A stretch of 64,000 bases of DNA. Origin: a virus. How positions within the stretch are numbered: position 1 is the stretch's first letter; each line of letters starts with the position of its first letter. This document shows positions 1-64,000 of the stretch, piece after piece. The notes under the pieces are model-generated. The model was not told the origin of the DNA, made no database searches, and saw only the letters and a program-made list of their open reading frames with translations. Position numbers and translations under genes: made by a program. The stretch spans positions 124,001 to 188,000 of the IMG/VR virus record IMGVR_UViG_3300024262_006558. The stretch is one strand, 5' to 3'.

Positions 1-1608
<1,608 letters not shown>

Positions 1609-1678
1609 ATGTGGAAAAATTTGTTTTTCTGTTTAAAAAACTATAAATTCGCAATTAGAAGAAGTAAATTAAATACCT

Positions 1679-3250
1679 ATGAAGTTCAAAGAGTTAACTG
1701 AAGAAGATATATCTAAAATCAAAAAGATATACTTTGACAAGGAGATGAAATATGGAAAGAGAATTCAGATCATATCAGATTTTTTTGGAAAAGAAGAGCG
1801 ACAAACAAGAAAATGGCTAGTTAAACTAGGTATTAAAGAAAAAAAGGATGTAGATGAGCCAGAAGACTTTAAAAAAGCGAAAGGTAAACAAACAGATACT
1901 TCCAAAAAGAGATTTATAGTAACTTGGGCACAGAACGCCACCTCTATTCATCACGAATTCTTTCACTTAATAGAACATTACGCAAAAGATATAGATGCTG
2001 CAGTTCACGTAATTGCTGGAAGATATAGAAACCCAACCTCTTTATGGTCTCAAAACAGCGAGAGCGATGAATGGTGGGCTGATGAGGTTCTACCTTATTT
2101 AGACGCTGCTAGACATCCTGTGCATAAATATTGTCAAGTCTTATCTGATGTTAAGATATCTCCAACAGCAGTTAATCCAATGTCTGGATTAAATGGCCTA
2201 ACAGGACAGCAATCATGCATACTTGGTCATCCAAGAGTTCAAATGGAATCATTACCTTCTTTGAAAGGCGATTTCCCTAAATTGATGTTAACTACTGGAG
2301 CTTGTACATTAAAAAATTACACAGATTCTAAATCGGGCAAGAAAGGCGAATTTCACCACACTCTTGGTTTTGCTATAGTAGAAATTAAAGATGATGAAAC
2401 TTTCTTCGTAAGGCAAGTTACAGCAGACGATGACGGCAGTTTCATTGATTTCAATAGAAAACTTTACATCGATGAAGATGGGGAAGCTCAAGTTGAAATA
2501 GTTAAAGAAGTAGAGGCAGCTATCATGGGTGACCTTCACCTTGGGAAACATGATCCAGAAGTTTTAAAAGCAACTCAAAAGTTGTTTAAAAAACTTTCTC
2601 CTAAAAGAACTTTTATTCACGATATTTTTGATGGGGAATCCATTTCTCACCATGAAGAAAAGAATCCGATATTACAATATCAAAAAGAGGTAGAGAATCG
2701 AAATTCACTGAAGAAGGAAATCGATTACATGGTTGACTGGGCTAAAGATTGGAAGAAATACAACTTGATTGTAGTTCGTAGTAATCATGATGACTTTGTC
2801 GATCGATGGATTATAAATTCTGACTGGAAAAGAAATGTGAAAAACTCTATGGAATATATGGAGTATGCACAAGTTCTTTTGCAAGGAGAAAAAAGAGGAG
2901 TTATACCTTACGTGCTTGAGAAAAACTTTGGAGAAGATATACTTTGTCTTGGGAGAGACGAGTCATACAAAGTTGGGCCTTGGGAATTAGGGTATCATGG
3001 AGACCAGGGTTCTAATGGCTCAAGAGGTTCTCTTGAGCAGTTTAGAAAGCTAAACAGCAAAGTTGTTGTTGGCCACTACCACACTCCAGGCAGGAAAGAT
3101 GGAGCATTAGCTGTTGGTACTACTACATTCTTAAGAATTGGTTATAACCAAGGAGCTAGTGGTTGGCTAAATAGTCACGTTCTTATTCATGAGAATATGA
3201 AAGCTCAACATATACATATAATCAATGGAGAATTCACAACATTAAAATAA
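1679..3250 (+). CDS. Calcineurin-like metallophosphoesterase, possibly T5 A1-like
   Basis: 523-residue protein. The first ~55 residues look like a helix-turn-helix (TRKWLVKLGIKE). The C-terminal half carries metallophosphoesterase motifs: GDLHLGKHD near residue 283, HDIFDGESISHH near 313, RSNHDD near 367, GYHGDQGSNG near 438 and GHYHTPGR near 464. These Asp/His/Asn residues would bind two metal ions. The middle part (residues ~80-260, with WADEVLPYLD and LTTGACTLKNYT) fits no domain I recognise. The motif spacing and length resemble the T5 first-step-transfer protein A1 group of phage phosphoesterases; I state that link from memory and with less certainty than the fold. It stands alone between intergenic A/T-rich DNA and the next gene 6 nt downstream. 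Confidence 0.8.
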   Translation: MKFKELTEEDISKIKKIYFDKEMKYGKRIQIISDFFGKEERQTRKWLVKLGIKEKKDVDEPEDFKKAKGKQTDTSKKRFIVTWAQNATSIHHEFFHLIEHYAKDIDAAVHVIAGRYRNPTSLWSQNSESDEWWADEVLPYLDAARHPVHKYCQVLSDVKISPTAVNPMSGLNGLTGQQSCILGHPRVQMESLPSLKGDFPKLMLTTGACTLKNYTDSKSGKKGEFHHTLGFAIVEIKDDETFFVRQVTADDDGSFIDFNRKLYIDEDGEAQVEIVKEVEAAIMGDLHLGKHDPEVLKATQKLFKKLSPKRTFIHDIFDGESISHHEEKNPILQYQKEVENRNSLKKEIDYMVDWAKDWKKYNLIVVRSNHDDFVDRWIINSDWKRNVKNSMEYMEYAQVLLQGEKRGVIPYVLEKNFGEDILCLGRDESYKVGPWELGYHGDQGSNGSRGSLEQFRKLNSKVVVGHYHTPGRKDGALAVGTTTFLRIGYNQGASGWLNSHVLIHENMKAQHIHIINGEFTTLK

Positions 3251-3256
3251 GCGAAA

Positions 3257-4099
3257 ATGAAAACAATAGGAATATCTATAGATGGAGTAATAATGGATTA
3301 TTTAGGTCAATTTGATCAAATATACAAAAAAAGCTTCATATTCAATCCTGGCCTAATGGAGGCTGAGGATAAAGTAAAAGATGGCGTGTTAACCGCAAAA
3401 GAGATAGAGGAAGAGGCTAGATTGAAAAAACAGTCTGAAATTAAAGCTAAGATAGATAAGCTTATCACTAAGCCAATTGAGTCTCCTGACTTAACAAATC
3501 ACTACTCTTTCGACAATATGATAAAGGACCCTTTTTGGGCTCCAGACGTAATTGATGTGTTTGATGAAAACTCAACAGATCCAGATAAGTTATTAGTTCC
3601 AATGGATACTTATGAGCAAAAAGAGACTAATTATTTAGATCCTCAAAAAGCCTATGACTATTTCAGATTTGATGAAAGACCTATGGAGTTATACGCTCAA
3701 GCTCCTGCTGTAGAAGGAGCTATAATGGCTTTCCACAAACTTCAACAAGCTGGACAGCAAACAGGGTTATTTAATGTGGTTTTACTGTCTACTTTGAAAA
3801 GTAAAGCGATCACTGCAACATATAGTTTCTTAGGACTTAATGGAGTTAGAGCCAGATCTCTTGAGTTCGTAGCTGAAGACTATGATAAGTGGGACAAATG
3901 CGACATATTAATAGATGTAATGCCTGAAGCATTGCAATCTGTAGAGCCAGGTAAAATGGTTATAAAAATCGAAAACTCCTTTAATAAATGGGATGATGTA
4001 GAGCACTCATATCCTAATTTAAGAGCCGTTGAAAAAGATCGAAAACTCTTTAAAATCATCGAAGAATTTTGTAAATTAGAGGTAGAGAAAGTTGATTAA
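3257..4099 (+). CDS. HAD-like protein with degenerate catalytic motif
   Basis: 280 residues. The N-terminus IGISIDGVIMD has the shape of HAD motif I (DxDGVxxD), but the first Asp, the nucleophile, is Ser. LLSTLKSK near residue 175 could be motif II (Thr/Ser) with a following Lys, and CDILIDVMPEAL near residue 215 resembles motif IV. The insert between motifs I and II is unusually long, ~150 residues with an acidic, Lys-rich start. The gene begins 6 nt after the metallophosphoesterase, so the two are probably cotranscribed. It may be a nucleotidase relative that lost activity or a binding protein. Fold assignment is moderate; no substrate can be proposed. Confidence 0.55.
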   Translation: MKTIGISIDGVIMDYLGQFDQIYKKSFIFNPGLMEAEDKVKDGVLTAKEIEEEARLKKQSEIKAKIDKLITKPIESPDLTNHYSFDNMIKDPFWAPDVIDVFDENSTDPDKLLVPMDTYEQKETNYLDPQKAYDYFRFDERPMELYAQAPAVEGAIMAFHKLQQAGQQTGLFNVVLLSTLKSKAITATYSFLGLNGVRARSLEFVAEDYDKWDKCDILIDVMPEALQSVEPGKMVIKIENSFNKWDDVEHSYPNLRAVEKDRKLFKIIEEFCKLEVEKVD

Positions 4100-4166
4100 T
4101 TATGAAACAATTAATTATTATTTTCGTTAAAGATAAAAAGTAATTACAATAAAAAATTATATAACT

Positions 4167-4535
4167 ATGAAAAGTATAAAACCAGGATCAGTCTATGTAG
4201 CAGGATCAATTCATGGAACAAAAGATCAAGAGATTGTGTTCATGGACAAGCAGACTAACAGGCAATTCCATGAAGAAAAGGCTGGCTTAGAATTACCCGA
4301 CTATTTCTTTGAAACTATAGATGTTGATCCTGATGATTATGCTGTGACTCAAGATGGAACCTCAAATGAGGAATTGTTGAAGATTTTAATCGATAGAACT
4401 GAAATCCTTAATGAGAATGTTGAGTGTTCTGAAAACACTGATGCTATCTATCACATGCAACAAGCTCTTGACGCGTTCAGAAGCAGAACTTCTGATAGAA
4501 GATCACGTGGAGTACAAAGCACTACTGTGGCTTAA
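4167..4535 (+). CDS. Small phage protein, possible Acb2/Tad1-like sponge
   Basis: 122 residues. Residues 1-60 look beta-rich and acidic; residues 65-115 look like a two-helix hairpin (LLKILIDRTEILN, then AIYHMQQALDAF) that ends with RTSDRRSRGVQST. The terminal pattern R-T-x-x-R-x-x-R-G-V-x-x-T after a helix with H-x-x-x-A-L is one I associate with small phage proteins of the Acb2/Tad1 hairpin type, which bind cyclic nucleotides made by CBASS or Thoeris defence. That link is recalled from pattern only. The gene stands alone, with a strong terminator 35 nt downstream and about 70 nt of A/T-rich DNA upstream, as expected of an independently expressed accessory gene. Confidence 0.5.
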   Translation: MKSIKPGSVYVAGSIHGTKDQEIVFMDKQTNRQFHEEKAGLELPDYFFETIDVDPDDYAVTQDGTSNEELLKILIDRTEILNENVECSENTDAIYHMQQALDAFRSRTSDRRSRGVQSTTVA

Positions 4536-4570
4536 TATCCACATTTCACCTCAAGCAAGGTATGGTATTA

Positions 4571-4606
4571 AAAAAAGGGGAACATTTGTTCCCCTTTTTT
4601 ATTTTT
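4571..4606 (+). terminator. Rho-independent terminator
   Basis: Perfect stem AAAAAAGGGGAAC/GTTCCCCTTTTTT around a 4-nt ATTT loop, followed by further T-rich sequence. It ends the 4167 gene and separates it from the glycosyltransferase operon. The A-run before the stem makes it potentially bidirectional. Confidence 0.92.
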
Positions 4607-4696
4607 ATTTATCTTTTTATTTATCTTTTTCTTTATAATCTCGTTCTTGGTTATTATATTTTTTCTAATTAATAACTTAAATTTTAAACAAAGATT

Positions 4697-5974
4697 ATGG
4701 CGGAAGTTGTAGAAAAAACAGAAACCACACAAGAAGGTCAAAATACTGTTAAGACACCTGCTCAGGTGTTGGAAGCTTTGGAAGGGAACAAATTTAATAT
4801 ATATTTCTTCTCCCCAGGCATAGACGGACCTAGTGGTGGAATGGGCGTGTTATTTAAACAAGCTTTAATACTTAAAGAGGCTGGATATAATGTAACAATA
4901 TTATATCAACCAACAGTTGATAAAAGAGCTACAGCTCAATTTAGACAAGCTGCTGCTCAGCAAGGTAAGACGGATGATCAAACAATCATTTTCTTTAAAC
5001 ATAATCCAAGATGGATGGAGTTTAGTCTTTTTGAAACCGTAGAGAATGAAAAAGGAGTTAAAGAAGAAAGAAGTATTGTAGATTTCATCCCATTAGGTGA
5101 AGGGACTATGAGATTCAGCGATGGGACAGTTGAGGAAGCTCAAAACCTAAACCTTAACACTGAAGATTTCTTAATCATACCTGAGGGTTTCCCAAACATC
5201 ATGCAGGAAACAATGCATGCTCCTTGTAAAAGAATTGTACTGGCTCAAAGTTGGATTTATATCCTTAATGCTTTAGCTCCAGGGCAAAAATGGAATACGT
5301 TTGGTATCACTGATGCTATATCTGTTTCAGACGGAATTACAGAATATCTATCTTCAATAATGCCTCAAGTAAAAGTGAAGCAATACTCACAAAGCATTAA
5401 TAGAGAAATATTTAATGCACCAGATAATCTTAGTGATAAATTCCCTATGATAGCTTACTCAGCAGGTAGAGGGCAAGATTCTGAAATGAAGATTAACAAC
5501 GTCATTAGAAACTTTCAAGAGTGGTATCCACAATACAAATTTTTCAGATTCATGAAGTTGAATGATCTTTCTCGAAAAGAGTATGCTGAAAGACTTAAAA
5601 GCTGTTGTATTGCATTATACACAGATGATATTGCTGGATTTGGAACATTACCTTTAGAGGCGATGGCTAGCGGAACTCACGTAGTAGGATGGACTCCGTT
5701 TGGAGGAAAAGAATACATTAACAAAGCTGAAGGAGAAGAATTACACAACGGATTCTGGGCTAATAATGGGGATGTTTTCAACTTATCCGAAGTGTTAGGT
5801 GTCGCTGTTGACAAATGGGTTAACGGAGAGCTGGATGGAGAAGAGCTTCAGGAAGCATATGATAAAACTCTTAGTAGATATACTGATGAGAAAGAAAACT
5901 CAAGAATTTTAGATCTTTATAACGAATACAAAACTGAAAGAATAAATGAAATTAAAGGACTTCAAGCAAAGTAA
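4697..5974 (+). CDS. GT4-like (GT-B fold) glycosyltransferase
   Basis: 425 residues. After a ~30-residue polar lead, FNIYFFSPGIDGPSGGMGVLF is the glycine-rich N-terminal Rossmann start of GT-B enzymes, followed by LKEAGYNVTILYQP. The C-terminal half holds DDIAGFGTLPLEAMASG and VVGWTPFGG, the nucleotide-sugar binding signature of GT4 transferases; the final Glu is the usual ribose-binding residue. The acceptor is unknown. Its stop overlaps the next gene by 29 nt, so the two are translationally coupled. With the GMD gene at the window start, this suggests a phage glycosylation pathway, perhaps using a deoxysugar nucleotide. The start has no Shine-Dalgarno sequence, only an A-rich leader. Confidence 0.88.
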   Translation: MAEVVEKTETTQEGQNTVKTPAQVLEALEGNKFNIYFFSPGIDGPSGGMGVLFKQALILKEAGYNVTILYQPTVDKRATAQFRQAAAQQGKTDDQTIIFFKHNPRWMEFSLFETVENEKGVKEERSIVDFIPLGEGTMRFSDGTVEEAQNLNLNTEDFLIIPEGFPNIMQETMHAPCKRIVLAQSWIYILNALAPGQKWNTFGITDAISVSDGITEYLSSIMPQVKVKQYSQSINREIFNAPDNLSDKFPMIAYSAGRGQDSEMKINNVIRNFQEWYPQYKFFRFMKLNDLSRKEYAERLKSCCIALYTDDIAGFGTLPLEAMASGTHVVGWTPFGGKEYINKAEGEELHNGFWANNGDVFNLSEVLGVAVDKWVNGELDGEELQEAYDKTLSRYTDEKENSRILDLYNEYKTERINEIKGLQAK

Positions 5975-6896
5975 TATCCTTGTAGGATTATACATTGACG
6001 AACAGGCTATTCAAAATGATAAGCAGTTCAACAACACAATATACAGCGTTACTAAACAAAAAGGTGTCCAGCCAGACTTAATCGTTTTTCATAGCGGTTT
6101 AGGTAAGGATGAACTTAAGCAAGTTGAAAATACTCTTAAAGACCCAAAGGCTACCTATGTTAAAACTAACGCTTCAGGAGCAAGAGAAGAAAAAGAGGAT
6201 AGTATAGAAAGTGGTGAATCTATTAACTACAAGTTAGTCGACACTAAATCTAAGTATTTTGCAGAACTCTTCAATGAGTTATTTTCTTACGCTCTTGATA
6301 ATGAATACGAATTTTTTTCAATAATGGAGCAAGAAGATGTTTTTGCGCTTCACTGGTTTAAGTATGTTCAAAAATATGCTGACGAGAAAAAAGATGTGGG
6401 AGTATTTGCTCCACTTATGAGACATACCGTAAATTCAATATTCCAAGGGATCATTAATGAAATTCCATGGGTTGAAGGTATTGCTGAAGAAGCTGGTGTT
6501 ACAGATAGCAACATTCTTTTGAAAGCTGAGACTGCAATCAATATACTAGGTTGCGCGTTCAGAGTCAGTGAATTAGTTGAACATCTACCTGAGGGAGAAA
6601 ATGGAGGTTATACACCTATGAAAGAAAGCATGAAGCTAGTTAATGCTTATGAATTCTTTTTAAGAATCATCTATGATGCTATTAAGATCTACACAATTCC
6701 TAGAAATGGATATGAGCTTAACTTGATAATCAAAAGTGAGCACAACCCGCTTTCATCAAAGATACCAAGTAACATTACCCAGATTCCAGCGGAAAAGGGT
6801 GGAATTACACAACAAGAAGCTAAATTTTACATTGACCTTGCCCGTAAAGAGTACTTTTTTCCAGAGGATAGGAATATCGTCTTTGAAGGTGCATAA
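5946..6896 (+). CDS. Putative second glycosyltransferase-like protein
   Basis: 316 residues, overlapping the GT4 gene by 29 nt. The N-terminus (ILVGLYIDEQAIQ, then NTIYSVTKQKGVQPDLIVF) looks like the alternating beta/alpha start of a GT-A (GT2-type) transferase, and FFSIMEQEDVF near residue 125 could stand in for the metal-binding acidic loop. After that come VGVFAPLMRHTV and a helical C-terminal part with FLRIIYDAIKIYTIPRNGYELN. No decisive catalytic motif is visible, so it could equally be a structural or acceptor protein for the neighbouring transferase. The assignment rests mostly on context and fold impression. Confidence 0.45.
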   Translation: MKLKDFKQSNILVGLYIDEQAIQNDKQFNNTIYSVTKQKGVQPDLIVFHSGLGKDELKQVENTLKDPKATYVKTNASGAREEKEDSIESGESINYKLVDTKSKYFAELFNELFSYALDNEYEFFSIMEQEDVFALHWFKYVQKYADEKKDVGVFAPLMRHTVNSIFQGIINEIPWVEGIAEEAGVTDSNILLKAETAINILGCAFRVSELVEHLPEGENGGYTPMKESMKLVNAYEFFLRIIYDAIKIYTIPRNGYELNLIIKSEHNPLSSKIPSNITQIPAEKGGITQQEAKFYIDLARKEYFFPEDRNIVFEGA

Positions 6897-6910
6897 ACAT
6901 AACGAGCATA

Positions 6911-7783
6911 ATGGGAAATAATAAAGATTCAGAAAAACTAAAGCACTTCATAGAAGATGATTTTAGTTTTTCGGATTCCCAAAAGGTTTATTGGACAAAG
7001 CAAGAAGAAGATGCTGTAGTGGAATACTTATGGCTTGATGAAACTTGGTTAAACAATAAAATTAGATGGGAATACGAAGAGGCAACTAAAACAAGTAGGG
7101 ATCCAGATTTGGATTTTATTTTCACTTTTGAAAATTTAAGCAAAGACGCAAGTCGACCTGAAAATAAATTAGTTAAAGATAAGATTTTTAGAGATAAATT
7201 AGAGAAGCCTTTATCTAAACTTGTGGAGAACATAGTTTTTAGATACAAACTTTTTAGAGGGGATATAGATGTAAAAACATTGCAAATAGATTCAATGTCT
7301 TTTATTCTAACTAAATTTGCTAATTTCAAACCCTCACAAAACAATAAGTCTTACTCTTATTTCGGAACCATAGTAAAGCATTACTTAATTGGTGAGAAAA
7401 AAGATAACCACAAGCACCAGACGTCTAATTGTGACTACGAAAATCACAAAGAAGAAGTTAACGCTTTGAGAAGTTATGAGCTTGGAGATGAGAATCATTT
7501 AGATGAGTCCTCTAAACTTTTTAAATATGTGGTTGACGAAATGAAAAGAGAATTAGAGAAAACAAGCCTATCTGATAATGATAGAAATGTTGGCCATGCT
7601 ATTATCAATATATTTGAAAATCATGAGAACTTCCTATCAAAAGATTCATATAGCAAAAACATATTGTATCAACTTATTAAAGAATATACAAGTTTGCAAA
7701 CTAAGGATATAACTTATTCCTTAAGTCGATTTAAAGTTCTTTACAAAGTCATCAAACAGAACTTCATTAGAGATAGCAAATAA
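6911..7783 (+). CDS. Late-transcription sigma factor, T4 gp55-like
   Basis: 290 residues. Residues ~85-165 (KLVENIVFRYKLFRG, DSMSFILTKFANFKP, NKSYSYFGTIVKHYLIGEKK) have the layout of sigma region 2: a helix with Arg, an acidic/Ser pair before a helix, an F-x-P segment, then an aromatic-rich YFxTIV stretch ending in EKK. The same order is seen in T4 gp55 and related phage sigma factors. No region 4 is obvious. The C-terminal ~100 residues are helical and charged and may bind an accessory factor. Length exceeds T4 gp55 (185 residues). It sits directly before the tail genes whose putative late promoters it would read. Confidence 0.62.
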   Translation: MGNNKDSEKLKHFIEDDFSFSDSQKVYWTKQEEDAVVEYLWLDETWLNNKIRWEYEEATKTSRDPDLDFIFTFENLSKDASRPENKLVKDKIFRDKLEKPLSKLVENIVFRYKLFRGDIDVKTLQIDSMSFILTKFANFKPSQNNKSYSYFGTIVKHYLIGEKKDNHKHQTSNCDYENHKEEVNALRSYELGDENHLDESSKLFKYVVDEMKRELEKTSLSDNDRNVGHAIINIFENHENFLSKDSYSKNILYQLIKEYTSLQTKDITYSLSRFKVLYKVIKQNFIRDSK

Positions 7784-7799
7784 TAAGTTTTTTTGCTAT
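7773..7799 (+). terminator. Weak hairpin at the sigma gene end
   Basis: ATAGCAAA pairs with TTTGCTAT around an 11-nt loop that ends in a T-run. The left arm overlaps the sigma stop codon. There is no clean T-tract after the right arm, so termination is doubtful; it could instead protect the mRNA end. Confidence 0.35.
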
Positions 7800-7801
7800 T
7801 C

Positions 7802-7809
7802 TATTTATT
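7802..7809 (+). promoter_or_regulatory. Putative late promoter element TATTTATT
   Basis: Copy of the recurring sense-strand motif, 19 nt before the start codon of the 7829 gene, directly after the hairpin at the end of the sigma gene. Confidence 0.45.
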
Positions 7810-7828
7810 AATAAACAACTGAATAGCT

Positions 7829-8281
7829 ATGTCTGAAGAAAAGAAAAGCATACCTAACATATCCAAAGATGTGTATATCGAAATGTTAAATGAGATATAC
7901 ACTAAAATTTCCGAGGAAAGAGATATGTCAATAGATAGGTATAGATATCAGGATGAACAGATGCAGAATGCTGATGATTTTATCCTACAAGGAAAGAATG
8001 CGATTTCTTTCCTTAACCACGCATCGAATAGAACTGATGCTTTATTTGGTATAAGTAAAGAATTAAAGTCTATTGTATACAAAGATGGTAGCGATGACGC
8101 TAACACTCCAGGAGGATCAGCTATGAGCGACGATAAAAGAAGAGCTTTAGCTGATATAGTTAAGCAATCTCAAACTTCAGTAGATAACAGTGATGACATC
8201 GAACATGATGAAGACCTTATAAATGACGTTCCTCTTGATAGAGATGAAATAGATTTAGACTCAGAAGAAGACGATAAGTAA
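7829..8281 (+). CDS. Unknown acidic protein upstream of tail genes
   Basis: 150 residues, not recognised. Residues 1-90 are probably helical (NISKDVYIEMLNEIYTKI, then DDFILQGKNAISFLNHAS), and the last ~40 residues are strongly acidic (DDIEHDEDLINDVPLDRDE and a terminal EEDDK). The stop overlaps the next start by one base (TAATG), so it is coupled to the 413-residue virion protein. An assembly chaperone or a tail accessory protein would fit the context, but nothing in the sequence decides this. Confidence 0.75.
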   Translation: MSEEKKSIPNISKDVYIEMLNEIYTKISEERDMSIDRYRYQDEQMQNADDFILQGKNAISFLNHASNRTDALFGISKELKSIVYKDGSDDANTPGGSAMSDDKRRALADIVKQSQTSVDNSDDIEHDEDLINDVPLDRDEIDLDSEEDDK

Positions 8282-9522
8282 TGGCATTTCAACCTACTGT
8301 AAACGCAACTCTTACAGCGTCTCAAAATGAATTAACGTCTAAGTTAGGGTCTATGAAAAACCTTCTTAGCCTAAGTTTTCGCGTCCCTAAAAGCATACCT
8401 AAAGATCAACAAGTATCCACTTTTGATTATCTAATAAAAATCATCAAACTTTTAGGGTATGATCCTCAGATATTTTTCCTACAATTCATAGAACTGGTAT
8501 TTGATGAGGCTGGAGATTTTTTAGAGCAACAAGTGTTTACCGCTATTGGAGCGGCTCTTGATAGCAAGGGAATAAAAATATCAGAAAGCAAAAGTAATGC
8601 TGACGTAATTAGAGATTCGGTTCCAGCAACATTTTTACAGCCTTTTAAAGAAGCTATGGCTAAGCAATTAGTTATGATGGTATTCGGACCAAAGGAAAGC
8701 GCGGGATCAATTGCTCTAGTTCCAGATGCGAATTTAAGAGAAAAAGCTTTTGCTGATGCAATATGCGGCAGCAACATGTTTACCTTATCAAATAATCCAA
8801 CTGTTAGAAATGAAGATATTGAATACAATAGAGTCAGGTTAAAACAGCAATTGGAGAAGGGGGAAGTTCAATTTGAAATAAATTGTCAGAGCGTTAAGAT
8901 AAAATTACCAGAAGACCCTTTAGTTTTTTTTGGATCTGGAGGACCAAATAGTCAACAAAGTAGACCTATAACACCAGCTCAAAGTATAGCATCTGTTATT
9001 AACCATGTTTCTAATCAGGTGCAGAATATTAATAATGAGAAAAATGCAAAATCAGCAGGTAAGTCTTTTTCAGAAATATTAGTAGGTAAATTAATGAGCT
9101 ATATTAGTAGTATGGTCTTTCCTTATGTAGGACCTATATTTGACTTTCTATCTACGCAGCCTGAGACATCTCTATTAACTCCAGAGAATGTTTTATACAA
9201 TAATTGCGCTATAGAATCTAATCCGAGAAATAGTGAACAAAAATCATTCTCTTCTAGCTTAATTAACAATTTATATATCGCTCTAGTTAGGATATTATTA
9301 ATTTTTGTAATAAGAGAATTTAAGAAATTAGTCAGTAATTATTTTGCTACTACAGCTAGAGAAAAAGCTAGAAGAAAAGCAGAAAAGTTAAGAGCTAAAT
9401 TTGCTCTAATGACTGGAGGCTCAGCAAATGCTGCAGAGTCTGCTAGAAAAGCCTCTAGGTATGCAAAGGCAGCTAGATCACTGCAGAGCATTTTAGGTGG
9501 AAACACTTCTGGTATACCTTAA
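8281..9522 (+). CDS. Putative virion protein with C-terminal basic Ala-rich tail
   Basis: 413 residues, no family recognised. It has hydrophobic stretches (QIFFLQFIELVFDEAG near residue 65; LYIALVRILLIFVIREF near 330) that could be a buried core or membrane-contacting helix. The last ~70 residues are Ala/Lys/Arg-rich (TAREKARRKAEKLRAKF). It lies between the sigma factor and the baseplate hub gene, in the same direction, so a tail or baseplate role is the best guess. The start ATG directly follows the previous stop. Confidence 0.7.
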   Translation: MAFQPTVNATLTASQNELTSKLGSMKNLLSLSFRVPKSIPKDQQVSTFDYLIKIIKLLGYDPQIFFLQFIELVFDEAGDFLEQQVFTAIGAALDSKGIKISESKSNADVIRDSVPATFLQPFKEAMAKQLVMMVFGPKESAGSIALVPDANLREKAFADAICGSNMFTLSNNPTVRNEDIEYNRVRLKQQLEKGEVQFEINCQSVKIKLPEDPLVFFGSGGPNSQQSRPITPAQSIASVINHVSNQVQNINNEKNAKSAGKSFSEILVGKLMSYISSMVFPYVGPIFDFLSTQPETSLLTPENVLYNNCAIESNPRNSEQKSFSSSLINNLYIALVRILLIFVIREFKKLVSNYFATTAREKARRKAEKLRAKFALMTGGSANAAESARKASRYAKAARSLQSILGGNTSGIP

Positions 9523-9535
9523 AAATTAAATTTAA

Positions 9536-9543
9536 TATTTATA
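9536..9543 (+). promoter_or_regulatory. Putative late promoter element TATTTATA
   Basis: Copy of the recurring motif, only 3 nt before the ATG at 9547. If used, the transcript of this gene would be leaderless or start inside the gene, so this copy is less certain than those at 14-21 nt. Confidence 0.3.
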
Positions 9544-9546
9544 TAC

Positions 9547-9963
9547 ATGGGGATAATCACAATAAAGCCAGAAGCTAATAAGTCTGAAGAAGTAGCGGAT
9601 TTTCTTTTATTTTTAATAAGAGAGAATAGAATTGAATTTCCAAAACTATCTTTATTTCAATTGCTTTTAGCAAAAACAAGACCTGGACTGAGTTCTGAAC
9701 TTATATCATCCAGTATCATTTCTAGATTCGATGAAGCAGGTATACCTAAAGGGCCTTTAGTTGGAGGAGCTCCTAATGTAATGGAAAACTTCACTAAAAT
9801 TATTGCTGAGGAATTTGTATCAGCTATACAAGATGATATGAGGGTGGACATTGCGGTCGACACTGGAATCACAGTACAAGCAAGCGGGGCTAATGCGGGT
9901 GGGCCAGTAGTTGCTATAGGTTCATCAATTGCACCTCACACAGGAATAGGGGTAGCGAGTTAA
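9547..9963 (+). CDS. Unknown tail-module protein
   Basis: 138 residues. The N-terminal half is amphipathic (EEVADFLLFLIRENRIEF, SLFQLLLAKTRPGLS); the C-terminal half contains EAGIPKGPLVGGAPN, a helix (NFTKIIAEEFVSAIQDDM) and a glycine/valine-rich end (GANAGGPVVAIGSS). I recall similar short Gly-rich ends in baseplate-region proteins of marine myophages, without a named function. The following gene starts on the last base of this stop codon (TAATG). Confidence 0.7.
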   Translation: MGIITIKPEANKSEEVADFLLFLIRENRIEFPKLSLFQLLLAKTRPGLSSELISSSIISRFDEAGIPKGPLVGGAPNVMENFTKIIAEEFVSAIQDDMRVDIAVDTGITVQASGANAGGPVVAIGSSIAPHTGIGVAS

Positions 9964-10202
9964 TGAAAAGGCCAAGTAAAGAAATATTAAAAGAGATGCA
10001 AGAATTAGCCGACAAGTTTCATAAACTTGAGGGTGAAGTGGAAATTCTTCTAGGTATGGGTGAGGATGTGGAGGATGTGTCTAGCCATAAAAATCAGGAA
10101 ACAATTGCAGGGATTATCGATGCTGTAGACATTGTTATGAAGGAAATAGAAGATCTAGAAGAAGAGTATAACAAAAGAGCAAGAGAGCTAAAAGGTGTAT
10201 AA
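9963..10202 (+). CDS. Small coiled-coil protein
   Basis: 79 residues, highly charged, predicted helical throughout (EILKEMQELADKFHKLEGE and VMKEIEDLEEEYNKRAREL) with a short break at GMGEDVEDVSSHKNQ. It is coupled by one-base overlaps to both neighbours in the tail operon. A tail assembly chaperone or spacer is possible; no family recognised. Confidence 0.7.
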   Translation: MKRPSKEILKEMQELADKFHKLEGEVEILLGMGEDVEDVSSHKNQETIAGIIDAVDIVMKEIEDLEEEYNKRARELKGV

Positions 10203-11179
10203 TGGGATTTTTCGGACAATCAAATAGTTTATTAAACATGAATGGCCAAGGGCAAGGATTGTCCTCTGATGGAAATCAGGCAGCTAGAAATGTATACCCA
10301 GCCATTGTAATTAGTAATCAAGATCCAGCGGGTCAAAATAGGATTGTAGCCAGAATAGTATCTTTAGATCAAAATGGTGAAATAAACGGAGGTAGAGATA
10401 GAGACAAGAGAGATGAAGATCTCCCTTTCTGCAATCCAATGGTTCCTGAATTTTTGCATGTTCGCCCATTAGAAGGTGAAATGGTAATGATTATGCTTGA
10501 GAATCCAAGCGACAATTCTGCCCCTAGATATTGGATGGGCCCAGTTATCACCTCTCAACTAAAGCTAAAATACCAAGCGTATAAAGATGCAAATGACTCT
10601 TTTAAAAGAACAACTTTTTTTGGAGATAAGAATTTACAATCAAACCCAGACGCTTTTGATTTGGTGCCGCAACAAGCGGATATAGCAATTCAAGGCAGGG
10701 ATGATGCTGATTTAATTTTAAGACCTAGAACCGCTATACTTACAGCTGGTAAATTTGAGCCTGGAACTTTAGACCCAAATATAACTACGCCCTGCAGCAT
10801 TACAATCAAACAGATAGATGCAGTTGTTAATGAAAAAGATGAAGAAATAGCTCCTAGATTTTCACAATCAAATATATATTCTACTAGTATTAATTTATGG
10901 TCTCCAAATGGTAAATTTAGAAACAAAGCTGTTGGTGAAAAATTAGAATCCGCTAATGACGCTCTTGAATATTTAGGGGAACTAGCTAATACTCTACACC
11001 CAGTGCCATTCGGAGATGAATTAGTGAGATTGCTTGACGTAATAGTTAGAGTCATGCTAAATCATGTACACCACCCTCAAACAGCTCTTCTTGAAACAGA
11101 AGACTCTAACACTCTATCAGAATACACTTTAGATGGAAGGCTTCAAGAATTGCTTTCTAAATTTGTTAGAGTCAATTAA
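10202..11179 (+). CDS. Baseplate hub protein with gp5-like OB domain
   Basis: 325 residues. Residues ~30-118 (NVYPAIVISNQDPAGQNRIVARI, LPFCNPMVPEFLHVRPLEGEMVMI, YWMGPVI) match the oligosaccharide-binding-fold domain of T4 gp5-type central hub proteins: a 'xNRIxARI' strand, a PxxPxxxHVxPxxGExVxI core, and a WxGP turn. No lysozyme domain is present. The C-terminal ~90 residues (ESANDALEYLGELANTLHPVP, then VIVRVMLNHVHHPQ) resemble the conserved end of such phage proteins. It would sit at the centre of the baseplate under the tail tube. It meets the opposite-strand 11176 gene tail to tail with a 4-base overlap. Confidence 0.78.
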   Translation: MGFFGQSNSLLNMNGQGQGLSSDGNQAARNVYPAIVISNQDPAGQNRIVARIVSLDQNGEINGGRDRDKRDEDLPFCNPMVPEFLHVRPLEGEMVMIMLENPSDNSAPRYWMGPVITSQLKLKYQAYKDANDSFKRTTFFGDKNLQSNPDAFDLVPQQADIAIQGRDDADLILRPRTAILTAGKFEPGTLDPNITTPCSITIKQIDAVVNEKDEEIAPRFSQSNIYSTSINLWSPNGKFRNKAVGEKLESANDALEYLGELANTLHPVPFGDELVRLLDVIVRVMLNHVHHPQTALLETEDSNTLSEYTLDGRLQELLSKFVRVN

Positions 11180-13611
11180 AAAGGTCTCTTTACATTAAAT
11201 CTTATAGACTCATTTAATAATTTAGAAGATCCCAATTCCTCTATTTTAAAAATAAACTCGTATGTCTGATTGTGTAGCAACCATGAAACATCTATGTCAA
11301 AATAAGTTTCATAACACCCGTTTCTTACAGTCCTATTCATTGATGTCCATGGTATAACCTCATCTTGATTATTCATTACTAAAGAATATTTAATATCAAA
11401 ATAAGGAGATGGCACCCCTTGACTATAATTTGCTCTTATGTCTGCGAAAACTCTAACATTTTCTGACTGCCTTAGTGTGCTTCCGTTGTCTATGCCGTAA
11501 GTGGTTATAATGTAATCATTAATCTTAGGAGCAGCGTTTTGGTAATAGTTTTTATTAATTCTAAAGAATTGAGTAAAATCTTGAACATCAACCCCAGGAA
11601 TGAATGTAACATCTTTCCAAACATCTCTATACGTTTCCCCAGGATTCGCACCACTCATTAACACGTCAATATAATAAACTCCTTTCTGAAATTGAGTTGG
11701 TGATCCAGAGAAAATAACAGCATTACTCTGAGACATTATCTCTACAGTTCCAGCTGAATAGAAATTGACTGGACTATTACCGCTAAAAGTGTATAGAAAT
11801 AATCTACTAGTTCTATTGTTAGTAACTTGCTCTCTATCATCTCTAATTACCTGATCGTAACTAACTTCAATATAAGGCTTGAAAGATGTATTGGTCTTAT
11901 TGGTTACAAAAGAGGAAACAGCTCTAGTCTCTCCGCTTTGAGATTCGTAATCCCCTCTATAAGCAATAGCTAATCCATTATTTTCAGACCCCTCAATCCA
12001 ATTGTTAACCATAGGAGTGATGTTCATATTAATATCCTCATCTCCTATGTCAAAATGCTGCTCTGACCACAAATAGTTTAAAATGCATAAACTGTTTGTA
12101 GCTATTGAGAAAGTGTCTCCACTAGCTATTAAATTGCTATTACCATCAGTATTTAATATGTCTAACTCAGTATATTCTGAAACAGTAGTTAAATCACTTA
12201 TTAAATCAAATGTGCTTGGAGTATAAGAGTATACTATTATCGGAATCAAAGTGGTTGCGCTTAAATAGAAAGTATCTCCAGAAGTTACTGTTAACCCACT
12301 TACTCCTCCTGATATATTAATATCCATTTCCGTAAACCCAGTGCTACCAGCGAGAGCATTTTGAAAATCTAAAACACTAGGAGTAAATGGTGTAAATATT
12401 TCTGGCAAAAAAGAAGAAGTGCTTAATGAAAAAATGTCTCCACCAGTAACGGTGGTTCCAGTATCTCCCCCAGAGACATTAATGCCTAAAGATGTGAAGC
12501 CAGTGCTTGATAATAATGTTGTTTCTAGATCTGAAGTAGTTGTACCTCCACTTAAAGGGTTAAATAAATAATCTATAGAATTTCCAGTTACTGTTACTTC
12601 CTGGCCTACAGTTAAACCTGTTGACGAAATAATTTCAAAACCATAAACAGAGGAAGATGCGTCATCGCTTTTAACAAAGCTAACACCGCTATATATAATT
12701 GTTCCAGTATAAGCGCTTGAACTTGTAGTTCCACCGCTTAAAGGGTTGTAAGTGTAAAATATGGAGCTTCCAGTAGCAATAAGTTGAGAATCGCTACTTA
12801 AACTATCTAAAGCATTAATGTTAAAGTCATAAACTTCTGAGTTTCCGCTAGATCTAAAAAAAGACATTCCGCTATAAGAGGTGATGCCGCTATAAAACTC
12901 AGGACTTGACGCGCCGCTTAATGGGTTGAAAGTATAGTCTATTGCTGTGCTGTTTCCAGTTGTGGAAACTAGCACGCTAAAATTACCGCCCGTTAAACCT
13001 GTGTCAGATATTATTGAATAATCATATGTAGCCCCAGATACAAGGCTTTCTATTTTAGAAAAGGTAACGCCATTATAATCAACGCTTCCAGAAAATTCAC
13101 AATACGTAGTGGATGCTGTAGGATTTAAGAACACACCTGGCTCATCCCAAGTGGATAGTCTAGTTGCATAATTCCAGTTTGAAAAACCCGTTATTATAGG
13201 GTTACCTATTTGTTTTACTACATAATTTTGCTTTAGTAAGTCGTACCCACTTCCCTCATCCCAATACTTATTTACTGGGAATGAAACTAAATCAAAAGAA
13301 GAAGCAATCTCTTTAGTTAGCCTATTAACTGTAAAGTCTGTTTCTAGCGCAGCATCTCTCGGTATGCCATTAGTCATCTTTAAAGTGTAAGAGGTAATAT
13401 TACCGCTCATCACCTCTTTTGACACTATTTTTTTATAAAGCTCATCAATGTCAAATTGAGATAAGTGTCTACTAATAGAATTTCTATTAGAAAACACCTC
13501 GCTACCTCCATACCACAGTTCTGCGGCGGCGTTTTGACCAGAGTTGTAATTTTGAAAAACTCCTGATGCAATCGTATTGGATTTAATTGGATATATTCTG
13601 AAAACTGACAT
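11176..13611 (-). CDS. Tail fibre/structural protein, DNRLRE-like with repeat insert
   Basis: 811 residues from ATG 13611; a TTG further upstream is a less likely start. The flanks look like one DNRLRE-type beta-domain: N-terminal YPIKSNTIASGVFQNYNSG, LSQFDI and WNYATRLSTWDEPG, then after the insert FDIGDEDINMNITPMVNNWIEG, NGLAIAYRGDYES and SFKPYIEVSY. About 330 residues of two tandem repeat types separate these halves. The C-terminal ~230 residues are further beta-rich structure. It is inverted relative to the surrounding baseplate genes and has its own late-promoter-like element. A distal tail component or fibre is likely; the receptor is unknown. Confidence 0.7.
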   Translation of the reverse strand: MSVFRIYPIKSNTIASGVFQNYNSGQNAAAELWYGGSEVFSNRNSISRHLSQFDIDELYKKIVSKEVMSGNITSYTLKMTNGIPRDAALETDFTVNRLTKEIASSFDLVSFPVNKYWDEGSGYDLLKQNYVVKQIGNPIITGFSNWNYATRLSTWDEPGVFLNPTASTTYCEFSGSVDYNGVTFSKIESLVSGATYDYSIISDTGLTGGNFSVLVSTTGNSTAIDYTFNPLSGASSPEFYSGITSYSGMSFFRSSGNSEVYDFNINALDSLSSDSQLIATGSSIFYTYNPLSGGTTSSSAYTGTIIYSGVSFVKSDDASSSVYGFEIISSTGLTVGQEVTVTGNSIDYLFNPLSGGTTTSDLETTLLSSTGFTSLGINVSGGDTGTTVTGGDIFSLSTSSFLPEIFTPFTPSVLDFQNALAGSTGFTEMDINISGGVSGLTVTSGDTFYLSATTLIPIIVYSYTPSTFDLISDLTTVSEYTELDILNTDGNSNLIASGDTFSIATNSLCILNYLWSEQHFDIGDEDINMNITPMVNNWIEGSENNGLAIAYRGDYESQSGETRAVSSFVTNKTNTSFKPYIEVSYDQVIRDDREQVTNNRTSRLFLYTFSGNSPVNFYSAGTVEIMSQSNAVIFSGSPTQFQKGVYYIDVLMSGANPGETYRDVWKDVTFIPGVDVQDFTQFFRINKNYYQNAAPKINDYIITTYGIDNGSTLRQSENVRVFADIRANYSQGVPSPYFDIKYSLVMNNQDEVIPWTSMNRTVRNGCYETYFDIDVSWLLHNQTYEFIFKIEELGSSKLLNESIRFNVKRPF
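12080..13090 (-). repeat. Two families of tandem protein repeats in the fibre gene
   Basis: Repeat type A, about 65 residues, three copies: a strand with YDF/YGF, then TGxSIxYxxNPLSGG, then YSGxSFxxS. Repeat type B, about 55 residues, three less regular copies: STGFTxxxINxSGG, then VTxGDxFxLS, then YTPSxxD. Copies differ at many positions, so this is old duplication rather than recent slippage. Confidence 0.8.
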
Positions 13612-13626
13612 GTTTAAGCGCTTTTT

Positions 13627-13634
13627 AATAAATA
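13627..13634 (-). promoter_or_regulatory. Putative late promoter element (minus strand)
   Basis: On the minus strand this reads TATTTATT, 15 nt before the ATG at 13611. It forms a divergent pair with the + strand copy at 13711. Confidence 0.5.
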
Positions 13635-13710
13635 TCAAATAAAAAATGCCTCTACCATGCTCTTTATAATAGAAGTGAAATTTCTTATATTATTAAAAAT
13701 AATTGCTCAA

Positions 13711-13718
13711 TATTTATT
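13711..13718 (+). promoter_or_regulatory. Putative late promoter element TATTTATT
   Basis: Sixteen nt before the ATG at 13735. Its position supports that ATG, not an upstream in-frame codon at 13657, as the true start of the gp25 gene. Confidence 0.55.
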
Positions 13719-13734
13719 AAGAAAAGAGTTTGTT

Positions 13735-14127
13735 ATGTCATCTATAAGTATAAGATTTCCATTTATCAAAACAATTGATGGCGGAGTTTTTAAACCAACT
13801 AAAACTACCCAAGAATCAATTAGGGCTAACCTACTTTCTCTGTTAACAACAAAGAAGGGTCAAAGAGTGATGAGGCAAAGGTTGTATTCACCTTTATACG
13901 ATTACCTATGGGAGCCTATGGATGACTTTACAAAAAAAGAAATGAGACATGCTCTTGAAGAGAAAATAGCTGAATTTATACCAGATATTTCTCTTGAAGA
14001 AATTGACATTGAATACATTAACGAACAAAACCTTGTTAGAGTAACAGTTGTTTACACAATAGATATCTTAGGTGATATTGGAGATCAAGCGACTGTATTC
14101 ATTCCAAGAGAAGAACCTGAATATTAA
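13735..14127 (+). CDS. Baseplate wedge protein gp25-like (GPW/gp25 family)
   Basis: 130 residues from ATG 13735. Contains FPFIKTIDGGVFKPTKTTQE, an N-terminal strand, then IRANLLSLLTTKKGQRVMRQ, the conserved 'NLxxLLxTxxGxRxMxPxFG'-like core of gp25, followed by YDYLWEPMDD and an amphipathic helix. gp25 is the lysozyme-like core protein that joins baseplate wedges to the sheath initiation site. Length is typical. Upstream in-frame codons lie across a promoter-like element and are rejected as starts. The gene is 5 nt upstream of the gp6-like gene, matching the usual gp25-gp6 order of T4-like phages. Confidence 0.92.
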   Translation: MSSISIRFPFIKTIDGGVFKPTKTTQESIRANLLSLLTTKKGQRVMRQRLYSPLYDYLWEPMDDFTKKEMRHALEEKIAEFIPDISLEEIDIEYINEQNLVRVTVVYTIDILGDIGDQATVFIPREEPEY

Positions 14128-14132
14128 TAACT

Positions 14133-15989
14133 ATGGCGTCAGCACCTCAAATAAATTATTTAAGTAGAGACTTTGAAAGCATAAGCAAAGATCTTGAAGC
14201 TTTTTTGAAAGCATTTTTTCCTGATGATTGGAAAGATTTTAGCGTAGCATCAGCTGGTATGGCTTTGGTCGACATCAACGCTTATGTAACTGATCTACTT
14301 TCTTTTATTGCAGACAAGAAATATAATGAAAACTATTTAGACGGAGTCCAAGAAAGAAAGTCCGTCTATAGAATGGCAAAAACATTTGGTTTTAAACCTC
14401 CTGGGTTCAGACCAGCATCTACAGTAGTAGATATATTCGTAGAAGTTCCTCCAGCGGGAGATGTTCCAGACCCAGCATATATACCGCTTTACAGACAAGG
14501 GGTTCAAGTGAGAGGTGGTGGTCAAACTTTTGAAACAGCTTTCGAAATAGATTTCTCAGACGATTTCAATGAAGAAGGAGTAGCTAACCGTACTATAGAG
14601 CCTATCTTTAATGCAAATCAAGATATCTTAAGATACAGAATTGTAAAGAGAGAGAAAGTTGAAGCTGGTATTACTAAAATTTATTCACAAGAAATTTCAG
14701 AAGATGAAGCTATACCTTTTTATAGCCTAGTATTACCTGAAAGAAATGTTCTTGAAATTCTTAGTGTAATAGTAATTCCTCAAGTGGGAATTACTAACAC
14801 TCCAACCTTTCAACAATTCAATGATCCTAGCTTACTTTATTATGAAGTAGAAGAATTGCCTCAAGATAAGATATTTGTAAGAGACAATGATTTACCTACA
14901 GTTAATGGAGTGGCTTCTGGAAGATTTTTAGAAGTACCTAAGAGGTTTTCTAAAAACTTTCTATCTGACGGCTCTTGCAAACTCCAATTTGGAGGAGGGT
15001 CTTTTAGTCAAGACTCTTACCAACAATATTTAAATGACATCACTAATATAACTGGCGCAACTTCCACTGTAAATATAAAAGATGTATTAGACAACACCGC
15101 TTTGGGTAAAACTGTCCCACCTAACTCTACAGTTTTCATACAATATAGATCAGGTGGAGGTTTACTTAGCAACGTGGGGTCAGGTATCCTTCAGGAAGTG
15201 GGAAAAATAAACGCTATTATAGACGGGACTAACGCAACTCAAAACCAAAAAGTAATCACATCAACTTCTGCTAATAATCCAATACCAGCAGTGGGGGGAG
15301 AGGGTTTACCTTCTGTAGAAGATATAAAAAACAATATAGCTGGAGCTTTTTCTGCTCAGAAAAGAGCTGTGACATTAAGGGATTATATTTCTTTTGTAAA
15401 ACAAATGCCTAACCAATACGGAGGTATTTTCAAATGTTTTGGCAAAGTTCAAGATAACAAAGTTTTAATATATGTAATCACTAGAGATGGTAATGGAAAG
15501 TTAAGATCTCAGTCTACCAGTGTTGTTAAAGCAAATATTCAAGAATGGCTAACTCAATATAGAATGATCAATGATTTTGTTGAAATCAATGATGGTGAAG
15601 TGATAAATCTTCAAATTGAGGCAGATTTATTTGTAGACAAAACTTTTAATCCTAATGAGGTAAAGTTAAACGCTATTAATGTAATTAAAAATTTCCTTGA
15701 TGTCAACAAGACCGATATGAATGAGACTGTATACATATCTCAAATCACTGATATTTTAAGAGATGTTCCTGGAGTTATAAATGTGGTAGAATTAAGATTC
15801 TATAACATGGAAGGTGGAGCCTATTCTAGCACACTTACTAGTCAAGCGACTGGTATTAAAAACAAAATAGACGGAACCAGTAGCTTTAGGACAGAAATAC
15901 AGCCTATAGATAATGCTATATTTGGAACCCCTATTTCTATGTTTGAAATTAAATTTCCTGAAAAAGATATAAAAGTTAGGACAGCGTAA
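14133..15989 (+). CDS. Baseplate wedge protein, gp6/J-like
   Basis: 618 residues. INYLSRDFESISKDLEAFLK at the N-terminus, DINAYVTDLLSFIADKKYNENY near residue 50 and KSVYRMAKTFGFKPPGFRPA near residue 80 are the conserved start of T4 gp6-like and baseplate J proteins. The C-terminal half contains KRAVTLRDYISFVKQMP and a series of alternating strands and helices (YISQITDILRDVPGVINV) characteristic of J-family ends. The protein forms the iris-like ring of the baseplate and controls sheath contraction. Slightly shorter than T4 gp6 (660 residues). It follows gp25 directly in the operon. Confidence 0.92.
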   Translation: MASAPQINYLSRDFESISKDLEAFLKAFFPDDWKDFSVASAGMALVDINAYVTDLLSFIADKKYNENYLDGVQERKSVYRMAKTFGFKPPGFRPASTVVDIFVEVPPAGDVPDPAYIPLYRQGVQVRGGGQTFETAFEIDFSDDFNEEGVANRTIEPIFNANQDILRYRIVKREKVEAGITKIYSQEISEDEAIPFYSLVLPERNVLEILSVIVIPQVGITNTPTFQQFNDPSLLYYEVEELPQDKIFVRDNDLPTVNGVASGRFLEVPKRFSKNFLSDGSCKLQFGGGSFSQDSYQQYLNDITNITGATSTVNIKDVLDNTALGKTVPPNSTVFIQYRSGGGLLSNVGSGILQEVGKINAIIDGTNATQNQKVITSTSANNPIPAVGGEGLPSVEDIKNNIAGAFSAQKRAVTLRDYISFVKQMPNQYGGIFKCFGKVQDNKVLIYVITRDGNGKLRSQSTSVVKANIQEWLTQYRMINDFVEINDGEVINLQIEADLFVDKTFNPNEVKLNAINVIKNFLDVNKTDMNETVYISQITDILRDVPGVINVVELRFYNMEGGAYSSTLTSQATGIKNKIDGTSSFRTEIQPIDNAIFGTPISMFEIKFPEKDIKVRTA

Positions 15990-16045
15990 TCTCAGGACAC
16001 TTTACTTACAAATATCCAATTAAATGAGCTGATTAATAATATTAA

Positions 16046-16318
16046 GTGAGAAAGAGGTTTTATATATCGCCAAAATCGCCAAGTGTTTACCAAGTTGAAT
16101 TAATAATACAAAAATGGCTTGAGAATCATAGGTATGAAATGTTAAATTTAACTATGCTTACTGAAGCTTTAAATATAGAGCTAAGTTCGGTTTTCATCTG
16201 GGGCAGGTTAGAGATAGATATGCAAATGATGGATGAAAACGGATTTGTAATAGAAGTTACCTTTTTGAATACTAGTACAAAAAAATACGAGAACGTTTTA
16301 ACTAAAATAGAATGGTAA
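16046..16318 (+). CDS. Small baseplate-module protein with MRKRFY start
   Basis: 90 residues from a GTG at 16046; an in-frame stop precedes it by one codon. Body: VYQVELIIQKWLENH and a beta-rich end (VIEVTFLNTSTKKYENVL). No family recognised. The first six residues, MRKRFY, are identical to the tag peptide of the gene at 46115, although the rest of the tag (HAY) is absent. It overlaps the KTSC gene by 7 nt and lies between gp6 and a very large baseplate protein, where T4-like phages carry small wedge proteins. Confidence 0.65.
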   Translation: MRKRFYISPKSPSVYQVELIIQKWLENHRYEMLNLTMLTEALNIELSSVFIWGRLEIDMQMMDENGFVIEVTFLNTSTKKYENVLTKIEW

Positions 16319-16530
16319 GAATACCTATAGCATCTAAAAATATAAAATCTGCAGCCTATGATCAACCCAATCTAACTGCAGAGATAGAATTCATTAATGG
16401 CAATGTATACCAATACTACCCGTTTTATGAAAATCAATGGGATGAATTAATTAAATCTGCAAGTAAAGGTAATTGGTTTAACAAAAATGTTAGATCTAAC
16501 AAGTCTATTGTTTGTAAAAAGATTAAATAA
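16312..16530 (+). CDS. KTSC domain protein
   Basis: 72 residues, almost entirely one KTSC domain: SAAYDQPNLTAEIEFINGNVYQYY, then a helix DELIKSASKGNWFNKNVR. The S-x-x-Y-D, F-x-N-G-x-V-Y-x-Y and S-x-G-x-x-F-N elements are the family signature. KTSC domains occur in phage and bacterial proteins beside other domains; the biochemical role is not established. Its position in the middle of the baseplate operon, with overlaps to both neighbours, suggests a link to virion assembly. Confidence 0.85.
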   Translation: MVRIPIASKNIKSAAYDQPNLTAEIEFINGNVYQYYPFYENQWDELIKSASKGNWFNKNVRSNKSIVCKKIK

Positions 16531-19500
16531 TGAACGAAAAGATATTACTAGAGGAAACACGTTACACAACCAGGTTTACAGCTTTTGCAACAAATATAGA
16601 TGAGAATTCATCTACATTTCAGTCTGGAGTTGATGCTGGAATGGTTCCTGCCTATCTTACATTTGACCCTAATGGAATTGCTCAAAACATTGTTAAATTT
16701 TCTGGAGGAACAATTCTATATAGAACTAATAAAAATACTTTTATACCAATAGATGATGCATCCATAGACTATGTCTCTGGTTATACATGGTCAACTGATT
16801 TACCTAGTCAATTACCTCCAGCTAATAAAGATAATCCAGGAATTGGAAGTAAGTATTATAACAAATTTCATAAAGTAGCAGATTATCTATCAAGCGGCAG
16901 ATCCCAAACTCATGTTATCAGAGAAGAAGTTCCAACTCAAGACTATATTGTTAACATAGGTTTAGAAAGGTCATTCGATGCACTGGACACGCTGAGTGTG
17001 TACAATAGTATGGAGAATGGTATACCTAGCCAAGAGTCTAATACTGGCGTTGTATTTGGAAGGTTGGTAGCAAATCAAAAAATCATAGACAGAAATGGTA
17101 ATGCGGTTAAAATACCATTATCGAATGTCCCCATAGGTATATTCCAAGCTTCTGAGGAGTTCCCAACAGCGAACTCCACAGATGATAATGGTAACAGGAT
17201 TCAAATGAATTTTTTAAACAACGACCCTGAAGCTAATGAGCAATTTAATTATGTAATTGCTCATGAGGGAACAGATCTTTACTCTACAAACAGGTCAGAT
17301 GTTAAAAGTAAATCTTATGAATTCGATCAGCAATTTCTTTCTAGCAGTGACAATCTAGAGAGTATGCCTGAGCATTATAAGATAGTTACTAAAACAAATG
17401 ACAACGGAGAATTTATTTTATATGACGTACCTACCAGTACTCAAATTTTATTCTTTGAAGTAGATCTTCTAAAGCAAGGGATGACCAAGGAAGAAGTTAA
17501 GTTAAATTTTTTCCCTTACCCTACAGTAAGCGAGCCTAATGTAGATAGTGTACCACATTTTTTCTTCAGACAATTTCCATTGGATGTTCTACCTGCATGG
17601 GGAGATCTGCAAACTGGATATACTGAAGTAAATGTAAGCGTTAATCTAGATCTCAGGAAATGGGCTACTTACTTTTTTCCACCAGTATCTTTAGATGGGC
17701 AAACTTTTAAAGAATTACAAGACGAGGGAGTTGTAGCTAAGATGGAGATTGAGATTAGAGATATGACTAGTCCAGACTTTAGTTTAACACCAGTTTCGCT
17801 TGTTGAAATAGCAGATCCTTTAAATAGAAATACAACACAAGAATTGGATTGGAACAATGAATTGGTTCAATCTAAAGGGGTAGCTGAATTTAGGGAAGAT
17901 GACTTTTCTATACTTAAGCTACCAGCTAACATCTATAATCCTAACGGGATTAGCACTTCTGAATACGATAAAAAAAACATAGCAGAAGCTCAGCGATTTG
18001 AATATTCTCAAACTAAAGGCTCCTGGCATGCTGGTTACCAGATGAATGTTAAAACAAATATTAATGAAGAATGGTTTAGAGCTACTGGGTTAGATAATAC
18101 GCCGAGACCTCCAATAAGAAGAACTTTTAGCATTCCTGAAAACTTGAATAGAGCTCATATAAATTTAATAAGAAGAATAAGGCCTGATGTTGACCGCGCT
18201 TTCCCAGCAGATATTAATGTGGCTAGATGGTATATTTACCAAGGCGTAAAGGAGTTTGATGAGGCAACTATTGAACTAATAGCTACACAGCCTATTCAAA
18301 CAGATTTAAATGTAGCAGCAGCAAATTATATAAGAGTAGTTAGACCTGATATTAATAGCGCTACAACAGATGGAGTAAAATTATGGTATGTCATCGATGG
18401 TATAAAAGAGTTAAGTGATGAGAATTTGAATAGAATTAGGGAATTAGCTGTAACTACAGACAGTTTAACTAGAGACCATTTTCATTTAAATAGAAACAAT
18501 TCAGAGTCTGTAAAAAATACAGAAGCTGAAGGTGTTATAAATTTTTTCCCTTATGAAAGGCCGTGGGATGAATTATATCCAGAGCCAATAAAAATACCTA
18601 GAGTCCCAAGAGTTAGAAACCCTAGATGGAGAGGGGCATATAATGGAGACCCTAATATTTATATACCTAAATATTTAGACGGTGATCTAATAGGTCTCCC
18701 TGACGCTAATGTGGAAGCTGGAGGCTGGGGCTTGGAATTAAAGCCAGTAACTGGAACTAAATATGCGGGCTTATTTTCAAAAAGAGCTACTAAAAATTTT
18801 GTATACAAATATGAGGGTAACGCGTCAAGCACGCTTACATCATACGCAAATGGATACAGCCCTACACAGGATATTGAAGCCCTCTCGTCAGTTTTAGATG
18901 GGGAAAACTACCAAAGAGTAGAATGTGGACATGCCTATTTCATGAGAGTTGAAGGTTGGCCTGGAGCTTTGCATGGCCCCGTTTTTGATAGGATGTTTGC
19001 CGATAATTCCTATGGATCCTTAAACCGTATTGTAGGTTCATATCGTAGTCCAGACTTAAAAACTAGTGTTAAAGCTGGAAGTGATTCACCGAAAAAAGAA
19101 GGCGACATTCAAATTTTTAAAATTGTAAATCCTGATCCAGAAAACATATATAGCCAAGACCCTATAGTGACGCCTAGTTTTATAACAATAGGCACTGAGC
19201 AGATATGGAGAAGAAGGGATGAGGATAATGACAAACTGAAGATGGGGTACGCAATAAATAATGAAAACGGACAAGGTAAAGCGGCTTACATGTACCCTCA
19301 CTTTTCTGACAAGGGAAACTTTTTCTCTAGATTCACTATAGAAATACAAAATGTAGGTCAAAAAACAGTTAGAGACCCATTTAGAGAGGGGGCTAAGCTA
19401 AGATCTGGCGAATCTTCTGAATTCCTAGTTCAAATGGAATCAAATACCACTATAGGGGATGTAGATTTTCAATTTTCAGCTCGTGACAACAGAATGAGGT

Positions 19501-19940
19501 TAACTAATATAAACATTACACTTGATGGTAATGATGATTTTGATCCTGGAGATTTTAGCTTTAAAAAAGCTAAATATAACATTATTTTTAAAAATTTCTC
19601 TAATGAAGGCAAAGATGCTAACTTAGATAAAAGTAGACATGTTTTAAATATTGACGCGCCATCTCAGCTTGAAACCCCTGTAAAATACTTCCTAAATCAA
19701 GGGATAGATTCTGTTCAGACTAACTTTGACGATGGCAAGGATAGTCATTGTTCTGACAAGTGGAAGTCGACACAGAACGTGTATATACATGGGATTATTT
19801 TAGGAGCTGGGTCTGGATCAGAGAAAGAGACTGGAATTTTTTTAACTGATAGTTTATCTGAAACCACTTGCGGTAGAGGTAAATTAATTAGCACAACATT
19901 TGGGGACACCTTGAGAAACATAGGATGGAGAATTAAGTAA
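16530..19940 (+). CDS. Very large baseplate/tail protein
   Basis: 1136 residues. Not matched to a named family; by size and position directly after gp25-gp6 it could be the gp7-type wedge component. Seen: DNGEFILYDVPTSTQILFFEV near residue 290 (a carboxypeptidase-regulatory-like strand pattern), DLRKWATYFFPPV near residue 375, and at residues ~535-640 two copies of a helical module (INLIRRIRPDVD...ARWYIYQGVKEF and ANYIRVVRPDIN...KLWYVIDGIKEL). The C-terminal ~250 residues are beta-rich (FSRFTIEIQNVG, GESSEFLVQME). Start codon overlaps the KTSC stop. Confidence 0.72.
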   Translation: MNEKILLEETRYTTRFTAFATNIDENSSTFQSGVDAGMVPAYLTFDPNGIAQNIVKFSGGTILYRTNKNTFIPIDDASIDYVSGYTWSTDLPSQLPPANKDNPGIGSKYYNKFHKVADYLSSGRSQTHVIREEVPTQDYIVNIGLERSFDALDTLSVYNSMENGIPSQESNTGVVFGRLVANQKIIDRNGNAVKIPLSNVPIGIFQASEEFPTANSTDDNGNRIQMNFLNNDPEANEQFNYVIAHEGTDLYSTNRSDVKSKSYEFDQQFLSSSDNLESMPEHYKIVTKTNDNGEFILYDVPTSTQILFFEVDLLKQGMTKEEVKLNFFPYPTVSEPNVDSVPHFFFRQFPLDVLPAWGDLQTGYTEVNVSVNLDLRKWATYFFPPVSLDGQTFKELQDEGVVAKMEIEIRDMTSPDFSLTPVSLVEIADPLNRNTTQELDWNNELVQSKGVAEFREDDFSILKLPANIYNPNGISTSEYDKKNIAEAQRFEYSQTKGSWHAGYQMNVKTNINEEWFRATGLDNTPRPPIRRTFSIPENLNRAHINLIRRIRPDVDRAFPADINVARWYIYQGVKEFDEATIELIATQPIQTDLNVAAANYIRVVRPDINSATTDGVKLWYVIDGIKELSDENLNRIRELAVTTDSLTRDHFHLNRNNSESVKNTEAEGVINFFPYERPWDELYPEPIKIPRVPRVRNPRWRGAYNGDPNIYIPKYLDGDLIGLPDANVEAGGWGLELKPVTGTKYAGLFSKRATKNFVYKYEGNASSTLTSYANGYSPTQDIEALSSVLDGENYQRVECGHAYFMRVEGWPGALHGPVFDRMFADNSYGSLNRIVGSYRSPDLKTSVKAGSDSPKKEGDIQIFKIVNPDPENIYSQDPIVTPSFITIGTEQIWRRRDEDNDKLKMGYAINNENGQGKAAYMYPHFSDKGNFFSRFTIEIQNVGQKTVRDPFREGAKLRSGESSEFLVQMESNTTIGDVDFQFSARDNRMRLTNINITLDGNDDFDPGDFSFKKAKYNIIFKNFSNEGKDANLDKSRHVLNIDAPSQLETPVKYFLNQGIDSVQTNFDDGKDSHCSDKWKSTQNVYIHGIILGAGSGSEKETGIFLTDSLSETTCGRGKLISTTFGDTLRNIGWRIK
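18138..18440 (+). repeat. Two tandem RPD helical modules
   Basis: Protein-level repeat of about 45-55 residues: a helix ending in RRIRPDVD or RVVRPDIN, then an acidic loop, then WYxxxGxKE and a short helix. A third diverged copy (IREMRPDID, then IWFDISG) lies in the 171-residue protein at 22918. Confidence 0.75.
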
Positions 19941-22918
19941 TGATAGATAAAAGACAAATACTGCTGCCATCGAAAGATGTTATAACTAGAGGTAAAGAAG
20001 ATCTATACATAAATGTAGACTTGGACAAAGCCTATAATGAAATAAAAGCGTTTAAATACAATAACGTTTTTGACATAGGTAAGATGTTTGAAAACGAAAG
20101 AAATGAGTCTAGAAATTTCTTTGTGTACGGGTCTGTAGATTCAGTGTTTACAAACTGTGATGAATTAGAGTTAGATATATATTTCCCAGTCAATGATATT
20201 GACGTTCAAGACGAAAATGCTGGCGTTTCATTCATTAGAGACAGGAGCTTGATAGAACTTTCAAATGGTGTTATACTACAGTATTTCGATACAATTGTCA
20301 CTGGAAAAGCGTCATATGGATCTGGTAATATTTTTGGTAACAAGAAAGGGGTTTATTCAATTGCTTTAGAAAATTTTAATAGAAAATATGTGTACGTAGT
20401 CTACTCTAGAACGAATAGAACTATTTTAAATACAAACTCTCTTTTTTCTAACGGATTAGTAGGTTGGAATAACACGTCTTCCGCGCCAGAATCTTCAAAG
20501 TGGATTTCAGACAAAAACAAAAGAAGAGTCTTTGTAAGAAACAGTGGAGTCTCCACTTCTTCCTATAATTTATGGCCAGAAGGTACCACTCAATTTTCAG
20601 ATATACCTACCATATATAAGTTTGCTGCCGATGTTCTAGCGGATACTAAATATCCAATAAAAGTGACATTCAATGCAATGTTTTTTGATGGATCCACGCA
20701 AGGTACAATTGGGGAGGTGGAAGTTTTTCCAAATAGCAAAAATGAAACCATATTTGTAGAAGGTAATTCATACCCTTTGTTAGCTTCAGCATTAATAAGC
20801 ACTGTTGGCTTATCTATTCTTTTTGACCCTAGAGAATCTAAAGAGTCTATCGTATATTTGGATAGATATAAAATAAGCGTGTCAGAAAATCAATTAGACA
20901 TAAGCGATAAAATAGAAAACAACTCATTTCATCAAGGGTTGGATTACTGGGAGCAAACAGATGGTATATCCGAGTGGAATTATATCTCTACAGAAAACAC
21001 TATTTTCAGCAGAAAAGATACTCCAGTTGGAGAGGTTGGTAGACCAAGGCTTTTGAGTCAAAATTTTAATGTGAAAAAAGGTATTAGATATATTTTAACA
21101 GTTGGTTTAGAAAGATCTACGCCTCCAGAAAAAATGAGTATACTTTTTTTTCTAGGAAATGACGATAACCCAAAAAGTCAATTAATTACCAGGCCAGCTG
21201 TGGATGGACCCTTAACTACCCCTTCAGCAGTTGTCGATTTTATAGCTGAAGGTGATTACACAAAATTAACTTTAGAGGTATTAATAGCGTCAGACAGAGC
21301 TCCTAATGATTTTATCTATTTAAATGACATCACAATAGTTCCAAGAACTCAATTACTTGAAAGTGAAGATATCGTTGTGGACGAAGTTCAAACTTTTCAG
21401 AGTCAATTAGTTTTTAATGATGATGAAGGGGAGTTTATAAAATATGGAAGCGATTCCCTTCAGATTTCTGATGACGGAAGTGTGGATGTAGTGGAAAATG
21501 ATTTTCCCTTTTTTTATAACACTCATTGGATAAAAAACAATATAGAAATTAATAGAGTTATTACCAGAAGCGCTTCTTTAGATCCAGAAGCCTCTAGCTT
21601 AAGAGAAGGTGAGTCGGTTAATATAAACATTTCTTTAAACAAGCCTAGCGCTCTAGGGGTAGAGCAGGCAACAATTTTAGTTGAGTCAGAAACGGCTGTT
21701 GAAGGTGTAGATTATGAATATTCCCCAAAGACTATACAGTGGAATAAGGGGGAAACTGTAAAAACTGTTACCTTAAAAACTAAGGTAAACCCAGAAACTA
21801 GTCCTTTACAGCAAATAAAGATATCACTTACGAATCAGGTTAGATTAGGCTTTTCAAACAATACTCAAACTATAATTGATCTATCTGATGCAAATGTCTC
21901 AAGGTACACCAAAATATCTATACCGTCAGTATATAAAAACCTAAAGTCATTTGGGCAAAGAGTAAGCACTAATAATGATGTGCAGAAAATTGATTTAGCT
22001 AGAAAGAATTCTATTTTTAGAAACGGGGCAGAATTTGACGGTGTGCCTGAAGAATTTTATTCCACAGATTCATTTACGATAAAAATAACAAACAAAGGAG
22101 AGCCAGTTAATATGGATCCAATCCCAGGATTAACCACTTCACCAACCCTTCTTGGGATTGGTGAATCACTAGAAGGTCTCATATCGCCTATTTTTATAGG
22201 AACTTCAGAGGTTAATGAATATACAATAACTGTAAACCCTAATCCAGGAGGAGAGTCTTGCGCAGTGGATATAGACGGTCATATTTATCTTAATATAGAC
22301 ACTATAACAGATTTAATAGAAGCGGTTCAAGGGGATAATACTGAAAAAGGTTTTTCATTAGAAACAATAAGTGAGACTGCGGTTAAGATAACAGCATCTT
22401 CTCCAGGCTTTTTCATTAGCATATCTAAATTTGACCCTAGCTCATTAATGGATATACAAGAGACAAGCGCATTTGTTTACCTGCCTCAAAGAAAGCTTTC
22501 TTTAAATTTGAAAGCGAATCGTTTTAATTCTGAGAAGATAGATTATAATATAGAGCTTTCTAAACCAGGGTTTAAAACAATAAGCGTTGATACTGGTCAA
22601 TTGGACGCCAAAGAAAATGGGTTTGATGAATACTTCCTAGTTACAAGCTTTAGTAACATGAGAAATTTCCTAGACAGAAGCAGTTGTATATCAGTTGATG
22701 GTTCAGGCGTTGATGGCAATGTAGTTTTTAATGGCGCCCTATTTATATCAGATAGCATAGGTGACAATGGAAAACCATTGAACTTAACCACGTTTGGAAC
22801 ATCTATAAATGGATCATCTAGCATTTTCTCCTTAACTGAAGCCGTTGTAGTTGAGTGTACTAAACAAGAATCTAATGATAACAAATTAGGCCCTTATAAT
22901 AGCATTTTTGTAGAATAA
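19940..22918 (+). CDS. Large tail/baseplate protein with Calx-beta-like domain
   Basis: 992 residues, not matched to a named tail protein. Residues ~200-330 and ~335-470 look like two jelly-roll/carbohydrate-binding-like beta modules (each with TLxVGLERS or TFNAMFF type strands). Residues ~555-650 are a Calx-beta-like domain: LREGESVNINISLNKPSALG, then AVEGVDYEYSPKTIQWNKGE and VTLKTKVNPETSP. Calx-beta domains are common in adhesive extracellular proteins. The start overlaps the previous stop (TAATGA) and the end overlaps the next gene by one base. Likely an exposed tail protein that may touch the cell surface. Confidence 0.7.
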   Translation: MIDKRQILLPSKDVITRGKEDLYINVDLDKAYNEIKAFKYNNVFDIGKMFENERNESRNFFVYGSVDSVFTNCDELELDIYFPVNDIDVQDENAGVSFIRDRSLIELSNGVILQYFDTIVTGKASYGSGNIFGNKKGVYSIALENFNRKYVYVVYSRTNRTILNTNSLFSNGLVGWNNTSSAPESSKWISDKNKRRVFVRNSGVSTSSYNLWPEGTTQFSDIPTIYKFAADVLADTKYPIKVTFNAMFFDGSTQGTIGEVEVFPNSKNETIFVEGNSYPLLASALISTVGLSILFDPRESKESIVYLDRYKISVSENQLDISDKIENNSFHQGLDYWEQTDGISEWNYISTENTIFSRKDTPVGEVGRPRLLSQNFNVKKGIRYILTVGLERSTPPEKMSILFFLGNDDNPKSQLITRPAVDGPLTTPSAVVDFIAEGDYTKLTLEVLIASDRAPNDFIYLNDITIVPRTQLLESEDIVVDEVQTFQSQLVFNDDEGEFIKYGSDSLQISDDGSVDVVENDFPFFYNTHWIKNNIEINRVITRSASLDPEASSLREGESVNINISLNKPSALGVEQATILVESETAVEGVDYEYSPKTIQWNKGETVKTVTLKTKVNPETSPLQQIKISLTNQVRLGFSNNTQTIIDLSDANVSRYTKISIPSVYKNLKSFGQRVSTNNDVQKIDLARKNSIFRNGAEFDGVPEEFYSTDSFTIKITNKGEPVNMDPIPGLTTSPTLLGIGESLEGLISPIFIGTSEVNEYTITVNPNPGGESCAVDIDGHIYLNIDTITDLIEAVQGDNTEKGFSLETISETAVKITASSPGFFISISKFDPSSLMDIQETSAFVYLPQRKLSLNLKANRFNSEKIDYNIELSKPGFKTISVDTGQLDAKENGFDEYFLVTSFSNMRNFLDRSSCISVDGSGVDGNVVFNGALFISDSIGDNGKPLNLTTFGTSINGSSSIFSLTEAVVVECTKQESNDNKLGPYNSIFVE

Positions 22919-23433
22919 TGGACAACATAGAAAAAATAACACTTTACTTAGATTCAATTGAAGACAATAGTAGTTCTACTAGGTATTCAATAAGAAAGTC
23001 AGATAGAACTTGGGGAGAGTTTCCTGAAAAAGATTTCATTATACCACTAACTCTTATTAAAAAAGAAGAGTCTATAGGATATGTTGACATAAGTACGGAT
23101 CAAGCTATATCAACTATTGTAAGACAGGAGTTTAACCCCTTTTTTATTGAGTATGATTTTTTTAGCACTATAACTCGAAATAGAATATTAGACTCTACTA
23201 ACCTAACCGCTGAGCACATTTCTTTTATAAGAGAGATGAGGCCTGATATAGACTCTATATACACTAAGGATGAGGACATTAGAATATGGTTTGACATAAG
23301 CGGTTATATAACCCTACCCTGGAATCCAGGCACTTCAAACGAGGTAACTTTAAATACATTAGACATTCTTACGATCAACACGGAAAGTATAGTATCCAAA
23401 GCTCCAATTTACCCAATTGACATTAATAACTAA
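22918..23433 (+). CDS. Tail protein with one RPD module
   Basis: 171 residues. Begins with a beta-rich part (ITLYLDSIEDNSSST, YSIRKSDRTWGEFPEKDF), then a helix-loop module (LTAEHISFIREMRPDIDSIY, then IRIWFDISGY) that matches the two modules in the 1136-residue protein upstream. The C-terminus is short and polar. It is coupled to both neighbours by one-base overlaps. Probably a partner of the larger tail proteins. Confidence 0.7.
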   Translation: MDNIEKITLYLDSIEDNSSSTRYSIRKSDRTWGEFPEKDFIIPLTLIKKEESIGYVDISTDQAISTIVRQEFNPFFIEYDFFSTITRNRILDSTNLTAEHISFIREMRPDIDSIYTKDEDIRIWFDISGYITLPWNPGTSNEVTLNTLDILTINTESIVSKAPIYPIDINN

Positions 23434-25562
23434 TGCTAGATCACAACGAAATATTATTAAATCAAAGGTTTGAGAATGCTCAACCTAACATTGATTCTAA
23501 ATTAACCCTAACCTATGAATATTATGTATATCAACAAGATTCGTTGGGAGGCGGCATAACTACAGAATTTAATGTTAGACAATTTCTTTCAGATAATACA
23601 AATGATGAAATTGGTGATGATTTCTTTAGTTTCCTAAATGCTAATACTTCCATTGAAGAATTTAGAAATATTTATAATAGCAATGAAAAGCTGTCATCTA
23701 TCTTTAATGTATATTACGAAAAATCTGTAATTAACAGCCAAGCTAGTACAAGGAGTTTTGTTACTCCTGAATTGACAGGAACCTCTCAAATAAGTATATT
23801 TACACCCAACACATTTAATTGGTCAGATTCTTCATCCATTGATTTGTATGGTAATAAAATGGATGGAGAAGTTGACAGTTTAACATCTGGCGAAAGAAAT
23901 ATATACGGCCCCAACGGAAAAGCTGTTCTTGTTAATATAAGCACTGAAGAAAGTTACTACTTACCCCTCTTTCTAACACAATCACATACACAGACAGCTA
24001 CAATGAACTTTGCCAGTATTTCTAAAGACTGTTATAGGGACGTGGAAGGAGATGATGGGGAAGTGAAAACAGTGTTTTTAAAGCAATGTTTTGTGGAAAA
24101 TGGATTTAAAGGTTTTGATGAGATAAATGAATTGTACAATAACCCAACACTTGGACAAGCAGCATTTACACAACCTACCTTCAACATAGATGAAGGTGAA
24201 GGGGCAACGGTGGTAATAAGTTTAGAGGAGCCTTCTCGTTTTGGCTTGGAAGAGATTACAATATTTATAGATGAAGAAGAAACAACAGCTGCTACAACTG
24301 ATTACTTCATCTTCATAGATGGGTCTCCATCTCCAGAAAAAAGTTTTGATTTTAAATTTGAAGTTGGTGAACAAACTAAAACTGTATCGGTTTTCGCTAG
24401 AGCCGATGAAGTAAATGATGATGATAACAAAGTTTGCTTAAAAATTAAGAGTCCTCGTAATGTAAATATAGGTTTAGGGAAAACAGAAATTAATATAACA
24501 GACACCACTGAAGTAAAAACAATACAATTAGCCCCTACTACAATAGCTACTGTTGGCGAGACTATACTAACAGACTCGACTTTCATAGGGAGAGCTAAAG
24601 TTAAGGTTGGAACTTCTACATATCAAAATAGGCTTTCAATAGGTATAGAAAACTTCAAAGTAGATTTTAATAACAATTCCACGGTCGCTATAGCTAGCGG
24701 CCTAAGAGGTAAGCCTTGGGAGGATTCAGCTTCTGAATATGATATTACGAACGGTGTTTATACACCGAATAGAGACAAAAAGATTAGCATTAGAGCAACA
24801 TATTATTTTTCTAAAAAAGACATCCCTTTTAATAGTGACGAGATATTATTAGCAAAAATAACGGCTAATAAAGGCGGGGCAACAAGGCTTCTGGGCTTTG
24901 TTGGTGGAGATGGCATAGTTGGCAATGAGCAAACAGCAGTACAGTACGCTCAAAAAAGTGGAGTCATATCCATTGAGGGGGTAGATGTGTTCGAGGGAGA
25001 ATCTATAACAGTATCATTTCAATCCTTCTTCAAAAGAACCGATTCCACAGAAGAGTTTTTAAATAGCTCAAATGTAAACACTAAAGGATTAGCTTCTATA
25101 TCTGGTTTTGAATTCGAAGTTTACGATGTTGTCAATGAAGCGTTTAGACCTTTAGATATTCAAGTTTTACAACTATCTGAAGGAAGTTCCGTAAATATTG
25201 AAACGCTTCTAAACAAGAGTAGTGGGTCTGGCATTGAATCTGTTAGTATACAAAGTAAATTTAACACTTTCACAGTTAAAATAGGGAACTATACACCTTC
25301 AACTGGAGTTGTATACTACGACATAGAAGTGGAAGATGGGGTAGATTCTTTTATATCTAGAGATATTACAAATGCGTTTTCAATTTCGCCTAGCAGGTTA
25401 GATTGGAATGTTGGAGACACAGTTAAAACATCAGTATTAACTCTTGGGAGTTTAGGTGGAGCTTCTCAATATAAAGACCAAATAGTTGGAGAAATTTTTA
25501 TAAGCGATCCTTCAAACGCTACTTTAGGAGAAAACATTAAATACTATTACGAGATAGTTTAA
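23433..25562 (+). CDS. Tail protein with Calx-beta-like domain
   Basis: 709 residues. The N-terminal part is alpha/beta of unknown type. Residues ~245-350 are a Calx-beta-like domain (FNIDEGEGATVVISLEEPSRFG, TTDYFIFIDG, VGEQTKTVSVFARADEVNDDDN), and a partial second copy near residue 570-690 (VLQLSEGSSVNIETLLNKSSG, then ISPSRLDWNVGDTVKTS) has the same framework. It shares this domain with the 992-residue protein. Last gene of the long + strand baseplate run before a promoter-like element. No receptor or enzyme function visible. Confidence 0.72.
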   Translation: MLDHNEILLNQRFENAQPNIDSKLTLTYEYYVYQQDSLGGGITTEFNVRQFLSDNTNDEIGDDFFSFLNANTSIEEFRNIYNSNEKLSSIFNVYYEKSVINSQASTRSFVTPELTGTSQISIFTPNTFNWSDSSSIDLYGNKMDGEVDSLTSGERNIYGPNGKAVLVNISTEESYYLPLFLTQSHTQTATMNFASISKDCYRDVEGDDGEVKTVFLKQCFVENGFKGFDEINELYNNPTLGQAAFTQPTFNIDEGEGATVVISLEEPSRFGLEEITIFIDEEETTAATTDYFIFIDGSPSPEKSFDFKFEVGEQTKTVSVFARADEVNDDDNKVCLKIKSPRNVNIGLGKTEINITDTTEVKTIQLAPTTIATVGETILTDSTFIGRAKVKVGTSTYQNRLSIGIENFKVDFNNNSTVAIASGLRGKPWEDSASEYDITNGVYTPNRDKKISIRATYYFSKKDIPFNSDEILLAKITANKGGATRLLGFVGGDGIVGNEQTAVQYAQKSGVISIEGVDVFEGESITVSFQSFFKRTDSTEEFLNSSNVNTKGLASISGFEFEVYDVVNEAFRPLDIQVLQLSEGSSVNIETLLNKSSGSGIESVSIQSKFNTFTVKIGNYTPSTGVVYYDIEVEDGVDSFISRDITNAFSISPSRLDWNVGDTVKTSVLTLGSLGGASQYKDQIVGEIFISDPSNATLGENIKYYYEIV

Positions 25563-25573
25563 TAAAAATAAAA

Positions 25574-25581
25574 TATTTATA
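25574..25581 (+). promoter_or_regulatory. Putative late promoter element TATTTATA
   Basis: Fifteen nt before the ATG at 25597, in an A/T-only 34-nt gap with no Shine-Dalgarno sequence. Confidence 0.55.
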
Positions 25582-25596
25582 TTTAAATAAAAAACA

Positions 25597-26475
25597 ATGG
25601 CAGTAGGATTATACGGAAATAAAAAGTTAGCAGACGTGGACTTCAATGATGTCGACATATTATATGCTTATGCTCCAAATAGAACAGAATTAGGAGATCT
25701 TCAATGGAAACCATTGTTTAGCAATATTTCTAACAATGAATTTAGAAAGCTGTTAGGAGCTGATGGCGGTTACAAACTTAGACTTCCCTCCAACACTTTT
25801 AATAGGATAGGGTATTATATGGTTCAAATCAAGCCAAAAGCTTTTGAAACCACTATACAAGATTGTTCGTTTATCGTTCAAAATAACGATGATGAGGTTC
25901 AGATTTCTAGAAAAGGTATCATTATACCATCATTGCAATTTCAGAGAAGAGGAGCTTTAATAGGTTATCAAATAGAATATTTTGATGGCAATGATCAAAA
26001 GATACGTAATTTTCACAGAATAGTAACTAGCAGTGAATTGGTTAGCGTAGCCCCATCTAATAATAGTAATAATCAAGGGTCCACAACCTATAGTTTAGAC
26101 CCTCAAGGAACTCAATTGTTTCTGAATCTAACTCCAGATGAAGAAAGTTTAATATCTAATGGGCAACAAATTGATTTAGGTAAGGCAGGTCAAAAAATTA
26201 TTATTACCAACACTTTTTTTGATCCTAAAATTTTAGAAGTGGAGATGACAGATCAAAACATTAAAACATTGAGCTACGGTATATTTGGTAACTCAACTAA
26301 AGACCTGGAGAATGGTGTTTATTCTATTTTTGATGAAGCTGGAAATCTTTATAAACAATACAATTTGTACACTAGAAAAAAACAATTTTCAGATGGTAGA
26401 GTTGATGCTAAAGAAGAAAGGACTCAGATTAGTTTAGACCAAAACTTCTTTAACATATCTCAAGGATTATCTTAA
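25597..26475 (+). CDS. Virion structural protein, unknown
   Basis: 292 residues. MAVGLYGNKKLADVDFNDVDILYAY start, then a helix-poor, strand-rich body (YYMVQIKPKAFE, CSFIVQNNDD, GIIIPSLQFQRRGALIGYQI). The end has KQYNLYTRKKQFSDGRVD, a Lys/Arg-rich segment. No family recognised. It has its own promoter-like element and runs tail to tail into the minus-strand fibre gene with two bases between the stops, so no terminator separates the converging transcripts. Confidence 0.7.
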   Translation: MAVGLYGNKKLADVDFNDVDILYAYAPNRTELGDLQWKPLFSNISNNEFRKLLGADGGYKLRLPSNTFNRIGYYMVQIKPKAFETTIQDCSFIVQNNDDEVQISRKGIIIPSLQFQRRGALIGYQIEYFDGNDQKIRNFHRIVTSSELVSVAPSNNSNNQGSTTYSLDPQGTQLFLNLTPDEESLISNGQQIDLGKAGQKIIITNTFFDPKILEVEMTDQNIKTLSYGIFGNSTKDLENGVYSIFDEAGNLYKQYNLYTRKKQFSDGRVDAKEERTQISLDQNFFNISQGLS

Positions 26476-26477
26476 GT

Positions 26478-28580
26478 TTATACAATTTTTAAGGCGCCAG
26501 CATCATTCCATATAGCTCCAGAGTTTAACCCCGCTGATGCAATAGGTATATTATAAAAGGTTATATTATCTTTTACTGTATTACTTCTTGCTGGAGTAAC
26601 TTCTGGAGTCCCTTGAACTGATGGGTTTCCTGTGTAATATCCAAAATTTATATCTGGAGAAACGTCAATAGGCAAAGAGCAATCGATGAAATCAACTGCA
26701 ATAGGCGTTGAGACTATTTGAGGTTTTATTGCGTACGGTGTTCCATTAAAATTGCTTGACGTTATAGCGAGCATGTCAAAAAATATACCTGTTTTTGTAT
26801 CGGTAGATGGAGAGTTTCTAATGTCAGCAGAATATCCACTTAATACTACTGTAAAATGATCCGCCTTTATAGTAGTATTAGCGCTCCCTGTAACAAGACC
26901 TGTGCATCCGTCAAGCGTAATCTCAGAGCAAGCGCCATCTATATCTATATAATTATCTGTATAGACAGTGTTTATGGTACAATTATTTAAAATAACTCTA
27001 CCTACGTTTTCTATTTTTATAACTCTCTGATTAGGTTTTTGACCTACGCTTACAGTGTAATTCCTACCTATGTCTCCAGTAACATCTATTCTAGAGCCTT
27101 CTCCAAAGTACACGACTGCAGACGCAGTGTCATTTGCATATACATTATTCCAAGTCCCTTCTAAACAATTTCTATATGCATTATTTACATTAACCCCTGA
27201 ACCATCACACTGAGTTGATATTACAGGTATAGCAGCTGATCCTAGAGGATCAGCTCCTCCATTATCATAAAAACTTGTAGCAGTATTAAAGTTTGCTGTA
27301 ATTTTTCTCCAATCAGTAGACGTTCCAGTACCAGCTCCTCCTCTATCCGTTCCTTGAGCGTTAATGAATCCAGCGCTTTTATTGCTCGTGAACCACACTA
27401 AGTCTCCAGTAATGTTCATTTCTGATGATTGAGTACTCTCAGTAGTAACCCCTGAACTATTATCAAAACTATACCCAGACCCAGTTGTAGCCTCTAAAGT
27501 AACTCCATCTGAAAATTCATATGTAATACCTTCTACGAAAAAGTTAACACTAGCCGCATATTCAAAAACCCCAGAAACAACTTTTATTATGGCCCCGTCA
27601 AATTCTGGTACCGTGGCGCTTCCAGATCCAATAACCGCGTCACGACCATCTACAAGGCTATTAAATGGTAGCGTTAAGGATCCGTCTCCGCCAGAAGGCG
27701 CAAACCCATCTACATAGAAAGTTGTTCCAGCAGCAGCCTCTACAGGTAAATGAGAAGCTATAATTAACCATTGATTTAGAGAAATGTCATATCTAAAAGT
27801 AGCTGATTGATTCACCACTAACGAAGTGATGTTTGACCCATTTTCTTCAGTCACTATTACAGCGGTGCTCACGTCATCCACAGTGACTCCTATTAGATCC
27901 CCATCGGCAGGCGGTATTGCACTTATTGGATCTGGCATCTCTAAAGTTGCAGTAACTCCACTAGCTTCGATTGTATACCCTTTTCCAACCACCGCTAATA
28001 CAGGGGTAGCTCCAGTAACATTTTCACTCCACTCTACCGCTGTAGAACTAATTGTTATAAATTCGTTCGACCCAGAATTAGATAAAGTTTTAATCAAGCC
28101 AGATCCAGTAGAAATTTTATCAAATAAAAACCCTGAAACTGTGTCTCCAGAAGAGATTTTAACTAATTGATCCGTTCCGCCTGACCCAAACAATAAAGAC
28201 AAATCCGTGCTACCTGAATAAAATGTTGTAGCGCTTAATGCGTTAAAAGATGACTCTCCACTAACCGTTATGTTATCAACAGTTAACCCAGTTACGTTTA
28301 TCGTTGGTAAGTTATCGGTGCCTCCAGTGAATGTGTTTACACCTTCACCTATACGAGTAATGTCTCCAGTTGACCCGCTTGGAATCAATGAAATTATTAC
28401 ATCTTCTAGATTGGTTCCTCCAGAAAAAATAGTAGTTGCAGAAACGCTATTATTGACTAAAATATTGTTTACAGTAACTCCTTTGTTAATTATTTCACTT
28501 TCTGTTGTTGCGGAAAAAAAGGCATTTAACCTCCGTCTCCCCTCATCAAACGTTGATCCACTCGCTAAAACTTCAGACAT
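26478..28580 (-). CDS. Tail fibre/spike protein with beta-helix-like end
   Basis: 700 residues, rich in Ser, Thr, Gly and Val. The N-terminus GSTFDEGRRRLNAFFSATTES is followed by repeats of the form xxSATTxxSGxTxL (ILVNNSVSATTIFSGGTNLED and NALSATTFYSGSTDLS), typical of marine phage fibres. Residues ~290-650 (TTFYVDGFAPSGGDGSLTLPF, IENVGRVILNNCTINTVYTDN, ITLDGCTGLVTGS) have the short N-x-T/N-C-x-I turns of a right-handed parallel beta-helix, as in tailspikes. A receptor-binding or polysaccharide-degrading role is plausible, but no catalytic residues can be assigned. Confidence 0.78.
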   Translation of the reverse strand: MSEVLASGSTFDEGRRRLNAFFSATTESEIINKGVTVNNILVNNSVSATTIFSGGTNLEDVIISLIPSGSTGDITRIGEGVNTFTGGTDNLPTINVTGLTVDNITVSGESSFNALSATTFYSGSTDLSLLFGSGGTDQLVKISSGDTVSGFLFDKISTGSGLIKTLSNSGSNEFITISSTAVEWSENVTGATPVLAVVGKGYTIEASGVTATLEMPDPISAIPPADGDLIGVTVDDVSTAVIVTEENGSNITSLVVNQSATFRYDISLNQWLIIASHLPVEAAAGTTFYVDGFAPSGGDGSLTLPFNSLVDGRDAVIGSGSATVPEFDGAIIKVVSGVFEYAASVNFFVEGITYEFSDGVTLEATTGSGYSFDNSSGVTTESTQSSEMNITGDLVWFTSNKSAGFINAQGTDRGGAGTGTSTDWRKITANFNTATSFYDNGGADPLGSAAIPVISTQCDGSGVNVNNAYRNCLEGTWNNVYANDTASAVVYFGEGSRIDVTGDIGRNYTVSVGQKPNQRVIKIENVGRVILNNCTINTVYTDNYIDIDGACSEITLDGCTGLVTGSANTTIKADHFTVVLSGYSADIRNSPSTDTKTGIFFDMLAITSSNFNGTPYAIKPQIVSTPIAVDFIDCSLPIDVSPDINFGYYTGNPSVQGTPEVTPARSNTVKDNITFYNIPIASAGLNSGAIWNDAGALKIV

Positions 28581-28601
28581 TTTTATTATATTTATATTTT
28601 A

Positions 28602-28609
28602 CATAAATA
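28602..28609 (-). promoter_or_regulatory. Putative late promoter element (minus strand)
   Basis: Reads TATTTATG on the minus strand, 21 nt before the ATG at 28580. Closer to the start is also TATAAATA, the T4-like orientation, so the exact element here is ambiguous. Confidence 0.4.
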
Positions 28610-28622
28610 GAGGAAATATTAA

Positions 28623-30287
28623 TTAAACCCCCATTAAATCACCTTGTTTATCACCCCATGTGTCATAAGTATTACCCCATAGTATTTCAATATCCACATT
28701 GTTCACCAAACTGTTGTTAAGAGTTATATTTTGTGAATTAGTTTTATAGCCTCTATAATCTACAAATAGCACATAAGACCCTCTTGTTAAATCTGAGAAA
28801 TAATAATTACCAACTAAATCTGTTGTTGCAGATAAAGTAGACCCTTCTTCATTTATAAGTTGAACCGTAGCCCCTGTTACTATACTACCAGTTACTAGAC
28901 CGCTTATAATATAAGATCCAGAATTCTCAACTGTTATACTTGGAGGCGTGACAAGTTCTGGTAATTCAGAGCTGAAAGGTGAATCAGTCTGAGATCTGAC
29001 AAATACAGCAGCAGGCTGCGACTGAGTCACGCCTGTTAAATTATCAGAAAAACTTATAATCTGTTGTTCAACTCCGAATATATTCCTAATTAACTTAACG
29101 TTACCAATTCTATATATAAAGCTAGAAGCTGTTTTTAAGGGTATCTCAGCCCTTTGAATACCATCCGTCAACTCTTTGTCTATATTGTACTTGAAAGTGG
29201 TCCCAGAGAACGCTGTATCATTTATATTATAAGTTACCTCTACCATATATCTATCCCCATCAGATACGTTTGAGAAATATAATTGAGGAGAGAATGTGCT
29301 TATAGGCCCAGAAATTAAAGGTCTCTCGAATTCAGGCTTGTTAGGAACAGTAAAATAAGTGAAAAAATACCCCCTAACAGTGACTCCACTAAAAACGCCC
29401 GACTCTATAGTTGTTGGGGTGGTGCTTGTTTGAAATCTTGTTGTCCTACTGTAATCATAATCATAAGCTAACGCATCCCCATCTGGCAATCCAGCAAAGA
29501 CGTTTTGAGATACGCTCCCTGCATCCTCTGGATTATCCCTGCCTGAAACAAATAATCTTTGTTCATCACTATATCCTTTAGGGTCATTTTGATCAAACGT
29601 GAAAGATGTATCAACAAAGTACTGACTTTTATCTTCAAATAATATTCTTTTATAAGGCTCAGAAGTATAGTCCCCATCTCCAAAAGTAGTTGCGCTAAAA
29701 GGCAATTTAGTGAATTGTCCTGGATAGAAATCATAAACATAACTTGTAAAACCAGAAGTTCCTGAGGTAATTTTAATATATGGAGTATCTAAAAATTGCT
29801 GTAAAGCATCAAATGTGACAATGTCAACTTTTTGATACTGATCTGTTGTAGCGCTCTTTTTTAATTTCCTAGAAACAGACCTAACAGTCTTGATACCATT
29901 TTCAATAATAATCTCTTCCTCTTCCACTGTATCACTATCCACATTTAGTGAAGAGTTTATTTTTGTGAAATCAGGATTATAAGCTTTAAAATCCTCATAC
30001 TTTAACTTGTATATGTCATGAACAATCTCTGTGCTACCACTAAAACTGCTTGTATTGGCTGAGAAATTGAATCTGATAAAAGGAGTGTTTTGACTAGTAA
30101 AAACAGCGCTATGGTCTTGGCCATAATAATTTAGAGTTCCCCCAAAAGTGGTAAACTCAGGCAGGTCAAATATAAAAGGTTCCACGTACGGATACCCAGG
30201 GTCAACAAGAGCATTGCTCCAAAATGTTTGTATGGTAGAATTTTGATCCCCAGTAGATCTTCTTTGTATTGGACTTCCTGACAGCAT
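28623..30287 (-). CDS. Tail protein with carboxypeptidase-regulatory-like domain
   Basis: 554 residues. The main body is beta-rich with no recognised family (TFGGTLNYYGQDHSAVF, DSDTVEEEEIIIENGIKTV). The last ~95 residues are a prealbumin-like/carboxypeptidase-regulatory beta-sandwich: SGSYIISGLVTGSIVTGATV, then LSATTDLVGNYYFSDLTRGSY and VDYRGYKT. Such domains decorate virion surfaces and may bind sugars. It lies two bases downstream of the gpI-like gene, so the two are cotranscribed on the minus strand. Confidence 0.75.
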   Translation of the reverse strand: MLSGSPIQRRSTGDQNSTIQTFWSNALVDPGYPYVEPFIFDLPEFTTFGGTLNYYGQDHSAVFTSQNTPFIRFNFSANTSSFSGSTEIVHDIYKLKYEDFKAYNPDFTKINSSLNVDSDTVEEEEIIIENGIKTVRSVSRKLKKSATTDQYQKVDIVTFDALQQFLDTPYIKITSGTSGFTSYVYDFYPGQFTKLPFSATTFGDGDYTSEPYKRILFEDKSQYFVDTSFTFDQNDPKGYSDEQRLFVSGRDNPEDAGSVSQNVFAGLPDGDALAYDYDYSRTTRFQTSTTPTTIESGVFSGVTVRGYFFTYFTVPNKPEFERPLISGPISTFSPQLYFSNVSDGDRYMVEVTYNINDTAFSGTTFKYNIDKELTDGIQRAEIPLKTASSFIYRIGNVKLIRNIFGVEQQIISFSDNLTGVTQSQPAAVFVRSQTDSPFSSELPELVTPPSITVENSGSYIISGLVTGSIVTGATVQLINEEGSTLSATTDLVGNYYFSDLTRGSYVLFVDYRGYKTNSQNITLNNSLVNNVDIEILWGNTYDTWGDKQGDLMGV

Positions 30288-30289
30288 AC

Positions 30290-32677
30290 TTATATTAAAT
30301 TAAAGTTATCTATTTTTACTGTTGAAGTTGTTTGTACAGCATCAATCCCATTATTAAAACTAAGAGGGATTTTAGATGATACGCTAACTAAGTTTGGTTC
30401 CATTTTTATAGACCCAATAATTCCAGACCTAACTTCAACCACGTAAGCATTAGGTTTTAGGGCTAATGGCAGACCGCCATTGATGGAAACTAATGTTTTT
30501 TCTGCATATAAATTTGGAGGAGCTGAACGCTGAAATTCAGACCCTATATTTATCCCTTCTTTGTATACAAACTTTTGCCTATTAAAAACAGTGTTTTTAT
30601 ATATTGTTCCAGCCCCATTGAAAATAGTTGTAGCAGGAATAAATTGAAATAAATACTTATCAAACTGAACCTCTAGTACGTTAATGTAAGCTTCTAGCTT
30701 CCAAAAATTTAACCTGTTAGAAATATGTGTTGTACTTAAATAATACATCATATATAACTTCTTCAATTCTTGATAGTGAAAAGATGAGTGAGATTGATCT
30801 AGCGTTTTTCTATCTCTAGGATCCACTGAAACCGCATAAGCATAATCTATCCACTGAGAAAATGTCATACCAGATATTAATCCATAATCAATAGCATCAC
30901 AATTACTCGGCAACCACTCAAATGGTACATTTAAATTCTGAAAAGCAAATGTAGCCCCAGTAGTCCCCCATACCCAGCAAGTACCTGTAGATTTGTAATA
31001 TTCATACACATCACATTCAATTGCTGTGGAAGGGCTTAGGTTAATATCTAGCTCTTTAGTGTTCATTATGTTCTGAGTTCCAAAAAACTCAGAATTACCA
31101 GATTGTATTTTTACGTTATCAACTCTTTTAGTAGGGTCAAACTCTGGCCTCCATTGATTAATGTATTTCTGGCCATCACCCTTTCCTTCTCCCCCTTCTT
31201 GAAATTCATACTCAGTAGAATCGTAATTAATATATCCGTTATCATTAATTTTATCCAACTGAACATTTGAAGCGCTAGAGCCTTCTGAATTAACTAATGT
31301 TCTATTAATATCATAAACAAATTCATTAAGGTTAATAAGGCAGTCAGGGGCGCCAATCATTTTAAAAATGAACTGAAGAGCGTCTCTAGTCCCCTTTTTT
31401 TTATACATCCAAACAATGTTTATTAATAACCTTTTCCAGATTTCTATATTATATTGAGAAAGGGAGTTGCTTTCCTCCACATCACCGATCATATATTCAA
31501 ATAAATCAATTTCACTAAAACTATCAGCTAACTCCAAACCAAAAAGATTCCCTAATTTGCTCATAAATTTGTTAGGAACAGCCTCTACATCTTCATAATT
31601 AACAGTGTGAGCATATGCAATACCATCTATAAATTGTTTTAATTCATCAAATTGCCTTGCATAAGTTGCCACCATACCTTTATAGATGCCATCTTGATCA
31701 TTGTCTATATAATTCTCTGGTATCATAGTCCTAACCATGACATCAGTTTTGCACTCATCTATTTTTACAGCAGCTTTTAATATAGTATCAAGATATCCAG
31801 AAAATGGAGTCCCATATGTATCTGGATTAAAGCCATCTATAGTTTTTGGCCAAATAAATTTTTGATTAATATTAGTATTTGGATTTTGAACGCTTGGTAC
31901 TAAAAACTCACCTTTATTCAGCCATAACTGTTTTTCTAACCTAGAAAGTTGATTATAATAATTGTTAATTTTTTTCCTATTTGGCTTAACGTATACAGGG
32001 GCTTCGGATGTTTCTCCTAAAAAGCTTTCATCAAATAAATATCCCTCTATAGTAAACTCCATAAAAGAGGTATTACCTGTTGGAGGTATAAATTGATATG
32101 ATATTATCGTGTGATTAGTGGATGAACCGCTTTTCTGAATTGTGAAAGTGTTAAAATCTCTCACAAGGGATACGTCCTCAGTTCTTCCTGAATTTAGAAC
32201 TAGACCGCCCTGATTCGTAGTAGCGCTTACGGGTAGCCTAAATGTTGATACAGGTGACATCCCACTTATGTAAGACTCGTAATTAGACACAGTTGTACCA
32301 GTGCCATTATCATAAGTTAATATTCCATATGGGAAATTATTTATGATATTATTTATCGCCTCACCTACGCCAACGTAAAAAGAGCTGAAGTAAGAATAAC
32401 TAAGAGGATCACTCTTTCTTAGTTTTAATTCTTTATTGGTCACTGATGTACTTATCGGTGGAGTCCAATCTTTTACATTCATTCTCTCTAATGTGGAAAA
32501 AGAATTAAATTGTAATGACCTAGTAGAACCCGTTACATCCGATGGATCCGCACTATCGAAACTAAAGTCTCCAAAGGTGAAAATCGATGGTGTATTGGTC
32601 GTCGGAGTTCTTTTGTCTTCCCCTGGCTTTGTAAAAACCGATAAAGTACGTCCCGTATCTGCGTCTATTATCTTCAT
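30290..32677 (-). CDS. gpI-like tail/baseplate-fibre connector protein
   Basis: 795 residues. Residues ~335-470 have the organisation of phage tail protein I: MVATYARQFDELKQFIDG, LFEYMIGDVEESN, then NIEIWKRLLINIVWMYKKKGTR followed by FKMIGAPDCLINLNEF. In P2-like phages gpI joins the baseplate wedge to the fibre. The remaining N- and C-terminal parts are beta-rich and much longer than the classic ~180-residue gpI. It leads the minus-strand fibre operon (gpI-like, regulatory-domain protein, beta-helix fibre), the usual order of connector then fibre. Confidence 0.72.
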   Translation of the reverse strand: MKIIDADTGRTLSVFTKPGEDKRTPTTNTPSIFTFGDFSFDSADPSDVTGSTRSLQFNSFSTLERMNVKDWTPPISTSVTNKELKLRKSDPLSYSYFSSFYVGVGEAINNIINNFPYGILTYDNGTGTTVSNYESYISGMSPVSTFRLPVSATTNQGGLVLNSGRTEDVSLVRDFNTFTIQKSGSSTNHTIISYQFIPPTGNTSFMEFTIEGYLFDESFLGETSEAPVYVKPNRKKINNYYNQLSRLEKQLWLNKGEFLVPSVQNPNTNINQKFIWPKTIDGFNPDTYGTPFSGYLDTILKAAVKIDECKTDVMVRTMIPENYIDNDQDGIYKGMVATYARQFDELKQFIDGIAYAHTVNYEDVEAVPNKFMSKLGNLFGLELADSFSEIDLFEYMIGDVEESNSLSQYNIEIWKRLLINIVWMYKKKGTRDALQFIFKMIGAPDCLINLNEFVYDINRTLVNSEGSSASNVQLDKINDNGYINYDSTEYEFQEGGEGKGDGQKYINQWRPEFDPTKRVDNVKIQSGNSEFFGTQNIMNTKELDINLSPSTAIECDVYEYYKSTGTCWVWGTTGATFAFQNLNVPFEWLPSNCDAIDYGLISGMTFSQWIDYAYAVSVDPRDRKTLDQSHSSFHYQELKKLYMMYYLSTTHISNRLNFWKLEAYINVLEVQFDKYLFQFIPATTIFNGAGTIYKNTVFNRQKFVYKEGINIGSEFQRSAPPNLYAEKTLVSINGGLPLALKPNAYVVEVRSGIIGSIKMEPNLVSVSSKIPLSFNNGIDAVQTTSTVKIDNFNLI

Positions 32678-32684
32678 AATCCTT

Positions 32685-32692
32685 TATAAATA
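32685..32692 (-). promoter_or_regulatory. Putative late promoter element (minus strand)
   Basis: TATTTATA on the minus strand, 7 nt before the ATG at 32677; a short leader. Half of a divergent pair with 32748. Confidence 0.45.
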
Positions 32693-32747
32693 TTACTCTA
32701 AAATAAAAGGAATGTAAATAATCACCTGTATTATTTTTTTTCGAAAA

Positions 32748-32755
32748 TATTTATT
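32748..32755 (+). promoter_or_regulatory. Putative late promoter element TATTTATT
   Basis: Forty-six nt upstream of the ATG at 32802; longer leader than most copies. Confidence 0.35.
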
Positions 32756-32801
32756 TTAAGAAAATCATTGAGTAGATTTTAAAAGGTAAACAATATATAA
32801 C

Positions 32802-34826
32802 ATGAGTGGATTTCTCCCGAAAGAACCTAGCACGTTTATAAACATAAAATTAACAGACGCTGGAAGGCGTCTTTTATCCCTTGGAGCACTAAGGTTTGAT
32901 AAAGCAGCTTTCTCAGATAGAGAGATAGATTACTCCCTGGAAAGGACAGGTCAAGTCGACTTATCTGCGAATAGAGTAATGTCCCCTAAGGACGATGAAC
33001 CTACTTTTACTAACCTTGATGGAAGTGATTACATCCCTCTTGGAACTCAACAAGTAAGTTCAGTAAAACAATATTCAACAGCATATACGCAGTCAGTAGG
33101 ATTCTTCAGCGGCACAACCAATGAATATTCTTATGACACATCAAGTCAAATTGGGAAATTAAGAATTAGCTATTCTGCAGCAACTGGATCCCCAGACGGG
33201 ACCAATTCAATAGGGTATGAAACAGCAACTTCCACCCCTCAGGTTGGAATGTTGCTATATATTCCATGGGAACCAATACAGAATAGTGGAAAAACTTATG
33301 TTGATAACAATATAATAACTTCAGCTAACCCAACAAACAATCTTTGGTATAGAATTGTATCAGCTGACACGGGCAGTAATACACTTTACACAGATAGGCC
33401 CACTCCTAATTTTGGAGGAACGTTAACAGATCAATCTATAAACGCATATCTATATCCATTTAATGGAGTTGAAAGCTATTATGGATCCGCAGCCACCGTA
33501 AATACTCAAGTGTGGAATATGAATATTACTAGAACTAGTAATGTGATAGGGACTGATAATACTATCAGCGGATACACTACTTATGGATCAGTAGAGTATG
33601 CAGGTTTTAAAACTTATTTAGGTTTTTCTTCCGACACAAGAGCTATAGGTATAATACATTATACTAACGAGTTTACTGGAAACACTTATGCTGAACAATT
33701 GATTGAAGGTACTGTAGAGTTGAAAATACCTAATATCATGTGGCATTTAACTCCAGCTGACGCTGGAAAAGCTATGGTGAATGATCTTACTCTTTATGAT
33801 ATTGCGGGAGATTCTATTTTTGACTCATCCGCTAATACTAATTTTAAAGAATTAAGAGATGGGACATCACTTAGTAACAATGTGATTGGTAGAGTATACC
33901 ATAAGCTTAAAATGTTTGTGATAACTGATCCAGAATTACTAGCAGCATTGACTTATAAATCAAATAGATCTTATACACTACCTGATCCAGAGGTTAGATT
34001 TTCCCCATCCCCTAAATTCCCTCTATTAACATCAGAGGCGAACGGATTAGTTAAAGATGGAAAAACTTACTTTGTAACATATGAAGTAGACAGTGATAGA
34101 ATAAGCTCTTCTGGAGTAACTTATGGTTACCCTAAACCTCTTCATAGCAATTACGTAAAAAAAATAGTTGGAGAAGCGGATAGAAATGGTGAAGATCAAT
34201 TTTTAGTAGTGGATTTTCCTAGAAACAGTTTTCCTTTCATGAGAAACTCTGAAGGTATGACTACTTATTCTGGAACAGGCTGGAATGCCAATAGAGTTCA
34301 AATATTAGTTAGCGAAACAGATACTAGTCTTGACTATAATATTGGAACAGTTCCAAGCGATAGTTGGAAATTAGTTTCTTCTGGATCTTCAGGAAACGGA
34401 GTTTACATAGGAGAGCCTTCTGATAACACTATAGATCCTTTAAAATTACAAGGTTATCAATTCGTGATATCTCAAGAAGATTACAATAGTGGAAGCACAT
34501 ATGTTTTGGACAATGTTTTCCATGAGGAAAACAACGTTGATGATGACGGTCTTACGTTTGGAAGTGAATCTTTCTTTTTTGGAAATATTTCTACAGGCAT
34601 TAAAGCAACTACATACAAAACAATAATAACAGTATTAGCGGACAACACAAGGTTTAATTCATCAAACAATCCAACATTTGTACCTTTAGAAAATCAATCT
34701 GTCTACATAACGGAAGTGGGTATATTTGACTCTAGTAATCAATTGGTTGCGTCAGGTAAGTCAACATATCCGTTAAAAAAAGATAATGGAAGATTTCTTG
34801 GAGTTCAGTTGGAAATAGATTTTTAA
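32802..34826 (+). CDS. Tail fibre/adaptor protein with TEVGIFD end
   Basis: 674 residues. N-terminal INIKLTDAGRRLLSLGALRFD, then AAFSDREIDYSLERTG, a pattern shared in short form with the next gene (YLTETGRKYLFGKDG, then SFALYDSDRNY). Long central Ser/Thr/Gly/Tyr-rich body. The C-terminal ~45 residues (VYITEVGIFDSSNQLVASGKS, PLKKDN) match the end of the 370-residue protein at 35242. This is a small paralogous family of virion proteins sharing N- or C-terminal docking elements. Probably a fibre base or collar/whisker component. Confidence 0.72.
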   Translation: MSGFLPKEPSTFINIKLTDAGRRLLSLGALRFDKAAFSDREIDYSLERTGQVDLSANRVMSPKDDEPTFTNLDGSDYIPLGTQQVSSVKQYSTAYTQSVGFFSGTTNEYSYDTSSQIGKLRISYSAATGSPDGTNSIGYETATSTPQVGMLLYIPWEPIQNSGKTYVDNNIITSANPTNNLWYRIVSADTGSNTLYTDRPTPNFGGTLTDQSINAYLYPFNGVESYYGSAATVNTQVWNMNITRTSNVIGTDNTISGYTTYGSVEYAGFKTYLGFSSDTRAIGIIHYTNEFTGNTYAEQLIEGTVELKIPNIMWHLTPADAGKAMVNDLTLYDIAGDSIFDSSANTNFKELRDGTSLSNNVIGRVYHKLKMFVITDPELLAALTYKSNRSYTLPDPEVRFSPSPKFPLLTSEANGLVKDGKTYFVTYEVDSDRISSSGVTYGYPKPLHSNYVKKIVGEADRNGEDQFLVVDFPRNSFPFMRNSEGMTTYSGTGWNANRVQILVSETDTSLDYNIGTVPSDSWKLVSSGSSGNGVYIGEPSDNTIDPLKLQGYQFVISQEDYNSGSTYVLDNVFHEENNVDDDGLTFGSESFFFGNISTGIKATTYKTIITVLADNTRFNSSNNPTFVPLENQSVYITEVGIFDSSNQLVASGKSTYPLKKDNGRFLGVQLEIDF

Positions 34827-34827
34827 A

Positions 34828-34835
34828 TATTTATA
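34828..34835 (+). promoter_or_regulatory. Putative late promoter element TATTTATA
   Basis: Seventeen nt before the ATG at 34853, two bases past the previous stop. Confidence 0.55.
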
Positions 34836-34852
34836 ATAAACAAAATAATAAA

Positions 34853-35230
34853 ATGGCAAGAGTACCATCAGGAAGTTCAATATATTCCATAGCTTATCTA
34901 ACTGAAACAGGTAGAAAATACTTATTCGGAAAAGACGGGGCTGGAACACCGATTAGATTTAATGCGGACGGTAGCGATAATTTTGAAATTAGAAGCTTCG
35001 CCCTTTATGATAGCGATAGAAACTATCAGACCACAGCCCTTTTAGAGGCTGGTGATTTGCCAGATATGGCAGGTACGAGTGATAACACGTGTCTTAAAAC
35101 TTCCGCTGATGCTAGTGGGAGAATGAAAGTAGGATTCAAAGGAGCAATCCCAGTAACAGCACAGGCTGGTGTCGTGATTGAATATACTGTCTCCGTAAAC
35201 CCGCTAGTTATCGATATTAATAGTATATAA
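34853..35230 (+). CDS. Short paralogue of the fibre/adaptor family
   Basis: 125 residues. Starts PSGSSIYSIAYLTETGRKYLF, and SFALYDSDRNYQTTALLEAGDL matches the 'AAFSDREIDYSLERTG' part of the 674-residue protein upstream. Ends in a short beta-rich segment (VVIEYTVSVNPLVIDI). Compact version of the shared N-terminal docking domain, suggesting a tail-attached structural part. Own promoter-like element upstream. Confidence 0.72.
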   Translation: MARVPSGSSIYSIAYLTETGRKYLFGKDGAGTPIRFNADGSDNFEIRSFALYDSDRNYQTTALLEAGDLPDMAGTSDNTCLKTSADASGRMKVGFKGAIPVTAQAGVVIEYTVSVNPLVIDINSI

Positions 35231-35241
35231 AAAAATAAGAA

Positions 35242-36354
35242 ATGGCTAACGAATATTTTAAAGCAGTAGAAACCCCTGTATCAACCAGGCAAGAAGTACA
35301 TACACTAAAGACAGTTAATGGAAGTGATCTGACTTATACTATGTGCGACAGAACTGATACATCAAGCAAAGAAGCTAATTACTTCTCATCATTTAATTTA
35401 CCATATCAAGCTAGTCAGCTATTAAGCGGGGGAACTTTCTCAAGAACTAAGCCAGAATTATTTCAACTGAATGTTGATCAAATTGTAATTTGTAATATTC
35501 CAAAAGAGTACTACAATGACATCATTGATGGTAGATCTGTAACTTTCACAGTGCCACAGTATAGTGGAGCTACAAGCGCTGGGACAATTTCAGCAAAAAC
35601 AATGGTTTCTACCACATATACTAATTCAGTAAAGAAGCAGGAAAATGAACTTTTAGGCACAAATGTGTCTTTCTTATTTTCTGATGAAATAAATCCACCA
35701 TTCACAGGGACTACTCAGCAAGGAACTTATTCCAAAGCAAGTACAGCAACTTGGAACCCTGGCCCTAGTTATATTAATAGGCCTCCAGCGGCTAGCTATA
35801 GCGAACTGGAGAGCAGTGACATAAACACAGATACAAGACCTTTCTCAAGCGTAAACTTAGCAGTTTCAGTAACTGAAAATTACCCAACTTTAACAAATCA
35901 AGGGTATAATTATGACGTGCCAGTAGGATTTGTTTCTTTGGATAAAGGTTGGTTAATTATTACCCATCCTGACGTTATAAACAATATACCATGGGACTTA
36001 GGCTTAACATCTCCTTCTGGTTTAGCAAATACAGCAGCAACCACTTCCGATATTTACTTCACAGATGATACTAAGTCGACAGTTCAATTTGTTGATATTA
36101 GAATTGACTTTAAAACATCTGTTGTTGCACTTGTTTTTCCTAAAGAATTTTTCTTTACAACTAACCCTTCTTGGGATCAAGAAAAGAATTACCAAGAACA
36201 ACAAAATGGAACATTTGGCTATGACGCTGTAGCTATCTCTGAAATAGGATTATATAACGCTACTGAAGAGTTAATTGCTATTGCAAAGTTAGATAGACCT
36301 CTTGAAAAACAATATAATGATTTAATTACATTCACTTTAGACATTAACGTATAA
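35242..36354 (+). CDS. Fibre/adaptor family protein
   Basis: 370 residues. Ser/Thr-rich body with QASQLLSGGTFSRTKPELFQL and IVICNIPKEYYNDIIDG. The end, VAISEIGLYNATEELIAIAKL followed by RPLEKQYNDLITF, is homologous to the end of the 674-residue protein (ITEVGIFDSSNQLVA). This C-terminal motif probably folds as a docking or trimerisation unit. Nothing enzymatic is visible. Stop overlaps the next start (TAATG). Confidence 0.72.
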   Translation: MANEYFKAVETPVSTRQEVHTLKTVNGSDLTYTMCDRTDTSSKEANYFSSFNLPYQASQLLSGGTFSRTKPELFQLNVDQIVICNIPKEYYNDIIDGRSVTFTVPQYSGATSAGTISAKTMVSTTYTNSVKKQENELLGTNVSFLFSDEINPPFTGTTQQGTYSKASTATWNPGPSYINRPPAASYSELESSDINTDTRPFSSVNLAVSVTENYPTLTNQGYNYDVPVGFVSLDKGWLIITHPDVINNIPWDLGLTSPSGLANTAATTSDIYFTDDTKSTVQFVDIRIDFKTSVVALVFPKEFFFTTNPSWDQEKNYQEQQNGTFGYDAVAISEIGLYNATEELIAIAKLDRPLEKQYNDLITFTLDINV

Positions 36355-36857
36355 TGGCAGTTATAACAAATCCAAACCCAACAACTAACTCTTTAGCAAA
36401 AAAGATAGATTTTGACACATTAATTAATAGCATGAATCTGAATCCAGATGAAAAATATTATGTTAATGGGCCATTTATTAACGGAAATATTATTTCTAAA
36501 AAATTCGGAAACGGATCACAGGGCGTAGTAGAACTTTCTTCAAGGCACTTTCTTCACTTTTACCTTCCTCAATACTCAACTAACGCTCAGTCTATATCTA
36601 TAGTCCCAGCTAAGTATGCAGAAGGTTATTATAATATTGCTCAAGATTTCACAGCAAGCAATCAATTGGACCAAATATTTTCTTCAAGCTTTACTCAAAC
36701 ATGGAGACAAGATGCAATTGCTAAAATTAAGGAAATAGGCATAATTGAAGATGGTGTTGCAAAGCTTAATATTTCTTGGAGTGTATACGGTATTGATACA
36801 AACAAAGCTGAAGTAGCTAAAACGTTTACAATACAATACACGGTTCCTGCAAATTAA
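36354..36857 (+). CDS. Small virion protein, end of tail operon
   Basis: 167 residues. Contains HFLHFYLPQYSTNAQSI and WRQDAIAKIKEIGIIEDGVA; the IKEIGIIED stretch is a weak echo of the EIGLY/EVGIFD motif of the two proteins upstream. Coupled by one base to the 35242 gene and followed by a strong terminator, so it closes the tail operon. Confidence 0.68.
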   Translation: MAVITNPNPTTNSLAKKIDFDTLINSMNLNPDEKYYVNGPFINGNIISKKFGNGSQGVVELSSRHFLHFYLPQYSTNAQSISIVPAKYAEGYYNIAQDFTASNQLDQIFSSSFTQTWRQDAIAKIKEIGIIEDGVAKLNISWSVYGIDTNKAEVAKTFTIQYTVPAN

Positions 36858-36877
36858 AATAATTTAAAAACATTTTT

Positions 36878-36917
36878 AGATCGGGTGAAAATACTTTATT
36901 TTCATCCGATCTTTTTA
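36878..36917 (+). terminator. Rho-independent terminator
   Basis: Stem AGATCGGGTGAAAATA/TATTTTCATCCGATCT (one G-T pair) around a CTT loop, followed by TTTTT. Ends the tail operon. Confidence 0.92.
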
Positions 36918-36929
36918 TATAATTCTATT

Positions 36930-37487
36930 ATGATTATAGGATTAGACATATCAACTAGCGTTGTTGGAATAGCTTGCTTTTCTAATGAAGGAAAATTGCT
37001 AAAGCTTCACTGTGTAAATTTAAAAAGCACAAAATTTAAAGACAGCTTTGACAAGCTTGCTAGGATTCAGGAAGAAATGGAGATTTATAGAATCGCTCAC
37101 GAATCTGGAGAAAGCCCAATAACTTCTATAGCAATTGAAGAGCCTATGCAAAAAATGCAAGGTAAAAATTCAAGCGCATATACAATCGCTATACTAAATT
37201 TCTTTAACGGAATGGTTAGTGGATACCTTCATAAAGCATTTGGAATCAAGCCAGTACATTACAATGTAACTTCTGCTAGGAAATTATCTTTTCCAGACAT
37301 TAAATTAAGACAAGGTAGTCAAAAGCACCAGGTTCTTGAAAAAGTCATGGAAAACGAGCCTAAGATCAATTGGAAATATTCAAAAAGAACTGGTAAGATA
37401 GATCAAACATGTTATGATATGGCTGATGCTTACGTTATCGGAATGACTGATTTCTTAGTTAGAAAAAAGAGAGAGGAAAATAGTTAA
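36930..37487 (+). CDS. RuvC-like Holliday junction resolvase
   Basis: 185 residues from ATG 36930, placed after the terminator; in-frame upstream codons fall inside the terminator stem and are rejected. RNase H fold signs: MIIGLDISTSVVGIACF (catalytic Asp), SIAIEEPMQKM (catalytic Glu), and a C-terminal CYDMADAYVIG with the last acidic pair. Phage-type RuvC-like enzymes resolve branched DNA before packaging, the role of T4 gp49 with a different fold. It opens the DNA metabolism block (primase, SbcCD fusion, nuclease) and is followed by its own terminator. Confidence 0.82.
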   Translation: MIIGLDISTSVVGIACFSNEGKLLKLHCVNLKSTKFKDSFDKLARIQEEMEIYRIAHESGESPITSIAIEEPMQKMQGKNSSAYTIAILNFFNGMVSGYLHKAFGIKPVHYNVTSARKLSFPDIKLRQGSQKHQVLEKVMENEPKINWKYSKRTGKIDQTCYDMADAYVIGMTDFLVRKKREENS

Positions 37488-37514
37488 TTTTTGTTTTTTT
37501 TTATTTTTTTATAG

Positions 37515-37546
37515 AGGAAGGCTTTTTTTAAAGTCTTCCTTTTTTT
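37515..37546 (+). terminator. Rho-independent terminator
   Basis: AGGAAGGCTT pairs with AAGTCTTCCT (one G-T pair) around a T-rich loop, then TTTTTT. Lies between the resolvase and primase genes. Confidence 0.88.
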
Positions 37547-37573
37547 ATATTTGCGCTAGAAGTATTTCAAAAA

Positions 37574-38542
37574 ATGACTGAAAAAGATCAAATCGTCCTC
37601 TCCATAGTAGTCAGTGTTCTAGGTGAACATAGGAGGACGAGTGAAGATAATGCTCAAAAGTATTTTAACTGTCGCAGTAAAAAATGCATGCATGATAGAG
37701 ATAAGTTTAATTTATCATACAATGCTGATTCTAAAATTTTTAGATGTTGGAAATGCGAAGTAAGAGGAAGCGTTCACACTTTAACTAGAATGTTTGGGGG
37801 AACAAATGATGTTGAAAAACTTAAATTAATACTTCCTTATATAGAGCCTAGAGTCAGCTTATTTGCTAAGCCTAAAATAGACTATGATTCACTTGTTTGC
37901 GATCTTCCTAGCGAATACAAACCTCTTGTAGTTCCGCAAGATTCATTTAAGTATAGAAACGCTCTAGATTACGTTATGAACGTTAGAAAGGTTTCTATGG
38001 AGCAGATCGATAAATATAATATTGGATATACTGAGGATGGGCCTAAGAAATTAAGAATAATAATACCTTCATATAATGTTAGAGGTAATGTGAATTATTT
38101 TGAAGCTAGAGCCTATTTTGATAAGTTAAATCAAACTTACATGAAACCAGATTTCCCAGATAAAGATGACATCATATTTAATGAGAAATTCATAAACTGG
38201 GATCTACCAATATTTTTGGTAGAAGGAGTTTTCGATGCATTAAGATTGCCCAACGCTATCCCAATACTCGGAAAGCATGTTCCATCTTATTTAGTGGCTA
38301 AACTTATGAAGTATAAGCCTAGAATTATATTATGTCTAGATGAAGACGCTGTTACTAAGGCGGAGGAAATATATAACACTCTTTCATCTTTAGGTTTTGA
38401 TGTTTATTTTATAGACATGACAGGTAAAGGTGATGTTTCTAAAATATACGAAGATCAAGGGGTTAATGGGATAAAATGTTTATTATCCTCAATAAGAAAA
38501 CTTACTTTTGAGTTTTTTATAGCAAAAAAATTAAAATTATGA
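37574..38542 (+). CDS. DNA primase, CHC2 zinc finger plus TOPRIM
   Basis: 322 residues. Zinc-binding part near residues 34-62: NCRSKKCMHDRDKF, then FRCWKCEVRGS, with four Cys. TOPRIM near residues 215-300: FLVEGVFDALRL (Glu), ILCLDEDAV (DxD) and FIDMTGKGDVSKI. No helicase domain follows, so this is a stand-alone DnaG-type phage primase for lagging-strand priming, similar in size to T4 gp61 (342). It overlaps the SbcCD fusion gene by 4 bases, so the two are translationally coupled. Confidence 0.85.
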   Translation: MTEKDQIVLSIVVSVLGEHRRTSEDNAQKYFNCRSKKCMHDRDKFNLSYNADSKIFRCWKCEVRGSVHTLTRMFGGTNDVEKLKLILPYIEPRVSLFAKPKIDYDSLVCDLPSEYKPLVVPQDSFKYRNALDYVMNVRKVSMEQIDKYNIGYTEDGPKKLRIIIPSYNVRGNVNYFEARAYFDKLNQTYMKPDFPDKDDIIFNEKFINWDLPIFLVEGVFDALRLPNAIPILGKHVPSYLVAKLMKYKPRIILCLDEDAVTKAEEIYNTLSSLGFDVYFIDMTGKGDVSKIYEDQGVNGIKCLLSSIRKLTFEFFIAKKLKL

Positions 38543-41500
38543 GCAAGATAGCGCATTTAGCAGATATTCAAATTAGATTAGGAAGCCGACATCAAGAATA
38601 CAGACAAGTCTTTGAAAGAACTTACGAGGATTTGAAGATGCAGAAACCTAAGCGAATATACCTTGCTGGAGATATAAATCACAACAAAGCTGACATGTCT
38701 CCAAATGGAATAGATTTACTAGCTGAATTCTTTAGAGAACTTTCAAAAATTGCTCCAGTAGATGTTATCCCAGGTAATCATGATGTTAATCTAGCTCAAA
38801 TAGCTCAAGGAGACTCTTTGCAGAGCATTATACAATTGATGGATAACGGTAAAGTAGTTACAAACAATAATAAAAAAGATTTTGAAGGTAGTTTCTATGA
38901 AAAGGAAAATGGTAAATATCAAGTTTACTATTACCCTGAAAGCGGATTATACAATATCGACGAAGAGATAGTCTATGGACATTTTTCTTGTTTAGATAAT
39001 GAATTAATCACAATTAAAAGGAAAGATCCAAATAAAAAATACATTGCTTTCTACCATGGAGCCGTTCATGGTAGCATGAATGACAATGGGTATCAGAATA
39101 ATGATCCATCATTATATAGTGTCAGCGTCTTTAATGATTTTGATATGGTTATGATGGGTGACATACACGAGCATCAGGCTTTTAGAGATGATTTCAGCAT
39201 GGCTTATGCTGGCAGTTTAATTCAGCAGGGTTATGGGGAAGGGATTGAAAAAGGATACCTTATATGGGATCTGGATACGAATCAGTTTAGAAACCAATAT
39301 ATACTTAATGATTTTGGATGGGCCAAGGTCACAATCAGTCAAGGTGAGTCATGGGAAGATAGGTTGGAGTTTGTAAAATTCAGTAATAACAAGAAAAAGA
39401 CTAAGATTTATGTAGAGTGGGAAGATTTTGAGGAAAATATCTCAGTAGAGAAAAGTAATCAAATAATGAAATACATAAAATCTACTTATGGATGTGAAGT
39501 AGTTAATGTAATCCCTAAAACAATATATAAAAACACGCAACTGCAGTTAGATAGCGATAAATCTAAAGAGTTGATGAAACGCCAGGATATAGATATTTTC
39601 AAAGATTATTTGATTGAAAACAAATCTACATTCGACTATACTGATGATCTCTTTGACGAGTTATTAAAACTCTTCAAAGAAGTGGATACAACTTTAGAAA
39701 TAAAAGATAGAGAGTTTAGGGAGATATTATGGGACGTTAAAGAATTACAGGTTTCAAATCTGTTTTCATACCCATCAACCCCTAAGACATTTAACTTTGA
39801 TGACCTAGCAGGTATAACAGGTATATTCGGGGAAAACTATTGCGGTAAAACAAATATGATCAAATGCTTGGTATGGGTTCTTTTCCAACAAATATTAGAT
39901 GGTGGAGACACTAAAAAGCTAGTAAACATATACACTGAAAGCGACAGAGGGTGGGCTCAAGCAATTGTTACTATCGATGGATCTTTGTATAAGATATATA
40001 GAGAAGTGACTAATAGAGTCATCGCAAAAGGGAAGAAAGAAGGGGAGATAGACACTAAATATAAAACTAAATTTGAAATATGGAACGAAGATAAAGAGGA
40101 GTGGGAAGATGAGGTAAATGACAAGAAAACAAATGAGCAAAAAGCCGTCAAAGAACTTATTGAAAATTCACTAGGAGAATACAAAGATTTTACGAAAACA
40201 TCCCTTCAATCTCAAAGCGGTCAAGAGAACTACATCAACGCGGATCAGCAGCAGAGAAATACGCTTATTAGAAAGTTTATGGATCTTGAAAGTTATGATG
40301 ATAGATATAACTTTATTAATGATAGCAAGATGAAAGCTATTCTTAAAAAAAGAAAAGAACTAGGAGATCTTGAAGAGCTTCATGACAAAATAAAAGAAAT
40401 AGATGATGCGGTAGCTGAAGAGAATAAGAAACTAACTCAACTGAATTCTGAAAAATCTAAAGCGAATGATTCTCTAGAAGAAATAAACTCTAAAATACTA
40501 GATCTTACTGGAAAATTAGAAAAGGTTCAGCCTACTATTGAAAACAGTGTGGGCACAATCAATGAGAAACTAACTAAAGAAAGAACACTATTCAAACAAA
40601 ATGGAGCAGAATACAAAGAGCTAGACGCGTGGTTAAGTGAAAATCTGAAGAGAGAGATGTCGGAGAATATCTCTGAAAGCGCAAGTGATCTTAGTCAATC
40701 GATTGCAAACATAAATGTAAAGTTCAAGACAGGGAAAGAAGAGTATCAGGGAATAAACGCTTGGCTAAAGGAGTTTTCTAAGATTACACCTGAGGATCCA
40801 AAGCCAATTCAAGCATTACTAGAAGATGGTAGAGCAAAGGAAAAAGAATTACGAGACCTCATAGCTACATATTTAGGCAAAGAATGCCCTACTTGTGGAA
40901 CTGTAAGTAAAAAGCCTCAACCTGACAAAGAGAAGGGGTGTGTGGAAAAAATTTCCATTATTATAGATGAGAGATCTGTCTTGGAAAATAAACTTTCCAC
41001 CATCGATAGTTTAATTAAAAGGAATGCTACTTTTGATCAGAAATCGTTAAGACTTTCTGAGCTTAAGAACTCTTTACTTGAAATGAAAACTTTGAAAGAG
41101 GAATGTGTTCGTAAATTAGAAGTCTTGGAGAAATCTAGAGACATTCTAGAGCACAATTCCATGGTTGATGAGAAGAATAAAAGAAGAAGCGTGTTAAAAC
41201 AGCTTTTAGAATCATCTAAGAATCAAATCGAAGAATGGAAGAAGATGATAGTGACCGTGCAAGACAATCAAGTTCATATAGAAAAGAATGCTAAGATTCA
41301 AAGCGAGATATCTAAATTGAAAGAAATTTATATCGATAGTAAAGAGTTGCATGATAGTTTAGGTAGACAAATCAGCTTGACTTTAGGGGATATAACTTTC
41401 CAAGAAAAAAACTCTAAACAATTTGAAGATAAACTAAAAGAAATTAAGAATTGTGATTTAGATTTCAAGAAATATTCTATATTCTTACAAGCTGTACACA

Positions 41501-41997
41501 GAGATGGTATTCCAGCAAAAATAATTAAGAAGCGCTTACCAATTGTCAACAGTAAAATAAAAAGTATAATCAGAGATTTAGTCCAATTTAATATTGAGTT
41601 AGAAATGTTGCCTAATGGTAATATACATGAGTTTTATTACTACAACCACGATCAAAGTGACAAGTTACCACTTACCACAGCATCTGGTTCACAAAAGTTT
41701 ATGGCTAATCTAGCAATTAAAGATGCAATGCATTTCGCCACGTATCTCCCAAAGCCCTCAATGTGTATTGTGGATGAAGGGTTTGATGTTTTAGCTCCAC
41801 AATTGAAGATGAAAATGAATGATATATTTCAATACTGGAAGAACAAATATAAAAACGTTTTCATTGTAACACATGATGGTTTAATTAAAGACTTTGTGGA
41901 AAATGTAATTACAGTTTACAGGACTCAAGACGATATACCTGAATCGTATAAAGACAAATACGCAGAAGCGTGGACCACTGGAATAAATATTACATAA
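38539..41997 (+). CDS. SbcD-SbcC (Mre11-Rad50) single-chain fusion
   Basis: 1152 residues joining two proteins usually made separately (T4 gp47 and gp46). Residues 1-~330 are an SbcD/Mre11 phosphoesterase: HLADIQIRLGSRHQEY, LAGDINHN near 42, PGNHDVN near 78, HGAVHG near 173 and MMGDIHEHQ near 205. Motif I reads D-I-Q where D-x-H is normal. Residues ~395-1152 are SbcC/Rad50: Walker A GIFGENYCGKTN near 428, coiled coil, zinc hook CPTCG near 782, second coiled coil, signature TASGSQKF near 1047, Walker B MCIVDEGFDVL near 1075 and a His-switch VTHDG. It would process DNA ends for recombination-dependent replication. One continuous open frame; no frameshift or stop between the parts. Confidence 0.93.
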   Translation: MSKIAHLADIQIRLGSRHQEYRQVFERTYEDLKMQKPKRIYLAGDINHNKADMSPNGIDLLAEFFRELSKIAPVDVIPGNHDVNLAQIAQGDSLQSIIQLMDNGKVVTNNNKKDFEGSFYEKENGKYQVYYYPESGLYNIDEEIVYGHFSCLDNELITIKRKDPNKKYIAFYHGAVHGSMNDNGYQNNDPSLYSVSVFNDFDMVMMGDIHEHQAFRDDFSMAYAGSLIQQGYGEGIEKGYLIWDLDTNQFRNQYILNDFGWAKVTISQGESWEDRLEFVKFSNNKKKTKIYVEWEDFEENISVEKSNQIMKYIKSTYGCEVVNVIPKTIYKNTQLQLDSDKSKELMKRQDIDIFKDYLIENKSTFDYTDDLFDELLKLFKEVDTTLEIKDREFREILWDVKELQVSNLFSYPSTPKTFNFDDLAGITGIFGENYCGKTNMIKCLVWVLFQQILDGGDTKKLVNIYTESDRGWAQAIVTIDGSLYKIYREVTNRVIAKGKKEGEIDTKYKTKFEIWNEDKEEWEDEVNDKKTNEQKAVKELIENSLGEYKDFTKTSLQSQSGQENYINADQQQRNTLIRKFMDLESYDDRYNFINDSKMKAILKKRKELGDLEELHDKIKEIDDAVAEENKKLTQLNSEKSKANDSLEEINSKILDLTGKLEKVQPTIENSVGTINEKLTKERTLFKQNGAEYKELDAWLSENLKREMSENISESASDLSQSIANINVKFKTGKEEYQGINAWLKEFSKITPEDPKPIQALLEDGRAKEKELRDLIATYLGKECPTCGTVSKKPQPDKEKGCVEKISIIIDERSVLENKLSTIDSLIKRNATFDQKSLRLSELKNSLLEMKTLKEECVRKLEVLEKSRDILEHNSMVDEKNKRRSVLKQLLESSKNQIEEWKKMIVTVQDNQVHIEKNAKIQSEISKLKEIYIDSKELHDSLGRQISLTLGDITFQEKNSKQFEDKLKEIKNCDLDFKKYSIFLQAVHRDGIPAKIIKKRLPIVNSKIKSIIRDLVQFNIELEMLPNGNIHEFYYYNHDQSDKLPLTTASGSQKFMANLAIKDAMHFATYLPKPSMCIVDEGFDVLAPQLKMKMNDIFQYWKNKYKNVFIVTHDGLIKDFVENVITVYRTQDDIPESYKDKYAEAWTTGINIT

Positions 41998-41998
41998 C

Positions 41999-42184
41999 AT
42001 GGATAATGAAGAAAAAAAAATGGACCCTCAATTAAAGTTAGCAATCAAGCTATTTTTAATAAGAGAGGTTCCAGAAAATTACAGCGGACATGCTCAAGAT
42101 CTCGCCGATGAATTAGAGGAAAATTTACTAGGTATGGGTTTCGACCTAGAAACTGTCATTCAATATAAAACAAAAAACAAATGA
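41999..42184 (+). CDS. Small unknown protein
   Basis: 61 residues, acidic, helical (LKLAIKLFLIREVPENY, HAQDLADELEENLLGMG). No family recognised. It sits between the SbcCD fusion and the nuclease, starting one base after the former's stop and overlapping the latter by 4 bases, so it belongs to this DNA-metabolism operon and may be a subunit or regulator. Confidence 0.68.
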   Translation: MDNEEKKMDPQLKLAIKLFLIREVPENYSGHAQDLADELEENLLGMGFDLETVIQYKTKNK

Positions 42185-43050
42185 GTTTAACAACAGAGCA
42201 AAAAACAAAGTTAAATAAGATAGCTCAAGAAATAAGAGATGCAGTATCAAAGAAGCAGGAAACCGCTTCTTTGAGCTTCGTAGAAGACACTCACACGTAT
42301 TACATCAAAAACCTACAAGGTGAAGTTGTAACTTCATATCCGTCAGTATCCACTGTGCTACATAGATTCTACACCCCTTTTATCGCGGAGAACACAAAGT
42401 CTTTCAAAGACTGCGGTGGAGATCCAGCAAAAGAGAAAGAATTACTAGACGGATGGGCGGCTACAGGGACTTACGCGTCTCACCAGGGTAGTAGAGTTCA
42501 TTATTTACTAGAGAAGCATCTAATAGACATGTATGGAGCTTACAAAGAAGTGAGACAGCCTATATTCGAATGTGATGATGAACAGATTAAAAACGGTGAT
42601 AAAATGATTACCGCAGGGAAAGAGTATATCGATCTCATGCACGAGAGAGGGGCTATACTTCTAGATACGGAGATGGTTTTAGGTAGTGCAGAGTTAGGCT
42701 ATACAGGCCAGCCCGATAAAGTGTGGGTAATGTTTGATAAAGATGGGAATCCTGGGATAGTAATTACTGATTGGAAATCAAACAAGCCAAAAAATATGAA
42801 ACCAAACAGGTGGACAAAGCCTATGTTACACCCATTTCATTATCTAGATGATACAGCCCTTGGCCACTACAATGTCCAACTTCCTCTTTATGGAAAATTG
42901 CTATTGAAAATGTTGGAAGACAGTAAATTTAAAGACATTAAAATATTAGGGTGTATTGTAGTTCACGTGACAGATAAAGGGGAGTTTAATGAATTTAGAG
43001 TTTCTAAAAAAACAATTGACACCACGCTAGCTTTAGATATTAATAAATAA
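42181..43050 (+). CDS. PD-(D/E)XK nuclease, Cas4/RecB-like
   Basis: 289 residues. Motifs in order: GSRVHYLLEKH near residue 101 (His), DTEMVLGSAELGYTGQPDKVWV near 162-183 (the Glu and the metal-binding Asp), ITDWKSNK near 197 (D-x-K), then NVQLPLYGKLL near 232 (QxxxY). This is the RecB/AddB/Cas4-type order. The likely role is DNA end processing with the neighbouring SbcCD fusion, or host DNA degradation. No Cys cluster is visible, so it lacks the iron-sulphur site of Cas4 or AddB. Overlap of 4 bases upstream, one base downstream. Confidence 0.83.
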   Translation: MSLTTEQKTKLNKIAQEIRDAVSKKQETASLSFVEDTHTYYIKNLQGEVVTSYPSVSTVLHRFYTPFIAENTKSFKDCGGDPAKEKELLDGWAATGTYASHQGSRVHYLLEKHLIDMYGAYKEVRQPIFECDDEQIKNGDKMITAGKEYIDLMHERGAILLDTEMVLGSAELGYTGQPDKVWVMFDKDGNPGIVITDWKSNKPKNMKPNRWTKPMLHPFHYLDDTALGHYNVQLPLYGKLLLKMLEDSKFKDIKILGCIVVHVTDKGEFNEFRVSKKTIDTTLALDINK

Positions 43051-43325
43051 TGAAAGGACCAAAAGAAATAAGTAAGCAGGAAATTACCGAAGGGTTTAAA
43101 GAGTTTTTAACTGTAGGAAAACTTAAAGATTTTTTAGCAAAGCACGACCTGCCAGATGATGCTAAAGTTTTAGTAGAGAGATTGGAAGATCGCTATTTTG
43201 AAAATAACAACTGGCCAGTATATATTAAGCCAGGGGAGATGGGTTTAAATCAATATCACCCCGTATGGAGCGGGGTGCATTACAAGGATGATAAAGATAT
43301 TCTATTTTTAGATGTTCACTATTAG
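43050..43325 (+). CDS. Small conserved-looking phage protein
   Basis: 91 residues: ITEGFKEFLTVGKLKDFLAKH, DDAKVLVERLEDRYF, NNWPVYIKPGEMGLN. I recall similar 'TVGKLKDFLAKHDLPDDAKV' proteins in many phage genomes, with no defined function. The acidic/aromatic C-terminus (WSGVHYKDDKDILFLDVHY) looks like an edge strand. Last gene of the primase-nuclease operon. Confidence 0.72.
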   Translation: MKGPKEISKQEITEGFKEFLTVGKLKDFLAKHDLPDDAKVLVERLEDRYFENNNWPVYIKPGEMGLNQYHPVWSGVHYKDDKDILFLDVHY

Positions 43326-43374
43326 CAACAAATTTTAGATTTGTACGTTATTACTAAAAATAAGTATATAAACT

Positions 43375-43692
43375 ATGAAAAAAATATTAACATTAATTAC
43401 GGTTTCCATAATGTCATTCTCATGCTCTTGCGGATGCTTTTCTGGTGAAGCAGAGCCTCAGAAGAAAGTATATGTAAAGGTTAAGACCGTTGATGGTCAG
43501 TGGTCTAAAGCTCCATTGATTTGGACTATTCCACAGGAAACCACGCTGTTTATAGATCAAGACAAAGGGAGTTATTGGCTAGCTTATAGACGTAAAGGGT
43601 TTAGTCATGGGTCTAGATTGAGAAATGCGGTTATTGATTTTAAAATTACAAAAACAATAAAAGACATTCAAGATGAAAAATTAATCAAATAA
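43375..43692 (+). CDS. Putative lipoprotein
   Basis: 105 residues. KKILTLITVSIMSFSCSCGCF is a signal peptide with a lipobox-like FSC near residue 17, so the mature protein would be anchored in a membrane after lipidation. The rest (VYVKVKTVDGQWSKAPLIW, ETTLFIDQDKGSYWLAYRRKGF) is a small beta domain. Phage lipoproteins often block superinfection; that is a guess here. Starts 50 nt after the previous gene. Confidence 0.7.
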   Translation: MKKILTLITVSIMSFSCSCGCFSGEAEPQKKVYVKVKTVDGQWSKAPLIWTIPQETTLFIDQDKGSYWLAYRRKGFSHGSRLRNAVIDFKITKTIKDIQDEKLIK

Positions 43693-43694
43693 TT

Positions 43695-44024
43695 ATGCAA
43701 AAGGAATTTATTTTATGTGCTGCAATAGATTATGACGGTACCATTGTCTGCGGACACAGACATGGTGACTGCTATGATGTACTAAAATCATTGATAGGAG
43801 AGATTGATGCAGATAAACTTCCAGCTAGAGACAAGCAAGGATTCTTAACTTCTGAAAACAGATACGTTGGACGAGAGGAAGCTTGGGTTATAGCAAAAGA
43901 GAGAAAGCAGGTCGTTCATGGCCTTAAGGCAAGCGATCGAGATAATGATGAATTAGATGAATTAGACAAGCATTTAGGCATAAAGAAGCCTGTGTCTATT
44001 CTTATATCAGAAAATTTATATTAA
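43695..44024 (+). CDS. Widespread phage protein of unknown function
   Basis: 109 residues. ILCAAIDYDGTIVCGHRHGDCYDV, then KQGFLTSENRYVGREEAWVIAK. I recall this combination (AAI...GHRHxDC...QGFLTSxNRYVxREEAxxIA) from many phages and some bacteria; its role is unknown. The clustered Cys and His could bind metal. Two bases after the lipoprotein gene. Confidence 0.78.
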   Translation: MQKEFILCAAIDYDGTIVCGHRHGDCYDVLKSLIGEIDADKLPARDKQGFLTSENRYVGREEAWVIAKERKQVVHGLKASDRDNDELDELDKHLGIKKPVSILISENLY

Positions 44025-44034
44025 ACCAAAAATT

Positions 44035-44139
44035 ATGAAAAAGCTTGATAGACGTACTAGTATTATGTTAAATACAATTATGTCACTAGTCGCCCTTGCT
44101 ATACTTGCTTTCATTTTCTACTGCGTCGACAAATTATAA
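44035..44139 (+). CDS. 34-residue single-pass membrane protein
   Basis: Short gene: MKKLDRRTSIMLNTIMSLVA followed by LAILAFIFYCVDKL and a TAA stop. A basic N-terminus and one ~20-residue hydrophobic segment, so N-in single-pass topology. It lies in a 125-nt gap between coding genes and has an A-rich leader without a Shine-Dalgarno sequence. Could be a micro-holin or an inhibitor of a host membrane protein; function unknown. Confidence 0.55.
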   Translation: MKKLDRRTSIMLNTIMSLVALAILAFIFYCVDKL

Positions 44140-44148
44140 TTTATAAAA

Positions 44149-44538
44149 ATGAGCATATCAACTAAGGCAAACATAATTGAAGTAAGTGATTGGGATAAGT
44201 TAGTATCCGAAACTTATGGTAGACCATATAGATTTCAACAACAAGACGGTTGTAAAGGTAGAGGAACATTTAGCATAGAAATACCCTCAGATTACACCGA
44301 GGAAGAAGATATGCATCATTCTATACCTGAAATTGTTAATGGGGAAGTTATGGGAGTTAAATTCCCTACCTGGTTAAAGCGTGACCCTAAGCAATTATTA
44401 TCTGAAGATGATAGCGAAAGTTCTTTAGAAATATTCTGGGAAAGAAATTTTTATCCTGATATTCATACTGTTGCAAATGATTTGCATAAAAAAGGATTAA
44501 TAGAATCTGATACTTATATTATTAATATTGATTGGTAA
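44149..44538 (+). CDS. Unknown accessory protein
   Basis: 129 residues. NIIEVSDWDKLVSETYGRPYRF, then QDGCKGRGTFSIEIPSDYTEEE and LEIFWERNFYPDIHTVANDLHK. No family recognised. Ends 2 bases before the converging stop of the tail-tube-like gene. Confidence 0.7.
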   Translation: MSISTKANIIEVSDWDKLVSETYGRPYRFQQQDGCKGRGTFSIEIPSDYTEEEDMHHSIPEIVNGEVMGVKFPTWLKRDPKQLLSEDDSESSLEIFWERNFYPDIHTVANDLHKKGLIESDTYIINIDW

Positions 44539-44540
44539 AT

Positions 44541-44993
44541 CTACTCAATAATACAACATGTAGGTTTAATAGTAAGAGTGATATAGCGCACGTCACTACT
44601 TGAATAATCTAATTCGCCAAAATTAACCTTAACACTCTCAACTACAATCACAAAGGTTTCAATAACTACCCCAGTCGGATCAAGGCTTGACATTCTAATA
44701 GTAAACATTTCTAACTCACCATTCAATTTCCTATCTTTACAGTAATCAATTAAATTAATCATAGATGAGCTTGTTGATATTCCATGCCCATATAAATCAA
44801 TAATATCTATGCTCATCTCTTCCCAAGACATATTTTGCAAATTGTAGTGAGGTAAATCAGCTCTCTGAACAGCAAACTCTGGAATATTAAAATGTTCATC
44901 AAATCTTAATGAGAATCTATTCCTTCTCATTGGCTCTTCTATAGGAGTAGCGATCAATTTTTTATTATATGCGTGATAAAACTTTTTCCTCAT
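44541..44993 (-). CDS. Tail tube-like protein with MRKKFYHAY tag
   Basis: 150 residues. Residues 1-9 are the tag peptide MRKKFYHAY (see also 45924, 46115, 46264). The remainder has the T4 gp19/tail-tube pattern: RNRFSLRFDEHFNIPEFAVQ, RADLPHYNLQ, WEEMSIDIIDLYGH, SSLDPTGVVIETF, VKVNFGELDYSSSDVRYITL. Every strand of the tube fold seems present, so unlike the neighbouring fragments this looks complete. It may be the functional tail tube, a baseplate-adjacent tube-like protein, or a paralogue. It is not next to a sheath gene, which is unusual for a main tail tube gene. Confidence 0.65.
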   Translation of the reverse strand: MRKKFYHAYNKKLIATPIEEPMRRNRFSLRFDEHFNIPEFAVQRADLPHYNLQNMSWEEMSIDIIDLYGHGISTSSSMINLIDYCKDRKLNGELEMFTIRMSSLDPTGVVIETFVIVVESVKVNFGELDYSSSDVRYITLTIKPTCCIIE

Positions 44994-45007
44994 AATTCAA
45001 ACTTTTA

Positions 45008-45868
45008 CTAAAACCAGCCCCATCTTCTTCTTGATCTATTCTTTGTGCGTCTCCATTGCTGAGTTTCTGCAACAGGCTCATCTTCGGGAACTTCTTCAGG
45101 TTCAGAAATCATCTCAGGCTCTTCTTGAACATCTGGCTGCACAGGCTCGACAGGCTCTACAGGCTCTGGATTAATCATATTGACAGGCTCTTGTGGAGTT
45201 GTTTTAGGCGCCTCTGGTGATACTTCTGGATTATCTGGAGTAACATTACTCGCTGGCTCTCCAGGGTTCTCATCTGTTACTGTAGGGGTTTTCTTAGGTA
45301 CTCTTGTAGGTTCTTGACTAAACTGATTCTGATCTTCTCTAGACTCTTCTTCATCTGGAGTAGGAATAGGTTTGTCAGTTAAGTTTGATTGGTAATTTTT
45401 AGCAATGTTTGGTTTGTATGTAGCTTCTACACTTTTGATATCTTTATCATTAGGGTTGTATCCCGTAATGTTATCGCTAAAGAATCTGTCAGTAAACCAC
45501 ATTCCTTTAATTCTATCTGCTCTAAACATTCTCCAGTCGTTTTCAGCTTCAGCGCTTCTAACTCCTGTTTTTTTGGCTGCTTTTTCAGATTGTCCAATAA
45601 CATGTAACCCTCTAACGACTTTATTACCTTTAGAGTTAGTTCCCATAACCACTGGCCTTACAACACGATACTTCTGTACGGGCATTTCTTCGCCTTTATA
45701 AAGAATTCCTATTTCCCTACCTTGCTCAATTGCCTGCTTCATCATATCAGCGCTAAAAGCCACTCTCTCACCACTCTTTGCAAGTAGCTTAGTTTTAGTG
45801 GCCATATCAGCTTCACTGATGATTCCAGCTAGTAATTGTGATCTTTTCTTAAAGGACTCTGATAGCAT
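45008..45868 (-). CDS. WYL-like domain protein with Pro/Glu-rich tail
   Basis: 286 residues. The N-terminus LSESFKKRSQLLAGI resembles short helical leaders of T4-like virion proteins. Residues ~38-145 look WYL-like: MKQAIEQGREIGILYKGEE, QKYRVVRPVVMG, KGNKVVRGLHVIGQS, then DWRMFRADRIKGMWFTDRFF. WYL domains bind nucleic acid or nucleotides and often regulate defence genes. Here there is no HTH; instead there is a ~100-residue Pro/Glu/Val-rich stretch and a basic C-terminus (RRTKNRSRRRWGWF). It lies directly upstream of the tube-like gene and is divergent from the tag-cassette genes. Confidence 0.6.
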   Translation of the reverse strand: MLSESFKKRSQLLAGIISEADMATKTKLLAKSGERVAFSADMMKQAIEQGREIGILYKGEEMPVQKYRVVRPVVMGTNSKGNKVVRGLHVIGQSEKAAKKTGVRSAEAENDWRMFRADRIKGMWFTDRFFSDNITGYNPNDKDIKSVEATYKPNIAKNYQSNLTDKPIPTPDEEESREDQNQFSQEPTRVPKKTPTVTDENPGEPASNVTPDNPEVSPEAPKTTPQEPVNMINPEPVEPVEPVQPDVQEEPEMISEPEEVPEDEPVAETQQWRRTKNRSRRRWGWF

Positions 45869-45923
45869 GTAAATAAATAGTGCGAAACTTTAATATGTCA
45901 AACTTTATCACTACATTTTATTT

Positions 45924-46118
45924 ATGAGAAAGAAGTTTTACCACGCATTTAAAAAACATAAAATAATATTTATGTCACCTGGAATATACACCAGGGAAAT
46001 AGATAGGTCTTTTGTGATGGTGTCAGGAGCAACTAATTCAAATTTTATAGCAGGTATTGATCCAGCCGTTAAGTCTCCAAGAATTGATATGCTAAAGGTT
46101 TTTGGATCAGCATCATGA
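45924..46118 (+). CDS. Tagged fragment: tail sheath N-terminus
   Basis: 64 residues. Tag MRKKFYHAF, then a short basic linker, then MSPGIYTREIDRSFVMVSG, which is the typical N-terminal start of a contractile tail sheath protein (SPGxYxxEIDxS). The frame then ends after about 45 sheath-like residues; a full sheath is several hundred. The linker DNA (A/T-only, with AATATTT before the internal ATG) looks like a former gene-upstream region read through in frame. Stop overlaps the next tag start by ATGA. Possibly a decaying copy, possibly a functional peptide. Confidence 0.55.
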   Translation: MRKKFYHAFKKHKIIFMSPGIYTREIDRSFVMVSGATNSNFIAGIDPAVKSPRIDMLKVFGSAS

Positions 46119-46267
46119 GAAAACGGTTCTATCACGCATATAAAAAGAAAAGTATGGCTCAAAAGTTTTTAGAGCTTAGTAATATTATTCATGAGAGAGC
46201 TGTGAGAGGTTCAGCGAACTTTATAATAACTAGCACGGCTATGGCAAATAAAATAAAAAAAATATGA
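46115..46267 (+). CDS. Tagged fragment: major capsid protein segment
   Basis: 50 residues. Tag MRKRFYHAY, basic linker, then FLELSNIIHERAVRGSANFI followed by ITSTAMANKI. This matches the internal T4 gp23-like capsid segment with pattern RGxGNFIIxSxxVxNxL, but nothing before or after it. The gene starts inside the previous stop (ATGA) and its own stop overlaps the next tag start in the same way. A real capsid protein would be about 400-500 residues and is not in this window. Confidence 0.5.
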   Translation: MRKRFYHAYKKKSMAQKFLELSNIIHERAVRGSANFIITSTAMANKIKKI

Positions 46268-46515
46268 GAAAAAACTTCTACCATTCTTATAACGAATTCA
46301 AATACCCTACTGTAGAATTAGGAGAAACTGTTTTTTCGATAATAGATAACTGCGATTATACCATGACCTACACCATGGATACATGGAGTGATTCATGCTC
46401 AGGTCTAGATAGTGACATATCCAGCATTGAGTACAGGCTTAAGACAGCTGAAGAAACTATCGATAGATTACTTGTCGAGATGAAAGAGATGAAAGATCAA
46501 ATGCAAAAACCATAA
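46264..46515 (+). CDS. Tagged coiled-coil protein
   Basis: 83 residues. Tag MRKNFYHSY, then YPTVELGETVFSIIDNCDYT, an acidic/aromatic middle, and a C-terminal coiled coil (SIEYRLKTAEETIDRLLVEM). I do not recognise the body; it may come from another virion protein. Third unit of the ATGA-linked series. Confidence 0.6.
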   Translation: MRKNFYHSYNEFKYPTVELGETVFSIIDNCDYTMTYTMDTWSDSCSGLDSDISSIEYRLKTAEETIDRLLVEMKEMKDQMQKP

Positions 46516-46557
46516 AAGAGTTTAATTTCAATTATAATCTTATTAGATTTTACATAA

Positions 46558-46773
46558 ATGATAGAAACTATGGCGGAGAATGAGAACAAGAACATTCTAG
46601 ATCTTTTGCTCGATATTAAAGAACTAACGGATACAATTCAACCAGATGCAGAAAAAACCCTCAAAGGTAATAAAACGGCTGGCATTAGATTGAGAAAGCA
46701 GATGCAAGAAATAAAAAGACTTTGTCAAGATGTGAGAGACAAAGTTCAAGTTAGTAAAAATGTTACAGCTTAA
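46558..46773 (+). CDS. Small helical protein
   Basis: 71 residues. ENKNILDLLLDIKELTDTI, then KQMQEIKRLCQDVRDKVQ. Helical, charged, no family recognised. Overlaps the stop of the opposite-strand 46770 gene by 4 bases. May start at the internal ATG at residue 4. Confidence 0.65.
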   Translation: MIETMAENENKNILDLLLDIKELTDTIQPDAEKTLKGNKTAGIRLRKQMQEIKRLCQDVRDKVQVSKNVTA

Positions 46774-47108
46774 TTTATAGACACAATTGGATCGCTATTA
46801 TAGTTTAAAGCTGGCCTAACAACTGTAAACCCTATTTTCTCACCAATCTCTAGAGTTGAGTTTGGATCATTTAGTTTTAAATAGTCTCCGACTTTAAGCT
46901 TTTGACTATTCCCGTTGTTTACCACTTTATATAAATCAGCACTCTCTTTTTTGAGAATTAATTGTATATCTCTGAATTTGATGACAACATTGTCTCCAAT
47001 GTTATAATCCCTTAAGCTTTTAGCTCTAAGATCAGACGCTTCATCTAGCTCATTTAATAAGCGATCGATCTCTTTTATTCTAGCCTCTAAAAGTCCCTTT
47101 CTATTCAT
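46770..47108 (-). CDS. Unknown protein, helical start and beta-rich end
   Basis: 112 residues. LLEARIKEIDRLLNELDEAS is a helix; the rest (YNIGDNVVIKFRDIQLILKK, KVGDYLKLNDPNSTLEIGEK) could be a small OB- or SH3-like barrel. No family assigned. Has a minus-strand late-promoter-like element 14 nt before its ATG and is divergent from the helicase gene. Confidence 0.68.
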   Translation of the reverse strand: MNRKGLLEARIKEIDRLLNELDEASDLRAKSLRDYNIGDNVVIKFRDIQLILKKESADLYKVVNNGNSQKLKVGDYLKLNDPNSTLEIGEKIGFTVVRPALNYNSDPIVSIN

Positions 47109-47122
47109 GATAAATTCTTTTA

Positions 47123-47130
47123 AATAAATA
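47123..47130 (-). promoter_or_regulatory. Putative late promoter element (minus strand)
   Basis: TATTTATT on the minus strand, 14 nt before the ATG at 47108. Confidence 0.5.
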
Positions 47131-47174
47131 CTAATCTTTTTTGATTATTCACCCCGCAGTGTTTAGATTAACTT

Positions 47175-50132
47175 ATGGCTAAGAAAAACAAATATAAAGA
47201 TAGCGTAGTTCATATAAAGAAATTAAAGACAAATTATAGACTAACTTATGATTTTCTCAAATCTCTTACAGAATATATAAAATCATTTCCTAAAGAACAT
47301 TGGTCTATTCACAAAGAGCAGGTCATGGTGGGCGGGGAACTTAAACAGCAATGGTCCAGAGATATATCTGAATTCAAAATGGTTGATGTATTAGCGTTCC
47401 TAGTCGACAACTCAATCCCATTCAAATTTAGTAAATCCATAACAGAAAGAGAATTAAATGTTTTACGTAAAGAATATTTAGATCGACAGAATCGATTGAA
47501 AGATGCGCTTAGGGAGAAGTTAGATGGCATTGACATAAAAGGTATGGATTTCAGCTTTATGAAAATACAGCCTTATGAGTACCAACAACAAGCTGTTCGA
47601 TTCTTTGAGCTTAATGGAGGTATAGGGCTATTAGGGGATGCTCCAGGTGTAGGCAAGGAAATGCCTTTAGACACACCTATCCCCACTCCAGAAGGTTGGA
47701 AAACAATGGGGGATATGACGGTTGGTCAAAAGGTTTTTTCTAGAGATGGTGAAGTTTATAAAGTGAGAGGAGTGTATCCTCAAGGATCTAAAGATGTTTA
47801 TAAAATAACCTTCAATGATGGTAGCTCTACTAAATGTGGTTTAGATCACATTTGGACTGTTAGAGATAAAAATAGAAAGCGCAGAAATAAAGGGTGGACT
47901 ACAAAAACGATAGGTGATCTATTGGATAGCGGTTTAAAATATAACTTAGACGCCTCTAGAAAGTTATCTGGTAGAAAAGCTGCTCTCAAATGGGAGATAC
48001 CCACAACTAAACCAGTAAATTATAATAAGAAAAACTTATCAATAGACCCTTATATTTTAGGAGCTTTGATTGGAGATGGAAGTTTGACGGGATCATGTCC
48101 AGCTGTTTCCATACCAAATTTCCAAAAAGAAATCAAAGAAGAGATGGTTTCTAGATTAGATGAAGGGTATCATATGAGAAAGAATGATTATCCAAATTGC
48201 CCACAATATTACATCTCTCAAAAAGGATGGGGTGGACAAAGCAAAAAAAACAAATATCAACAAGAGGTTCTAAGTTTAAAATTAAACGTAAAATCTAGGG
48301 ATAAATTTATACCAAAAACCTATTTATTGGGATCTATAGATCAAAGAATTGATCTACTGAAAGGATTAATGGATAGTGATGGTAGTTGCGATAAAAATAG
48401 ATCAAATTATCACACTACATCTAAACGTTTGTCAATGGACGTTGTAGAATTAGTTCAGTCGCTAGGAGGCGTTGCAAAAGTTAACATCTATGATAGGTCT
48501 GCTGAAGGGAAGCCGACTGAATACAGAGTTAGGGTTAATGTTAATTTTTGCCCTTTTAATTTATCAGAAAAATCTAAACAGTGGAATCCAATAAAAACTG
48601 TTGAATCTAAATTAATAGAATCAATTGAAAAAGAGGCCTCTGAACAGCAGCAGTGTATTTCCGTAGATTCTCCAGACAACACTTACTTAACTGAAAGTTA
48701 TATTGTGACACACAATACCTGCTCGGCTTTTGCATATGCAGCTAAGCATCAGTATAAAACATTGATAATTTGTCCAGCCTCACTTGCTTTGAACTGGAAA
48801 AATGAAATAGTTAAGTTTACAAATGAAAAGGCTCACGTATACAAATACAAACCCACTAAAAAAAGCGGAAAGGTAAACTACGCAAAAGAAGACTCACTTT
48901 TCCATGTAATAAACTACGAATCACTTGATACCTATTTTAAATTTGAATACTCACATAAGTGTAGTAATTCAAATTGTAAATATGAAGAAGTATCTTTGGT
49001 TAAAAAATTTAAAGAGTGCCCTAGTTGCTTTAGTCCAAAAAGCGTTAAAAGCAGAAAAAAAGAACTTCTTGCTTTCGAAGCTAAAGATGGAAGCTTTATT
49101 AATATAGATGATTATGATTTAGTGGTTCTAGATGAGGCTCACTATATCAAGAACGATCAGGCTGAGAGAACTAAGTTATGCATTAAAGCATTAGGAGATA
49201 TCCCTAGAAAACTATTAGTTACTGGTACAGCAATAAAAAGTAAACCTATTGAGTTTTTCACTCTTGTTAACTTTCTATTCCCTGAGGAGTGGAAGAGTAG
49301 GCATCACTTTGGGGTAAGATATTGTGCTGGACATGAATCCAACTTTGGCTGGGATTATAATGGAGCCTCACATATACATGAGTTGTATGAGAGAATGTCA
49401 CCTTTTACTTTAAGAAGATTGAAGCAAGATGTATTAAGTCACTTGCCTCCAAAGACAAGATGGAATATACCAATTCAACTCACTCCAGCAGAAGCTAGAG
49501 AATACAAGAAAATAGAGCAGGAAACTATTACAATACTTTCCAATGGTGAAGCTATTGAAAAAAATCATCTTACGGTTCTTTTGGATTTAAAAAGCTTTAT
49601 TGCTGATATAAAATTAGATAGAGCCCTATCTCAAGTGCAAGACATTGTTGAAGGTGGTGAGAAAGTTGTTCTTATGTCTGAGTTTAGAAAATCAGCAGAG
49701 GGAGTTAAAGAGCATTTTGGAAAAAGCTGTGTAATGGTTCATGGTGGAGTTAGTAAAGAAGAACGAGATAATGCTGTTCACGCCTTCATGACGGACCCTA
49801 AGATAAAAGTGTTCAGCGGAACTATTATGGCTGCAGGAGTAGGGCTTACATTAACCTCATCTAGCACATTAGGATTTCTAGGATCAGCTTGGACTCCAGC
49901 AGATATGACTCAAGCGGAGGATCGTGTACACAGAGCGTCCACCACCTCAGATAAAGTTCATATTATAAAATGGATTTGTGAAGACACGATCGATGAAGAT
50001 ATTGAAGCCCTCTTAGAAGAGAAAGGGAAAATAGTAAACAAAGCCTTAGATAATACAAGTTCAATTGAAAGCGCTGAGGTTCTAAGTGGAAATATACAAA
50101 ATCAAATAATCGCTAGATTACTGAATGGATAG
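47175..50132 (+). CDS. SNF2-family helicase interrupted by a class 3 intein
   Basis: 985 residues, of which 353 are an intein. The spliced protein (632 residues) has YEYQQQAVRFFELNGGIGLL and Walker A GDAPGVGK, joined by splicing to TCSAFAYA; LIICPASLALNWKNEI (motif Ia), a Cys cluster (CSNSNCKYEE, then ECPSCFSPK) that could bind zinc, LDEAHYIKN (motif II), LVTGTAIKSK (III), LRRLKQDVLSHLPPKTRW, VMVHGGVSKEERDNA, and QAEDRVHRAS (VI). This is the SNF2/SMARCAL1-like layout, so an annealing helicase or fork-remodelling role is likely, as for T4 UvsW. It starts 67 nt from the opposite-strand 46770 gene. Confidence 0.9.
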   Translation: MAKKNKYKDSVVHIKKLKTNYRLTYDFLKSLTEYIKSFPKEHWSIHKEQVMVGGELKQQWSRDISEFKMVDVLAFLVDNSIPFKFSKSITERELNVLRKEYLDRQNRLKDALREKLDGIDIKGMDFSFMKIQPYEYQQQAVRFFELNGGIGLLGDAPGVGKEMPLDTPIPTPEGWKTMGDMTVGQKVFSRDGEVYKVRGVYPQGSKDVYKITFNDGSSTKCGLDHIWTVRDKNRKRRNKGWTTKTIGDLLDSGLKYNLDASRKLSGRKAALKWEIPTTKPVNYNKKNLSIDPYILGALIGDGSLTGSCPAVSIPNFQKEIKEEMVSRLDEGYHMRKNDYPNCPQYYISQKGWGGQSKKNKYQQEVLSLKLNVKSRDKFIPKTYLLGSIDQRIDLLKGLMDSDGSCDKNRSNYHTTSKRLSMDVVELVQSLGGVAKVNIYDRSAEGKPTEYRVRVNVNFCPFNLSEKSKQWNPIKTVESKLIESIEKEASEQQQCISVDSPDNTYLTESYIVTHNTCSAFAYAAKHQYKTLIICPASLALNWKNEIVKFTNEKAHVYKYKPTKKSGKVNYAKEDSLFHVINYESLDTYFKFEYSHKCSNSNCKYEEVSLVKKFKECPSCFSPKSVKSRKKELLAFEAKDGSFINIDDYDLVVLDEAHYIKNDQAERTKLCIKALGDIPRKLLVTGTAIKSKPIEFFTLVNFLFPEEWKSRHHFGVRYCAGHESNFGWDYNGASHIHELYERMSPFTLRRLKQDVLSHLPPKTRWNIPIQLTPAEAREYKKIEQETITILSNGEAIEKNHLTVLLDLKSFIADIKLDRALSQVQDIVEGGEKVVLMSEFRKSAEGVKEHFGKSCVMVHGGVSKEERDNAVHAFMTDPKIKVFSGTIMAAGVGLTLTSSSTLGFLGSAWTPADMTQAEDRVHRASTTSDKVHIIKWICEDTIDEDIEALLEEKGKIVNKALDNTSSIESAEVLSGNIQNQIIARLLNG
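47658..48716 (+). mobile_element. Class 3 intein with LAGLIDADG endonuclease in the helicase Walker A motif
   Basis: 353 residues between GVGK and TCSAF. It begins EMPLDTPIPTPEGW; residue 1 is Glu, not Cys or Ser. Block B GLDHIWTV has the Trp, block F QQCISVDSPDNTYLTE has the Cys, and the end IVTHN has Thr before His-Asn: the W-C-T triad of class 3 inteins. The endonuclease motifs are ILGALIGDGSL and, about 90 residues later, LLKGLMDSDGS. The first C-extein residue is Thr. The site in the catalytic P-loop is typical of inteins and makes excision essential for the helicase. Confidence 0.9.
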
Positions 50133-50156
50133 TCCTTTTTTTTGTAAAATATAAGC

Positions 50157-50164
50157 TATTTATA
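50157..50164 (+). promoter_or_regulatory. Putative late promoter element TATTTATA
   Basis: Sixteen nt before the endolysin ATG (50181). It lies inside an imperfect palindrome, GCTATTTATAAATAAAAATAGC. Confidence 0.55.
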
Positions 50165-50180
50165 AATAAAAATAGCTATC

Positions 50181-51065
50181 ATGTATATTAAAGAAGGAGA
50201 TAGAGGCAAAGATGTATCTGAAGTCCAAAAAATACTTTCATTATTAGGTTATGATCTAATAATTGATGGAGGCTTTGGAGCAAAAACAACTAGATCAATT
50301 CGTTCATTCCAAAAGAAGAACGGGTTGGAAATGGACGGGGTTGTAGGCAACAACACATATAACGCTCTTAAAGCTTCCCTTAAAAGAGGGGCAAAAGAAA
50401 CTGGTGGAGCTAATGTTAAAGAATATGGCGATTTAAAAGTCTCTAAACACGCTTTAGATCCCACGCAGTATATCAAACAAAAGTTTCCAAAGTCACAAGT
50501 TTACATTCACTTCACAGCGGGTAGTCCAAGTGCTAAAAATGTAATTTCATGGTGGGATTCTGATGATCCTAGAATAGCAACAGCGTTCGTTATCGATGGT
50601 AACGATGGGTCTATAGTAGAAGCTTTCAGTCCAGACTACTGGTCATACCATTTAGGTATAAAAGGTACTCGCGGTAAGGTTGATAAACACTCTATTGGTA
50701 TTGAAATTTGTAACTGGGGACCTATCACTAAGAAAGGTGATAAATTCTACACTTACGTAAACAAAGAAATTTCGGCAGATCAAGTATTCGAGTTAGACAC
50801 TCCACACAGAGGTTACAAGTATTATCACAAATGTACTGCAGCTCAATTGGAAAATGTCGAAAAGCTACTTATTTATCTAGCAAAAACATATGACATACCA
50901 GTTCAAGATTCTTATGGAATGGATTGGTTTGAATACCAAGAAAGTGTAATTAAAGACATTACCCCAGGTATATGGACACATACAACTGTGAGAAAAGATA
51001 AATATGATATGGCTCCTCAACCTGAGTTAATTGCTATGTTAAATGGTTTAAAAAGCAAATTGTAA
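50181..51065 (+). CDS. Endolysin: peptidoglycan-binding domain plus amidase_2
   Basis: 294 residues. Residues 1-~70 are a peptidoglycan-binding domain (VSEVQKILSLLGYDLIIDGG, FGAKTTRSIRSFQKKNGLEM, DGVVGNNTYNAL). Residues ~95-275 are an N-acetylmuramoyl-L-alanine amidase of the amidase_2 type: VYIHFTAGSPS (first zinc His), ATAFVIDGNDGSIVEAF, HSIGIEICNWGP, and near the end WTHTTVRKDKYDMAPQP (His, Lys, Asp). It would cut the peptide from MurNAc and release progeny. No signal peptide, so a holin or other route is needed. Coupled to the next gene by one base (TAATG). Confidence 0.9.
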   Translation: MYIKEGDRGKDVSEVQKILSLLGYDLIIDGGFGAKTTRSIRSFQKKNGLEMDGVVGNNTYNALKASLKRGAKETGGANVKEYGDLKVSKHALDPTQYIKQKFPKSQVYIHFTAGSPSAKNVISWWDSDDPRIATAFVIDGNDGSIVEAFSPDYWSYHLGIKGTRGKVDKHSIGIEICNWGPITKKGDKFYTYVNKEISADQVFELDTPHRGYKYYHKCTAAQLENVEKLLIYLAKTYDIPVQDSYGMDWFEYQESVIKDITPGIWTHTTVRKDKYDMAPQPELIAMLNGLKSKL

Positions 51066-51316
51066 TGACTAAACGAGACGTTGAAGATATTGTTAAAAAA
51101 ATGTTTGATGAGAAATTCAAACGTGAAACTAAAGACTTTGTAGTTAAGGGGGATATTGAAAAAATGATTTCTAAAGACATAGAAACTGCGGTTAAAGAAA
51201 TATCTAAAACAACCACCGATCAGGACGAAGTAAAAGAAATAATTAGAAAGATGATGATATCTTTCTATAAGTTCATGTGGGAGAAGTCTCACTTTTTTAT
51301 AAAAAGCATTAAATAA
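51065..51316 (+). CDS. Small charged helical protein
   Basis: 83 residues: KRDVEDIVKKMFDEKFKRE, then MISKDIETAVKEISK and a basic C-terminal helix (ISFYKFMWEKSHFFIKSI). The aromatic, amphipathic end could touch membranes, but no true transmembrane segment is seen, so I do not call it a holin. It follows the endolysin with a one-base overlap. Confidence 0.68.
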   Translation: MTKRDVEDIVKKMFDEKFKRETKDFVVKGDIEKMISKDIETAVKEISKTTTDQDEVKEIIRKMMISFYKFMWEKSHFFIKSIK

Positions 51317-51909
51317 TGGATAGCTCTAAATTAAAAGAAATAATTAAACAAGAAATTCAAGCTAATGCGCTTGATTTCCTTAAAAACAAGGAAAAGTATA
51401 CTCAAAAATCTAGAGAGAAAAGCGATTTAGATAACGCCCTTGAAGAGGAAAGGGTTCATAATACCCTTTTCTACGGAAGTGATGACGCGAGAGAGTTTGA
51501 GTTTAAAGCTAAGCTAAGCGAATCTAGTGATTTTCATGGAATAGGAGAAGTTGAAGAAATTGAGGGCGCTGCAGCAGAAGAACCTCAGATAACCAGATCG
51601 GAAGTTGAGTCTTTTGAGCAGAAGTTTAAAGAAGTAGTTACTCCATCAGTGAAATTCAATACTGGAGAAGACGGGGCTATAGACTATCGTCTTTATAATG
51701 GAGAATCTGGAATAGAAGCTAGTGTAGGAGGCACAATACCTCTTCAAGCTGAGAATTACATAAAATTTGATTACTCCCTTCAGAACGGCCCATTCATGAC
51801 GGCAAGTGTAGAATTAACGACAGATGTTGCTGAGACTATATCTAATCTTGCCAATTTCTACGAACAGTGGAAAAGAGAGTGGTCTCTAAAGCTTGGTAAT
51901 TTAAAATAA
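51316..51909 (+). CDS. Unknown protein, helical start and beta-rich end
   Basis: 197 residues. KLKEIIKQEIQANALDFLKN start, acidic middle with EVEEIEGAAAEEPQ, and a C-terminal beta segment (NYIKFDYSLQNGPFMTASV) followed by a helix. No family recognised. Coupled by one base to the upstream gene. Confidence 0.68.
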   Translation: MDSSKLKEIIKQEIQANALDFLKNKEKYTQKSREKSDLDNALEEERVHNTLFYGSDDAREFEFKAKLSESSDFHGIGEVEEIEGAAAEEPQITRSEVESFEQKFKEVVTPSVKFNTGEDGAIDYRLYNGESGIEASVGGTIPLQAENYIKFDYSLQNGPFMTASVELTTDVAETISNLANFYEQWKREWSLKLGNLK

Positions 51910-51954
51910 AAAGCTGTTTAATTTCGACTGCCTTTATTATTATATTCTACAAGA

Positions 51955-52245
51955 ATGAGAACTATTCAAGATATAATTGACAACCAGGAGAAATACAAAG
52001 CTGAAATTTACCATTGGTTCAAAGAAGATCTTAGTCAAACAAGAGATCTTTTAAAGAGCATATCTGGTAATAATGAGTTTATCCAAAAGGAAAAAGAAAA
52101 ACTCAAAAAAAAGCTTAAAAAGGCCAAATTCAAACCATATCTTGATAGGTTATTTTTTATGCACTCAATGCGAAATAAAGAGTATTACGTATGGTGGGTT
52201 AAAGATAGCCAAGAAGCTTTAATATTGAAATATGAAAAAAGATAA
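51955..52245 (+). CDS. Small basic helical protein
   Basis: 96 residues: TIQDIIDNQEKYKAEIYHWF, then a Lys-rich helix (KEKEKLKKKLKKAKFKPY) and YVWWVKDSQEALILKYEK. Possibly DNA- or RNA-binding because of the basic helix; no family assigned. Overlaps the next gene by 14 nt. Confidence 0.65.
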   Translation: MRTIQDIIDNQEKYKAEIYHWFKEDLSQTRDLLKSISGNNEFIQKEKEKLKKKLKKAKFKPYLDRLFFMHSMRNKEYYVWWVKDSQEALILKYEKR

Positions 52246-52579
52246 AGGCCAAACTACCGACATACTAATTGAGATACGTTACAAATACTCTATGAATAAA
52301 TTCGAAGAGGAATATGGAGACTGCGTCAATTATGATCAATTGGTTCAAGAGACTTATGTTGAACTTAAGGATGTAGTCAATAGGGATCTAGAGCGAAAAG
52401 TGAAATTTAGAAAGCACGGACCTAGAGAAGGGATGATAAGAACCATTAGAGCTGAAATGTATGATAGTGAATTCGAAAGACTATCTCAAACTTATAGCGG
52501 GGATTCCTTTTCTTTTATTTGCAATTTTGTTATATCCTCGGTAAGGATAGCGACTGAAGCAGAATTAAACTTTGAATAA
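52232..52579 (+). CDS. Unknown acidic/basic mixed protein
   Basis: 115 residues. GQTTDILIEIRYKYSMNKFEEEYG, then LVQETYVELKDVVNRDLERK and a beta-like end (FSFICNFVISSVRIATEAEL). No family recognised. Overlaps the upstream gene by 14 nt; 6 nt before the next. Confidence 0.66.
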   Translation: MKKDKGQTTDILIEIRYKYSMNKFEEEYGDCVNYDQLVQETYVELKDVVNRDLERKVKFRKHGPREGMIRTIRAEMYDSEFERLSQTYSGDSFSFICNFVISSVRIATEAELNFE

Positions 52580-52585
52580 TAAGAC

Positions 52586-53464
52586 ATGACACCAGAACAA
52601 CACGCACTAGCTAATATGTCAGCAGAAGACAGAACAATACTTGCAGGAGCTCAACAAAAGCAGGCTGCGAGATTTGAGTCTTTAGGGATTGGAAACATAT
52701 TAGAAAGACAACAGCAAATTCAACAAACACAAGGTTTCCATGGCGGAGGAACAGCTGGCAGTTTAGACATGCTAAATAGTATTAATGCTATTAAAAGTGG
52801 TCAAAAGAAAACTGAGATAGATCAGTTTATGAAAGCTGAAAACCCAAACGCATTCCAAGCTATACCAGTTAACGCTCCAAGGAATCCAGGCAACGATGCA
52901 AGGAGAGCAGCTATCGTGGCTGAATCTGAGCAAGTTGGATTAGGAGCTCTTAAGCAGGATGGAAAAAGTAGAGAAGCCCAAGGGGTTGAGGCTATGTTTG
53001 ATTTTGATGGAGGCGGAGGGTACTCAGATGTTGTTATGGGAAACCGTAATACACCTTATGCTCAATCTACAGGACAAGCTCAGCCGCCAAGCGGAGCTTT
53101 AATAGGGGAAAACTTTGGAGGACCTTCTTTTGATGATGTATGGGCTAGTAAAAGAGCTGCTATAAATCAGCAAGCTCCACAGCAACAATTATTCGAAGCA
53201 CAGCAGCAACACGCTGCTGTAGGTCAGGGTATTGATATGAACGCTCTAATGGCCACAATAGAGTCAATGGCGTCCAGAATAGCTGATGATAAAATAAGAA
53301 ATGTACTTAGCGAATACTCTTCAAACTTTAATGGTAGTTCAGCAGCTGAACAAAGAGCTGCAATGAAAAATACTTATAAACGAGTTAAGGGTCATGATGA
53401 TGTGATTAAGATTGGGGAGAGGTATTTCAGGCTATCAGAGGTAAGGTTTAAGAAAAAAAGTTAA
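52586..53464 (+). CDS. Gln/Ala/Gly-rich protein, possible virion or scaffold component
   Basis: 292 residues. MTPEQHALANMSAEDRTILAG, then QQQIQQTQGFHGGGTAG, a low-complexity middle (PQQQLFEAQQQHAAVGQGI), and a conserved-looking end (MIESMASRIADDKIRNVLS pattern around residue 220, then IKIGERYFRLSEVRF). The composition and position before the acidic 53535 gene suggest a head accessory or scaffold protein. No family recognised. Confidence 0.62.
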   Translation: MTPEQHALANMSAEDRTILAGAQQKQAARFESLGIGNILERQQQIQQTQGFHGGGTAGSLDMLNSINAIKSGQKKTEIDQFMKAENPNAFQAIPVNAPRNPGNDARRAAIVAESEQVGLGALKQDGKSREAQGVEAMFDFDGGGGYSDVVMGNRNTPYAQSTGQAQPPSGALIGENFGGPSFDDVWASKRAAINQQAPQQQLFEAQQQHAAVGQGIDMNALMATIESMASRIADDKIRNVLSEYSSNFNGSSAAEQRAAMKNTYKRVKGHDDVIKIGERYFRLSEVRFKKKS

Positions 53465-53492
53465 TCAATCCTGAATTTAGTGTTTTATTTAA

Positions 53493-53500
53493 TATTTATA
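53493..53500 (+). promoter_or_regulatory. Putative late promoter element TATTTATA
   Basis: Thirty-four nt before the ATG at 53535. Confidence 0.45.
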
Positions 53501-53534
53501 AGTAAATCACAAAAAACTTTAAAGTTCACAACTC

Positions 53535-54287
53535 ATGAGCAATAAGAAACAAGAACTTAACGAACAAGGTGTAAGAGCGTTAGTTAGAAATATGATCCAA
53601 GAAGCTGTCGAAGAATTAGGCGATGCTATGGACCAACCTTTGAACAAAATGGATAAGGTTAATACTACTTCACACCCTAATGAATTATTAGGAGCTCCAA
53701 AAGAGCTTAACAAGCCATCTCAAACAAAAGTAGACACGGATGCGGAAGTATCTAAAGATTCTAAAGATAAGCCTAATCCAGAGCAATTAAGCGAAGGTGA
53801 AGATTATACTGATGAAGGTGATCCTCTTGATGTTAAGATGAATGCTAAAGATTCTGATAAAGGGTCTGACGAATCTGCTGCAGCTGCAGTTGAGGTAAAA
53901 GCTTCAGGTAAACTAAATGGAGATTCTACTAAGGGTCAAGCGAAAGCTAAATTTGACTCCAAGAAGGGAAGCAATGACTCTACTAATGAAAATGGTGGAG
54001 ACGATAAAGGTGAAAATCATTTCGATGTTGACATGAACGATATGGACGGAGAAGGTGATGATGAAGGAGCTAAAACTTTTGTTGAGCCAGGGTCTGAATT
54101 AAGCAAAGGTGCTTCAAAAGGGCAAAAGGATGCTAAATGGTCGGAAGATGCTAAAAACGAAAAAGATCCTTACGGAAGGATTGCGGATGCAATCCAATTA
54201 GATGAATTAGAATCAAAACAAGTAGGTCAAAAAGAATTAGAGAATTTCATTAACGAAGCTGCTCGTAGAATTCAAAAACTACTTTAA
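53535..54287 (+). CDS. Highly acidic low-complexity protein
   Basis: 250 residues. A helical start (LNEQGVRALVRNMIQEAVEEL), then a long disordered stretch rich in Asp, Glu, Lys, Ser and Gly (EGEDYTDEGDPLDV, DVDMNDMDGEGDDEGAK), and a helical C-terminus (DELESKQVGQKELENFINEA). Not signal-bearing. Disordered acidic phage proteins with helical ends often act as head scaffolds or DNA mimics; no decisive evidence. Followed by a strong terminator, so the transcript stops here. Confidence 0.68.
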   Translation: MSNKKQELNEQGVRALVRNMIQEAVEELGDAMDQPLNKMDKVNTTSHPNELLGAPKELNKPSQTKVDTDAEVSKDSKDKPNPEQLSEGEDYTDEGDPLDVKMNAKDSDKGSDESAAAAVEVKASGKLNGDSTKGQAKAKFDSKKGSNDSTNENGGDDKGENHFDVDMNDMDGEGDDEGAKTFVEPGSELSKGASKGQKDAKWSEDAKNEKDPYGRIADAIQLDELESKQVGQKELENFINEAARRIQKLL

Positions 54288-54306
54288 TAGTAAATTACTA
54301 CAAAAT

Positions 54307-54339
54307 AAAAACCCATTGCTAAAACAATGGGTTTTTTTT
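54307..54339 (+). terminator. Rho-independent terminator
   Basis: AAAACCCATTG pairs with CAATGGGTTTT around a CTAAAA loop, then TTTT. Ends the 53535 gene. Confidence 0.92.
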
Positions 54340-54394
54340 GTGCCCAGACTTTATTTTATTAAATGTTTTGTTTAGGTTTTAAAAAAAATCTAAT

Positions 54395-56503
54395 ATGAGT
54401 AAAACATTTTTGGAAACAGATAAGCTTAAGAAAACTTACACTTTCTATAAGACTCTTGGGCAATTTGAAAACTATTTCTGCAATTGCGGACACAGGTTTC
54501 AAACAAACGTCCAAAACGAAGACGATAAAGAACTTCAAGAATATATCTCTGAACAAGAGCAAATTACTGGAGGTGAGGAAGATATGATTATTACAGCGCT
54601 TAAAAGCGCTAGAATTTCCATTAGAGAAGATATTAAATGTTCTAATTGCGGAACCAACTATCAACTTCCAGTGAACCAAAGAAAACTTAAAGAAATCGAT
54701 TCCATTACGGCTTCAGGTTATTTCATGGAAAAAACTGAGGAGAAACTTTCTCTTCATCTATGTTTTGTTACGCCTAGATTGGATAAAAAGCTTGATGGAT
54801 TTCATTTTACTGAAACAAGAAAATCAATATCACTTTATAAAGATGGTAGATTGTATTTCAAAGGGATAAATGAAGATGAGAGAGAGTTTGATTTAGACGA
54901 AGTGTTTACTTTAGTAAACGAATTCTTTCAAAACAAAGTTGGAGTTGTAGTTAATATATATGATCTACATCAATTTCTTATCGAAGTATCTAGACAAGTA
55001 TCCGATATAGAGGATATAGATTCAATACAAAACCTTATGAAGGAAGTTGGTCCTAGCTTAAAGGATTATGGTACAGATAGATTTAAAAAAATACTTGTAA
55101 TATTTTTTTCTATCATAAAGTATTCAAACCTATCAACAATAGCTTTAACTAAAGACGCAACTTTTTTATATGATCTTTTAAAAGAATGCAAGGTGCCGAC
55201 ATCTGTTGAATTAAAAGAGGCAAATGTAACATCTCCACTTCATATATTTAACTTTTTAGCAAAAAAGTATTTTCAGAAAATAAATGAAGAGATTAATGAC
55301 GAAAGAAAGCAGGAATCTGAGTTTGTATTCAAATCAGACATAGTACTAGAGGATCTTGAGAATCATGATAGCGTAGGATATATTTCTGGAACAGGTGAAA
55401 TAAAATACACCGAGCAAGAAGATACTGCAGTAGACAAGGAAACTATGATCGCCAAGAAAGGTGAGCAGAGGCAATTGACTATTAATGTGAAATCAATTGA
55501 GGACTATGAAGCTGGAAAGGTTATGAAAACCGATTCAGGAAGTCTTGAGGTATTTCAATTGATCGGGGATGGTAAGATATCAAAATTCTTATACAAGAAG
55601 ATAGAGAGCTTCGGAGACTATAAGCAGCTGCTTAAATTCTTAAAGTTGTTTGAATATCACGAGCTAATGGAAATTCTTCAAAAATATGACATAGATTTAT
55701 TAACTAATCTAGTTGATGCTATCTACTTTAGAGATGGGATTGAAATGGATGAAGTTAAGCGTTTAATACCTCTTTTTACAGACCATTGCCTTAAAGAAGA
55801 ATTTAAAATGAAAACTTCAACCAATCTTTGGGATAAAGATGAGTCTAAGATTAGACAAGAGTTAAAGAAAGAGTTAGAAAGAGAGCCCACTTACAAAGAG
55901 ATGAAAAAGTCTGGGCTAAAGATGGAACCTAAATTCAAACACATATCAACATTTGATTTTGTGCCATATGATGATTCAATAATGATGAACATTACTTTAG
56001 ATTTTGATCCAAGACGTAATTTCTACAAAATAAAAACTCTGGAACAGCTACAAATCTATCACGACAAACTTGTTAGGTATTATAATGTAATCAGAGCAAG
56101 TGAAAACGTGAATTATGAAGCGTACTTCTCTCGTTTTAAATTTTTAGAAGATAGAACTAACTATACAGGCCCTCTTGAGTTTGGATTGCTTGATACTCCA
56201 ACCAAAGTAAGTCATGAAGGTGAAGAGATGCATCATAGTGGAGGCCACTATTTCCCTAAGATACTTGAAGGTAGATATCTTATGCTTAAGATGATTGATC
56301 ATACTGAAGGCTTGCCTAAAGACGAATTGGTGAGATTTACATTAGGCTTGAATTACAATGAGAAACAAGGGTTAAGCTTCGACCAATTCAAAAGCCATTC
56401 TAATAAATTAGCCTCTAATAGGTTAAGGGAATTACTTAAGGCTTGGATGTCAGCTAAAGAAATAGAATTTAACGCTAGAAAGCCAGATATCAGATCTATA
56501 TGA
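54395..56503 (+). CDS. Unknown 702-residue protein with zinc-ribbon-like cysteines
   Basis: 702 residues. N-terminal FCNCGHRFQTNVQ and, about 60 residues later, IKCSNCGTNYQLP could bind zinc together, as in zinc-ribbon proteins. The middle is helical (FLKLFEYHELMEILQKYD, KKELEREPTYKEMKKSG) with no recognised domain. The end has IMMNITLDFDPRRNFYKI and FTLGLNYNEKQGLSFDQFKS. A nucleic-acid or transcription-related role is possible from the cysteines, but none is supported. Overlaps the next gene by 4 bases. Confidence 0.72.
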   Translation: MSKTFLETDKLKKTYTFYKTLGQFENYFCNCGHRFQTNVQNEDDKELQEYISEQEQITGGEEDMIITALKSARISIREDIKCSNCGTNYQLPVNQRKLKEIDSITASGYFMEKTEEKLSLHLCFVTPRLDKKLDGFHFTETRKSISLYKDGRLYFKGINEDEREFDLDEVFTLVNEFFQNKVGVVVNIYDLHQFLIEVSRQVSDIEDIDSIQNLMKEVGPSLKDYGTDRFKKILVIFFSIIKYSNLSTIALTKDATFLYDLLKECKVPTSVELKEANVTSPLHIFNFLAKKYFQKINEEINDERKQESEFVFKSDIVLEDLENHDSVGYISGTGEIKYTEQEDTAVDKETMIAKKGEQRQLTINVKSIEDYEAGKVMKTDSGSLEVFQLIGDGKISKFLYKKIESFGDYKQLLKFLKLFEYHELMEILQKYDIDLLTNLVDAIYFRDGIEMDEVKRLIPLFTDHCLKEEFKMKTSTNLWDKDESKIRQELKKELEREPTYKEMKKSGLKMEPKFKHISTFDFVPYDDSIMMNITLDFDPRRNFYKIKTLEQLQIYHDKLVRYYNVIRASENVNYEAYFSRFKFLEDRTNYTGPLEFGLLDTPTKVSHEGEEMHHSGGHYFPKILEGRYLMLKMIDHTEGLPKDELVRFTLGLNYNEKQGLSFDQFKSHSNKLASNRLRELLKAWMSAKEIEFNARKPDIRSI

Positions 56504-56871
56504 TAGAGCTGATGAAATACAACAAACAAAACGAATTAGTTGAAGTTGTTGAGTTTAATGAAGATGGGAGCGTATTGACGCTCCACTCTTTAAGGGGTGA
56601 TAGGTTTCTATTAAGATATTGGAATCAAGAAGTTGATGGTGAAAAAGAAACATTTCTTGAACATGTGGAATATAAAGAGTCCTGCAAATTAACCACTATG
56701 AGAATGGATGGATATAGATGGACTAGAGCTGTAAAAAGCGAGTCTATAGGCTTGGATTATGCCGAAGTAAAAGATAGAGTAACAACCTGCAATGGAGAAT
56801 TAATTGCAATGAAAATAAAAGAAAATTTCTTAGAATCATGGAAAGAGAAGATTACAACAAAGACGATATAA
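56500..56871 (+). CDS. Small unknown protein
   Basis: 123 residues: ELVEVVEFNEDGSVLTLHSLRGDRF, a beta-rich part, and SIGLDYAEVKDRVTTCNGEL. No family recognised. Overlaps the 702-residue gene by 4 bases and the following one by 34. Confidence 0.66.
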   Translation: MIELMKYNKQNELVEVVEFNEDGSVLTLHSLRGDRFLLRYWNQEVDGEKETFLEHVEYKESCKLTTMRMDGYRWTRAVKSESIGLDYAEVKDRVTTCNGELIAMKIKENFLESWKEKITTKTI

Positions 56872-57128
56872 ATGATTTCATGAGCGCTATGAATGGCGAT
56901 GTCGATCAAGAAACAAAAGATAAAGAGCAAAGAAAAGTTCTAACAAAAGCTTTGGAGCTATATAAAAAGCAAAAAAGCGGAACCATTACAGCTGTAGAAG
57001 AGGGTGAAATTAAACTATTATCCATCAAACACGGGAATTATAAAGATTATTTTTTATCAATCAACTCTAAAATTGATAATTCTGAAGAAATAGATGATGT
57101 GGACCAGTTCTTAGATTCTATTATGTAA
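56838..57128 (+). CDS. Small acidic/helical protein
   Basis: 96 residues. DYNKDDINDFMSAMNGDVDQ, then RKVLTKALELYKKQKSGTIT and an acidic end (EIDDVDQFLDSIM). Overlaps the previous gene by 34 nt in another frame, so both are coupled. No family recognised. Confidence 0.64.
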   Translation: MEREDYNKDDINDFMSAMNGDVDQETKDKEQRKVLTKALELYKKQKSGTITAVEEGEIKLLSIKHGNYKDYFLSINSKIDNSEEIDDVDQFLDSIM

Positions 57129-57163
57129 AGCAAATATTTACTTGTTTGAATAAAAAAAACAAG

Positions 57164-57171
57164 TATTTATA
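57164..57171 (+). promoter_or_regulatory. Putative late promoter element TATTTATA
   Basis: Fourteen nt before the ATG at 57186. Confidence 0.55.
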
Positions 57172-57185
57172 TTAAAAGCGCTAAC

Positions 57186-57611
57186 ATGGAAACTCCATTA
57201 CAACTTGAAACACTTGGCCAAGTGTCAAATGTGTCTGCAGATAAAGAAAAAGGCTATATTAAGTTTGATCTTTATACTAAAGATAGAAAAGCTACGTCTC
57301 TAGTAGCTGAATATGGTCCATTTTGTGAATGGGTTGCCAATAAAATCAAAAACAAAGAAGTTGGAGATGAGTCTCTAATATTTGAAAATTTCATAAAAGA
57401 GTTTCTAACTATTTCCGAAGTAACAGAAGGATTAGACGAAGTTATAGATGATGAAGGCAACCTTATGCCATCTACCGATAAACCTAGCAACGCTGACAAC
57501 AGCGGTATAGGATCTTCCAAATTTGATTTAGATACCGTGTTCAAACAGGCTGTACCTAAGCATCAAAGGTTTTATAACGGAGATTTTGGGGCTGGATTCA
57601 TAGCTTGGTAA
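57186..57611 (+). CDS. Unknown protein
   Basis: 141 residues: TPLQLETLGQVSNVSADKEK start, then GYIKFDLYTKDRKATSL, FENFIKEFLTISEVTEGLDE and a Gly/Phe-rich end (YNGDFGAGFIAW). The last residues look like a beta edge. No family recognised. Own promoter-like element upstream. Confidence 0.66.
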   Translation: METPLQLETLGQVSNVSADKEKGYIKFDLYTKDRKATSLVAEYGPFCEWVANKIKNKEVGDESLIFENFIKEFLTISEVTEGLDEVIDDEGNLMPSTDKPSNADNSGIGSSKFDLDTVFKQAVPKHQRFYNGDFGAGFIAW

Positions 57612-57621
57612 ATAGTATTTA

Positions 57622-57858
57622 ATGGATAAGATAATTAATTTTACTAAGACTTTTTTTTGGCTACCTGCAGGCGCTCCTAATCCAATTGGATTATTTATCT
57701 TTACCTGGTTTATGTCTTTGGTTCCCTTTTTTATATATGGACAAACAGATAAATCTATGGAAATAACATATTACATTGGAGGTATAGGTACATTAATAAC
57801 AATTGCCAGCTATATATATTTAGTAATAAGAAAGCATTTTAAAAGAATAAAGAAATGA
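57622..57858 (+). CDS. Small two-span membrane protein
   Basis: 78 residues: two hydrophobic segments, NPIGLFIFTWFMSLVPFFIY and ITYYIGGIGTLITIASYIYL, joined by a short polar loop (GQTDKSM), ending KHFKRIKK. A basic C-terminus suggests N-in/C-in topology. One of two small membrane-protein candidates for holin-like function in this window (the other is at 59704). Overlaps the next gene by 4 bases. Confidence 0.62.
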   Translation: MDKIINFTKTFFWLPAGAPNPIGLFIFTWFMSLVPFFIYGQTDKSMEITYYIGGIGTLITIASYIYLVIRKHFKRIKK

Positions 57859-58346
57859 AAAATAAGAGCGAAAAACAAAGAATGGAAGAACTCTTAGAGG
57901 GTTTTACTCAAAAAGGTGCTATTCTAAAAAAAGAAGACACTACCGAAGTTAGCGAGGAATCAATCAACGAGACATATAAGAAATTCCAAAAAAACGCTTT
58001 CCAAGAAAGAGACGTGGTTCAAGAACTGTTTTCTCAACCTGGAGCTCGTGGAGGCGCTGGAGAAAGTGTAAACTCAATTATCGATACTCAAGGAGATGAG
58101 GTAAAGCAAGGTCAATATGGGATGAATAGAGAGAAGATGCCTTTAGCAAATTCTAGTTTAACACCTAAAGAGGCTTTAGAGGTTTCCATAAAAAGAACTG
58201 TAGAGTCTGGCGATCCAATAAACGGTATTGCTTTCTATGATGAAGTTAACTGGAACCTTTCAAAAATGGGATTCAACCCTAAAGCTGCTATAGATATCAA
58301 ATCTGCACTTGGAGATATTATCAAATATGGAGAGATCAGAGATTAA
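57855..58346 (+). CDS. Unknown acidic helical protein
   Basis: 163 residues: EKQRMEELLEGFTQKGAIL, then ESINETYKKFQKNAFQERD, QPGARGGAGESVNSIIDTQG and SKMGFNPKAAIDIKSALGDI. No family assigned. Shares the pattern of short N-terminal amphipathic helices with several neighbours. Confidence 0.64.
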   Translation: MKNKSEKQRMEELLEGFTQKGAILKKEDTTEVSEESINETYKKFQKNAFQERDVVQELFSQPGARGGAGESVNSIIDTQGDEVKQGQYGMNREKMPLANSSLTPKEALEVSIKRTVESGDPINGIAFYDEVNWNLSKMGFNPKAAIDIKSALGDIIKYGEIRD

Positions 58347-58818
58347 AAGAATTATACAGGAAGAGCTGGAGATCTATTTTGAAGACCTAACGTTCGACTA
58401 TAATAGGGATTACTATCCTCCGCAGGATGTTATCAATGTATGTACTCAAGCTCTACAAGTAGCTAAAAACAATAAGCTTACAACTCATGGGGGTAATGAG
58501 GGATCAGGTATAGATAAAGCTAAATCCCTTATCAATAAAGAGCCTATGGATCATTCTGTATTAAAAAGAATGAAAGCTTTTTTTGAAAAAAACCATCAAG
58601 AGGTCATTAATCAGAGAAGTAAGGGGGCTACTATAAACGATTCTGGAGAAATACAATCTTGGGATTTGTGGGGTGGTGATGCTGGAAAAAGATGGGTTGA
58701 CAATGAAATAGCTAAACTTAATCAATCAAATCTTAAAAGTAAAAAGCTTAAAAGAGATGTTGGGATTCAGAAAACATCTACGCTTATGGACCCTTATAAT
58801 ACAAGAGTTCATAAATAA
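58327..58818 (+). CDS. Unknown protein, short N-terminal helix
   Basis: 163 residues from ATG 58327; an upstream ATG at 58309 would add six residues. MERSEIKRIIQEELEIYFED, then VINVCTQALQVAKNNKLTTHG, and QSWDLWGGDAGKRWVDNEIA. The N-terminal R-x-x-I-x-x-EL helix recurs in other small phage proteins here (51065, 51316). No family recognised. Overlaps the upstream gene by 20 nt. Confidence 0.62.
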   Translation: MERSEIKRIIQEELEIYFEDLTFDYNRDYYPPQDVINVCTQALQVAKNNKLTTHGGNEGSGIDKAKSLINKEPMDHSVLKRMKAFFEKNHQEVINQRSKGATINDSGEIQSWDLWGGDAGKRWVDNEIAKLNQSNLKSKKLKRDVGIQKTSTLMDPYNTRVHK

Positions 58819-58875
58819 TTCATTAGAAACTTTAAAAGGACAATATTTTTTATTAAGTTTTAATAAAAAATACAT

Positions 58876-59412
58876 ATGTCTACTCCAATAAACTACGATC
58901 AGATCAAGGAATACCAGGATACTCCAGTAATATCAGGGGAATGGGAAATACAAGATGCTGATGACGAATTAAGGCCGATAGCGGACTTTATTAAGCAAAG
59001 AACACAACACAACGAATATATATCACCTGAAAGAATTAAATTTCTTTATGGGACTAAAGCTGTAAAAAGTGGAGGTAGATATGTTACTGGAATATTAAAG
59101 AAAAGAGATAATTTCGAAAAATCAATAAATGATGATTTTGATTTTATTGTTGTGGTTTACTATAAGCTTTGGCAAGAGCTTGATATAGAAAACAAGACAA
59201 TCCAATTAGATAAAATTATTTCTGGTATAGACCCAGAGAAAATGACTAAGAAAACTCCAGATGTTTCTGAATTTACAGGAAATATGAGATTTTTTGGAGC
59301 TGACATTGTTCTTAATAGTTCTGAGGTAGTCGACATGACTGTTACTAGAATTGTAGAGGAAGAAAAAGAGGCTAAAAAAAATGACAAACAAGCATTGAAA
59401 CATGGAGAGTAA
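58876..59412 (+). CDS. Unknown protein
   Basis: 178 residues: NYDQIKEYQDTPVISGEWEI, then LRPIADFIKQRTQHNEYIS, KRDNFEKSINDDFDFIVVVYY and an acidic helical end (TRIVEEEKEAKKNDKQALK). Alpha/beta appearance. Overlaps the next gene by 11 nt. No family recognised. Confidence 0.66.
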   Translation: MSTPINYDQIKEYQDTPVISGEWEIQDADDELRPIADFIKQRTQHNEYISPERIKFLYGTKAVKSGGRYVTGILKKRDNFEKSINDDFDFIVVVYYKLWQELDIENKTIQLDKIISGIDPEKMTKKTPDVSEFTGNMRFFGADIVLNSSEVVDMTVTRIVEEEKEAKKNDKQALKHGE

Positions 59413-59698
59413 TACATTAAAATCATTGCTACAATCTGTAGCTACTAAGCTTACGTCTGAGAGAGATGAGACGATTTCTAAAATAAATCGTCTCATCGAC
59501 TCGCCTTATGATCCTAATATAAACTCTGAAGAGATTTTAACTAACCATTTTAAATCATGGGCTATATCGGAGTTAGGTATTATGAAAGTAAGCGAGTCAG
59601 CTAAGATGATGGATAATCAAAAAGCGGCTCAAGAACAACATAAAGAAGCTTCTCAGGGTCCTGATGAAAAGGATTTGTCACATAAACCTAAACAATAA
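59402..59698 (+). CDS. Unknown helical protein
   Basis: 98 residues: TLKSLLQSVATKLTSERDE, then ILTNHFKSWAISELGIMKVSES and a Gln/Lys-rich disordered end. A 13-bp perfect inverted repeat lies within the 5' part of this gene (59465-59497). No family recognised. Confidence 0.62.
   Translation: MESNTLKSLLQSVATKLTSERDETISKINRLIDSPYDPNINSEEILTNHFKSWAISELGIMKVSESAKMMDNQKAAQEQHKEASQGPDEKDLSHKPKQ
59465..59497. repeat. Perfect 13-bp inverted repeat inside a coding region
   Basis: GATGAGACGATTT and AAATCGTCTCATC, separated by 7 nt (CTAAAAT). No T-tract follows, so it is not a plain terminator. Codes for SERDETISKINRLIDS. Confidence 0.7.
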
Positions 59699-59703
59699 TA
59701 TCA

Positions 59704-59934
59704 ATGACTCTCTTTATCAAATTAATGCTTACATGCTTCTTCCTAGTGTTGGGTTTTGGAGGTTATTTTATTACTCAAGACTTCTTTAGTACTATAACAA
59801 CTCAAGATTACAAAAACAGTTCTCTATTTGGAAGATTTATTACTAAAGTTATTTGGGGTACGGTAGCATCAGCTATTGTTACCTTTGAGATAATGATAAT
59901 AGTAGCGGTGTTCTCAAAACTAACTGTAGGATAA
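59704..59934 (+). CDS. Small two-span membrane protein
   Basis: 76 residues. Two hydrophobic spans, LFIKLMLTCFFLVLGFGGYF and IVTFEIMIIVAVFSKLTVG, with a polar loop (TQDYKNSSLFGRF). Holin-like size and shape; together with the 78-residue protein at 57622 it is a candidate for the membrane step before endolysin action. Adjacent to the next gene with no gap. Confidence 0.62.
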   Translation: MTLFIKLMLTCFFLVLGFGGYFITQDFFSTITTQDYKNSSLFGRFITKVIWGTVASAIVTFEIMIIVAVFSKLTVG

Positions 59935-60237
59935 ATGTTTAAACGATGGTGGAAATATTCTAGATGGAGATTCTATTGGCTAAACTTTAAGTGGAACTAT
60001 GGTTTTTGGTTAGGATGTAGAAAGATCTTCAAGCAAATAAAATACACAAAAGTAAATGATAAAGAGTTTTCAGTAGACCCATATGGTCACATGAGATACA
60101 AGCCTGAACAGGTTGTTACAAAAAGATTTGAAGGATTTATGTATAAAGGGATGATTGTGGATGATAATCCAGGTTTCTCAAAAATAGATAGAGAAACCTG
60201 GTCTAAGTGGAAGAAAAAGGGTTTAATAAAATTATAA
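59935..60237 (+). CDS. Trp/aromatic-rich basic protein
   Basis: 100 residues: FKRWWKYSRWRFYWLNFKWN and YGFWLGCRKIFKQIKYTKV, unusually rich in Trp, Lys and Arg, then a small alpha/beta part (PYGHMRYKPEQVVTKRFEGF). The N-terminal half could be peripheral to membranes. Follows the two-span protein directly and precedes a terminator. No family recognised. Confidence 0.6.
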   Translation: MFKRWWKYSRWRFYWLNFKWNYGFWLGCRKIFKQIKYTKVNDKEFSVDPYGHMRYKPEQVVTKRFEGFMYKGMIVDDNPGFSKIDRETWSKWKKKGLIKL

Positions 60238-60240
60238 AAC

Positions 60241-60275
60241 AAAAGAGGTTAGCTAAATTGCTAACCTCTTTTGTT
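60241..60275 (+). terminator. Rho-independent terminator
   Basis: AAAAGAGGTTAGC pairs with GCTAACCTCTTTT around TAAATT, then a further T. Closes the 57.2-60.2 kb operon. Confidence 0.9.
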
Positions 60276-60301
60276 TGCCCCCAATAATCAATTTTTTACC
60301 C

Positions 60302-60309
60302 TATTTATA
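60302..60309 (+). promoter_or_regulatory. Putative late promoter element TATTTATA
   Basis: Twenty-one nt before the ATG at 60331. Confidence 0.55.
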
Positions 60310-60330
60310 TAAAAATCTAACCTTTTCAAG

Positions 60331-62106
60331 ATGGCGACAACCGAGAAAAAAGATAAAAACATTAATGATAAAGAGGTTCAAACCACTGGATATGAAAACA
60401 GAGGGGATGATTTCCAAAAAAACCTAGAGCTTAGAGAGTATGTTTACGATACAGTAAAAGACTTAACTGACAGAGCAACAGATCTAGCATTCGGGAAACT
60501 GGGAGTCAAGAGAGTTGATAAGCCAGCTGGCTATTATGCAACTGGACAACCTTACGGAACTGGAGTAGTTGAAGATGGCTATGGAGTAAGATATATGGGT
60601 AAGACCAAGTCTATCATACAAAAACAAATCATATACGGAACTAAAAGAATAGAGACTGACATCAAGATGATTTTATCACCTGGATCTCACAACACTTTCA
60701 CTGTAGAATATAACGGTACAGAGAATGCTATTTTTAAAGGTCACACGTCTAACACAGACGACCCTAAAGGTTTTATGATAAAAGATACCATCATTGTATC
60801 TACAGATGATAAGACTAAGCTTAAAAAGGATTTAAGACAATTCTTAAATAGAGCCGCTGAAAAAGAGGCTGATTATATAATGACATCTAAAATTGGAATC
60901 GATGATAAATGGGAAAGCACTTTACCAGGATCGATCGTTCAAGAATCAACTCAGGAAATGAAAGAAATAAACTACAAAAATATACTTGACGCTTCTCCAG
61001 AAGAAATAGCGGCAATGTTCACGCCTAAAGGATCACTTCAGGAAGCTAAGGACAATTTAAAGAATATTGACTCTGACGGTGATGAGGTTGAATTAAATCA
61101 CGCTGATGTGATTGATGCAAATTCTCAAGGAAATCTATTATTTGATGATCTGACTGAAGATGAGCAAAATAATTATCAGCAAATTTTTACTTCTATCATG
61201 AGTAAAGACTTTCCAGGTAAAGAGTTAAAAGATCTTTCAGGTGAAGAAAAAAACGCAATCTCTTCTCAAGTAGAAGATATTTGGGCTAACGAAGAAGAAA
61301 GGGAGGGTGCTATAGCAGAAATTGCTACTGCAGGAGCTCTTGGAGCGCCAGGATCAGCTGGAGCGTTCCAATACGCTTCACCATATGCATTTAAAGATTC
61401 CCCTTATATGCAAGCTCAAAAAGGTCAGCCTAAAATTAAGAAAAAGAAAAACGAAGGAGATTCCTTCTGGACTACTGTTGACACTGAAATGTTAAAAGAT
61501 AGACATCCTCTAGGTATGCCAGGTGTTAAGCCAGGGTCGAAGGATGAATTGGAAAAATCTTGGGGAGGAGGAGCAGCCGCTACTAAATTCTGGAAAGATC
61601 TTAATGAAGGAAAAGAAATCGTTCCACAGTGGGAGAAAAGAAAATTTCACTCTGATTCTGAAAACAAAGAACAAGGCGTTAACAAAAGATATTTAATCGG
61701 AGTTAAACCTACTCAAGAGCAGTTAAACGAAAGATGGGAGAAGCTATCTATGTTTGACAAGAATGAAACAATTAAAAACGCTGAAGAGGTAGTTTCTGAG
61801 GCTGACATCAAAGCTTACAATGAATATCTTGAAGAATGTGGATGTGGAAACGGAACTTATTTAAACGGTGACGCTGAAAACCAAATGTCAGGAGATGAAT
61901 ATGAAGAGTATGCTGAAGACCAATTCGAAGAAGAAAATGGTATACCAAATGAATCTGATATGATCATGGTTCAAAAGGCTCCAGATAGCTTTGTAGTATA
62001 CAAGTTCATTAAAGAACAGTTTGAGGATTCAAACAAAATGTATATCTTAGACTATAAAACTAATGAGTATGTTTCGAATCCAAACTGGATTACTCCAGAG
62101 AGGTAA
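60331..62106 (+). CDS. Large acidic protein, possible virion component
   Basis: 591 residues. N-terminal LELREYVYDTVKDLTDRATD, then GYYATGQPYGTGVVEDGYGV, a beta-rich part (NTFTVEYNGTENAIFKG), and a helical acidic middle (DDLTEDEQNNYQQIFTSIM, KDLSGEEKNAISSQVEDIW). A motif TAGALGAPGSAGAFQYASPY near residue 345 resembles Ala/Gly-rich turns in T4-like head or core proteins. Own promoter and terminator, so it is a single-gene unit; these are often abundant virion proteins. No family assigned. Confidence 0.68.
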   Translation: MATTEKKDKNINDKEVQTTGYENRGDDFQKNLELREYVYDTVKDLTDRATDLAFGKLGVKRVDKPAGYYATGQPYGTGVVEDGYGVRYMGKTKSIIQKQIIYGTKRIETDIKMILSPGSHNTFTVEYNGTENAIFKGHTSNTDDPKGFMIKDTIIVSTDDKTKLKKDLRQFLNRAAEKEADYIMTSKIGIDDKWESTLPGSIVQESTQEMKEINYKNILDASPEEIAAMFTPKGSLQEAKDNLKNIDSDGDEVELNHADVIDANSQGNLLFDDLTEDEQNNYQQIFTSIMSKDFPGKELKDLSGEEKNAISSQVEDIWANEEEREGAIAEIATAGALGAPGSAGAFQYASPYAFKDSPYMQAQKGQPKIKKKKNEGDSFWTTVDTEMLKDRHPLGMPGVKPGSKDELEKSWGGGAAATKFWKDLNEGKEIVPQWEKRKFHSDSENKEQGVNKRYLIGVKPTQEQLNERWEKLSMFDKNETIKNAEEVVSEADIKAYNEYLEECGCGNGTYLNGDAENQMSGDEYEEYAEDQFEEENGIPNESDMIMVQKAPDSFVVYKFIKEQFEDSNKMYILDYKTNEYVSNPNWITPER

Positions 62107-62127
62107 TCTCAATTTATATTCAATTTT

Positions 62128-62160
62128 AAAAGCCATGAATTAACGTTCATGGCTTTTTTA
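62128..62160 (+). terminator. Rho-independent terminator
   Basis: AAAAGCCATGAA pairs with TTCATGGCTTTT around a 6-nt loop, followed by TTTA. Ends the 60331 gene. Confidence 0.9.
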
Positions 62161-62208
62161 TTGATTTTTTTAAAGTATATAACTACATTATCTTAAAAAG
62201 ACAAACTA

Positions 62209-62811
62209 ATGAGAATTGTAAGTAAAGCATTAGACAGGAGGCCAATTGACTTCTTTGCCAAAGACGAGGCTGGAAACGATATATCTATATCACTAGGATA
62301 TCATCAATTTATTTTTACTCCAACTAATGAAAAAACTAGAACCATTAACATTCTAGGAAGAAGAGGAAATATATTTATAGATTTTGAAGAAAAACCAGAC
62401 TTTGCGGAATACTTTAAAGCGTATACCGTAGCAGATCTAGACAGAATCAAAGCCATTCTTAATGGAGAACTCAAACCAACTACCTCAACCGCTACTAACA
62501 GCGTTCAAGTTGAGATGGATGCGAATGAGGCAAAGAATCAGATGATAGAAGAGATTCAAAATGCGGATCCATATGAAGCTTTAAATGTGGCAAAACTAGC
62601 TGAAGAAATACCAGCAGCAATACCTAGTTTGCAAGACATATTCGCAAATGATCTTTCTGAATCAGGATTTGAGGATGACGAAATAGAAGAGGTGATCGAA
62701 GAAGAAAAACCTAAGAAAAAAATAGCTTCAAAAAAAGGTCCAGGACGCCCAAAGAAAAGAGGTAGACCTAAAAAGAAAAACCCTAGAGGAAGACCTCCTA
62801 AAAAGAAATAA
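62209..62811 (+). CDS. AT-hook DNA-binding protein
   Basis: 200 residues. An N-terminal small alpha/beta domain (HQFIFTPTNEKTRTINILGRRG), an acidic helical linker, and a Lys/Arg/Pro/Gly tail with three AT-hook cores: GPGRPKK, RGRPKKK and RGRPPKK. AT-hooks insert into the narrow minor groove of A/T-rich DNA, which matches the composition of this genome. A nucleoid-like or packaging role, or a regulator of phage transcription, is plausible. Single gene between a terminator and the next gene 2 nt away. Confidence 0.75.
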   Translation: MRIVSKALDRRPIDFFAKDEAGNDISISLGYHQFIFTPTNEKTRTINILGRRGNIFIDFEEKPDFAEYFKAYTVADLDRIKAILNGELKPTTSTATNSVQVEMDANEAKNQMIEEIQNADPYEALNVAKLAEEIPAAIPSLQDIFANDLSESGFEDDEIEEVIEEEKPKKKIASKKGPGRPKKRGRPKKKNPRGRPPKKK

Positions 62812-62813
62812 TT

Positions 62814-63074
62814 ATGAACTCAAAAGCTTTTAAAATAACAAGAGACGAGTTTGGCAGGAGAAAAAAGACAATCATTCAACATAAGTTAAGAGTGGTCTTA
62901 AAATGTTACACTGTATTTAATTTTGTTCTTAATGAAGAAAATGATAATTTTACGTTTAGTAAGAGTTATAAAATTAGAGGTAGAAGAATAGAAGATCAAA
63001 ATATATTACAAGGCTTCTATGAATTGGAAGATCTTGATGATGATCATTTAAAATTGAAGATTTCAGTTCTATAA
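62814..63074 (+). CDS. Small basic protein
   Basis: 86 residues: KITRDEFGRRKKTIIQHKLR, then YTVFNFVLNEENDNFTFSKS and an acidic end. Beta-rich, no family recognised. One-base overlap with the PcfJ-like gene downstream (TAATGG). Confidence 0.64.
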   Translation: MNSKAFKITRDEFGRRKKTIIQHKLRVVLKCYTVFNFVLNEENDNFTFSKSYKIRGRRIEDQNILQGFYELEDLDDDHLKLKISVL

Positions 63075-63778
63075 TGGAGTTAACAAAAAAAGAACAGCAT
63101 ATTATTGACACCTATAAATTAGAAATGGGAGACATTTCTAAAATAAGGGGTATATCTGAAAAACTAGGGACCAACAAGTACTCAGTGTGGATTGCTAAAG
63201 AAGCTAGAAAGAATCCAGAATTACTAGAGGACTACCAAGGTATGTCTAGCGTAATAGATTGGGCTACTGCAAACAAAGCTGATATTTTTCGTTTCTCTTT
63301 TGAAGAAGCGAAAAAAGAAGAGGAAAATTGGCACGAGTCTTTAATTAACAATCCAGTCATATCTGAAAAAATAAAGAACAAAGAAATCGATGAAGATCGA
63401 ATTATTTTTAGATGCAGTGACAATAAATATTTCTTTTATTTATTAAACGAATACGACCTATCAGTAGAAGGTAATCAAATGATGCATTGTGTAGGCGGAG
63501 CTAACTATAAACAAAAAGTTAGGAATGCTGCAGAAAATAAAGGAGGATCCTTTATAGTTTCTTTGAGAGATGAACAGAATAGACCTCATGTTACAATTGA
63601 GATAAATTCCAATACGGGAAACGAAATTCAGATACGAGGAAAAGGGAATAGCAACCTTTCTAGCAAGCTTAAAAAAAAGATAATTGAATTTGCACTTTTT
63701 GCCAGCGGATATCAAAATATCAAAGACAAAGAAATACTGGATCTAATAAACATGAACCTCACACATTTCAACCAATAA
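63074..63778 (+). CDS. PcfJ-like domain protein
   Basis: 234 residues. A helical start (TKKEQHIIDTYKLEMGDI) with a winged-helix feel (SEKLGTNKYSVWIAKEA), then from residue ~130 a PcfJ-like core: LSVEGNQMMHCVGGANYKQK, GGSFIVSLRDEQNRPHVTIE and GNEIQIRGKGNSN. The EGxxMxHCVGG and PHVTIE...IQIxGKxN combination is the family signature. PcfJ proteins occur in phages and conjugative elements; the function is unknown. The Cys and His in the core may be functional. Confidence 0.78.
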   Translation: MELTKKEQHIIDTYKLEMGDISKIRGISEKLGTNKYSVWIAKEARKNPELLEDYQGMSSVIDWATANKADIFRFSFEEAKKEEENWHESLINNPVISEKIKNKEIDEDRIIFRCSDNKYFFYLLNEYDLSVEGNQMMHCVGGANYKQKVRNAAENKGGSFIVSLRDEQNRPHVTIEINSNTGNEIQIRGKGNSNLSSKLKKKIIEFALFASGYQNIKDKEILDLINMNLTHFNQ

Positions 63779-63794
63779 ACTATAAATCTTTTTC

Positions 63795-63802
63795 TATTTA
63801 TT
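63795..63802 (+). promoter_or_regulatory. Putative late promoter element TATTTATT
   Basis: Thirty-eight nt before the ATG at 63841; a second, ATTTATTT-type tract follows about 10 nt later, so the exact element is unclear. Confidence 0.35.
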
Positions 63803-63840
63803 AAAATAAAGCATTTATTTCAATAAATAATACATAAGAT

Positions 63841-64000
63841 ATGGGGCTGGGTTTACAAACAATCAATGACAGTGATGATCCTAACGCTGGAAAGGATAAG
63901 ATAAATTATAATTTTGGTATACTTGAAAATTTTTCTCCAAGTGGAATAACAAGCGCAAGCTCAGTTTCTTTTAGCGCAACATCAATTAGTGCTACCACGT
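63841..64000 (+). CDS. Tail fibre protein, 3'-partial
   Basis: 53 residues visible. MGLGLQTINDSDDPNAGKDK, then INYNFGILENFSPSG and a Ser/Ala/Thr-rich stretch (SVSFSATSISATT) similar to the SATT repeats of the minus-strand fibre at 26478. Runs off the window end. Only composition and repeat type support the fibre call. Confidence 0.6.
   Translation, partial: MGLGLQTINDSDDPNAGKDKINYNFGILENFSPSGITSASSVSFSATSISATT

Follow-up and report, generated by a model that had tools for sequence, protein, structure and literature searches.

A short N-terminal peptide, RKxF[Y/W], lies at or near the start of 43 of the about 580 genes of the phage genome analyzed here (the record was read in stretches and gene starts were inferred with a simple gene caller, so the count of 43 may shift by a few). 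The peptide is appended, conserved as a peptide, nearly restricted to protein starts, and present on unrelated bodies, and it looks like an undescribed protein-sorting tag. We favor a reading, to which we assign a probability of roughly 0.4, in which RKxFY would act as an N-terminal recruitment signal on these ~43 small proteins and bring them to particles that the phage itself is assembling.

The stretch of DNA analyzed (the window; 64,000 nucleotides) corresponds to G000:C1:124001-188000 within a 388,594-bp virus record. With a gp23-like major capsid protein (MCP; C1:99639-101297, intact), the phage is a T4-like jumbo phage of 388.6 kb. The best MCP matches among annotated phages include Flavobacterium phage immuto and Microcystis phage Mel-JY01 (34-45% identity), while identity with IMG/VR relatives reaches 62-89%. 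We infer that the host is probably a member of the Bacteroidota. The genome also encodes a tail-tube paralogue without the tag (C1:84096-84584) and a longer TerL (C1:56134-57885), and the genes adjoining the MCP are likewise free of RKxFY.

The initial annotation had singled out four genes sharing one N-terminal peptide ahead of unrelated, virion-like bodies. All four open reading frames start as it claimed (MRKKFYHAYN, MRKKFYHAFK, MRKRFYHAYK, and MRKNFYHSYN) and their bodies are indeed unrelated, but the extent of the tag was understated, as the window holds one more tagged gene and the genome 43 in all. "Virion-like" fits two of the four, the tail-tube gene of 150 aa and the MCP piece of 50 aa, applies weakly to the 64-aa gene (sheath N-terminus), and is unproven for the 83-aa gene. 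The features in the window are as follows.

16046-16318, + strand (C1:140046-140318): fifth tagged gene, GTG start, 90 aa, MRKRFYISPK followed by an orphan body.
44541-44993, - strand: tagged tail-tube (gp19-like) paralogue, 150 aa, MRKKFYHAYN followed by a whole body (phrog_4542 tail tube, 5.3e-8; HMM E 7e-22).
44967-44993, - strand: tag codons, MRKKFYHAY.
45008-45868, - strand: untagged neighbor, 286 aa, starting MLSESFKKRSQLLAGIISEAD, with a prohead-core/CTS-like N-terminus and an [LI]xE site; contrast case.
45924-46118, + strand: tagged gene, 64 aa, MRKKFYHAFK followed by a body weakly resembling a sheath N-terminus (MSPGIYTREID).
45924-45950, + strand: tag codons, MRKKFYHAF.
46115-46267, + strand: tagged gene, 50 aa, MRKRFYHAYK followed by an MCP segment (profile positions 401-433; MCP HMM E 4.5e-7 to 9e-7).
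46115-46141, + strand: tag codons, MRKRFYHAY.
46264-46515, + strand: tagged gene, 83 aa, MRKNFYHSYN followed by an orphan body; ATGA overlap with the preceding gene.
46264-46290, + strand: tag codons, MRKNFYHSY.

In record coordinates, the tagged genes beyond the fifth gene of the window are located as follows.

C1:4791-5042, 5484-5669, 45418-45705, 94018-94494, 112607-113056, 116977-117348, and 119155-119382: tagged genes.
C1:168541-170515 (window 44541-46515): the four first-noted tagged genes.
C1:222859-229682: array of 20 tagged genes.
C1:306037-306399, 337373-338092, and 341783-342064: tagged genes.
C1:371573-373615: array of 8 tagged genes.

The tag consensus reads R-K-x-F-Y-[I/H/F]-[A/S/G]-[P/Y]-[N/K] and comes in 2 flavors: HAYN/FAYN is frequent where the body is a virion fragment, and I-x-P is frequent in the 222-230 kb array. 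Seven members carry extra residues before the motif (e.g. MGRKLFY, MKTRKRFW, and one ~20 residues in), and 3 of these have ATT or ATC in place of the Met codon. When every triple of residues close to the protein start is scored, with the tag motif not supplied as input, R..FY at residues 2/5/6 ranks first (32 genes vs 0.36 expected); the same search returns nothing comparable in two relatives, G006 (372 kb) and G011 (222 kb). At the DNA level, the pattern DTGMGNAARNNNTTYTWY (start-R-K-x-F-[Y/F]) is found at 36 places in the record, compared with 1 for a reversed control pattern. Within the untagged proteome, [RK][KR]xFY[IVLHFY] has only 2 matches, both internal. One of these is ERRVFYIDVGN in a portal-like protein (C1:52456-56097, - strand), which could be coincidental or could point to mimicry. 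We also note a second, internal KKFYHVF stretch in a tagged capsid-segment protein (L058 6060-6509, - strand).

The initial annotation had proposed a search of this phage's other contigs and of related phages for further copies; the genome holds 43, and the relatives searched are without the tag. Across 35 relatives' records, the only matches are in the same strain or are isolated ones at the level of chance, and no diverged genome carrying the tag was recovered. The one other tagged contig belongs to the same strain (99.96-100% identical), and an assembly artefact is unlikely, as two of the tagged genes are also present on this second contig. Searches with exact DNA patterns, all of which would miss a diverged form of the tag, give a similar picture: the strict HAYN-type pattern recovers only the same strain among other viruses, the looser IxP pattern gives 13 chance-like matches in viruses (e.g. 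a lipoprotein and short ORFs), and bacterial genomes give 5 chance-like matches, among them TPR-like proteins. A rival motif in G006, MLYI, looks like misread upstream sequence.

Synonymous codons are mixed at the invariant residues of the tag (AAA 26/AAG 17; TTC 25/TTT 18; TAC 23/TAT 19), information falls at third positions, and the DNA flanking the tag, upstream included, has no conservation. The synonymous differences reported in the initial annotation are thus real, at R, K, F, and Y codons, and because the flanks are also unconserved the conserved entity is the peptide, as had been proposed, rather than a recent DNA copy. On the same grounds we reject both recent duplication of the DNA and a mobile DNA element sitting at the starts of genes. 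Relative to untagged tail-tube homologues, the tag adds ~8 N-terminal residues. In the AlphaFold model of the tagged tube protein, residues 1-23 are below pLDDT 50 (mean 27-35 over residues 1-20), and the body adopts a tube/Hcp-like fold with moderate confidence (pLDDT 71). The tag of the tube paralogue is an appended extension, modeled as disordered, in front of a folded body.

Tag-stripped bodies were searched with profiles of the phage's untagged genes, drawn from this genome and its relatives, using reversed and shuffled bodies as decoys (best decoy 5e-6 across 1158 models). The tail-tube body (C1:168541-168993; E 7e-22) is matched over its entire length, relatives' homologues included, and with full-length homology and fold the 150-aa protein belongs to the gp19-like tail tubes. 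A terminase ATPase body (C1:337373-338092, 239 aa) has a profile E of 4e-13 and a Pfam Terminase_6N match above cut-off (4.9e-7); the matches of this TerL-like protein cover the ATPase part alone, not the ATPase plus nuclease of a terminase (PF03237).

Five tagged genes resemble the MCP, each as a single segment rather than a full-length, shell-forming gp23 protein (PF07068). Three are well above the best all-model decoy (C1:372059-372508, 4e-9; 371769-371987, 3e-7; and 170115-170267, the 50-aa gene, 9e-7 and, for Pfam Gp23, 0.055). The other 2 (372556-372777, 1.5e-5; 5484-5669, 1e-4 to 2e-4) are not distinct against all models, but they are when only the capsid profile is considered, as none of 172 decoys scores better than 0.058 on it. 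The five lie at separate profile positions (12-39, 76-118, 348-385, 401-433, and 493-539), with detection biased toward conserved segments, and the predicted MCP model (pLDDT 54) is too poor for placing them. A split MCP rebuilt from the tagged pieces is not favored, as the first two seem by eye to overlap and large parts are missing.

The tagged gene at C1:119155-119382 carries a phrog_18929 domain (1.5e-14), and its Cellulophaga phage homologues align only from residue 21, past the tag. The 64-aa gene, which an ATGA overlap joins to the 50-aa gene behind it, matches the phage's own and relatives' sheath weakly (E 6e-4 to 1.4e-3, 17 residues). Independent support for the body assignments comes from PHROG matches and from Pfam, with Terminase_6N above its cut-off and Gp23 just below. 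At least 4 unrelated body types therefore carry the tag (tube, MCP segments, TerL ATPase, and the small phrog_18929 domain), and about 8 tagged bodies trace back by sequence similarity to proteins of the virion or of DNA packaging, though in the sheath case the evidence is weak. About 35 others, among them almost every body in the 222-230 kb array, are orphans with no relatives in the libraries searched; for example, no phage relatives were found for the 158-aa gene at C1:94018-94494, and no reliable family in PHROG or Pfam for the 83-aa gene. Two tagged bodies (C1:371573-371791 and C1:373264-373476, - strand) share a G...[FY][ND]......[IV]Y..G.W ending, which is absent from the other called proteins of this genome, G006, and G011.

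Within the arrays, neighboring genes frequently overlap by ATGA. The 222-230 kb array ends where a 230-270 kb block begins that holds ~32 copies, nearly all in the genome, of a conserved promoter-like element, AGTACATA...CCCC...GTATATATTGGTGAATC, located upstream of small genes; these are probably early promoters, and the array carries none of them. Its TTC/TAC usage (0.49/0.44) is close to that of virion genes (0.44/0.47; n = 4), compared with 0.28/0.31 in small untagged genes, a bias that is not common to the other tagged genes. Together, the lack of promoter copies and the virion-like F/Y codon usage suggest that this array is not an early host-takeover set. A late-promoter test pattern, TATAAATA, was uninformative. 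A tRNA cluster ends with a tRNA-Leu gene immediately before the 371-374 kb array.

Several other features of this genome were observed alongside. The tRNA genes at L058 7618-10739 number 10 (Leu x3, Thr x2, Phe x2, His x2, and Cys x1), and the end of the first tRNA-Leu gene directly abuts a tagged gene. A phage-borne CRISPR array (L058 11044-13976; C1 about 377.0-380.0 kb) has a 66-bp period, ~14 repeats, and one spacer present twice; next to it are a Cas6b gene (1.4e-33) and a gene of 740 aa that reads as HD/Cas3-like, and the locus also takes in C1:380866-383088. Also by reading, a helicase-like 985-aa ORF (window 47175-50132, + strand) has an apparent intein inside its Walker A motif (GVGK...VTHNT).

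Given that an added, disordered, and peptide-conserved signal on unrelated bodies behaves like recruitment tags, a targeting or packaging role is plausible. In the favored reading, one common partner would recognize the short linear signal on all ~43 small proteins, and the carriers would be recruited to the assembling particle (head core or tail) much as with the capsid-targeting sequence (CTS) of T4. The outcome would be a set of accessory proteins that stay with the virion or are co-ejected and whose bodies change fast, with the whole or partial tube, capsid, sheath, and terminase bodies serving as accessory parts or as decoys made from virion proteins. Recruitment to the particle is favored by the significance of the tag, its N-terminal confinement and conservation as a peptide, its form as an added, disordered extension on at least 4 unrelated body types, the virion-derived bodies, the virion-like codons of the 222-230 kb array and its position just outside the early-promoter block, and the T4 precedent. 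Counting against it, other CTS-like N-termini (LAGIxxE, IIKEE) already exist in the phage and its relatives, the genes next to the MCP are untagged, a TerL ATPase fragment and MCP pieces would be odd cargo, and the codon bias is confined to one array among the tagged genes. There is also no enriched prohead-protease site past the tag, i.e. [LI]xE within about 45 residues, a sequence test only, occurs in 10 of 43 tagged proteins and in 37 of 288 small untagged ones, so that the processing role raised in the initial annotation is not borne out.

If RKxFY is an address, its presence on ~7% of the phage's genes would make it unusually extensive for a virus. The tag turns otherwise undecipherable small orphan genes into one testable set, where an RKxFY binder would open the fate of ~43 proteins, and the tagged capsid-protein and terminase pieces would be a new use of virion genes.

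A different function is conceivable for the same bodies, which might mimic virion parts and bait host immune sensors or a competitor's assembling particles, the tag being a handle that sequesters or inactivates the bound target. We regard this as possible, albeit unlikely. It would make sense of bodies that are truncated or diverged versions of tube, of five MCP segments, of the ATPase part of TerL and, on weak evidence, of sheath. Known defenses sense tube and capsid: DSR2 is triggered by tail tube, with a phage protein blocking it by competing for the tube site (PMC11087589), and Thoeris TIR systems sense capsid (PMC12578639). Tab is a precedent for a phage protein that blocks virion assembly (PMC10884400). 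Against the idea, most bodies are orphans, and matches to conserved MCP segments may be mere detection bias. A bolder form, which we hold to be rather improbable, is a library scattered over the genome, made up of tagged, shortened virion proteins (MCP segments, packaging ATPase, tube, and sheath N-terminus) plus ~35 tagged orphans, with one peptide and one receptor. In it, gaining RKxFY would activate any body, and the set would act against rival particles or against host sensors that detect virion proteins.

It is more doubtful that the tag is a putative degron or adaptor handle that delivers each protein and its bound partner to a host or phage protease or chaperone. A short, basic-aromatic, N-terminal, disordered, and portable peptide, compatible with any body, would suit such a role, but the motif tolerates extra N-terminal residues in the 7 members described above. 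We see little prospect for an expression leader, in which the opening codons would be conserved because of mRNA or the initiation of translation and the peptide has no function: ATGAGA does permit the ATGA stop-start overlaps common in the arrays, and AGAAAA is A-rich, but F and Y are (nearly) invariant while their codons vary, position 4 is unconstrained, the motif is missing from other small genes, and some members carry it a few residues in. Equally poor is the case for common descent only, from a single old gene family with bodies diverged past recognition. In its favor, the similar sizes of genes in the tandem arrays point to duplication, certainly no further than within the 222-230 kb array, but homology to at least 4 unrelated families implies repeated fusion and largely refutes it for the virion-derived members.

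Among known systems, DSAD1 (a DSR2 inhibitor) and Tab (a tail assembly blocker) are phage proteins that act at tube or tail-protein interfaces (PMC11087589, PMC10884400); unlike the RKxFY carriers, they have no described shared tag and are not known as virion-protein fragments. The N-terminal domains of tail spikes (RaK2, viunalikeviruses) are also conserved on differing proteins and thought to dock to the virion (PMC3622015), but they span ~50 residues and occur on spike/fiber proteins in few copies. An N-terminal peptide of eCIS/PVC effectors loads varied cargo into a phage-tail-like tube (PMC11495950), although this is another type of particle. Closer at hand, LAGIxxE N-termini are common to several proteins of the same phage group, including the 286-aa neighbor at window 45008-45868 and G011, where R..xLAG[IL] starts similar to MLSESFKKRSQLLAGIISEAD occur on six proteins. 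This motif is longer than RKxFY, comes with an [LI]xE site, is found on about six genes, and is a candidate for the real CTS of the group.

The nearest comparison is with the CTS of T4, of which the first 10 residues of IPIII are enough for loading (PMC9026906), whose internal proteins have little in common beyond it (PMC3012670), and which is portable to foreign proteins (PMC9026906, PMC3012670). RKxFY is not filed as a CTS because its motif differs from the LAGIxxE and IIKEE N-termini, which we infer to have the CTS role in this group, and because no [LI]xE site is enriched just after the signal. It also has about 43 carriers rather than a handful, including capsid, tube, and terminase pieces. 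What it does share with the CTS of IPI, IPII, and IPIII is that a T4-like phage places a very short N-terminal peptide on small proteins whose bodies are unrelated and diverge fast.

Follow-up and report, generated by a model that had tools for sequence, protein, structure and literature searches.

We report that the ORF at 45924-46118 of the window, i.e., the whole 64,000-nucleotide stretch analyzed here (positions 124001-188000 in a virus record 388,594 bases, or 388.6 kb, long), encodes a small protein in which a phage-specific N-terminal tag is fused to the N-terminal arm of a tail sheath. At least 36 small proteins share the tag, this one among them, and the same tag is linked to fragments of other virion proteins of the phage. 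The protein-coding reality and the origin of these tagged fragment ORFs are well supported. As to what they do, we tentatively favor, at clearly less than even confidence, competitive mimics that disturb the assembly of rival phages.

The record belongs to a T4-like jumbo phage, whose MCP, sheath, and tube genes are listed in Table 1; it is a metagenomic assembly. The contig G046 (IMGVR_UViG_3300009149_000011) overlaps the left 53 kb of the record at 99.95-100% identity, and its bases 1-96014 add ~96 kb leftward; provided that both assemblies are correct, the phage genome thus measures 484 kb or more. The host is probably of the Bacteroidetes type, because the best annotated-isolate matches of the full-length own MCP are Flavobacterium phages (34%) and because an Hc1 histone-like gene lies directly 3' of the tagged operon. 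Two further plus-strand ORFs of the window, judged by eye from their translations, are apparently interrupted by inteins: a helicase at its Walker A motif (47175-50132) and a nucleotide-sugar epimerase-like ORF (76-1608).

Table 1. Positions of the tagged ORFs, their parts, and the full-length genes to which they are compared.
Feature	Window	Record	Strand	Evidence or remark
Tagged sheath-fragment ORF, 64 aa, ATG to TGA	45924..46118	169924	+	coding-like codon usage
N-terminal tag MRKKFYHAFKKHK, 13 residues	45924..45962		+	consensus M-R-K-x-F-Y-[HFI]-x-[YP]
Part homologous to the N-terminal arm of the tail sheath (residues 4-33)	45966..46055		+	profile, alignment, tblastn to sheath genes
Second tagged ORF, 50 aa, tag + MCP piece ELSNIIHERAVRGSANFIITS (own MCP about 410-431)	46115..46267		+	HMM E 5e-5, tag-stripped
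Third tagged ORF, 83 aa, begins MRKNFYHSYNEFKYP	46264..46515		+	no significant match
Tagged near-full-length tail-tube paralog, 150 aa	44541..44993	168993	-	divergent; phrog_4542 tail tube 5e-8
Tagged ORF, GTG start, begins MRKRFYISPKSP	16046..16318	140046	+	body without identity
Hc1 histone H1-like protein	46558-46773		+	Pfam PF07432, E 6e-16
Tagged MCP piece		372508		E 5e-7; own MCP about 77-110
Tagged MCP piece, C-terminus		371987		E 3e-5; own MCP about 488-550
Tagged MCP piece		372777		E 1e-4; own MCP about 16-40
Tagged MCP piece, weaker		5669		E 0.003; own MCP about 349-374
Own full-length MCP		99.6-101.3 kb		
Own full-length sheath	outside window	90077-92458 (90.1-92.5 kb)		
Own tail tube		84.1 kb		

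The full translation of ORF 45924-46118 is MRKKFYHAFKKHKIIFMSPGIYTREIDRSFVMVSGATNSNFIAGIDPAVKSPRIDMLKVFGSAS, i.e., the tag followed by the body IIFMSPGIYTREIDRSFVMVSGATNSNFIAGIDPAVKSPRIDMLKVFGSAS. A sequence-only reading had taken it for a shared tag followed by the 5' end of a sheath gene whose full copy lies outside the window, and had asked for an alignment with the phage's own full sheath. This much of the reading is borne out: the tag recurs in 36 ORFs, the full gene lies elsewhere in the record, and in that alignment own sheath residues 4-46 match the ORF (IFMSPGIYTREID vs VFLSPGVFTREQD), best supported at profile positions 4-33 of 796. The well-aligned piece is short and diverged (~30 residues). 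When the sheath-family HMM was run against 6,287 six-frame reading frames, the ORF was the best non-self match (E 0.011; next 0.17), and its tag-stripped body reached E 2.6e-5 among the 36 bodies tested. In tblastn against 50,697 phage records, 11 of the 13 matches fell on annotated tail-sheath genes, the best with 47% over query 15-44, all E-values being weak (>=0.2). By all four measures the similarity reaches past the short EIDxS motif. What the ORF holds is the N-terminal arm of a T4 gp18-type tail sheath (residues 4-46), without the sheath domains or the conserved C-terminal domain of a full-length protein. Its in-frame codon usage is coding-like: it scores 0.25 bits per codon, compared with 0.34 +/- 0.12 for real genes and -0.10 +/- 0.22 for spurious ORFs.

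A coincidental sheath-like stretch might be suspected, as the match of this ORF taken alone is weak, E 0.01 to 0.08 genome-wide. We regard coincidence as extremely unlikely, since the fragment ranks first of the 6,287 frames, its tblastn matches fall on sheath gene starts in phages, and it adjoins tagged tube and MCP pieces; a chance origin is rejected on the genome-wide ranking together with the reversed and shuffled controls described below.

One part of the sequence-only reading failed, namely that the linker encoded by A/T-only DNA is an intergenic leader captured together with a sheath start and read through. The I-I-F that closes the supposed linker already shows homology to the coding part of sheath genes: related sheaths begin MATIFVSPGVYTREQD, and I-I-F-M of the ORF aligns with these coding residues, its internal Met falling on sheath residue 6 (L/V) and not on the sheath start codon. 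The similarity therefore begins at residue 4, upstream of the internal ATG, which makes leader and start-codon capture wrong. The tag thus replaces about the first three sheath residues in frame, without leader read-through. Beyond this ORF, the tail tube, the terminase, and several separate MCP pieces are likewise tagged.

The tag defines the set. In the 388.6-kb record 36 ORFs start with [MVL][RK]K.FY (M-R-K-x-F-Y), with two more in the 96-kb extension; the reversed control pattern matched 0 times on one strand and once on the other. Of all four-residue start combinations in this phage, R-K-F-Y is the most frequent (32 ORFs), whereas in the close 372-kb relative G005 any such combination occurs in at most five ORFs and there is no comparable shared start. 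The 30 bases upstream of the tag hold at most 0.34 bits of information per base; conservation rises abruptly with the start codon. Codons 2, 3, 5, and 6 are strongly conserved and codon 4 weakly, while third positions fall to about what two-fold codons allow. The tag is thus conserved at the protein level from the start codon onward. A DNA-level mobile cassette with a promoter or RBS was considered and rejected, as the upstream region is unconserved and third positions vary as the code permits. Half of the tagged ORFs (18 of 36) start with a 4-nt overlap to the preceding open frame; the stop of the sheath-fragment ORF overlaps the next tagged ORF in this way (ATGA), as does 46115-46267 with 46264-46515. 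Three IRKxFY copies (record 119161, 306339, and 371776) have ATC or ATT in place of a start codon and sit 5-30 codons after a possible upstream start; they are either near-cognate starts or internal tags.

Two subtypes can be told apart. MRKxFY[HF]AYN is mostly found on virion-derived bodies, and MRKxFYI-x-P occurs chiefly on bodies without identity that form one array (record 223.3-229.7 kb). This array (record 223268-229682) consists of ~18 tagged ORFs of 67-153 aa, many with 4-nt overlaps, and their bodies gave no database match. Most tagged ORFs, those of the array included, match no virion protein, and therefore the tag marks more than virion mimicry. Outside this phage, the strict pattern was found nowhere else in IMG/VR, a relaxed scan returned tagged ORFs in this phage's contigs only and none in the other five contigs, and none were found in 84,980 species genomes; eight MRKxFYIxxP matches elsewhere do not form arrays. 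The tag is confined to one lineage, and the tagged-fragment genes are without close relatives. With a degron reading of the tag in mind, the record was searched for a ClpX/ClpA-type unfoldase or C-terminal domain, and none was found. A ClpP-like protease gene was noted by eye near tagged ORFs (record about 339.4-340.2 kb, minus strand).

For body identification, the tags were removed and the bodies were compared with HMMs built from the virion families of this phage and its relatives; as a control, 20 times as many shuffled bodies were run against 30 HMMs and gave a best E of 0.038. In at least seven of the tagged ORFs, the body corresponds to part or all of a morphogenesis protein of the phage itself: sheath, tail tube, the ATPase half of terminase, and, in four to five cases, MCP; this number is a lower bound because HMM recognition favors conserved motifs. 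Among the 6,287 stop-to-stop frames of genome and extension, the five best non-self MCP matches, the best sheath match, and the best tube match are all tagged, although tagged frames make up about 0.6% of the total. The tagged tube, tag-stripped, matches the own tube HMM at E 7e-21, and among PDB structures its AF2 model (pLDDT 71) matches those with tube/Hcp folds; no close source phage for it was found. Upstream of it, 55 bases from the divergent sheath-fragment ORF, lies a 286-aa ORF (45008-45868, minus strand) with a weak WYL match and a Pro/Glu-rich second half. ORF 337373 is the N-terminal ATPase half of a terminase (E 4.5e-6 vs the own full-length terminase), and keeps a deviant Walker A and a Walker B motif as judged from the alignment. 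It is the only second terminase in the phage, and it is tagged. Searching the PDB by sequence with the sheath piece and the MCP pieces gave nothing useful.

No two of the MCP pieces cover the same part of the protein, and the three clustered near 372 kb follow one another in N-to-C order. They are 37-55% identical to the own MCP over the matched cores and in five of five cases slightly closer to own-clade MCPs than to those of the next clade. ORF 46115-46267 (record 170115) has a weak Pfam Gp23 match besides its alignment with the own MCP; it and three to four others are MCP-fragment genes, i.e., short ORFs present beside a full MCP gene. Tagged ORF 372508 holds the conserved N-terminal MCP stretch RRPVSTLLAQELVEVRPMNGPIG, which presumably lies about where the Gol region does.

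MCP fragments are not restricted to this phage. A profile search of 36 records detected short extra MCP ORFs in LR756508 (484 kb), LR756511 (595 kb), LR745206 (635 kb), and LR756502 (642 kb), none in RaK2, P-SSM2, immuto, Mel-JY01, RM378, SCTP-2, or Lak-B3, and in T4 only the vertex protein gp24. G005, whose MCP is 73% identical to that of this phage and which has no tag, contains two mini-MCPs in which the N-terminal region is retained together with that of the DAEAEL helix. At 16.4-17.3 kb (minus strand) of the same contig, a dCMP deaminase-like ORF is continuous in one frame with an MCP piece (E 7.6e-19). MCP-fragment genes were counted in six huge phages altogether, those outside this phage being untagged; the same MCP regions recur among the fragments, perhaps in part because the most conserved motifs are the easiest to detect. 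Judged by their neighbors, the LR745206 and LR756502 fragments are orthologs; over 45 codons they have dN 0.215, dS 1.2, and pN/pS 0.31 (0.17-0.57), i.e., this fragment is under purifying selection. As for sheath genes, two adjacent ones each are found in G010 (208415-213453) and LR756508 (202550-208417).

These data bear on whether the fragments are leftovers of duplicated or foreign structural genes that keep short open frames by chance. Such an origin would suit bodies that are diverged and partial, but the same protein-level tag is fused in frame every time, 4-nt overlaps recur, the tagged ORFs are intact with coding-like codon usage where a decaying pseudogene loses its coding signature, and an MCP fragment is selected in two other huge phages. 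We consider degenerating duplicates very unlikely.

The products may alternatively serve the phage's own virion as accessory or regulatory components, recruited by the tag into the particle or its assembly line, with the virion-derived bodies anchoring them or regulating, for example, capsid size or tail length. The bodies do derive from particle proteins, tagged gene 94494 sits between the sheath and MCP genes, and MCP-fragment genes recur in huge phages, which need very large heads. Yet 94494 occupies a site of accessory insertions, a ~400-bp gap in three relatives and occupied by other genes in a fourth, and relatives with 60-74% identical virion proteins are without the tag. (A single-sequence structure model of ORF 94494 is poor, pLDDT 36.) T4 internal proteins are unrelated small proteins that share a short N-terminal capsid-targeting sequence, cleaved by the protease at an acidic motif (LxE/IxE type) and used inside the virion. 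The resemblance lies in unrelated small phage proteins with one common short N-terminal signal; unlike theirs, the tag MRKxFY[HFI]x[YP] is basic and aromatic without any acidic residue, hence without the acidic prohead-protease site, and the bodies are virion-protein pieces. On balance a role in the own particle is unlikely.

Another reading is that the fragments imitate virion proteins and occupy bacterial immune sensors without triggering them. MCP, tail tube, and terminase, all represented among the tagged bodies, are known triggers: MCP for CapRel and, as the Gol peptide with EF-Tu, for Lit; the tail tube for DSR2, which responds only to the monomer; and terminase and portal for Avs (PMC9712102, PMC3014915, PMC11087589). 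The N-terminal MCP stretch of ORF 372508 and the closeness of the MCP pieces to own-clade MCPs also agree with decoys. On the other hand, the sheath is not among the triggers named in these papers, and a trigger fragment can activate rather than block, as Gol does with Lit. In T4, Gol is part of full-length gp23 and triggers defense (PMC3014915); ORF 372508 shares with it a homologous short MCP stretch that could act alone, although here the MCP pieces are separate tagged genes. We rate immune decoys as rather unlikely, but a serious alternative.

Competitive mimicry, which we tentatively favor, would have the fragments bind the partners of the full-length proteins. In the intact sheath, the N-terminal arm donates a strand to the sheet between neighboring subunits (E217, PMC10329688); a free arm would occupy this intersubunit strand slot and cap or poison sheath polymerization of co-infecting related phages, and the MCP, tube, and terminase pieces would poison the respective rival assemblies likewise. 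The tag might mark, stabilize, or localize the mimics, or keep them off the phage's own virions. For the sheath piece we prefer interference, since a capping peptide would be expected to look like just such a domainless arm. It retains SPGxxTREID and the following residues of a T4-type sheath (gp18) but, unlike gp18, it is the arm only, MRKxFY-tagged and outside the structural operon. The MCP pieces, nearest to the own clade in all five cases, fit mimics aimed at close relatives. Several points speak against this proposal: the same pieces could harm the phage's own assembly, the sheath piece is short and diverged, most tagged ORFs match no virion protein, and among the phages searched sheath fragments were found in this one only. 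Please note that the present evidence does not separate interference from decoys.

Blocking the assembly of a rival phage is an established strategy. Tab, the tail assembly blocker of the Pseudomonas prophage JBD26, is likewise a small phage protein directed against competitors' virion assembly, but its action goes through the tape measure protein, and it is not described as a virion fragment; the comparison is by description only (PMC10884400). Huge-phage CRISPR spacers target the structural genes of other phages (PMC7162821), and they too are fragments of structural genes that a huge phage carries, perhaps against competitors, whereas the pieces described here are predicted to be translated as tagged proteins. 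It is conceivable, although we hold it doubtful, that huge phages keep a protein-level arsenal of virion pieces acting in trans against rival assembly or host sensors, organized here under one tag; with the same reservation, such an arsenal may be the peptide counterpart of spacer-based inter-phage immunity. No earlier description of tagged virion-fragment genes was found in the literature searched, which is weak evidence as many subscription papers lie outside it.

Should the proposal hold, translated pieces of the most conserved particle proteins would serve phages as weapons or decoys, which would be a conflict system of a kind not described in that literature. The candidate peptides are at hand: the sheath arm, the MCP motifs, the tube, and the terminase ATPase half. 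MCP-fragment genes in six huge phages, with one orthologous pair under selection, make the idea testable beyond one genome. Whatever the function, one protein tag on ~38 small genes in a single phage needs explaining.
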